From: Limisphaerales bacterium
GTDB taxonomy: Bacteria; Verrucomicrobiota; Verrucomicrobiia; Limisphaerales; AAA164-E04
Length of the DNA: 32,738 bases
Assembly: GCA_024761205.1 (NCBI GenBank)
Contig: JAMASS010000048.1
Coordinates: forward strand, 1 to 32,738
Direction of reading: 5' to 3'
The notes below the pieces were generated by a model, which was given only the letters and a program-made list of their open reading frames with translations, searched no databases and had not been told where the DNA came from. A program made the translations under genes and the position numbers. Positions 1 to 32,738 of this stretch are shown here, one piece after another (the first letter of the stretch is position 1; every line of letters begins with the position of its first letter).

Positions 1-536
1 TTTCCGCCACCCTCTTGGGCGGCCCTATCCTAAACCAACGGAAACACCCCCGTCCGTCTTTCCCTGACCTTGAAGATTGTTCTCGTCCGCTGACGCTTAT
101 GAACAACCAAAATAGCCAACACCTTAACCTATAAAATCCCGAAGTGTATTTTGAACTGCACATATTGGTCTGGGTTCCCGGTGCCAACGGCGGCGGCCAC
201 AAGGGACATTGGAAAAAGGCAAGTGGTTCACTTGCCAAACCCTAACAGTTACCGCCATACATTTTCAGGCTATGAGGATGACAACACAACTATGGAACTC
301 TGCCCAAGCAACCATAGAATCAGCAGTGAGATCATTCGTGGCGGAATGGACATTTGGTGGAACAAGAACATCAAACACGCCGCGCCCGTGGTGAAGACGC
401 AGGCCTTGGACGAGCGAGGAAACCTCACTAGAGCAATCACCCGCCACGAGGGACAATTTCAGAAAAACGTTTCCTAGACGGTGGATTACAGTCAGGAATC
501 CACCGCCAAACAGTTTCAAGAAAGGGAGAAAACGTG
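1..536. other. Region without a recognisable gene
   Basis: I see no convincing gene here. Overlapping open frames exist on both strands at about 151-477 (plus) and 265-519 (minus), but neither resembles a family I know and neither has a good ribosome binding site. Given the broken genes that follow, this is probably decayed coding or plain intergenic sequence. Confidence 0.5.
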
Positions 537-1089
537 ATGATGAAGAAATACTGGGTTATTGCCTTCGGTTTGCTAGCCTTTATCGTCGTGCTGATGTGGT
601 TCATTGCCGGCAACCGTGGTGGGTTCAGCGTCAGAGCACGTTTTTCCTGAACCCCGGATGTGCCGGGGAGGAAAGCAGAGGCGATCAAACACGAGGCACG
701 CTCTGGCCTATGGCCAGCTGACGAGTCTCGTCTTGGCGAAGAAAAAAGCGGAAAAAACGGAGGCGCAAACGGCTGGCGAATTAGGAAAACCGACTTCCCC
801 TGAAAACTCACCCATAAACTTGAACGTGAAGTCCGATTCCAAGCGGCAGATGGATGGTCAAATCACCCGGGAAGAATGGAAGGCGGGAATTCGAGCAAAC
901 AACACGGACTTTGGTGTGTGCCGAAATCATTATATTCTGAAACAATTCTTTGAGGACGACACTCGCTTTTCGCGGCAGTTTAAGCAGTTCTACCGTATCC
1001 TGCTGAAGGAGCACGATCGGGGGCACGATCCGGCGCAAAAACTCCTCGAATTACATCACCTAGGGCGATGTAGCGGAGGAAGCGCATGA
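537..1089 (+). pseudogene. Broken gene for an unrecognised membrane-anchored protein
   Basis: A strong Shine-Dalgarno (AAGGGAG, about 522-528) precedes an ATG at 537. It opens a 37-residue frame starting MMKKYWVIAFGLL, a basic N-terminus followed by one hydrophobic helix, which stops at 650. A second plus frame (604-1089) overlaps it and runs on with charged, coding-like sequence (for example FGVCRNHYILKQFFEDDTRF). A third-frame stretch after about 1060 reads DVAEEAHENLRDYLRTCE before a stop near 1122. The simplest reading is one gene for a membrane-anchored protein broken by at least two frameshifts. I do not recognise the family. The alternative is that only the small 37-residue membrane peptide is real. 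Confidence 0.35.
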
Positions 1090-1230
1090 AAACCTGCGAG
1101 ACTATCTGAGGACTTGTGAATAGTTGAGGCCACGCTTTGCCACCGCCGCTGGCAAAGCCCGAAGCCAACGACCTCATCGGACGACTCGTCAATGACATGA
1201 AAGGCATGGAAGAGTTGCTGGTGCCTTATG

Positions 1231-1900
1231 TCAGCTGGCACGAACAGTCTGGAATCTACCTGGGCCGAACAAAACCGCCAATTCCGACTCAGCTACAAAC
1301 AAGGCGCCCCTTCCTTGAAAGCCGCTGACCAAGGCGTACTCACCTGGTTTGCCGCAATTGAGAAAGTCCGTTGGCGGGGAAAAACAGGCAACCACTTGGA
1401 CACGGCTGGACTGTCGATCGATAGGACCCTTGGCCTCAGAATCACCCTTTTTGCCGGACATCGCCTGCATCAATGACAGATGGCCACCGGCTGAGCCACC
1501 CGTGATACCGATTCGATTTGGATCAATCTTATACGCCGCTGCATTTGCCTGAATGAACCGCACCGCTCGATGCATATCGTCCAAAATCTCCGGAATCGTA
1601 AACTGCGCTTGACTTCCGTACGACAGCAAAGACAACGCAACCACTTTGGGTGTTAAATCTCGATCGCCGGGACAAATATCCCCTGCCGTGACGAATGCCA
1701 GCCCCGCTGACCACCATGGAAATTGCAGCGCCATTGGTCTTTTGCTTCGGTGCGAACACATCCATTGTTAAAGCCATCCCTGTTTCCGCCCGCAAATGAC
1801 TTCGTCTTTTCGTTTGAACGAGTATTCCACCGAAAAACCGAGATCGCGAAAACAAAGAGCAATATAGCCACAAGCAATCTGGACATACAGCCATGCAAAC
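1231..1900 (-). pseudogene. Frameshifted alpha/beta-hydrolase (esterase/lipase) remnant
   Basis: Minus-strand frames together spell out an alpha/beta-hydrolase of the carboxylesterase/BD-FAE type. The N-terminal part, with GMALTMDVFAPK and GAAISMVVSG (start of the oxyanion-hole region), lies in one frame. The next segment, GQRGWHSSRQGI, is in a second. The core, FTIPEILDDMHRAVRFIQ, then DPNRIGITGGSAGGHLSL with the nucleophile elbow G-G-S-A-G, then FSPPTDFLNCGKPGE, is in a third. At least two frame changes fall between about 1680 and 1800. The C-terminus after about 1330 no longer resembles the family, and I see no clear Asp or His of the triad. The family is usually exported and near 300 residues. 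It is almost certainly non-functional unless the sequence has indel errors. Confidence 0.75.
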
Positions 1901-1947
1901 AGAAAACACCGGCCGCGCCATGCCCAAGCTAAAACAGAAAGGAAATT

Positions 1948-2003
1948 CTCACGCGGAGGCGCAGAGGTTTTCTTTCTCAGCGCCGCCGCGTCTTCTGCGT
2001 GAG
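1948..2003. repeat. Palindromic intergenic element of the CTCACGC-GGAGGCGCAGAGG type
   Basis: The left end reads CTCACGCGGAGGCGCAGAGG. The right end, read on the other strand, is CTCACGCAGAAGACGCGGCG. The two arms form an imperfect inverted repeat around a T-rich centre (TTTTCTTTCTC). Sequences of this flavour (CGCAGAGGCGCAGAG) are, as far as I recall, scattered between genes in many environmental genomes. Its right arm covers the GTG at 1999, which argues against that codon as the start of the next gene. Confidence 0.55.
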
Positions 2004-2049
2004 GAAAAAGTGTTTGCCATATTATGAGCTATCCACAAAAATCCGAACT

Positions 2050-3378
2050 GTGAAACCCCTCGCCAAACCGCTGACCCGCCGTCGCTTCGTCAAATCCACC
2101 GTCGCTCTCGCTGCGGCCTCAACACTCCCCCAATGGCACCTCAATGAATACGCAGCCCAGCCCGCCGCCGCCCGTCCCAAGTCACCGAATGATCGCCTTA
2201 ACATCGGCCTCGTCGGTTGCGGCGGCATGGGACGCGCCAATGCAAGACAATTTGCCAAACTCGGCAACCTCGCAGCCGTGTGCGACGTGGATGACCTTCG
2301 AGCCGCTCAAGCAAAGAAGGAACATCCCGGCGCCAAAGTCTATCAAGACTTCCGCAATCTCGTAGCACGGAAAGACATCGATATCGTTATCTGCGGCACG
2401 GTTGATCACTGGCACACCCTGGTTTCGATCGCAGCGATGCGCGCCGGCAAAGACGTATACTGCGAAAAACCCCTGACGCTCACTATTGACGAAGGCAAGC
2501 ACCTCATCAATGTCGCCAACGAAACCAAGCGAATCCTCCAGACCGGGAGCCAACAACGCAGCAACAAGATCTTCCGCCTCGCCTGCGAACTCGTCCGCAA
2601 CGGACGCATCGGCAAACTCAAACACGTCGACACCTTCCTGCCATCCGGTCCTCGGCAAGGCCCCTTTGAGATCAGTGAAGTTCCGGCGACTTTCAACCAC
2701 GACTTCTGGATGGGCAGCACGCCATGGGTCCCCTACATTAAGGAGCGCACCCACGTCTCCTTCCGCTATTACTACGCCTACTCCGGGGGCACCATGACCG
2801 ACTGGGGCGCCCACCACAACGACATCGCCCTCTGGGGAATGGGCATGGAACGCAGCGGCCCCGACACGATTGATGGCAAAGCCTTGGTGAAAATGATTCC
2901 CGGCGGATTCACCGCCGCAAGCGATTACCGGGTCCGATACACCTACGCCAACGGCGTCACCCACACCTGCCAGAGCACCAATGCTGACGATCCCTCGGGG
3001 CGGGGCGTCAAAAATGGCCAAAGACACGGTATCCGTTTCACCGGCACCGACGGTTGGATCTTTGTCACCCGGGGGGCCATCAAAGCCAGCGAACCAGAGT
3101 TTCTCACCGAGCCCCTTCCGTCAAACGCAGAGCGACTCTACGTCAGCCACGATCACCGCGCGAACCTCATTGAATGCGCCCGCACGCGCAAACAAGCGAT
3201 ATGCGAACCCACCATCGGCCACCGGTCAGCGACTGTGTGTCACCTAGGCGTCATCTCCATGCGTCTCGGCCGCAAGCTTCAATGGGACCCCAAGCGGGAG
3301 CAGTTTATCGGCGACCGAGAAGCCAACACCTGGCTCGCCCGAGAAATGCGAGCCCCGTGGAATTACGAGGCGCTTTGA
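2050..3378 (+). CDS. Gfo/Idh/MocA-family oxidoreductase with Tat signal
   Basis: An NAD(P)-dependent oxidoreductase, probably acting on a sugar or cyclitol outside the cytoplasmic membrane. From the GTG at 2050 the protein has about 442 residues. A twin-arginine signal (TRRRFVKS, then an Ala/Leu stretch) lies near residues 9-25. A Rossmann fold starts with LNIGLVGCGGMGRA (about residues 50-63), and the family's EKP motif is near 139 (YCEKPLTL). The C-terminal substrate domain includes GGTMTDWGAHHNDI, typical of exported planctomycete and verrucomicrobial members. An in-frame GTG at 1999 is possible but lies inside a palindromic repeat and gives an unusually long n-region. The gene stands alone between decayed regions. 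The substrate cannot be told from sequence. Confidence 0.9.
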   Translation: MKPLAKPLTRRRFVKSTVALAAASTLPQWHLNEYAAQPAAARPKSPNDRLNIGLVGCGGMGRANARQFAKLGNLAAVCDVDDLRAAQAKKEHPGAKVYQDFRNLVARKDIDIVICGTVDHWHTLVSIAAMRAGKDVYCEKPLTLTIDEGKHLINVANETKRILQTGSQQRSNKIFRLACELVRNGRIGKLKHVDTFLPSGPRQGPFEISEVPATFNHDFWMGSTPWVPYIKERTHVSFRYYYAYSGGTMTDWGAHHNDIALWGMGMERSGPDTIDGKALVKMIPGGFTAASDYRVRYTYANGVTHTCQSTNADDPSGRGVKNGQRHGIRFTGTDGWIFVTRGAIKASEPEFLTEPLPSNAERLYVSHDHRANLIECARTRKQAICEPTIGHRSATVCHLGVISMRLGRKLQWDPKREQFIGDREANTWLAREMRAPWNYEAL

Positions 3379-3746
3379 TCGGACAGATCACCCTATACCC
3401 CCTCACCGCAAACACGAAGGTGAGCTGTCCTGCCGACGACCGCTCTCGATCATGCTCATGCTCCTTGAAGGTAGTCCACCAAAACCCCGTCGCGCTCCAT
3501 GGCAAAGAAACAAAGCAATCACGGACGTCAAACTCGCAATCCACAAGAAGAATCGCAAACCCTTCCCAGTGGTGATTTGGCTCGGCTCTCCCCACGAACC
3601 TTGCAGCGGGCCGGAGACCAATCCTGCTCTGTGTGACAACCTGCCCAACTCCCACCGCGAACGAACGGTGGCGCTCACTTCCCATGAAACCAGCCAACAG
3701 GTGCGCCACCCCCTCCGCGACCCTCTCCATGAACGCCATGCCGAGA
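3379..3746. other. Intergenic, no recognisable gene
   Basis: Both strands carry open frames here, including a long minus frame (3305-3871). They do not resemble a family I know, and the minus frame partly mirrors the end of the oxidoreductase gene. This is probably decayed sequence continuous with the P63C remnant to its right. A run of eight G falls near 3829-3836. Confidence 0.4.
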
Positions 3747-3839
3747 TCACTGCGATGGACCGTGCAATCGTATCTCTCGGACAGCGTGGTTGATTCCCAT
3801 CTGAGCCGGCGGCTTCTCCACCCCTCGGGGGGGGAGTAG

Positions 3840-4200
3840 CGGGATGCTAATTGGGAATCCATGCCTATCAATGGCGCCGATAAGCCTTTCTTTGAGCTTG
3901 GGATGCCCTACGTCTCCAGCGTGAAGCATAGATGATGTTTGTGCCTGCGCCGGCCGCTTACTTGAACTCAGATTCTTCTCTCGCAATTCCTTCCGCACGC
4001 CGGGCGCAAGGCGTTCACAAACGATGCCGTTGGTGTAACCTCCCATCACGGATGGCCGCTTTGCCGTCCGCATTTCCGGCCTTTCAAACGGAAAAATCTG
4101 TTTGTAGAGCCCGAAGGGGAAGCCCCGGCCCAAGGCATAGCTCCTTGGCGATGAATTGCTCGAGAATGATCGCTCTCAGCGCGTTCTTCTGAGGATGCAC
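3840..4200 (-). pseudogene. P63C-domain protein remnant, frameshifted
   Basis: Read on the minus strand, about 4190-4137 gives ALRAIILEQFIAKELCLG. After a frame change come FPFGLYKQIFPFERPEMR, KRPSVMGGYTNGIVCERLAP, GVRKELREKN and, after another change, DVGHPKLKERLIGAIDRHG. The order FIAKEL, F-Y-K-I-F, KRPSVxGxYTNxIVYERLAPGVxxEL and GHPKLKExL is what I know from the P63C domain (named from phage and found in many bacterial proteins, function unknown). The histidine-rich stretch expected between LREKN and DVGHP is garbled. The gene may extend upstream to about 4580, but I recognise nothing there. Confidence 0.65.
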
Positions 4201-4810
4201 TTGGCGACCACTTCACCGCCGAGCCCAAGAACGGCAACACGAGCAAAAACCCTGCGTCAAAACCTCGTGGTACTTGGCTGAAGACTCCCGTTATTTCTTC
4301 AACGCCCCATTTCCCGAGACTTGTAGAACCGCCCCGCAAACGTCCGACAGGACAGCGGCGGAGTGACCGTGGGCAATTGCCGCCACCAACCGGCTTTTGG
4401 CATGAAATCGGGTTGATTGAACCCCACCGAACTGCTCCCGAGGAGCGCACGCAATCCGTTTGCGTCGGGAACTGATTGAATCTGCCCATGACGCTCACAA
4501 CTTGAAACCACTCGAATAGAATGATTCCAAAACAGCCAACACCTTCTAGGAAATTCTGTTTTGTTAAGCGGATCATTGCTTAAATCAAGGAGCAAGCGCG
4601 AAACCCCACATCAGAGCAAACGTTAACCAGCAGTAGCAACAGAAAAAACTGAACTGAATGAGTCAAACCCTAAAGAGATCAAGAACATGGATATTTTATT
4701 GATGCCGCTGCGGCGCCTGACTGATATCCGCGGTAATCTGCTTTACAAGATGCTCGTTTAATCGCTCAAATCCCGCCATTATCGATTTGAGCCACTATTA
4801 CTCCATTCAG
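4201..4810. other. Intergenic, largely decayed sequence
   Basis: No supported gene. The minus-strand frame reaching 4576-4595 could be the lost N-terminal part of the P63C gene. A 24-codon plus frame at 4687-4761 (MDILLMPLRRLTDIRG) begins with ATG after a weak AAGAGATC. It is too short to judge and could be a leader ahead of the ThuA-like gene. Confidence 0.3.
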
Positions 4811-5581
4811 ATGATCAATCTCTCAGGAATGCTCCGTCTTGTTTTCTTCGTCATTTTGTTTGGGTTAGCGAATCACTTTTCCGCCCTTCAAGCCGCGCCT
4901 CGTCATGTTGTCTTCATCATTGCGGAGGACGAATACAAAGCCAGCGAATCCCTACCGAAGTTCGCACAAGAGCAGCTCACGAAGTTACCAGGCTTTCAAA
5001 GCACGTTTCTGAAACAAGACCGGCAGAATAAACACAACATCCCTGGAATGGATATCCTTCGTGAAGCCGATCTAGTCGTGCTCTACGTCCGCCGACGATC
5101 CTTGCCAAACGCCCAAATGCAACGCTTCAAAAACTATCTCGATCAAGGGAAACCGCTCCTTGCGCTACGGACGTCGAGTCACGCTTGGGACACCCGTAAC
5201 AAAGGACTAAAGAATCAAGTGGAATGGAAGACATTTGATCCGGATGTGCTAGGAGGCAACTACCATGGTCACCACGGCAAAGGCACCGAGACAACCATTT
5301 CGATCATTCCCGGAATGTCCTCCCACCCTATCCTCAGTGGCGTCGAGGCTGACCGCCTGATCGGCAAAGGCTCCCTCTACAAGGCGTCACCTTTAAAGCC
5401 CTCAGCCCAAGTCATCCTTACAGGGACCATCCCAGACCAACCCCCCGAGCCCATCCTTTGGTTTCATCAATACGGGAAGTCTCAGGTGGTTTACACTTCG
5501 CTCGGCCACGTTGGCGATTTTGCCCAGCCAGCTTTCAACCGGCTTCTGCTGAACACGATCCGCTATCTTACCAAAGATTGA
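4811..5581 (+). CDS. ThuA-like domain protein, secreted
   Basis: About 256 residues from the ATG at 4811; a TTG at 4787 and an ATG at 4826 are alternatives and none has a strong ribosome site. The first 27 residues form a signal peptide (MLRLVFFVILFGL core, then ALQAA). The mature part carries ThuA-like landmarks: HVVFIIAEDEYKASESLP, the strand DLVVLYVRRRSLP followed by the helix QMQRFKNYLDQGKPLLALRT with SSHAW, and the histidine-rich GNYHGHHGKG. ThuA-like proteins have a class I glutamine-amidotransferase-like fold, and their catalytic role is mostly unknown. Exported members are abundant in this bacterial group near sugar-processing genes. The last 14 bases overlap the end of the convergent CotH-type gene, so there is no room for a separate terminator. 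Confidence 0.85.
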   Translation: MINLSGMLRLVFFVILFGLANHFSALQAAPRHVVFIIAEDEYKASESLPKFAQEQLTKLPGFQSTFLKQDRQNKHNIPGMDILREADLVVLYVRRRSLPNAQMQRFKNYLDQGKPLLALRTSSHAWDTRNKGLKNQVEWKTFDPDVLGGNYHGHHGKGTETTISIIPGMSSHPILSGVEADRLIGKGSLYKASPLKPSAQVILTGTIPDQPPEPILWFHQYGKSQVVYTSLGHVGDFAQPAFNRLLLNTIRYLTKD

Positions 5582-7784
5582 TGTCTTTTAGCTGTTCGAT
5601 CACTCGGGCCGTCCGCTGCGGAAAATAAGTATCCAGTAGCCGCTGAACTTCTTTCTCCCAATGGCTGTCGGGCTCATACCGTTCATAGGGACCGGTTTGA
5701 TATGAATGCACATCCCGCCGATAGTCCCCCCACCGCACGGCTTCAAGCACGATGGCGTCACGAATCGTTGCGGCCAGTTCTTCGTAGCGTTGGCGACTTG
5801 CCTCGGGAGACAATGCGCCACCATTTCCTAAAACCGATCGTGCTCGCTCCCGAAACAACTGACGAAAGTCTGGATTCTCCCTCAGGCGGTGGAACAACCG
5901 AGCGGGAGTAAAATCCCGGTCAACGTGAGTGATGATGTCATCCAGTGACTCCAGTGCTCGCTCACCGTCCCAGCCGAAAAATTGATATCGCTCTCCCGGC
6001 TTGCGCCTTCTTCCCGCATACCAGTTCAAGTCTCCCTGCCAATCGGAACTGCCTCCGTAGAACTGCACGAGCATAAAGTCAACAAAGGATTCGACGTCCA
6101 AAATCTTGGCAAGGACAGCGCAGCGCTCTGGAGCCTCCAGCCCACCATTCGCCACCTCAAACAAGCGATTCCAAATGACCGCATCCCCCATCAAGACATT
6201 GGATGCATTCCGGCTGTCGTAGTCTGTAGGATTTCCACCCAAAGTCGCCGCCAGAAACGAGGCGTCAGGTCGTTCGCACAGATTGTAGACGCCCCAGTAA
6301 AGACCGTTCAGGAAAAGGTGAACAAATCGACCTCGGACAGAAGGCCGCCCCAAAGCCGTCATCGAATGACGCATCCACTCGTCCCTGAGCAAATCACCCC
6401 GCGCCCGTTCCTGGCTATTGCCATGCAGCCAGCTGTTGTTCCATCCCGCCCGCAAGATGATGTTCTTAAATCGCTTCGCGCCGTTCTCGCCGAACAACGG
6501 ATAACGGAGTTCGGTGGTCGAGCCGTACTGCTCTCGAAATACAATTCGGAAGGAATGCTTTGGACTCTCTTCCGGCCGGCGACTCAACCCTCCCTGAATA
6601 CGAACGCCACAATTCGTCCGAAATTCCTTCCCACCTTCCCCTTTCAGAAAGAGCAGCTCAATCGATCCGGGTCTTTCCCAAGCTCGACCGGAGTTTTCCG
6701 AATTCGAATAGATCCCTAAATCCCGATCAAAAAGCGCCCCGGGATCCAGAGCCAAAGAAAGCGAAGGGATTGCCTTGAGAGCAGTCACAAGACGCGCTCT
6801 GTAACGATCGTCACCAACAACCTCGGGATCCATCTCATAGTCGGCCGGCACAGCCCAATCTCCTTTCACCCCCCAACTCTCCGGCAAGCCCTGCCCATTC
6901 TGCATCACCAAGGAATCCGCAAACAGATAAGTTTGAGTATCGGTGTTGGATGATTTGAAACGCTCCTTAAACGTTGCCGCTCGAACAACGGTGGTGCGAT
7001 CGATTGTCACTGGGCCCTTATAAACCTGACCATTCTCGTCAGAGGGCCAACTTCCATCAGTGGTGTAACGAATCGGCGCCTGCGGTGTCTTGGATTTAAG
7101 AATCAGTCGAAATGGCTGTTCAACGAATCCACCCTTTCTGCTAAAGCGCGTATCTGCAACCTGTCCCCAGATTTCACCCTTATTCGGGCCACCGGGGCTT
7201 GGTCTGCCAAATAACGCAGTTGATCGATAAGCACCCGGGGAGCGAACGAAAGATTGAGAGAAAAACTCTGCCCGAATGCCGTAGCTCTCGTCGCCCTTAT
7301 GCCGTGGGAACTTCGGCAAAAACTCGTGAACCACTTTGGTCCCACTCGGATCGACCAGGGCAAGGTACTCCCCGGTCTCGTCGAGCATGAAGTTCGTGTG
7401 CAAATCATCCAGGAATTGACTCCGATCTTTCCCTGAAGCAAAGACAACCAAGAACGCGCCCGGTTCCAGTTCAATCTCTGGGAATTGCCAGCGGGTCAAC
7501 TGGCGGAAGTCATCGGTCAAGTACCAGCCGGTGAGGTTTCTCGATTCGTTCCCCGGATTGTGAATCTCAATCCAATCTGAATAATCGCCGTCGGAATCGG
7601 CAAGGGTAGTCCAGTTCGAGGCCTGAATCTCAGAAATCAGGACCTGGGGCCGGACAACAGAAGAAGTCAGGTATTCGGGGTTCCACCAAAGAAGACCACA
7701 GGTAACGCCCAACAAGGCCAAGACAAAGATGCCTACCGGAATTCGAAATCCGGAAACTTGCTGGGCAGAGCGATAACTGTTCAT
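5568..7784 (-). CDS. Lamin-tail / CotH-kinase domain protein
   Basis: About 738 residues, starting at the ATG at 7784, which has GGTGGAG about eight bases ahead and lies one base past the stop of the VTC gene; an in-frame ATG at 7817 would overlap that gene. Residues about 12-32 are a signal anchor (VGIFVLALLGVTCGLLWW). A lamin-tail domain follows (about 40-130; VLISEIQASNW, DYSDWIEIHNPG, GWYLTDD), then a chitobiase C-terminal-like segment (PIRYTTDGSWPS, about 240-290), then a CotH domain (LSLALDPGALFD, NCGVRIQGGLSRRP, ILRAGWNNSW, RGRFVHLFLNGLYWGVYNL). CotH proteins include spore-coat kinases that use ATP to phosphorylate protein; whether this one is active is unknown. It is probably an envelope protein that works with the two genes upstream. 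Confidence 0.88.
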   Translation of the reverse strand: MNSYRSAQQVSGFRIPVGIFVLALLGVTCGLLWWNPEYLTSSVVRPQVLISEIQASNWTTLADSDGDYSDWIEIHNPGNESRNLTGWYLTDDFRQLTRWQFPEIELEPGAFLVVFASGKDRSQFLDDLHTNFMLDETGEYLALVDPSGTKVVHEFLPKFPRHKGDESYGIRAEFFSQSFVRSPGAYRSTALFGRPSPGGPNKGEIWGQVADTRFSRKGGFVEQPFRLILKSKTPQAPIRYTTDGSWPSDENGQVYKGPVTIDRTTVVRAATFKERFKSSNTDTQTYLFADSLVMQNGQGLPESWGVKGDWAVPADYEMDPEVVGDDRYRARLVTALKAIPSLSLALDPGALFDRDLGIYSNSENSGRAWERPGSIELLFLKGEGGKEFRTNCGVRIQGGLSRRPEESPKHSFRIVFREQYGSTTELRYPLFGENGAKRFKNIILRAGWNNSWLHGNSQERARGDLLRDEWMRHSMTALGRPSVRGRFVHLFLNGLYWGVYNLCERPDASFLAATLGGNPTDYDSRNASNVLMGDAVIWNRLFEVANGGLEAPERCAVLAKILDVESFVDFMLVQFYGGSSDWQGDLNWYAGRRRKPGERYQFFGWDGERALESLDDIITHVDRDFTPARLFHRLRENPDFRQLFRERARSVLGNGGALSPEASRQRYEELAATIRDAIVLEAVRWGDYRRDVHSYQTGPYERYEPDSHWEKEVQRLLDTYFPQRTARVIEQLKDINLW

Positions 7785-7785
7785 C

Positions 7786-8481
7786 TCACAACTCCACCAT
7801 CTCCAGCCCGACCACATACTTCGACATACGGGTCACGCGAAAGGGAAAGAAATTCATGATCCCGTCATTAAGATCAGCAACGGCTCCCGAATATTTCAAT
7901 TCCATCACTGTGCTCCCAAGCAACAGCCGCCGAGCAATGAAATAGTTGTGATAACGGGCGATCCGATAGAACTCCAATCCCGTGTCAATGGTAATCCGAT
8001 AGTCGCGGTCAGCCGAGATAAAGTATTTGCGGTGATACCGATTGACCAGGGACGGCGTGACAAAACTCAATTCCCGTCTCACTCCCTCATCCAAATCACT
8101 TTGTGCAAAGACTTCATTTAGATTTGCCACGTTGAAGCCTTCCTCAAACTGGAAATCCGCCAAGCAATGAGAATCCTTCGTCCCTACCATTCCCCGTTTG
8201 ATCTTGTACTCCAGCACCGGCTGCTTCACCAAGCCGAACAGATCTCCGTACCAACGAATTCGAATCTTGGTGCGATTCGCAACACCGGCGAGATTCTGAC
8301 AGTAGTTCCCTAGCGAGAAGGTATCGAAGTAGATATTATTGATGTAACGGGGAGGAAACGCCTTGCGGAAGAAAGCCGGACACCGCAACACCCACGCCTC
8401 GATTTCGTCCGCTGGATAGTCGACGACGTGATACTTTCGTTCGAAACGAAAATCATATTCCGATTCGAGAGCGAGTGCCAT
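7786..8481 (-). CDS. VTC-domain protein (polyphosphate polymerase-like)
   Basis: A 231-residue protein made of a single VTC domain, the tunnel-fold domain of the yeast vacuolar polyphosphate polymerase Vtc4. Visible landmarks: the N-terminal basic pair FRFERKYHV (about 11-19), INNIYFDTF (about 47-55), KIRIRWYG (about 72-79), LEYKIKRG (about 90-97), RKYF mid-way, and the C-terminal VMELKYSG. These Arg/Lys/Glu positions line the tunnel in the family. No membrane segment is present, so it should act on the cytoplasmic face. It sits between the DUF4956 membrane protein (21 bases upstream) and the CotH-type gene (one base downstream), a partnership I know from other bacteria. Nucleotide or polyphosphate chemistry is inferred from family only. 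Confidence 0.88.
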   Translation of the reverse strand: MALALESEYDFRFERKYHVVDYPADEIEAWVLRCPAFFRKAFPPRYINNIYFDTFSLGNYCQNLAGVANRTKIRIRWYGDLFGLVKQPVLEYKIKRGMVGTKDSHCLADFQFEEGFNVANLNEVFAQSDLDEGVRRELSFVTPSLVNRYHRKYFISADRDYRITIDTGLEFYRIARYHNYFIARRLLLGSTVMELKYSGAVADLNDGIMNFFPFRVTRMSKYVVGLEMVEL

Positions 8482-8502
8482 GTCGAGGTGGAACCGTTCG
8501 GG

Positions 8503-9189
8503 TTAAGCGCTAATACCTCGATCATCCACCAAACTAATCTTCATTCCTTCGTGAAGATCACGAAGTCGGCGGACACAAGTATTCACTTTATTGGCAGTCT
8601 GGAACTGCGCCTGAAATGAAACTTCAACCAGTTTCTCAGTCTCGTCGAAACGCCGCAGGCGAACATTATGAGCATGGCCTCCAATGACCTCCAACACCCG
8701 AGGCAAGGCCAACTCATCGCTGCGGATGCCAGAGATCGTCACATACAGATTTGCCTCCGGCTCTTTATCTCGAACAAACTTGCGGGCTGCCAAAACCACG
8801 GCCATCACCGCAAATGCGATGATCGTAATCAAGGGCTGATTCGCGCCCATCCCCAGACCAATCGCAATGGCCAGAAACAAGTAACTCAACTCCTCCGGTT
8901 CCTTGATAGCTGCACGAAATCGAATAATGGACAAAGCTCCCACCAAGCCGAGAGACAGCGCCAGTGATGATTTCACGATGGTAATGATCAACATAGTGGT
9001 CATCGACAGAAGAACAAAATTCCTTCCAAAGATCTCTCGATTTGAAAGCGAATTCCCAAACCGAATGTAGATACGGCTCAAGATGAACGACAACACCGCA
9101 GCCAACAGAAAATTAATCAAGAAACCAACAATGCCGATCTCCGCATTTTGAGCAGCAAAGAACTCCAAGAGGGATTGATTTTTTTCCAT
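8503..9189 (-). CDS. DUF4956 integral membrane protein
   Basis: A 228-residue protein with an N-terminal membrane half and a soluble C-terminal half. Hydrophobic helices lie at about 19-40, 56-75, 76-95 and 101-135. The family signature SLALSLGLVGALSIIRFR followed by AAIKEPEELSYLFLAIAIGL is very clear. The C-terminal part (from about residue 145) is an alpha/beta domain of the kind seen in this family. The function is not established. DUF4956 proteins often neighbour VTC-domain and CotH genes, and here it is the first gene of that three-gene minus operon. A 15-base palindrome and a TATAAG box lie upstream. No strong ribosome site is seen before the ATG. Confidence 0.87.
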   Translation of the reverse strand: MEKNQSLLEFFAAQNAEIGIVGFLINFLLAAVLSFILSRIYIRFGNSLSNREIFGRNFVLLSMTTMLIITIVKSSLALSLGLVGALSIIRFRAAIKEPEELSYLFLAIAIGLGMGANQPLITIIAFAVMAVVLAARKFVRDKEPEANLYVTISGIRSDELALPRVLEVIGGHAHNVRLRRFDETEKLVEVSFQAQFQTANKVNTCVRRLRDLHEGMKISLVDDRGISA

Positions 9190-9263
9190 TCGACTAGTTC
9201 TAAAATAAAGCTTTCGTGTCCAGAGAAGGCTAGAGCCTTATACCAGAGGCGCACATAAGTTGC

Positions 9264-9278
9264 CATTTGTTACAAATG
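9264..9278. promoter_or_regulatory. Perfect 15-base palindrome, possible operator
   Basis: CATTTGT-T-ACAAATG is a perfect 7+7 inverted repeat around one base, 75 bases upstream of the DUF4956 start. On the minus strand a TATAAG sequence (about 9237-9242) lies between it and the gene, so the palindrome would sit near or just upstream of a -35 position. That is suitable for a dimeric repressor or activator. No matching regulator gene is in the window. Confidence 0.35.
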
Positions 9279-9356
9279 CGTGACGTCGCTTTCTCAACTC
9301 AAGACACCGGCCCTCTCCCATAGGCCGATTCCGTGCCAGCCCGACTCAATCCTCTC

Positions 9357-10132
9357 CTAAAACAAAGCCAACGCACCATCCACATGGATATTCTGTCCCG
9401 TAACAAAAAAAGTCGATTCACTGCAAAGATAGACAATCGTTGACGCCATATCATCCGGCCCCCCTCCAACACCCGACCGGTACTGTTGAGAGATAGGCGT
9501 CTTTCCACCCCCGTGGCTCCTTCTCATAGCGTTTGACCGGTATTCACCGGGGGAGAAATCATATTGACCATAATGCCAAACGACACCAACTCACGGACCA
9601 TACTCCGTGACCAACCGTTCTACCGCCCTTGGCGCCACATAGACGCTGAAGTTTGAAACTCCCAAGTGAGAAACTTCGGAACCAATATTAATGATCCTCC
9701 CCCCCAATTCTCCTTCATCTCCGGCAAACACGCACGGGTCAGTAGATAGAGGCTTGTGACAAAGAAATCCAACATGGACTGATTAGAAGCCCCAATCATG
9801 CTCCTCGATCAGCTTGTGAAGTTGGATCGCAGGTGGCATTCAGCACGAGCAAATCCACTGTGCCGATTTGGCTCGAAATTTTGCCATAGGAATCCGGTCC
9901 ACCTCGGATTCGTCCGTGACATTGCCCCGAACCAGAACGCCCTCACAGCCATACAACCCGATACTCAGCAAATGCGCTCTCCACCTTCGCCTAGTCATTA
10001 ACAATAGTTCAAGCGCCACTTTTTCGCGTCGACGTGTCCCAAAGCCAGAGCCATCGCCCATCCCAAGCCCTTATTACTTCCCGTTACCAAAGCAACATGG
10101 CCGTCCCAAGAAAAAGGATGCAATTTACTCAT
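9357..10132 (-). pseudogene. Short-chain dehydrogenase/reductase pseudogene
   Basis: The minus-strand start at 10132 opens VALVTGSNKGLGWAMALALG, the Rossmann TGxxxGxG nucleotide site of a classical SDR. The frame then stops after LNYC (near 10010). Later pieces appear in other frames: a strand with GRIINIGSEVSHLGVSNF, the active-site region reading SVYVAPRAVERL (where YxxxK is expected; the Lys is replaced), VNMISPPVNTG, and the C-terminal end DDMASTIVYLCSESTFFVTG then QNIHVDGALALF with its stop at 9357. Several frame changes plus the missing catalytic lysine make it a clear pseudogene. The C-terminal motif (TGQ-IHVDGA) is FabG-like. Confidence 0.85.
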
Positions 10133-10189
10133 AGCAGTCAACACGTCAATTCCAAAACGGAACCGCAGAGAATGGCAGGAAGGCTCCGA

Positions 10190-11626
10190 TCAGGCCAAGA
10201 TTCCTTGCACCACCTGACCGTGAACATCCGTAAGCCGCATATCACGCCCACTGAAACGAACGGTCAATCGGGTGTGATCGATCCCCAACAAATGCAGCAT
10301 GGTGGCGTGAAGATCATAAATCTCGACTCGATTTTCGACAGTCTTGTAACCGTATTCATCAGTAGCACCATAGGCCATGCCACCCTTGATGCCGCCGCCG
10401 GCGAGCCAAATGGAAAAGCCAAAGGGATTGTGGTCGCGGCCGTCGACGCCCTGGGAAAACGGCGTGCGGCCAAATTCGCCACACCAGATGACTAAGGTTT
10501 CATCCAACAAACCTCGCCCTCGCAGATCGGCCAACAAAGCGCCAATGGGCTGATCCACGGCACGGGCATTGTTAGTGTGCCCGCCCAGCAGATCCGAATG
10601 TTGATCCCAGCGATCAGCTCCCACGTTGGGACACGTCAATTCAACAAAACGGACGCCTCGTTCCACCAACCGTCTCGCCAGGAGGCATTCGGTTCCGAAA
10701 ACCTGGGTCGGTTTATAGTTGGACTCCAATCCATACATCCGGCGCATTTGATCTGATTCCTGGTCGAGAGCCATCAGTTCCGGTACATCCGACTGCATGC
10801 GAAAGGCCAATTCGTAGTTCGAAATCGCCGACTCCACAGCACCAGCGCGCCCCAACTCGTTGAGCGAGCTTTGATCCAGCGCCTGCAACAGGCTCAGCTT
10901 ATTTTGCTGTAACTTGGCACTCTTCTCTTGAGGGTTGATATTGGCCACCGGCGGATCGGAGTGGCGAAACATCGAGCCCTGAAAAGTAGCAGGCAGAAAT
11001 CCGCTGGAGAAATTATCGAGACCGCCAGGAGGCGTCAACCCCCCATTCAAGACGATAAATCCAGGCAAATTCTCGTTTTCAGTTCCCAACCCATAAGTCA
11101 CCCAAGCACCAGCACTCGGGCGACCGGACAAACCCAATCCGGTATGCAAGAAGTAGTTTCCATTTGTGTGCTCCGAAAACTCAGACACCATGGATCGAAT
11201 CACACACAACTCATCCGCTTGCTTTGCCACATGCGGAAAGAGATCGCTGATCTCAACCCCACTCTGGCCATACTTTCTGAACTTCCAATGACTACCGAAG
11301 GTGTTGCCGTTGTTGTTAAACTGAGTCGGCTCCATCTTCATCCCAAACGGTTTTCCGTGCTCAACCGTCAGGCGAGGCTTCGGATCAAAGGTGTCCATCT
11401 GCGCTGGACCGCCGTCCATGTACAGCATGATGACCTGCTTAGCTTTCGGCTGGTAGTGCGGTGATTTGGCCGCTAGCGGGTTTGCGACTCTCGAGGTTCG
11501 GTTCGCTCCAACCGCGCGCGCCTTCGCACCCTGCATCAGCGCCAACAGGGCGATGCTTCCGAATCCGTTCGAACACCGGGAAAGCATTTCCCGGCGGCTT
11601 ATCAGCTGATCAAATCGTGTCCTCAC
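10190..11626 (-). CDS. DUF1501 domain protein, Tat-exported
   Basis: A 478-residue protein starting with GTG at 11626, four bases below the stop of the PSD1-type gene, so the two are co-transcribed and probably translationally coupled. The N-terminus has a twin-arginine-like signal (ISRREMLSRCSNGFGSIALLALM). DUF1501 landmarks follow: QVIMLYMDGGPAQMDTFDPK, HTNGNYFLHTGLG, ERGVRFVELTCPN, WDQHSDL, and near the C-terminus LVIWCGEFGRTPF and GRDHNPFGFSIWLAGGG. The fold is related to alkaline phosphatases and sulfatases. The activity is not established, though the pair with DUF1549/DUF1553 proteins is one of the most repeated gene pairs in planctomycetes and verrucomicrobia and is often linked to polysaccharide use. 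Confidence 0.93.
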   Translation of the reverse strand: MRTRFDQLISRREMLSRCSNGFGSIALLALMQGAKARAVGANRTSRVANPLAAKSPHYQPKAKQVIMLYMDGGPAQMDTFDPKPRLTVEHGKPFGMKMEPTQFNNNGNTFGSHWKFRKYGQSGVEISDLFPHVAKQADELCVIRSMVSEFSEHTNGNYFLHTGLGLSGRPSAGAWVTYGLGTENENLPGFIVLNGGLTPPGGLDNFSSGFLPATFQGSMFRHSDPPVANINPQEKSAKLQQNKLSLLQALDQSSLNELGRAGAVESAISNYELAFRMQSDVPELMALDQESDQMRRMYGLESNYKPTQVFGTECLLARRLVERGVRFVELTCPNVGADRWDQHSDLLGGHTNNARAVDQPIGALLADLRGRGLLDETLVIWCGEFGRTPFSQGVDGRDHNPFGFSIWLAGGGIKGGMAYGATDEYGYKTVENRVEIYDLHATMLHLLGIDHTRLTVRFSGRDMRLTDVHGQVVQGILA

Positions 11627-11629
11627 AGA

Positions 11630-14600
11630 CTAATCAAGAAAGATGAATTCTTTGACGTTGAATACAACATGACAAAAGTCCGCCCAAATTCGCAAGCTGC
11701 GATCTCCCTCATCCTCTCCATAAATCGTGCCCTGAGACTCGATGAAATCGAGCGCATTGCGGCTCTCCTCTCGGGACGGCTTTCGTCCTAGGGCAGTGTA
11801 ATAGATTTGGGAGATCCGATCCCTCGGCGCCATCTCAGGAGACGCTGCCAACAGCTTCTCCGCCCAACGCTGCGCCTGATGGATCACCAACGGATCGTTC
11901 ATCAAAATCAAGGCCTGAGCCGGCACATTGGAAACTGACCGCTTACCAATGGTTGTGTGGGGAATCGGCGTGTCAAACGCAAGCATCGTTGGGGACAGGA
12001 AGTTCCGCCGCACCTCCTGATAGACCGTCCTGCGGTGTTCGCCATCCAATGGACCATTCCGCCCCGGCCGCCCGCGTCCGGTCATGAACGGCGTCAGATG
12101 AACCGGAACCGGCTCGCCAAACTGCTTCAAATCGAGATCATCGGATACCGCGAGGACCGCATCGCGAATCGCTTCTCCCTCCAAACGCCGTACAGGCATC
12201 TTATGGAACCACCGATTGTCCGGATCCCTTTCAGCATAGTAAGGGTCTGCTTCAGAGGCCATCTGATAGGTGGCCGATGTGACGAGCAATCGTATCAGTC
12301 GCTTGGTGGACCACTCGCCCTCGGTGACAAACCAATGGGCCAGCCAATCCAATAACTCGGGATGAGTCGGCTCCTGCCCAAGGACACCAAAATTATCCGG
12401 CGTCAAAACAATGCCCCGGCCAAACACATAGTGCCAAACTCGATTCACATACACTCGAGCCGTCAACGGATTCTCCGCATCCACAATATGCTCCGCCAAC
12501 TCCAGTCGACCAGAACCGCCCTCGCCCAGCGATTCAACCAAGCCCAACGCCTCAAGAGGCCCCCTCGGCGCCACCTCACCCCGCATCCTCGGATTCCCGC
12601 GCAACCAAACCACCTGATCCACGCCGGATCCCTCCGTCATCGAAAGCACCAACTCCGGTGCCTTGACCTGATCCGCCAACGCAACATACTCAGTTTGAGC
12701 ACGTTTGAACAAGTCACTGTCTTCCGATCCAAACAACAATTCGTTTTCGGCCAACCAATTTAACCAGCGGAGATCATCCGCAGACAGGGCGGGCCGTTCG
12801 TCTAACGATTCCCCCGCGTCGGGTTCATCACAAGAGCTCCATTTCTCCAGGAGCACAAGCGTCTTCTGCTCGCAAGCATCCAAGAACTCAGCCAAGTTTT
12901 CAGGCGCTTCAACGATGCGCGGCAGATAATCACCACTCACAGACGGCGGTGGCAGCAGAGATGACTCGGACGAGGCGACCACTCGCGAAATAGAAAACCA
13001 ACCGTCTGCCTCATACTGAAAACGACCACCAGCCAAATCCCCTGGCGTCGTGTCCTTGATCTCCAGATACGCCTCATGCCCTCGCCACCTGTCCAAGTCA
13101 AAGGTCACCCAACGCTGGTCGGTGTGTTCGAGCTGTTTCTTCAATCCACCATAGATCGGTGACCGGATCAGGTTGAAATTTTCGATGACCACATTGATGC
13201 GACTGCTTTCCCCGGCGGCGAGCACGTGAAGATACCGCTCGTCAACCTCGAACGTCGGAGAGCGCAAGCTCCCCTGAAGACGCCTGGAGAACCGAGCACT
13301 ATGAATAGACAGCAAAGCCTCCACAGAAGCCTCGGCACGCGCACCCGAGAGCAATAGCTCACCTACCTCGGTCTGCGCATCCGCCAAGGCGGGCCCATCA
13401 AAGAACCACCCATCAAATCCGTCCTCAGAAACGTCGGCCATCACCACACCCTTGATTTCATTGCTATCGGCTCGCGATGCAAAATACTTCTTGCCTAGGA
13501 CCTCCCAATGATCTTTGAAACTTGCTACATCCGCCTGCCCCTCAAGGTCAGCAAGCCGAGTCAACACAAACAAAGGGTGACGCTCCCCGTCAGAACGCGC
13601 CTCATCTAACGCCTCGACCCAATGTAGCAATACCGCCTCGTCGAGATCTTTGGCCGCCGCCACGACACTGATACTCTCCAGAGAAGGCAACAACTGATTC
13701 CCGACCCCAAACAGACGCTGCCGTTGGCTAAAAACAAAATGATCAGCCTCTACATACCCCCAGCCACCGGTCGCCTCATCCTTCACTTCAATACGCGCCT
13801 CTCGCCCATGGAGCACTCGCACGTCGAAGCACGCCGGTTGGAATCGGTTATTCTGCTTCCCAGTGGCCGTTCTGACAGCACTGCCGTCAACCAGCAGATT
13901 CACCGTGGTGCGTCGCCGGTCCGCACCGCCGGAGATCAGGAAGTGAATATAATCGCGATCAATTGTAAACGGAGCACTCACCAATCGGCCACGCTCTTTC
14001 TTCCCCTCATCAGTCCCGCCAGGATTTGAACTCGCAAATCCCCGCCCCAGCATGCCCTCGGAAGTCACCTCATCACGGTTCTCAAGCCGCCCGAATGAGT
14101 CACCGCTGAAGGCATCGCCCTTACCTTCCCAGCGATCGTTTGCGGCAGTCTCGAAGTCCTCAAAAAGAACATCCGGCAGCGAAACTGTCGCATCCGCCTC
14201 GGCAACCTCCGCCCCGGACAGCAATCCTAGCCCCGCCTCAATATATTCGGCAAGTAACGCTCCACTTTTCAGCCAAGTAGAGGCCGCCACCTTTCGGACC
14301 GCTTGCTGCTTGGCCTTCAACTGTCTGCTCGCTCGGCTCCATGTCTCCGGCGCGTTGACCGCGCCTTCATGGTAACGAGAGCTGCTCAAGATACCGTATA
14401 GCGAGTAAAAATCCTTCGTCGAAATGGCATCGAATTTATGGTCGTGGCAGCGAGCGCACGAAACAGTCATGCCTAAAAATGTTTTCGAGAGAACATCGAT
14501 CTGATTATCGAGCACTTCGAGCTGATTCATCTCAATATCTACCGGAGAATGAACCTGCTGCCCCAGCCAGTAAAAACCGGTACCCACTAGGGATTCATTC

Positions 14601-15580
14601 ATGCCGTTCTCGGGATTTCGGCGAGGGATATCTAGGAGGTCTCCCGCGATATGTTCCTTGACCACCAGATCATAAGGAACATCTTGGTTGAAAGCCCGTA
14701 TCATGTAATCCCGATACCGCCACGCATTCGGAATCGCGTAATCAAACTCGTGTCCCATCGTCTCAGCGTATCGGACCAAGTCCAACCAATGCCGCGACCA
14801 TCGTTCTCCAAATTGGGGGGACGCCAACAGTTCATCCACGACTCGTTCATAAGCTTGTCGATGGAGGTCAGCCTCAAATGCGTCAATTTCATCCGGAGCC
14901 GGCGCAAGCCCTCTCAGCAGATAAGACAAGCGGCGGATCAGCGACCGCTTGGACGCAGACGAAGCCGGCGCAAGCCCTTCACCCTCCAACCGGTGCAGCA
15001 CGAAGGCATCCACCGGATTCTTCACCCATTGGGACGCTTTCACTAGCGGCGGTGTTACTTTCTTGACTGGCTGCCACGCCCAATGACTCGCCTTGCGCGC
15101 TTGGAGATCAAAGGCTGCCTTCATCCCCTCGGAGATGGGAGGCGCTTCATCCGGCCAAGGTAAGCCCATGGAGACCCACTTCTCGAAGTCCGCGATCTCT
15201 TGATCCGATAACTTCGATTTCGGCGGCATCTGAAGATCGATGTTTTGATACCGGATCGCCTCAATGAAAAGACTCTCCTCAGATTTCTCGGGGGTGGCGA
15301 CCGGCCCGGAATCGCCTCCGTTCAAAAAGCCATTTCTCGAATCCAGCAGCAGACCTCCTTTGAGCTTGTCTGCCTGGTGGCTATGGCAGTCAAAACATCG
15401 CTTTGCTAAGACCGGCCGAATCTTGCGCTCGAAGAATTCAATGTCTGCGGATGCCGCCGACAAACCGCGAATGCCCGCCCAGCCGATTACCGTCAAAGCG
15501 AGCCCACTCAAAAAGAAAGACCGGTTCGCCAAGCCGCCACTTACCAAGTGCCCTGATACATGAGACCGTTTCATTATCAT
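11630..15580 (-). CDS. PSCyt1-DUF1549-DUF1553 (PSD1) protein with internal beta-sandwich inserts
   Basis: A 1316-residue exported protein; the ATG at 15580 has GCGGAA upstream, and an ATG at 15574 is possible. A signal peptide covers about residues 20-44. A PSCyt1 cytochrome-like domain holds CFDCH (62-66) and LQMPP (116-120), the latter a likely distal methionine. DUF1549 spans about 185-395 and contains a second haem-type motif, CARCH (375-379). DUF1553 spans about 1060-1300 (VYVNRVWHYVFGRGIV, RRLEGEAIRDAVL, NVPAQALILMNDP). Two concanavalin-like inserts lie between, at about 465-620 (LFEDFETAANDRWEG to EADHFVFSQR) and about 710-870 (DGFDGWFFDGPAL to YEADGWFSIS). Likely periplasmic, with a redox or carbohydrate-linked role; it forms an operon with DUF1501. 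Confidence 0.92.
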   Translation of the reverse strand: MIMKRSHVSGHLVSGGLANRSFFLSGLALTVIGWAGIRGLSAASADIEFFERKIRPVLAKRCFDCHSHQADKLKGGLLLDSRNGFLNGGDSGPVATPEKSEESLFIEAIRYQNIDLQMPPKSKLSDQEIADFEKWVSMGLPWPDEAPPISEGMKAAFDLQARKASHWAWQPVKKVTPPLVKASQWVKNPVDAFVLHRLEGEGLAPASSASKRSLIRRLSYLLRGLAPAPDEIDAFEADLHRQAYERVVDELLASPQFGERWSRHWLDLVRYAETMGHEFDYAIPNAWRYRDYMIRAFNQDVPYDLVVKEHIAGDLLDIPRRNPENGMNESLVGTGFYWLGQQVHSPVDIEMNQLEVLDNQIDVLSKTFLGMTVSCARCHDHKFDAISTKDFYSLYGILSSSRYHEGAVNAPETWSRASRQLKAKQQAVRKVAASTWLKSGALLAEYIEAGLGLLSGAEVAEADATVSLPDVLFEDFETAANDRWEGKGDAFSGDSFGRLENRDEVTSEGMLGRGFASSNPGGTDEGKKERGRLVSAPFTIDRDYIHFLISGGADRRRTTVNLLVDGSAVRTATGKQNNRFQPACFDVRVLHGREARIEVKDEATGGWGYVEADHFVFSQRQRLFGVGNQLLPSLESISVVAAAKDLDEAVLLHWVEALDEARSDGERHPLFVLTRLADLEGQADVASFKDHWEVLGKKYFASRADSNEIKGVVMADVSEDGFDGWFFDGPALADAQTEVGELLLSGARAEASVEALLSIHSARFSRRLQGSLRSPTFEVDERYLHVLAAGESSRINVVIENFNLIRSPIYGGLKKQLEHTDQRWVTFDLDRWRGHEAYLEIKDTTPGDLAGGRFQYEADGWFSISRVVASSESSLLPPPSVSGDYLPRIVEAPENLAEFLDACEQKTLVLLEKWSSCDEPDAGESLDERPALSADDLRWLNWLAENELLFGSEDSDLFKRAQTEYVALADQVKAPELVLSMTEGSGVDQVVWLRGNPRMRGEVAPRGPLEALGLVESLGEGGSGRLELAEHIVDAENPLTARVYVNRVWHYVFGRGIVLTPDNFGVLGQEPTHPELLDWLAHWFVTEGEWSTKRLIRLLVTSATYQMASEADPYYAERDPDNRWFHKMPVRRLEGEAIRDAVLAVSDDLDLKQFGEPVPVHLTPFMTGRGRPGRNGPLDGEHRRTVYQEVRRNFLSPTMLAFDTPIPHTTIGKRSVSNVPAQALILMNDPLVIHQAQRWAEKLLAASPEMAPRDRISQIYYTALGRKPSREESRNALDFIESQGTIYGEDEGDRSLRIWADFCHVVFNVKEFIFLD

Positions 15581-15995
15581 GTATTTCCGCTATGAGTGTA
15601 GGCAATTCCGAGATGCCCGGAAGAAAAAAACGCAAACTTTTGGCCAAAGGCACGGGGCGAGCGACGAAGAATCACCACACTCCAAAATCTGTCGGCATGT
15701 CGCAGCATCCTCTGGAACGCGAAAGCGTCATGGTGTGCAGTTCGCCACTTTTACCCTCTAGAAAATCCCTCTGAACGCAAAGACGCCTTTTTTGAATCAT
15801 GCTCCACAGACCGATATCGTCAGAACGGGTCTTGATACGCACTCAGCATAGATTGGTCAATACTTGAATGAGTTCGGCCGAGTTTCAAACCAAGTCTTGT
15901 GACGATGGTCTAGAAGCAATAGAAGTAGCAGCCGCCGACGGCATCCTTGCCTTCTCAAGCCAACAGCCGGTAATTCTGTTTTCGAATCGATTCAG
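15581..15995. other. Divergent intergenic region
   Basis: A gap of about 415 bases between the divergent PSD1-type gene and the DUF4129 gene. Apart from a repeat-like sequence at 15664-15691 I see no gene. Promoters for both genes should lie here, but I cannot pick convincing boxes. Confidence 0.4.
15664..15691 (+). repeat. Repeat fragment, GAAGAATCACC-CACTCC type
   Basis: ACGAAGAATCACC then ACACTCCAAAATCTG resembles the sequence at 30367-30394 (GCGGTGAAGAATCACCGC, then ACTCCGAGAC). The shared core is GAAGAATCACC-R-CACTCC. Both copies are intergenic, which suggests a second small repeat family. Confidence 0.4.
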
Positions 15996-17543
15996 ATGAT
16001 CAGCCAACACGAGGGTATCAGTCGCCGTCGAATCTCTGAACTTCGCTCCAAAAAGCGGGTCGAGAAAACCAATCTGGATTACCTCGTCACCGTCCTTAGT
16101 CCGCTGCTCATCATGCTGCTCGTTGGCAGCCTGGTTTTCTTTCTCATCCAAGTATTCTATCACAGTGAAATGGTCGGCGGGATTCGTTGGGTCATGTTTT
16201 GGTTTGTCCTAGCCATTGTCCTGGTCACCCGCCTCGGCATCGAACAAAGCTCGGCCCGCGCAGGTGTCTACGGCACCGGACTGGCGGTCGCCACGTGGCT
16301 GTTCTTGATGAGCACCCACCCGGCGTTCCTCCTGGGCATCGTATTCCTTGCGGCCGTTTGGTGGTCCGCTCACCAACTAGTAAAAGACTGCACCTTGATC
16401 GACGACGATCAGGATTCGTCCCACCAAGGGTTGATGCAAAGAGGAACCAAAGAAGCGAAGAAGTCGAAGGACCAGCGGAGCCCCCACAACCCTGGTCGTT
16501 GGGTGCTCTACTTCTCCCTCGCCGCCCTCCCGCTCTTTGGTCTCGGACAATCACTGCTCGAGTCCAAGGCCATTGATACAGAACAACCCGGATTTAATCT
16601 CCTGCTCACCTACCTAGTAGCAGCTTGCGGGCTGCTACTTTCCACCAGTTTCCTTGGCCTCCGGCGATACCTCCGACAACGATCCGTCAAAATGCCAGGT
16701 AATATCGCTGGTTCGTGGATAACATCCGGTGTCATGATCGGCGGCTTTGTTCTCCTGTTTGCGCTGCTAGTGCCGCGCCCCGGAATGGGTGCCGCTTGGT
16801 CGAGTCTCACGAGCCGAATCAATCACTACATCAGGAACGCCAGCGAAATCGCGATGCGCCTTAATCCGCCAGGAACAGGAGACGGTCGAAGCGGCCGGGA
16901 ATCGAATCAAGCGGACGGTGACAGCACATCAGGCGCGGAGCCGTTCGAAGAAAGCCAAAGCGGCCGGGAAAACCAGACCGAGAAAGAAAATCAGGGAGCC
17001 GTCCAAGATCCAAATGCCGCCAAGGAAAGCCGCTCTCGCCAGCAACAATCCACATCAAACCAAGGGCAATCATTGTATCAACTGTTGAAGTGGCTCGTGA
17101 TCCTGATTGCCATGAGCATTTTTGCGATCTTCATCTATTGCCACCGAAAGGTATTCAGCGCCATGACCCAGGCAATCTGGCAAGCCATTGTGGTTTTCTT
17201 CCGAGACCTCTTTATGTCCCCGAGCCCATGTTCATCCAAAAACAAGACGAAGGCCGGGCTCCAGCCAGCGAGGGGCCTCCGATCATTCCGGAACTTTCGA
17301 GACCCTTTCGCCTCGGGCCAGGCGGACCGCTGGCCTCCAGAAGCTTTGATCACGTATTCCTACGAGGCCCTACAATCTTGGGCCAAGGAACGCGGAACAC
17401 CAGAGTCTCCCAACGAGACTCCGATCGAACGATCCCAAACCATCGCCAGCAACCACCCGGAACTCCATCCCTGGGTGAACTCCCTTGGCGAACAGTACAG
17501 TTCGTTGGCCTACGGGAAACGCCTGCCCAAATCAGTAGATTGA
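15996..17543 (+). CDS. DUF4129 membrane protein
   Basis: A 515-residue membrane protein. Four or five helices occupy the N-terminal half (about 32-54, 62-78, 88-105, 108-122, then 165-185, 195-220 and 240-262). A low-complexity polar linker rich in Gln, Ser and Glu spans about 285-355, and one more helix (LLKWLVILIAMSIFAIFIY) lies near 362-382. The C-terminal soluble part carries the DUF4129 signature: ALITYSYEALQSWAKERG, then TPIERSQTIASNHPEL and a final YSSLAYGKRLP (about 445-510). DUF4129 usually ends membrane proteins linked to transglutaminase-like and MoxR/DUF58 gene clusters, none of which is visible here. It could therefore be a member separated from its cluster. Confidence 0.8.
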   Translation: MISQHEGISRRRISELRSKKRVEKTNLDYLVTVLSPLLIMLLVGSLVFFLIQVFYHSEMVGGIRWVMFWFVLAIVLVTRLGIEQSSARAGVYGTGLAVATWLFLMSTHPAFLLGIVFLAAVWWSAHQLVKDCTLIDDDQDSSHQGLMQRGTKEAKKSKDQRSPHNPGRWVLYFSLAALPLFGLGQSLLESKAIDTEQPGFNLLLTYLVAACGLLLSTSFLGLRRYLRQRSVKMPGNIAGSWITSGVMIGGFVLLFALLVPRPGMGAAWSSLTSRINHYIRNASEIAMRLNPPGTGDGRSGRESNQADGDSTSGAEPFEESQSGRENQTEKENQGAVQDPNAAKESRSRQQQSTSNQGQSLYQLLKWLVILIAMSIFAIFIYCHRKVFSAMTQAIWQAIVVFFRDLFMSPSPCSSKNKTKAGLQPARGLRSFRNFRDPFASGQADRWPPEALITYSYEALQSWAKERGTPESPNETPIERSQTIASNHPELHPWVNSLGEQYSSLAYGKRLPKSVD

Positions 17544-17642
17544 GACGCTCTCCAAAGGATTTGGACGACAATATCCCGACCCGTTTCAGGACAGCGGTTA
17601 CGAGCGTGATTATATTAGAAGCGGTAAGCCGATTCCAGAAAA

Positions 17643-17706
17643 GGTGGGGCGAGAGTCTCTCGAGCCACCGTCCTCCGCACAGCACAGCGTAGGGGGCGGA
17701 ACCACC
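17643..17706 (+). repeat. Palindromic 3'-end element, full-length copy
   Basis: A 64-base unit. GGTGG at the left end and CCACC at the right end can pair. The left hairpin has CGAGAG-T-CTCTCG as a perfect stem, and a second weaker hairpin follows (TCCTCCGC to GTAGGGGGCGG). It lies 100 bases after the DUF4129 stop. The same two-hairpin layout appears after infC (30264-30322), with half copies at 23383, 27968 and 28081. Confidence 0.7.
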
Positions 17707-17836
17707 TTCTTCAGCGTCATCGCTCAAGGAAACGCACCCATTCAATGCTTCCAATCACCGTCGGCGATATCGGCTCCGACGGAGGCTCGCCCTGCCTCGC
17801 TACGCTTAATCGCAATCTCGGTTAGCCACTATGACC

Positions 17837-18667
17837 TTAGTCCACCTTGACGCCATAGAAACGCGCCGCGTTTCCCCCCATGACTTTCACCATCGTGGCA
17901 GCATCAAATTGCCCGAAATAATCCGTCACGATCCCCACCACCTCGTCGTAATCCGCAGCCAGAAGACAAACCGGCCAGTCAGAACCAAACATAAGCCGAT
18001 CCTCACCGAACGCATCGAAAACAACATCCAGATAGGGACGAAAATCGCGCTCACGCCACGCGGCTTCCGTCACCATCCCGGATACTTTGCAGTAGACATT
18101 AGGAAACGCGGCGAGCTCAGCGATTTGTTGGTACCACGGCCGAAGAATCCCCTCCTTAATGAAGGGTTTTGAGATATGATCCAAAACAAACAGTTGCTCT
18201 GGAAATTCCTTCACCACCTCAATGGCCACCGGAAGATGCTTTGGAAATAACAGGAAATCATAGGTCATTCCGTAGCGATGGAGCTTGCGCAGGCCCCGAA
18301 GAAAGTCCGGACGCAGCATGAATTCATCATCCGGTTCGTCATGCACGACGTGTCGGATCCCAACAAACCGTTCGTGAGGTGAAAGCTCTGCCAATTCAAC
18401 GTCGACCGATTCGCTTCTCAGATCGACCCACCCCACGACCCCCTTGATCCGCGGATCCTTCTCAGCCAATTCCAGCAACCAGCGAGACTCCTTGAGGCTC
18501 TGCCGAGCCTGTACTGCGATCGATCCATCAAGGCCCACCTTAACCTGCTCGCCCCTCAGATCGCTAAGCCCAAAGTCTCGCCGAATCGGATTCATCTTAT
18601 CGCCCTTTATCCAAGGATACTCAGTAGGGTTGTAGTCCCAAAAATGCTGATGCGAGTCGATTTTCAT
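17837..18667 (-). CDS. Amidohydrolase family protein, lactonase-like (COG3618)
   Basis: A 276-residue TIM-barrel enzyme of the amidohydrolase-2 family, close in pattern to L-fuconolactonase / L-rhamnonolactonase-like proteins. It begins MKIDSHQHFWDY: the family's metal or active-site HxH is H6/H8. LDHISKP (H164), YCKVSGM (K194) and GEDRLMFGSDWPV (D230) follow at the expected strand ends. There is no signal peptide, so it is cytoplasmic. A likely reaction is opening of a sugar lactone during fucose or rhamnose breakdown, but no neighbouring sugar pathway gene confirms the substrate. It is a single gene, convergent with the DUF4129 gene. Confidence 0.88.
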   Translation of the reverse strand: MKIDSHQHFWDYNPTEYPWIKGDKMNPIRRDFGLSDLRGEQVKVGLDGSIAVQARQSLKESRWLLELAEKDPRIKGVVGWVDLRSESVDVELAELSPHERFVGIRHVVHDEPDDEFMLRPDFLRGLRKLHRYGMTYDFLLFPKHLPVAIEVVKEFPEQLFVLDHISKPFIKEGILRPWYQQIAELAAFPNVYCKVSGMVTEAAWRERDFRPYLDVVFDAFGEDRLMFGSDWPVCLLAADYDEVVGIVTDYFGQFDAATMVKVMGGNAARFYGVKVD

Positions 18668-18824
18668 GAGCCGAGAGTATAGAAGCTCACCACGAGTGAT
18701 CCACCCAAATTATAGCCAATGAGCAGGAAGGAGTCGGTCGATTGATGGATAGAAAGTGTCAAAAAACGACAATTACGTCATATTTATCACAGGGACTTGG
18801 CTTCGCTTTTATAGCTCCAATTGA

Positions 18825-19052
18825 TTGAAGCCGCTTTCGGTCTACCTACCTTGCATCATCGCCAGTGCCATTGTCTTCGTTTCAGTCAACTTTATCCTTG
18901 GGCTTTACCCCCCCGGGGAAGGGGCCAAAGATTCGACTGCCAAGTGAGCCCGCGCACTCGCCGCTTGCTTCATTGGCGTTATAGGCGTCGCGATAACACT
19001 GTTTTTTTACCTCAAGTCCAAAACTTCCGGCCGCGCCATGCCGAGGCATTGA
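18825..19052 (+). pseudogene. Small two-helix membrane protein with in-frame stop
   Basis: From a TTG at 18825 one frame reads MKPLSVYLPCIIASAIVFVS with a hydrophobic helix, ending ...STAK at a TGA (18945-18947). Past that stop the same frame continues with a second good helix, ALAACFIGVIGVAITLFFYL, and a basic tail to a stop at 19050-19052. Two well-formed helices in one frame split by a single stop suggest a recently broken small membrane protein. Other explanations are readthrough, or just chance. There is no ribosome site. The family is not recognised. Confidence 0.3.
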
Positions 19053-19162
19053 GGGTCCCGGTTAATGACCAAGAACTCGGTTATTCCCTGGAAAAATCAC
19101 CGGCAAGGTTCAGGGAACAAGCCGGGGGGGGGTGCTTGTCCTTTAGGTTGGGCGAGGACCGC

Positions 19163-19194
19163 AAAAAAGGGGCGGACTCTTTTGAGACCGCCCC
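19163..19194 (-). terminator. Rho-independent terminator of the PEP-CTERM gene
   Basis: On the minus strand GGGGCGG pairs with CCGCCCC, and after one T-T mismatch CTC pairs with GAG, closing on an AAAA loop. The stem is followed at once by TTTTTT. It lies 39 bases past the stop of the PEP-CTERM gene. This is the clearest intrinsic terminator in the window. Confidence 0.85.
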
Positions 19195-19232
19195 GTGATT
19201 GGTAGGGATGCTTTGAGTACAGGGGGAAACCG

Positions 19233-20033
19233 CTAGGCGACGGCTCGCTGCCCTGCTTGGCGGCGTCGATGCCAAAGGGCGAAGGCGCCCAAGCCCAAGG
19301 CAAAGAAGAGCGCATACTCCGAGGGTTCCGGCACCGCCGTCTGGAGCGCAAAGCTGAAAGAAAGAGGATTGCTGGGATCATCCGGACGACTCCACTCATG
19401 CTCATCCCAAACGTACGGCCTATCTCCAATCGACCACCCCTCTGCAGCTTCCACAGACTCTGTATTTGACAGAGACACAACGTAAAAATCATCCTCTGTG
19501 GCGTCACGATCCTCATACGCCAGCCAATAGGAGACCCCCGGTTGCAAGAGAACCGTGCGGGGGTTGAAGCTATAGTTTCCCTCAATCAACAAGTCCGGCA
19601 GGGTCAAGGTCGCAATCGTCTCTCCAGGTAAGTCCGTGTTGTCATCGTTTCGATAGATTTTGGCCTCAAAACCGCTGGGATTCCCCCTGGCTTTCCCAAA
19701 ATGCATGGTGATGATATCCAGCTGCCAGACGCTGTCGCCCCTCTCCCGACCGTAATCGGGAATCGGGCCGACTTCGAACCGGAGGGCCAGCCCCCCATCC
19801 AGATTGTGGCTAACGGATTGCCCCCTCAGGGTATTGAGGGCGACGACGGCAGAGGCGTCAGATTGAAGGGCGAGCGCGGTCAGGAGGGCGGCGAGGGTGA
19901 GCTTAAGCCCTTGGCCCCTGTCCGCCCAGGGCGGTCTGTCTTCAAGCGATAAACTCGGGGGGGGGGGTACTCTCCGCGAATGTCCGGGTGAAGTTAATTC
20001 GGTTCCAAGTTTCATCATCTCTGCGCATAACAT
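19233..20033 (-). CDS. PEP-CTERM surface protein (choice-of-anchor-like domain)
   Basis: A 266-residue exported protein. The C-terminus has the PEP-CTERM sorting signal: VPEPSEYALF, a hydrophobic helix (FFALGLGAFALW) and a basic tail (HRRRQ), recognised by exosortase. The body (NIGGLALRFEVG-like start, VWQLDIITMHFGKA, FEAKIYRNDDN, NPRTVLLQPGVSYWLAYED, NPLSFSFALQT) is a beta-sandwich of the kind labelled choice-of-anchor. The signal-peptide core, LKLTLAALLTALALQSDASA, lies about 43 residues in. The n-region ahead of it is translated through an 11-base C tract on the coding strand (19957-19967, four prolines). No ATG, GTG or TTG occurs in frame between the tract and the signal core, so expression depends on tract length. 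Start candidates are 20033, 20018 and 20015. Confidence 0.82.
   Translation of the reverse strand: MLCAEMMKLGTELTSPGHSRRVPPPPSLSLEDRPPWADRGQGLKLTLAALLTALALQSDASAVVALNTLRGQSVSHNLDGGLALRFEVGPIPDYGRERGDSVWQLDIITMHFGKARGNPSGFEAKIYRNDDNTDLPGETIATLTLPDLLIEGNYSFNPRTVLLQPGVSYWLAYEDRDATEDDFYVVSLSNTESVEAAEGWSIGDRPYVWDEHEWSRPDDPSNPLSFSFALQTAVPEPSEYALFFALGLGAFALWHRRRQAGQRAVA
19957..19967. repeat. Homopolymer of 11 G (C on the coding strand)
   Basis: Eleven consecutive G on the plus strand inside the 5' part of the PEP-CTERM gene. Tracts of this length slip readily during replication. A change of one base would take the upstream starts out of frame with the rest of the gene. It could also be a site of sequencing error. 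Confidence 0.8.
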
Positions 20034-20337
20034 AAACGGTTAAAAGTTTAATTTCATACTCCCCCCGTGCTCATTCAAGGCTGTTTGTCGGGAGACCATT
20101 TCTCAGCAAACCTTCACAGACAGAATCCGTCAAGGAGAAAACGTGATTTTTTTCGGTTTTTTCTCGGCGGCGTTGACGGACGGACGCCTTGGCGGGTGGC
20201 TTTTCCCGGTCAATCCCTCTCATCTGCCTCTCGCCGGCCAGGATCGATGTTTGCCCCCGAGCCTAGATTCCCGAGAGGCGCCTGTCATCAGAATTGTCTC
20301 CATGAGGCGCTTGCGAATGCCGTTGCGAAGTGCCGAT
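20034..20337. other. Intergenic between sulfatase and PEP-CTERM genes
   Basis: No gene is supported in these 304 bases. A T-rich inverted repeat (GAGAAAA ... TTTTCTC, about 20135-20164) could be a weak hairpin. A stretch around 20187-20200 (GCCTTGGCGGGTGG) resembles motifs repeated in the GC-rich block after infC. Confidence 0.35.
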
Positions 20338-21732
20338 TCAATTCTCCTGTTGAGGATAAAACCGTTTCAGATGGCGTTCCGCAATCGTCTTGAGATGGGC
20401 GGCGATGAGTGATTGTTGGTGCATCACGCTCCTCAGCTCATAGGGATCGTCATCCATATTGAATAGGGACCAACCGATCTTGGCGTGTCGATATTTCCCG
20501 GGAATCCCGTCTCTTCCGGGACTCTCCAAGGTTCGATAGACATGGGGCAAATGCAGTTTCCATTTTCCGTCGCCGCTAAGGACACCTTGGAATTCAAAAC
20601 CATTTGAAAACGGATAGTACTCATTGGGATTCTTAGCGCCGGGCTTTCCCGTGATGAGGTCCCAAACATTTGCGCCGTCCACGGGATTGTCCGGCAATGA
20701 TGCGCCTGCCAAGGCGGCAAAGGTGGGTAGGATATCCAAGGTGCAAAATGCACGGGTCGAGCTCGTTCCCGCCGGGATGGCGGGAGGGTATTTTATGATG
20801 CATGCGCTCCGAATCCCCCCGTCAAAGGATGTCCCTTTCGCTTCGCGAAACGGTGTCACTCCCGCTCGGTTGCCGTAGGTTATCCAGGGGCCATTGTCTG
20901 AGGTGAACAGCACCACCGTGTTTTCAGAGACGCCTGCCGCCTGCAACGCTTTCACGATCTCTCCCACGGACCAATCCAGCTCCATTATCACATCGCCATA
21001 AAGCCCAGCACCTGACTTGCCTTTGAACTTGTCGCTACAAAAGATTGGGACATGGGGCATGGAATGCGGCACGTAGAGCAAGAAGGGGGCGTTGCCTTGT
21101 CGCTTAATAAAGTCCACGGCCTTTTCCGTATACCAGGTTGTTAAATGAGATTGATGGTCTTTGGTCATCCGCTCGATGGTCACTTTGCCGTTCTCCCAAT
21201 ACTGAAGGGGGTATTTTCCCCAATATTTCGAGTTTTCCGGATGGAACTCCCACATATCATTGGAATACATCAGCCCTGCGGATTCGTCGAAACCCCGAGC
21301 AGGGGGACGTGTATCCGGCTGATCGCCTAGGTGCCATTTTCCAAACATCGCCGTGCGGTAGCCGCGCGGCTTCAGAACTTCCGCCAGTGTGGCGTATTTG
21401 GGATCGAGCCCTCTTGATTTGGGGGGATGTGCGCCGAAGACTTTCGTTCGCCCGGGATAGCAACCGGTCATCAACGCCGCCCGCGACGCCGAGCAAACGG
21501 CTTGCGGCACATAGAAATTCTCATACCGGCAGCCTGCGTTCGCAAGCTGCTCAACATGAGGCGTCTTGTACTTGGGTTTTCCGAAGGGCTCAAAATCGCC
21601 CCATCCCGAATCGTCCAAGAAGATAATCACAAAATTCGGCGGTCGGTCGGAGGCTTCGCCTTTGACCGACAAAGCGATTGTTAGGCAGATCAAAACCAGA
21701 AGGGGCAATTGCGAAAGTTTCAGTCCTGACAC
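20338..21732 (-). CDS. Secreted sulfatase (formylglycine-dependent, type I)
   Basis: A 464-residue enzyme with a signal peptide (LPLLVLICLTIALSVKG) and a GTG start at 21732. The N-terminal metal site is FVIIFLDDSGWGD (D40, D41). The active-site signature is C80-S-A-S-R followed by AALMTG. This is a CxAxR form of the sulfatase motif, in which Cys is converted to formylglycine. MFGKWHLGD, HSMPHVP and LFTSDNGPW supply the further catalytic and metal residues of the family. It hydrolyses a sulfate ester, probably on a sulfated polysaccharide or its fragments, in the periplasm or outside. No formylglycine-generating enzyme or maturase is in the window. A C-terminal subdomain runs from about residue 350 (YPFSNGFEFQGVLSGDGKWK). 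Confidence 0.93.
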   Translation of the reverse strand: MSGLKLSQLPLLVLICLTIALSVKGEASDRPPNFVIIFLDDSGWGDFEPFGKPKYKTPHVEQLANAGCRYENFYVPQAVCSASRAALMTGCYPGRTKVFGAHPPKSRGLDPKYATLAEVLKPRGYRTAMFGKWHLGDQPDTRPPARGFDESAGLMYSNDMWEFHPENSKYWGKYPLQYWENGKVTIERMTKDHQSHLTTWYTEKAVDFIKRQGNAPFLLYVPHSMPHVPIFCSDKFKGKSGAGLYGDVIMELDWSVGEIVKALQAAGVSENTVVLFTSDNGPWITYGNRAGVTPFREAKGTSFDGGIRSACIIKYPPAIPAGTSSTRAFCTLDILPTFAALAGASLPDNPVDGANVWDLITGKPGAKNPNEYYPFSNGFEFQGVLSGDGKWKLHLPHVYRTLESPGRDGIPGKYRHAKIGWSLFNMDDDPYELRSVMHQQSLIAAHLKTIAERHLKRFYPQQEN

Positions 21733-21921
21733 GGCGATAGTAATAGCAGATCAAGGTGCAAGGTTGAAGGGTTAATTTTTTGGGGCATCGGTCCGCTGGG
21801 AGGCTTGGGTTTTAAGTGCCGGGTGCCAAGGTTACAGGTGAGCGGTCAAGACGTGAATCATTCCTTCGGGTTTGGGCTTTTGGGTATTTCGTCATTGGGG
21901 TTCGCTCGCTACAGTGGACGC

Positions 21922-23022
21922 GTGATTCGGAACATCATTTTTGACTGGTGTGGGACACTGATGGACGATCTAGAAGCGGTTTGGAAGGCGACCAACACGA
22001 CGCTTGAGAAGTCGGGAGTTGCACTGCTCTCTCTGGATGTGTTTCGTCGGGAGTTTGAGTTGCCGTTTCGGCCGTTTTACGAACGTTACACGCCCCACGT
22101 GGAGGAATCGCAATTGGAATCCTGGTATGTTGAGGCGTTTCACCAGGAGCAAGATTCGATCAAGCCTTTTGCTCACTCATCCGACTTTCTCAAGTATTGC
22201 CACCGGCAGGGAATCGCGATGTTCGTTCTCAGTTCCATTCACGAGAACCATTTCGAACAACACCTGAAGATCGCGCGTTTCGGTCGGTATTTTCGGGAAA
22301 CCTACGTCGGTGTCCGAGACAAGCGAGACAAGATCCAAGAAATTCTCGAATCCCATCGTATGGTCCCAGAAGAGACTCTCTTCGTCGGGGACATGCAACA
22401 CGATATCGACGCGGCCAAGCATGGCGGTACGCTTTCCTGCGGGGTTCTCACGGGCTTCAATACGCTTCAACAGCTGCAAGACCGACGGCCCGATTTGATC
22501 GTCAAACATCTCGGCGAGTTGCAGCGTTTGTTGCAATCTCATCAAGGTTCTCTACCAGGCACGAGCAACGGGATTTCCGGTGATTCCAAGTTTCCAATTT
22601 CCACAGTAGGCGCTCTGATCTTCGACTCGTCGGAACGTGTTCTCATGATCCAAACCCATAAATGGTCGAACAAGTGGGGGATTCCCGGAGGAAAGATACA
22701 GCATGGGGAAACAGCAGAAGACGCTCTACGGCGTGAGATTGGTGAAGAAACCAATATCACGATCAAAGACATTCAGTTTGTGATGGTGCAAGACGCCATT
22801 CGTCCACCGGAGTTTTATCGACCAGCACATTTTCTCCTGCTCAACTACACCTGCCGTGCCGTGCCGCCCCTTGAGACCCGTTTGAACCATGAAGCCCAAT
22901 CCTTTGAATGGGTTCCCATAGAACAAGCCCTCGAAATGGATCTGAATATCCCGACGCGTAAACTGATCGACAACGTTAAAAAACGCACCGCATCAACCTG
23001 TATCGACTCAACCCCAATCTGA
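21922..23022 (+). CDS. HAD phosphatase-Nudix hydrolase fusion
   Basis: About 366 residues from the GTG at 21922; an upstream ATG at 21805 would add 39 residues that look non-coding. The N-terminal HAD domain (about 1-205) has motif I FDWCGTLMDD (nucleophile D8; position +2 is C10 instead of Asp), motif II S104 (FVLSS), motif III K137 (RDKRDK) and motif IV FVGDMQHDID (D157, D161). A linker leads to a Nudix domain (about 225-360) with WGIPGGKIQHGETAEDALRR and REIGEETN, matching GX5EX7REUXEEXGU except Asn for the final Gly. The stop is separated by one base from folB. Dihydroneopterin triphosphate pyrophosphohydrolases are Nudix enzymes, and a phosphatase is then needed, so a folate role is an attractive inference. 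Confidence 0.88.
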   Translation: MIRNIIFDWCGTLMDDLEAVWKATNTTLEKSGVALLSLDVFRREFELPFRPFYERYTPHVEESQLESWYVEAFHQEQDSIKPFAHSSDFLKYCHRQGIAMFVLSSIHENHFEQHLKIARFGRYFRETYVGVRDKRDKIQEILESHRMVPEETLFVGDMQHDIDAAKHGGTLSCGVLTGFNTLQQLQDRRPDLIVKHLGELQRLLQSHQGSLPGTSNGISGDSKFPISTVGALIFDSSERVLMIQTHKWSNKWGIPGGKIQHGETAEDALRREIGEETNITIKDIQFVMVQDAIRPPEFYRPAHFLLLNYTCRAVPPLETRLNHEAQSFEWVPIEQALEMDLNIPTRKLIDNVKKRTASTCIDSTPI

Positions 23023-23023
23023 A

Positions 23024-23371
23024 ATGGACCAAATCATCATTGAAGATTTGGAAGTCTATTTCCAAATCGGCGTCCCAGACAAAGAACGCGCCCAACCACA
23101 AAAGCTGCACCTATCCGTTGTCGTTGAGCATTCGTTAGATGCCGCCGCGCGATCCGACGATCTTTCACAAACCATTGATTACGATGCACTCACCGAACAA
23201 CTGATCCATTTTGGAGAGAGCAAAGAATGGAAACTCCTCGAACGGCTAGCACATGACATTGTCCGCTGGATCCTCAGCGAGCACGGTGGAGATCAGGTCA
23301 CAGTAGAGGTGAAGAAATTCATCATCCCCAACGCTCGCCACGTCGCCGTGCAGTTAACCCGCTCGAAGTGA
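23024..23371 (+). CDS. folB: Dihydroneopterin aldolase
   Basis: A 115-residue protein of normal FolB length. It starts DQIIIEDLEVYFQIGVPDKER, where the family has a conserved beta strand, the I-G substrate region and an E/R-containing loop. LHLSVVVEHSL, SQTIDYDALTEQL with the conserved D-Y, ERLAHDIVRWIL and VTVEVKKFIIPNARHVAVQL follow. The enzyme splits 7,8-dihydroneopterin to hydroxymethyl-dihydropterin and glycolaldehyde in folate synthesis. The ATG overlaps the end of the HAD-Nudix gene almost exactly (TGA-A-ATG) and has no ribosome site of its own, so it is probably translated by coupling. Confidence 0.93.
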   Translation: MDQIIIEDLEVYFQIGVPDKERAQPQKLHLSVVVEHSLDAAARSDDLSQTIDYDALTEQLIHFGESKEWKLLERLAHDIVRWILSEHGGDQVTVEVKKFIIPNARHVAVQLTRSK

Positions 23372-23382
23372 TGCAAAACCAA

Positions 23383-23409
23383 GCGGGGCGAGACTCCGCC
23401 GAGCCGGGC
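23383..23409 (+). repeat. Palindromic 3'-end element, half copy after folB
   Basis: GCGGGGCGAGACTCCGCCG followed by AGCCGGGC matches the left half of the element at 17643 (GGTGGGGCGAGA...TCGAGCC). It begins 12 bases after the folB stop. The right half is not recognisable. Confidence 0.5.
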
Positions 23410-23625
23410 ATCCTTCAGGGTGCCATCCCTTGCCAAATCTCAGTATCCTGATCGGCACTTCGTTCACTCGGCCGCGCATTCCGCCTTTTCTTAAGTGAAG
23501 AATAGCAACCAACGATTTTTAATTTTCGACCTGAAAACCTCGTAAATCAACACCCCTTGATTGTCACTCCTATGCAATCCCGCAGACTACCGATCCGGTT
23601 CAACGGAATCTCGCCCCCCTGTTTC

Positions 23626-25005
23626 TTAGTTCCCCGGCGGTTTGGGCAGCGACGTCCGCACTTGCTGCTCCACCTCGTGCAAGGGCAACCCGGATGTGGC
23701 AGCGATCCCTGCCGTGATCCCCGACACATACGCCGCAGAAGCCGACGTCCCATGGATCAGATACGTCTCACCATTGTAATGCACGAAAGAACGCCCAGGA
23801 ACCATGACATCGACGAAATTCCCACTATTGGCATAGGATGCCACCCCACCCGTTTGATCCGACGACGTCACCGCCAAAACCTCAGGATAGGCAGCCGGAA
23901 AAATATCATGCTTGCCCGGTTCATTGCCGGCCGCGCTGATAAATAAGGCACCCTGCTGATGCGCGTCTTGGATGATATTCTGAAGAAACGGTGCTGTCTC
24001 CTGCCCTCCCAAACTGAGGTTTACGATGCTGGCCCCGGAATCAATCGCTGCCACCACACCAGCCGCTACCTGAAACGTTGACGTGATCGGTTCACTGCCA
24101 TACACATCCACCGGCAAGATCCGAACATTTGACGATCCGCTACCGTCATTGACCATTTCAAGCCCCCGCAACATTGTCTCAGCCATCGTCGTCCCATGGG
24201 TCGGCTCATCGGACGGCGGCACCGATTTGCCCGCAACCGACACCGTTGGCAACAAAAATTCCGACAACCCAGGCCCAATCGATTGAACAGGGGTATCGAC
24301 CAGCCCAATGACCACATTTTCTTGACCCGGATTCGAATTCGCTCGAATCCGGGGCATCAAGGCGGCACCAAAATTAAGCGAAGCGAGACGGGCAGGGATA
24401 TCCACCTCATAGTTGTCGGAGACCTCGAGGTAATCGACCGAAGTCAACTCAATTCGCGCATCCCCCGCATCCTCAGCATCTTTGAATCGCAGGCGATAAG
24501 CACTGAGACCATCGATCTTCCCAACCACCTCCGCCCCTAAGCGCTCGGCCAACTCTTCAATGGTCTCCGGCGAATCCGGAGCCAGCGTGACGATGATCTC
24601 ATTCTCGATTCGCCGACTCTTGAGGTGAAGTCCTGCCTTCGCCGACCGCAATGTCTCGGTGGCGCTTCGAATGGAGTTACGATAAATGTAAAGCTTCTGG
24701 CGTCGGTCCTCGCCAGTCAGTAGCGCAAAATTCAAATCACCAAGGATACGCCTGAGCGCCTGGCTGACAGGAAGTGCCTCAAACCGAGTCGAGACACTGC
24801 CCCCTAGTCCCGGCTCCACCATAACATCCCATCCGGTCAGCACACTAATATCGGACAACACTCTCGAGAGAGGTTCATTCCGCAGCGTTGCGGCAACTTT
24901 TCCGGATTCTAGATCCCAATTCAGCTTGCCCGATGAGGCCGCCTGCCCGAGACTAGCCCAAAACATCAGGACGGTCACTAACACCACTATACAAACTCTA
25001 AACAC
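23626..25005 (-). CDS. Subtilase (S8 peptidase) with N-terminal STN-like domain
   Basis: A 459-residue exported protease starting with GTG at 25005 after AGAGG. A signal peptide covers about 1-23. Residues 35-110 look like an STN / secretin N-terminal-type domain (VAATLRNEPLSRVLSDISVL, then ALPVSQALRRILGDLNFAL). About 130-200 resembles the pro-region inhibitor I9 domain (EIIVTLAPDSPETIEELAER). The catalytic domain holds Asp237 (VVIGLVDTPV), His270 (THGTTMAETM), the oxyanion Asn361 (AAGNEPG) and Ser421 (HGTSASAAYVSG). All are present, so it should be active. The STN domain usually sits in TonB-dependent receptors and secretins, so its fusion to a protease is unusual. It is divergent from the FAH-family gene. 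Confidence 0.87.
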   Translation of the reverse strand: MFRVCIVVLVTVLMFWASLGQAASSGKLNWDLESGKVAATLRNEPLSRVLSDISVLTGWDVMVEPGLGGSVSTRFEALPVSQALRRILGDLNFALLTGEDRRQKLYIYRNSIRSATETLRSAKAGLHLKSRRIENEIIVTLAPDSPETIEELAERLGAEVVGKIDGLSAYRLRFKDAEDAGDARIELTSVDYLEVSDNYEVDIPARLASLNFGAALMPRIRANSNPGQENVVIGLVDTPVQSIGPGLSEFLLPTVSVAGKSVPPSDEPTHGTTMAETMLRGLEMVNDGSGSSNVRILPVDVYGSEPITSTFQVAAGVVAAIDSGASIVNLSLGGQETAPFLQNIIQDAHQQGALFISAAGNEPGKHDIFPAAYPEVLAVTSSDQTGGVASYANSGNFVDVMVPGRSFVHYNGETYLIHGTSASAAYVSGITAGIAATSGLPLHEVEQQVRTSLPKPPGN

Positions 25006-25266
25006 GCTTAACCTCTTCCATTCCAGCGAGATCGGCTCTCGCTCCCCATTGCTAGAACCCGTTTTCTACCAAAAAGTTTCGTCAGCGACAATCTTGCCTG
25101 CATTGCCAGCAGAAGCCGGTTTCCCTTTACCGTCCATTCCGGCCGTCGAACGAGAATAAGCCGCCAAGCTTCAGCCTCTCATTCCCATTCGAAGACATTT
25201 TGCAGACATCCATATATGCCAATTTGTTTCACTTAGGATTAAAACCTTGCAAGGATTGGCCTGGAA

Positions 25267-26043
25267 ATGTATTCTTCCGAACCTATCATGGCAGCAATTG
25301 GACGATTCCAAAAAGGCGATGAGATCTTCTACGCAAAAGTAGTTGATGGCAAGCTCTTTAAGCTCAAGGGTGACGTCTTTGGCTCCCCATCTTTTCAGAA
25401 GAAAGCCTTGAGCCCAAAAGGGATTAAAACGCTGACCCCGGTCACGCCAAGCAAAGTCATCGCCGTAGGCCTCAACTACGCCGATCATGCTCGTGAATCC
25501 GGCTCAGATTTGCCGAAAGAACCGCTTTTCTGGCTGAAGGCCCCCACCTCGCTCATTCCGGATGGGGGTAAGATTGAAATCCCGTTTAGTAACCACAAAA
25601 CAGATTATGAAGCCGAACTGGCAGTGGTGATCGGCCGGCGAATGCGCAATGTGACCCCCGCAGCAGCAGCTCGCTACATCTTCGGTTACACAACAGCCCA
25701 AGACATCAGTGACCGGACAATCCAGAAGTCAGAGAGCCAATGGGCTCGGGCAAAATCCTTCGATACCTTCACCCCGCTCGGCCCTTACGTAGAGACGAAA
25801 ATTGACCCTCACAAACTCACCATTCAGCTCTTTCAAAACGGTCAGTTACGGCAGAACTCCCTAACCAGCCAGTTAATCTTTAACTGCTACCAACTGGTCA
25901 GTTTCATCTCGATCAACATGACACTCCTTCCCGGCGACATCATCCTCACCGGAACGCCCAGCGGCGTCGGCCCAATCCAATCCGGCGACCAGCTCGAGGT
26001 CCGGATCCAGGGCATGACCCCCCTGGTGAACACGGTGAAGTAA
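25267..26043 (+). CDS. Fumarylacetoacetate hydrolase family protein
   Basis: A 258-residue enzyme of the FAH fold (2-hydroxyhepta-2,4-diene-1,7-dioate isomerase / acylpyruvase type). The N-terminal small domain is followed by the catalytic domain: KVIAVGLNYADHARESG (about 63-79), PLFWLKAPTS, metal ligands in DYEAELAVVIGRR (E115, E117) and AQDISDR (D146), KSFDTFTPLGPYV, and the ending LLPGDIILTGTPSGVGP. The substrate is a beta-diketo acid or similar aromatic-breakdown intermediate; the exact one is unknown. The second ATG (25288, starting MAAIGRF) fits family N-termini better than the first at 25267. It lies 197 bases ahead of proS on the same strand, with no sign of coupling. Confidence 0.9.
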   Translation: MYSSEPIMAAIGRFQKGDEIFYAKVVDGKLFKLKGDVFGSPSFQKKALSPKGIKTLTPVTPSKVIAVGLNYADHARESGSDLPKEPLFWLKAPTSLIPDGGKIEIPFSNHKTDYEAELAVVIGRRMRNVTPAAAARYIFGYTTAQDISDRTIQKSESQWARAKSFDTFTPLGPYVETKIDPHKLTIQLFQNGQLRQNSLTSQLIFNCYQLVSFISINMTLLPGDIILTGTPSGVGPIQSGDQLEVRIQGMTPLVNTVK

Positions 26044-26240
26044 GCCCAGACGTTTCGGTACCGTTATTGCTAAACGGAGCACAGGCACTCCTGCCCGCGA
26101 TACCAAACCAAACTAGCGAGCCACTGCCACAGACAAAAGTATCCGCGCTCCGAGAAAAACACTTCACCGTTGACAGTCAACTACCCAGGGCCACTAAGTA
26201 TGTCCGCCCGATCTGCAAATATCATAAGATCATCGAGACC

Positions 26241-27968
26241 ATGCGTTGGACCCAAACCTTCATCCCAACCTTAAAAGAAACACCAGCCGAAGCGGAAATT
26301 CTCTCGCACCGACTCCTCCTCCGCGCCGGACTAATCCGCAAGCTCACCAGTGGCCTCTACACATTTCTACCCCTCGGATTACGTGCATTGCAAAAGATCG
26401 AGTCCATCATCCGCGAAGAAATGGATCGCGCTGGAGCCATTGAAGTTCTGATGCCATCACTCCAACCACCGGAAATCTGGCAGCAGAGCGGCCGCTACGA
26501 GACGGCTCAGAATGTTTTCTTCAAAGCTCACGACCGAACCAAGCGCGAGTGGATTCTCGGCCCTACCCATGAGGAAGTCATCACAACACTCGTCGCAGGC
26601 GAGATCAACTCCTATCGTCAACTCCCGGTGAATTTCTATCAGATCCAAACCAAGTTCCGGGACGAGATTCGTCCCCGCTTCGGGCTCATGCGAGCCCGGG
26701 AGTTTGTCATGAAGGATGCCTACAGCTTCGATGTCTCCGACGAGGCTGCGTCAGCGAGTTATCAGAAGATGTATGACGCCTACGTCCGTATCTTCCAACG
26801 CTGCGGTTTGCGAGCGTTACCAGTGGAGGCAGATACGGGAGTCATGGGCGGAAAACACTCGCACGAATTCATGGTTCCAGCCGAGGTGGGGGAAAGCGAC
26901 ATTGTCTACAATGCTTCGGGAACCTACGCAGCCAACATCGAAAAGGCTTCCAGCAGCCTGAAATCTCCCTTCGCCGACGGCGAAACTCCGACCAATCTCA
27001 AGACGGTCGAAAAATTCGAAACCCCGGGAGTCAAAACCATCGAAGCCTTAGAAAAAGGACCCTACAACGTACCAGCTCAACAACAAATCAAAACCTTGAT
27101 CTATATCGTCGAAGACAAGCCGGTTCTGTTATTGCTCCTCGGCTCTGATCAGCTCAATGAGGCCAAACTAGCCGGCGTCGTTGGTGCCACAACCTTTCGC
27201 CCTGCCACTCCAGACGAGATCTATCAAACATTCGGTGCCCACCCCGGAAGCCTTGGGGGCGTTGGCGTGTCTGGACCCAAAATCTATGCTGATCACATGC
27301 TGCGAGCCGGTCACGGACTCACTACCGGCGCCAACGAGGACGGTTTCCATATTCGCAACGTGTCGATCGATCGAGACATTCAGGTAGACCAATGGGCCGA
27401 CCTAAGAACGGTCCAAAAAAGGGAACCCTGCCCCCAAACCGGCGAACCCCTTGAAATCCGCGCGGCCATTGAAGTTGGCCATGTTTTCAAGCTGGGAACC
27501 AAATACAGCGAAGACATCGGGGCCCTCTTTCTGGATGATCAGGGTAAACATCAACCAGCCGTCATGGGATGCTACGGCATCGGCGTCACCCGTACGCTTC
27601 AGGCAGTGATCGAGCAAGATCATGATGATGCCGGGATCGTTTGGCCCTTGGGTGTTGCTCCTTACCAAGTTTGTATTACCGGACTGGACGTGACGCCCGA
27701 TAGCCCCACAATGCAGCTCGCGGAGTCCCTTTACCAAGAGCTGACCACCCGCAACATCGATGTCATTCTGGACGATCGCGACGAGCGCCCCGGAGTTAAA
27801 TTCAAGGACTCGGAGTTAATCGGCTTTCCGCTGCGCATTGGCATTGGTCCGCGCTCCCTCAAAGACAACGTCGTCGAGCTCAAACCAAGGACCAGTGAAC
27901 TTCAAAAAATGGCCCCTGAGTCAGCCATCGACGCCGTCACGACCTGGATCGAAGATCAACAAAACTAG
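26241..27968 (+). CDS. proS: Prolyl-tRNA synthetase, bacterial type
   Basis: About 575 residues from the ATG at 26241 (MRWTQTFIPTLKETPAEAEI), the normal length for the bacterial form; an upstream in-frame ATG adds 58 residues that do not look like the family. It is a class II synthetase: motif 1 near MDRAGAIEVLMPSLQP, motif 2 near KFRDEIRPRFGLMRAREFVM, and motif 3 near GCYGIGVTRTLQAVIEQ. Between motifs 2 and 3 lies the YbaK-like editing insertion (DKPVLLLLLGSDQLNEAKLA, then HPGSLGGVGVSGPKIYAD), which clears Ala-tRNA(Pro). The C-terminal anticodon-binding domain is present (APYQVCITGLDV, DVILDDRDERPGVKFKDSEL). Confidence 0.96.
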   Translation: MRWTQTFIPTLKETPAEAEILSHRLLLRAGLIRKLTSGLYTFLPLGLRALQKIESIIREEMDRAGAIEVLMPSLQPPEIWQQSGRYETAQNVFFKAHDRTKREWILGPTHEEVITTLVAGEINSYRQLPVNFYQIQTKFRDEIRPRFGLMRAREFVMKDAYSFDVSDEAASASYQKMYDAYVRIFQRCGLRALPVEADTGVMGGKHSHEFMVPAEVGESDIVYNASGTYAANIEKASSSLKSPFADGETPTNLKTVEKFETPGVKTIEALEKGPYNVPAQQQIKTLIYIVEDKPVLLLLLGSDQLNEAKLAGVVGATTFRPATPDEIYQTFGAHPGSLGGVGVSGPKIYADHMLRAGHGLTTGANEDGFHIRNVSIDRDIQVDQWADLRTVQKREPCPQTGEPLEIRAAIEVGHVFKLGTKYSEDIGALFLDDQGKHQPAVMGCYGIGVTRTLQAVIEQDHDDAGIVWPLGVAPYQVCITGLDVTPDSPTMQLAESLYQELTTRNIDVILDDRDERPGVKFKDSELIGFPLRIGIGPRSLKDNVVELKPRTSELQKMAPESAIDAVTTWIEDQQN

Positions 27969-28003
27969 GCTGGGGCAAGATTCCATCAAGCCGTCGGCTC
28001 GCC
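27968..28003 (+). repeat. Palindromic 3'-end element, degenerate copy after proS
   Basis: GGCTGGGGCAAGATTCC then ATCAAGCCGTCGG follows the layout of the element at 30264 (GGTGGAGCAAAACTCC, then GTCGAGCC). It begins at the last base of the proS stop codon. It faces the half copy at 28081-28106 belonging to the convergent gene. Confidence 0.45.
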
Positions 28004-28080
28004 ACGTGGACCGGAATCCTCAGCGTTGCGTTATCCGCTAAATTCTCCCAAAGATGCCACTTACTACGATTCACCCGCGA

Positions 28081-28106
28081 GCAGCTCGAGAGACTCTCGC
28101 TCCACC
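28081..28106 (-). repeat. Palindromic 3'-end element, half copy after the DUF1015 gene
   Basis: On the minus strand GGTGGAGCGAGAGTCTCTCG followed by AGCTGC is nearly identical to the left half of the copy at 17643. The core CGAGAG-T-CTCTCG is a perfect stem. It begins seven bases after the DUF1015 stop. Confidence 0.7.
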
Positions 28107-28112
28107 ATAGAG

Positions 28113-29333
28113 CTATCGCAACATGTGGCAAAACATAGCGTCCCTCAGCTTAGGCTCGAACCAAGTGCTCTTCGGTGGCATGATGCCATCCTGATCCGCC
28201 ACAGCCATCAAATCCTCAATGCTGGTAGGAAACATCGAAAACGCAACCCCGGTCCCCGCAGCATCCACCAACTTCTCCAACTCACCCGTCCCCCGAATCC
28301 CACCGACGAATGAGATGCGCCGACTCCGCCGCGGATCTTGGATGCCCAACAACGGAGTGAACACGTGCCGCTGAAGCAGCGACACATCAAGCAACTCGAT
28401 CGGACTCTTAGAATTCAAAGCCTCAGGACGAAACTCCAAAGCATACCACCGGCCCGCCAGATACATCCCTAGCTGGTGCTTCAAAGTTGGCTCCACCGCC
28501 GCAGGCGCCTCGGAGACCGACAGAACGCCTTGAATCTTCTCCAAGAATTGTTCCGCAGTCGCGTTGTTGAGATCATGGACAAAACGATTATACGCCAAAA
28601 TCTGCATCTGATCGTGCGGAAATAAAACCGTAAGAAAGTGATCACTGTGAGCCTTCCCACCCCGCGCCTTCGCTACCCGAGAGGCCGCAGCACTCCGATG
28701 ATGGCCGTCAGCAATATAAAGATAAGGGATTGAAGAAAATTTCGCCTCAATGAACCGAGCCAACTCAGAATCAGATATCACCCAAGCCGTATGCCGCACC
28801 TCATCGTCGCTGGTAAAGTCAACCTTAGGGTCGCCGCAAGCCACCTTTGCAAACAAAGCGTCCAGCTCCGCGTCCGCCCGATAGGTCAAAAAGACCGGTC
28901 CAGTTTGTGCATCAAGAGCCTCCATGTGCTTGACACGATCATTCTCCTTATCCAGTCGCGTGAATTCATGTTTCTTGACGACCCCACAGTCATATTCCTC
29001 ACAACTCGATACCGCTACCAAACCGACTTGTGTATGCTGCCCCATGACCTGCCGATAAAGATAGTAATGAGCCTCTGGGTCCTGGACCAAACAACCTTCA
29101 TCGATCAATCGATCAAAATTCTCCCGACCCTTGGCGTAGGCCGCAGCGTCGTAAGGGGCAGTCCCCTCCGGCAAATCAATCTCCGGTTTACTCACGTGAA
29201 AGAAACTATGCGGACGACCGTTCGCCGCCACTCGTGCTTCCTCACTCGAGAGCACGTCATAGGGAAGTTCGCAAATTTGGGCCGCCAGACCGAACTTCGG
29301 ACGCAACGCTCGAAAAAGTTTTACAATCGCCAT
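28113..29333 (-). CDS. DUF1015 family protein
   Basis: About 406 residues from the ATG at 29333, which has AGGA about nine bases ahead; an upstream in-frame start at 29369 is less likely. The family pattern is clear: FRALRPKFGLAAQICELPYD and VLSSEEARVAA at the N-terminus, KPEIDLPEG, YYLYRQVMG, GVVKKHEFTRLDKENDRV, then LYIADGHHRSAAASRVAKAR in the centre (a ParB-like G-H-H-R loop), and LTVLFPHDQMQILAYNRFVH. The C-terminal end includes IMPPKSTWFEPKLRDAMF. It is a cytoplasmic protein and its function is not firmly known to me. The GHHR motif recalls ParB/sulfiredoxin-fold enzymes that use ATP or ADP. It is divergent from infC. Confidence 0.9.
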   Translation of the reverse strand: MAIVKLFRALRPKFGLAAQICELPYDVLSSEEARVAANGRPHSFFHVSKPEIDLPEGTAPYDAAAYAKGRENFDRLIDEGCLVQDPEAHYYLYRQVMGQHTQVGLVAVSSCEEYDCGVVKKHEFTRLDKENDRVKHMEALDAQTGPVFLTYRADAELDALFAKVACGDPKVDFTSDDEVRHTAWVISDSELARFIEAKFSSIPYLYIADGHHRSAAASRVAKARGGKAHSDHFLTVLFPHDQMQILAYNRFVHDLNNATAEQFLEKIQGVLSVSEAPAAVEPTLKHQLGMYLAGRWYALEFRPEALNSKSPIELLDVSLLQRHVFTPLLGIQDPRRSRRISFVGGIRGTGELEKLVDAAGTGVAFSMFPTSIEDLMAVADQDGIMPPKSTWFEPKLRDAMFCHMLR

Positions 29334-29442
29334 AAAAATAATCCTGCTGACCAGATCCAAACAGATCACCGATGATCAAGTCAAATGCTTGTAGCAACGA
29401 AGCAACATCCCTGGGCAAATTGGAAAATCCATAAAAAAACCT

Positions 29443-29470
29443 TGATCTATGAAACGTTTTACGATTAGAT
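29443..29470 (+). promoter_or_regulatory. Possible sigma-70-type promoter for infC
   Basis: TTGATC (29443-29448) and TTAGAT (29465-29470) are separated by 16 bases, 60 bases ahead of the infC start. Each box deviates from consensus, so this is only suggestive. Confidence 0.3.
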
Positions 29471-29530
29471 GCGCCCGATTGATTTTACCAAGTATGTTCA
29501 AGTCTCACCGTTACGGCGCGTAATAATGGA

Positions 29531-30253
29531 ATGTCAGCCGTACTTAATTCGTCCCTTGGGGGTTTCTTGAGTCGTCCTCACTTTTCCCGTAACCGGCGTT
29601 TCCGTGGCCCCCGAATCCGAACTAATGAGAGGATTCGCGCACGTGAAGTTCGAGTGGTCGACGCCAAAGGCAAGCAGCTAGGAATTTTCAGCCGACACGA
29701 AGCCCTCAAGGTAGCCCGTGAACGCCAAATCGATCTCGTTGAAGTAGCTGAAAATGCCAACCCGCCCGTATGCCGGTTGGTTGACTTCGGCAAATACCAA
29801 TACGAACAGGCGAAGAAAAAGAAGGAGACCAAAAAAAATCAACACGCCAATCGAACCAAAGAGGTTCAACTCAGCGTGAAGATTGATCCCCACGATCTGC
29901 AAACCAAGCAGAACCACGCCATCGACTTTCTTTGCGCGGACATGAAGGTCAAAGTGACGCTTCGGTTTCGTGGTCGTGAAAACGCTCACAAAGAGGTCGG
30001 CTTTGAGGTCATTGAGAACTTCATGCAAAATCTCGCCCCTTGGGGTCATGCGGACGCGCCCACCAAAAAGATCGGTCGCGGCTTGATCATCATGATCAGC
30101 CCCTTGCCGAAAAACCAGCGTGCCCCGCATCCAGGACACGAAAAGACCGACGTTCACGACGAATCGACCGACGCCACCGAAGACCATCACGAACCCGAGC
30201 CCAAACCAAAGAAGGCTCTCGTCGAAGCCGTCCCCGCCGACAGTGGCGAATAA
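29531..30253 (+). CDS. infC: Translation initiation factor IF-3
   Basis: A 240-residue protein. The N-domain starts at RIRTNERIRAREVRVVDAKG and includes LDLVEVAENANPPVCRLVDF-type sequence (here IDLVEVAENANPPVCRL). A lysine-rich linker (YEQAKKKKETKKNQ) leads to the C-domain (VQLSVKIDPHDLQTKQNHA, VKVTLRFRGRE). It binds the 30S subunit and checks the initiator codon. Two oddities: a 26-residue basic lead before the N-domain, and a C-terminal tail of about 45 residues rich in His, Glu, Asp and Pro. It starts with ATG at 29531 and lacks a strong ribosome site. IF-3 genes often use rare starts for self-control, but no such codon is clearly better here. rpmI and rplT do not follow. Confidence 0.94.
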   Translation: MSAVLNSSLGGFLSRPHFSRNRRFRGPRIRTNERIRAREVRVVDAKGKQLGIFSRHEALKVARERQIDLVEVAENANPPVCRLVDFGKYQYEQAKKKKETKKNQHANRTKEVQLSVKIDPHDLQTKQNHAIDFLCADMKVKVTLRFRGRENAHKEVGFEVIENFMQNLAPWGHADAPTKKIGRGLIIMISPLPKNQRAPHPGHEKTDVHDESTDATEDHHEPEPKPKKALVEAVPADSGE

Positions 30254-30263
30254 GCCTCCCCTC

Positions 30264-30322
30264 GGTGGAGCAAAACTCCGTCGAGCCGCACCCCCGCAGC
30301 GAAGCGAAGGAGGGCGAACCCC
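30264..30322 (+). repeat. Palindromic 3'-end element, full-length copy after infC
   Basis: A 59-base unit. The left hairpin GGTGGAGCAAAACTCCGTCG leads into AGCC, then CCCCCGCAGCGAAGCGAAGG and AGGGCG, ending in ACCCC. It aligns end to end with the copy at 17643-17706, including the GCAGCGAAGCG-like centre. It begins 11 bases after the infC stop. Confidence 0.7.
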
Positions 30323-31716
30323 AACAAATCTGCCCTTTCCGGTCAGCAAACCATCTCAAGGGAAAAGCGGTGAAGAATCACCGCACTCCGAGACACTTCC
30401 GCTCAATCAATGCCCTACCAGACTTCCGCCAGATTTTATTCATCATCCAAAGCCTCGAGAAAGGATGAGAGTGCAACGATTCTTCGTCGCTTTGGCCACC
30501 CCACGTGAGAGGTTTCACCAAATTCTACCAACGCTCCCAAATCCCCTTTCCCGAAGGCGCAGTTCAATTTTTGGAAAGCGATGATTTGGAGCAGGGCGGG
30601 AAAAAAGGGGAATCCCGGCGCCGTTGCGCCCACAGGCGTCCAACCAAGGAATGCCCAGGCTTTTGAATCGGCAGGGCCGTGCCGGCCCTCGAGATGGCTG
30701 CCTTAGCGTCCGACCAAGCAGACAATTGCCTGCTCCCTCGGGGCGTCCGCCGCGTTCTCCCTGAATCCGCCTCCGAGGGGCTTTCCCTGCTTGGCGATCC
30801 CCCCTTCCCAACGTTGCCCCGGCGGGCTCCCCGCCTTTTCGAGGAGAGCGCGCCTCATGCCGTTGGCCCGCTTTTGCCGGTTGGCGTGCGCCTTTCATAG
30901 AGCGGAGGCTTGGCGGGCCATCCCGGGACGGCTTTTTCAGTGCCAACACTCCTGCGGCAAGGGGCGGTTCGCGCTTTTTCGAGCGGGGGCGACCCATTCG
31001 GAGCCGATGGGTGAGGCCTTGGCGACTTTCTGTCGCACCCGGCGCCCCAAGGGCCTTGCTGCCGGAACACTTGCCTGCCCATTTGCCATTCGTCTTCCAA
31101 ACGCCCCAAGGGATATCCTCTCCCTAGGGGGCGTCAAACCCTGCTTCAGCGAGCGGAATTCCTCCCCCCGCTTGGCCCTTCCCGCGGAGGGACGGCCACT
31201 GTCCGAGACCTTGGCGGTCCCGCGATGCTCCCGGAATCAATCGCATGGACATTCCACGCATCACATTGATTGTCCAGCCGCGCGCTACCTCACCTCCCTT
31301 TTTTTGAACCGCGGTCGCTGATACCGTGCACGGAGATGGTTGCCTTGGGGTCGCTTTTTGCCAAGGGCCGCGGCGTTCTTGGTCCCCGCTTGGCGGCGAC
31401 GGCTTGCCGCGGTGGGAGGGCCCACCGGCGGAGGGGCTGGAGTGGGCATGTGGGGCAATCCTCATGCTTCCCCAATCTCCCTGCCGTTGGACAACCTTTA
31501 ATTTAGCGAGAAACCCGGGTTAATGCAATGCAATGGCGGCGGCGCTGTAGATGGTCAGACATGCAGCACTGAATCGAATCAAGAGTGACGATTGTTGATT
31601 TTTTGACCTACAAAATGCCAGGCAATCGGGGGGCGAATCCCGCACTTCAACCAGCGAAAATCGCTATTCGTCAATCCCATTTTAACGACTCTTCACAACA
31701 TTTACAGTCTATCGCC
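30323..31716. other. GC-rich block without a convincing gene
   Basis: About 1.4 kb between infC and the MBL gene. Long frames exist on both strands (for example 30791-31321 plus, 30515-30997 minus), but their translations are rich in Pro, Arg, Gly and Cys, look like no family, and overlap each other, as chance frames in GC-rich DNA do. Short motifs recur: G/C-CTTGGCG at about 30789, 30908, 31017, 31209 and 31388. A perfect hairpin GCGGTG-AAGAAT-CACCGC lies at 30367-30384. It may be decayed genes, a noncoding RNA or an untranslated spacer. Confidence 0.5.
30367..30394 (+). repeat. Hairpin repeat GCGGTG-AAGAAT-CACCGC
   Basis: A perfect 6-base stem with an AAGAAT loop, followed by ACTCCGAGAC. 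It is similar to the sequence at 15664-15691. It lies 45 bases after the infC 3'-end element. Confidence 0.5.
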
Positions 31717-32499
31717 TTAAGACACCTTGATCTTGAGTCCATCGTAAGCGAGACCCACAGTGGGTGGAAGTTCCGCTTGATCGAGATTATGATCATAATC
31801 ATGTGTCAAATGCGTGAACCAAGTCTGACCCGCCCGAATCCGCCGTGCCGTGGCCAAGGCTTCGTCAAGCGACATATGTGTCGGGTGAGGCTCTTTGCGC
31901 AAGGCATCCAATACAACCACCGGAACCCCCTTCAGCAATGGCATCGAGACTTCCGGAACCTCCTTGCAATCCGTAAGATATGCCAACTTGGACTCCCCAT
32001 CCTGGTGGAAGAGATATCCCAAACACATCGATCGACCGTGGGGCAACGGTATCGGGGTAATCGCCAAATCCCCGAGTTTAAACGGACCATTAACAATTCG
32101 AGGCTCCGGATGAAAATAGCCCTTCCAAACCGGGCCATCCCCAAAGGCATACGAAAATACCCGCTTAATCGCCTCCATCGATTCCTCGCTAGCATAAACC
32201 GGCATCCGGAAATCTTGCATCACACAAAATCGCCGACAATCATCCATCCCCATGATGTGGTCTGCATGTGCATGGGTGATCAATACGGCGTCCACCCGCC
32301 GGATCCGTTCCCGAAGCATTTGCAACCGAAATTCAGGAGTGGTATCGACCACTAGACGAACTACATCCGTCTCCACATAGATTGATGGCCGCATCCGGTG
32401 ATTCTTTGGATTGGCCAAGAATTCTGGAGGATACTCTGCTCCGATGATCGGCACTCCTTGTGAAGTACCTGTGCCTAGGAAAATGAAACTAAACGCCAT
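31717..32499 (-). CDS. MBL-fold metallo-hydrolase (PhnP-like)
   Basis: A 260-residue protein of the metallo-beta-lactamase fold, closest in pattern to the PhnP / phosphoribosyl cyclic phosphodiesterase group. It starts [16 protein letters not shown], then [20 protein letters not shown], the metal motif [13 protein letters not shown] (HAHADH at 76-81), [25 protein letters not shown] with a bridging Asp, and [11 protein letters not shown] near the C-terminus. The loop after GVPIIG lacks the Cys cluster that binds an extra zinc in PhnP. It has no signal peptide, so it is cytoplasmic. It should hydrolyse a phosphodiester; the substrate is unknown. It lies 63 bases downstream of the partial gene at the window end, on the same strand. 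Confidence 0.88.
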
Positions 32500-32562
32500 G
32501 AGCTGACTGACTACTGCCTTGCGGACGCGGAAGGAATTCAGATTGCAATGATAAATGTCTGT

Positions 32563-32738
32563 TCATGAAGTGCCTTCGGTGGGGAAGGGGAGCTGCCCCT
32601 GCTTGGACCCGCGTGCGGCGGGCGCCTCCGGCAATGTGAAGCGGCGTCCTGCCAAAATGTCCGGCACACTCAGCAGTTGCAGTCGGGGGCAGCGTTTGTC
32701 CTTCATCTCTCCGGCCATCGTCATCTCACGGCTGAAGG
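32563..32738 (-). CDS. C-terminal end of a probable DNA methyltransferase (partial)
   Basis: The last 58 codons of a gene that enters from beyond the window. The minus-strand frame ends ...REMTMAGEMKDKRCPRLQLL, then SVPDILAGRRFTLPEAP and a Lys/Gln-rich tail QGQLPFPTEGTS with its stop at 32563. The pattern PRLQLLxVxxxLxGxRxxxP near the end is familiar from site-specific DNA methyltransferases of the N6-adenine / N4-cytosine type, which end just after such a segment. That call rests on a short tail and is tentative. No catalytic motif is within the window. Confidence 0.45.
   Translation of the reverse strand, partial: FSREMTMAGEMKDKRCPRLQLLSVPDILAGRRFTLPEAPAARGSKQGQLPFPTEGTS

Follow-up and report, generated by a model that had tools for sequence, protein, structure and literature searches.

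A HAD-Nudix fusion protein encoded beside folB in Verrucomicrobiota as a strong candidate for both dephosphorylation steps of folate synthesis

In this study, we analyzed a locus of a Limisphaerales bacterium (Verrucomicrobiota) that raises the question of which enzymes remove the phosphates of dihydroneopterin triphosphate (DHNTP) on the way to folate. A non-specific phosphatase is "believed" to take off the last phosphate ahead of the FolB step (PMC1971073), a view that leaves this removal with no assigned gene in most organisms. In the window, by which we mean the whole stretch of 32,738 nucleotides analyzed (contig JAMASS010000048.1, assembly GCA_024761205.1), a gene for a protein with a HAD and a Nudix domain directly precedes folB, and the original prediction held that the Nudix half removes pyrophosphate and the HAD half the remaining phosphate, in one polypeptide translated together with FolB. 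Our analyses suggest that the protein is a strong candidate for both of these dephosphorylations in vitamin B9 synthesis, and it is probably a bifunctional folate-pathway enzyme that carries out both.

The fusion gene occupies positions 21922..23022 of the + strand and encodes 366 amino acids from a GTG start, which is backed by conservation, as V/M-I-R-N-I-I-F-D-W stands at the same point in relatives. The predicted union of the two domains in one protein was borne out, since this single frame matched both Pfam HAD_2 (81.3 bits, residues 5-174) and NUDIX (PF00293; 85.1 bits, residues 228-350), each far over its cut-off. The N-terminal phosphatase-like HAD domain, of class IA with a C1 cap, spans residues 1-205 (21922..22536, +), and the Nudix domain, placed from the Pfam match and a sequence alignment, lies at 22594..23001 (+). 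An AlphaFold2 model built with 41 sequences displayed two well-folded domains (mean pLDDT 92.8) joined by a flexible linker at about residues 215-222, and Foldseek likened the N-terminal part to HAD-IA proteins of the phosphoglycolate-phosphatase type and the C-terminal part to Nudix proteins of the NudI/MutT type. The matches of the Nudix domain among PDB entries included AtNUDX1 (E 2.9e-10) and NudB (E 1.2e-7), in profile searches that assign both domains at the superfamily level only, not to a substrate.

The folB gene (23024..23371, +) encodes a dihydroneopterin aldolase of 115 amino acids from an ATG start. The protein scored 89.3 bits against PF02152 (cut-off 31.8) and 71.6 bits against the TIGR00525 equivalog, just under the cut-off of 72.15, and the gene is the sole folB copy of the 4.94-Mb host assembly. 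The stop codon of the fusion gene lies one base from the folB start, as had been noticed (TGA at 23020-23022, a single A, then ATG at 23024). The accompanying claim that folB has no ribosome site of its own holds insofar as no Shine-Dalgarno core was found in the 20 bases upstream of its ATG; as an argument for coupling it is weak alone, because none precedes the GTG of the fusion gene either. The pair is flanked by a sulfatase gene on one side and an S8 peptidase gene on the other, both on the - strand, and therefore forms a separate + strand unit, for which a promoter and terminator scan returned nothing above chance. Elsewhere in the window, positions 19233-20033 (-) encode a protein without a Pfam match, which carries a C-terminal PEP-CTERM-like sorting signal, VPEPSEYALFFALGLGAFALWHRRR.

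The link with folB proved to be conserved well beyond the window. All retrieved loci were scanned with HMMs that we made for each of the three domains, and 96 HAD loci were retained after removal of near-identical copies. The folB gene was next on the same strand, or fused, at 57 of the 63 HAD-Nudix loci that were informative and at 22 of 29 informative loci with the HAD domain only, an adjacency whose chance probability per genome, estimated from genome size, is roughly 1 in 10,000; stop and start codons at these loci often overlap or lie a few bases apart. The HAD and folB genes stand apart in one family (f65) and a few others. Thus, the fusion is not found mainly away from folate genes, and it recurs beside folB in other genomes. 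We also considered that any phosphoglycolate-phosphatase-like HAD might sit near folB. This was rejected on a wide score gap, as 44 of 289 genomes of the phylum reached at least 254 bits in a search with the HAD family profile and every other HAD scored at most 106 bits, and on the absence of FolB within about 2.5 kb of the eight HADs of the phylum that are closest to the family.

Four architectures were observed: HAD-Nudix followed by folB, HAD followed by folB, HAD-FolB in one frame and HAD-Nudix-FolB in one frame. Single HAD-FolB frames were found in an Akkermansia clade (L076, which is 'Candidatus Akkermansia intestinigallinarum', L086, L087, L090 and L091) and separately in one other genus (L089). 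The triple fusion is an open frame of 528 amino acids in the closed genome OX638380.1 (L038/L115), the closest relative, from the same genus, whose locus is syntenic with the window and keeps the flanking sulfatase and peptidase genes. In the tree of HAD domains, for which the bootstrap stopped short of full convergence, HAD-FolB needs two origins and the triple fusion one more, and the HAD-Nudix label must have changed nine times or more to fit the well-supported branches. This tree suggests, as its best reading, repeated loss of the Nudix domain with the HAD domain staying with folB. Because Akkermansia-type genomes join FolB to the HAD domain without a Nudix domain, it is the HAD and not the Nudix domain that forms the core folate partner. 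The assignment to folate synthesis is strongly supported by the conserved adjacency together with the at least three independent FolB fusions, and a family tied to FolB by both gene order and repeated independent fusion offers a concrete gene to test.

The surrounding pathway is in place in the host genome and its relatives. FolE2 and FolK were each present in 19 of 19 genomes tested and dihydropteroate synthase (DHPS, FolP) in nine of nine, so DHNTP should be made and used; only one FolB was encoded in 25 of 29 genomes. Canonical FolE was found in none of the 19 genomes tested, and a route without FolE, of the kind suggested for Chlamydia, was dropped on account of FolE2 in all 19. From domain identity, linkage, fusion and pathway presence, all observed directly, we infer substrates, order and mechanism as follows. 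FolE2, recognized by sequence, would make 7,8-dihydroneopterin triphosphate; the Nudix domain would take off pyrophosphate to leave the monophosphate; the HAD domain, with D8 as nucleophile and Mg2+ on D8 and D157, would take off the last phosphate to give dihydroneopterin; and FolB, recognized by sequence in the next gene or in the same frame, would cleave this to 6-hydroxymethyldihydropterin for use by FolK and FolP. The order of steps agrees with the architecture: the phosphatase step directly precedes that of FolB, and the HAD domain has the tightest connection with FolB, while the pyrophosphatase step is earlier and the Nudix domain is added to the HAD/FolB pair in most of the order's lineages. 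The predicted folate role has strong support from context, namely adjacency, the at least three independent fusions and the presence of FolE2, FolK and FolP. The predicted assignment of the first step to the Nudix half and the second to the HAD half is unproven, as the Nudix domain is no closer to NudB than to other types and the HAD domain is without the usual second Asp.

With regard to the Nudix domain, its Nudix box (GKIQHGETAEDALRREIGEETNI; 22690..22758, +) has the catalytic REIxEE intact, and GKIxxGExxxxALRREIxEET, which contains the REUxEE core of Nudix hydrolases, is conserved. The sequence resembles MutT and NudI at least as much as it does NudB, and against the NudB-type model NF006961 it scored 33.1 bits, compared with a curated cut-off of 103. 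As to a separate NudB in the same genome, none of 146 genomes of the order had one over the curated cut-off of this NCBIfam model; the absence is a weak negative, because the model is narrow and reached its cut-off in only one of 14 control genomes. For this reason we dropped it as a presence/absence test for another DHNTP pyrophosphatase. The resemblance to the house-cleaning types NudI and MutT, along with the dispensability of the Nudix domain in many lineages, could instead point to a damage-control or overflow enzyme that cleans wrong or oxidized pterin phosphates or nucleotides outside the main flux. We consider this quite improbable, since the protein is near-universal in the order, and is tightly linked and fused to FolB, and the pathway has no other assigned phosphatase.

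The fused type of Nudix domain was present in 12 of 289 genomes of the phylum and joined to HAD in 11 of these 12. The sole stand-alone copy, in genome G335 from another class, directly precedes a gene with a pterin-binding PF00809 domain, which it overlaps by one base. That gene scored 87.9 bits compared with the DHPS cut-off of 162.6 and is therefore a FolP-like paralog, and the pair independently ties the Nudix part to pterins, albeit with less specificity. At this locus (L098:2277-3490, -), a QueE-like gene of the radical-SAM type lies upstream and another Nudix gene downstream, and the true DHPS of G335 is encoded elsewhere in the genome.

The HAD domain displays the fold and the catalytic framework of subfamily IA. 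Motif I, D8-W-C-G-T-L-M-D-D16 (21943..21969, +), holds the Asp nucleophile; motif II is Ser104 (22231..22233, +), a Ser or Thr in all sequences; motif III is the invariant Lys134 (22321..22323, +); and motif IV, G156-D157-M158-Q-H160-D161 (22387..22404, +), supplies the Asp pair. Across 98 distinct sequences, D8, W9, G11, T12, D16, K134, D157, M158, H160 and D161 were invariant. The second Asp of the canonical DxD motif, two positions after the nucleophile, is absent from all 98; the position is occupied by Ser in 86 of them and by Cys in the other 12, among which is the window protein. In known HADs, loss of this Asp is expected to cripple ordinary hydrolysis of phosphate esters. With Ser or Cys in place of the acid/base Asp, the chemistry must therefore differ, or the domain has another role. 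One such role would be that of a degenerate domain that acts next to FolB as a scaffold or as a sensor of pterin phosphates, with the Nudix domain alone catalytic in the main path and a general phosphatase doing the last step. The loss of the motif I general acid/base in every member favors such a role, which we nevertheless judge unlikely: D8, T12, Ser/Thr104, K134, D157 and D161 show little or no variation among sequences of about 35% identity, which is unusual for a dead enzyme, and when one domain is lost it is the HAD that stays, not the Nudix.

If the HAD domain is an active phosphatase, as we prefer, another invariant residue may take over from the missing Asp. In the HADs of the phylum closest to this family, that position is Asn (DWNGTL) and the DD and GDxxHD motifs are likewise present, and in both groups loss of the canonical acid/base is accompanied by a His just before the second Asp of motif IV. 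H160 or D16 may substitute, although the choice of residue is speculative. A phosphatase of the HAD type working without the usual general acid/base poses a mechanistic question in its own right. A sister HAD group from other lineages of the phylum (L131-L138), with the motifs WDWNGTLxDD and GDTxHD and thus Asn at the +2 position, is not near folB.

The altered motif I also resembles that of phosphonoacetaldehyde hydrolase (PhnX), DWAGT, being DW[S/C]GT in this family, and the HAD gives weak matches to the PhnX family. The substrate of PhnX is chemically similar to glycolaldehyde phosphate, which FolB would release if it cleaved dihydroneopterin monophosphate directly, leaving the HAD to act on this product. 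Precedent comes from an annotation in PMC5041015 of archaeal-type aldolases that act on the monophosphate. This course of events is very unlikely, as the HAD alignment is without the invariant cap Lys needed for the Schiff base of PhnX and the FolB encoded in the window is a standard member of PF02152.

Several known systems resemble parts of the proposed one. First, a Nudix protein, FolQ, is the DHNTP pyrophosphatase of L. lactis and Arabidopsis (PMC1971073). L. lactis FolQ, Arabidopsis NUDX1 and E. coli NudB share the Nudix fold, the Nudix box and a folate role with the window protein but are stand-alone enzymes, whereas the window Nudix is fused to HAD. Second, a fused FolQ-FolB protein was reported in 2007 for Parachlamydia sp. 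UWE25 (PMC1971073, Table 2), so that a second member of the PVC bacteria has FolB joined to a candidate DHNTP pyrophosphatase; compared by description, that protein differs in that no HAD domain is mentioned. Third, the best sequence and fold matches of the window HAD are HAD-IA proteins like phosphoglycolate phosphatase (PGP; 2ah5, 3sd7 and 3mc1), which have no folate link, and the window protein falls far under every PGP cut-off; 2ah5 and 3sd7, the two aligned, have the canonical DxD motif I. Fourth, HADs have been recruited in vitamin pathways for dephosphorylations long called non-specific, some of them revealed by fusions. A HAD phosphatase fills the missing step of riboflavin synthesis, and the HADs of the thiamin and riboflavin pathways act on other substrates and, so far as is known, carry the usual DxD motif. 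For the thiamin pathway, a passage of PMC4921024 cites HAD enzymes as filling the missing phosphatase step. We found in the open-access literature no named dihydroneopterin monophosphate phosphatase or HAD-Nudix folate fusion, and neither a HAD that accompanies FolB nor the triple HAD-Nudix-FolB architecture was found described there. With about even confidence, we propose that the HAD family could be the first dedicated family of dihydroneopterin monophosphate phosphatases, spread over several orders of Verrucomicrobiota including Akkermansia, with Ser or Cys for the acid/base Asp beside the invariant H160 and D16, and that many members, joined to neighboring pathway enzymes, would form two- or three-step polypeptides leading from dihydroneopterin triphosphate towards 6-hydroxymethyldihydropterin.

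The family occurs in Akkermansia, a gut bacterium, and across a large environmental phylum. HAD-Nudix is near-universal in the host order, where it was full length in most of the 146 genomes sampled, and it was also detected in other orders and families of Verrucomicrobiota (among them Methylacidiphilum and genomes G400, G397, G223 and G363). Genomes with the HAD domain only are without the fused Nudix subfamily, and a pyrophosphatase is thus still needed there; G166, G178, G377, G217, G411 and others combine a HAD-only gene with FolE2 and no member of this subfamily. In addition, two genomes carry second, HAD-only copies beside the HAD-Nudix fusion (L116 in G133 and L117 in G045).
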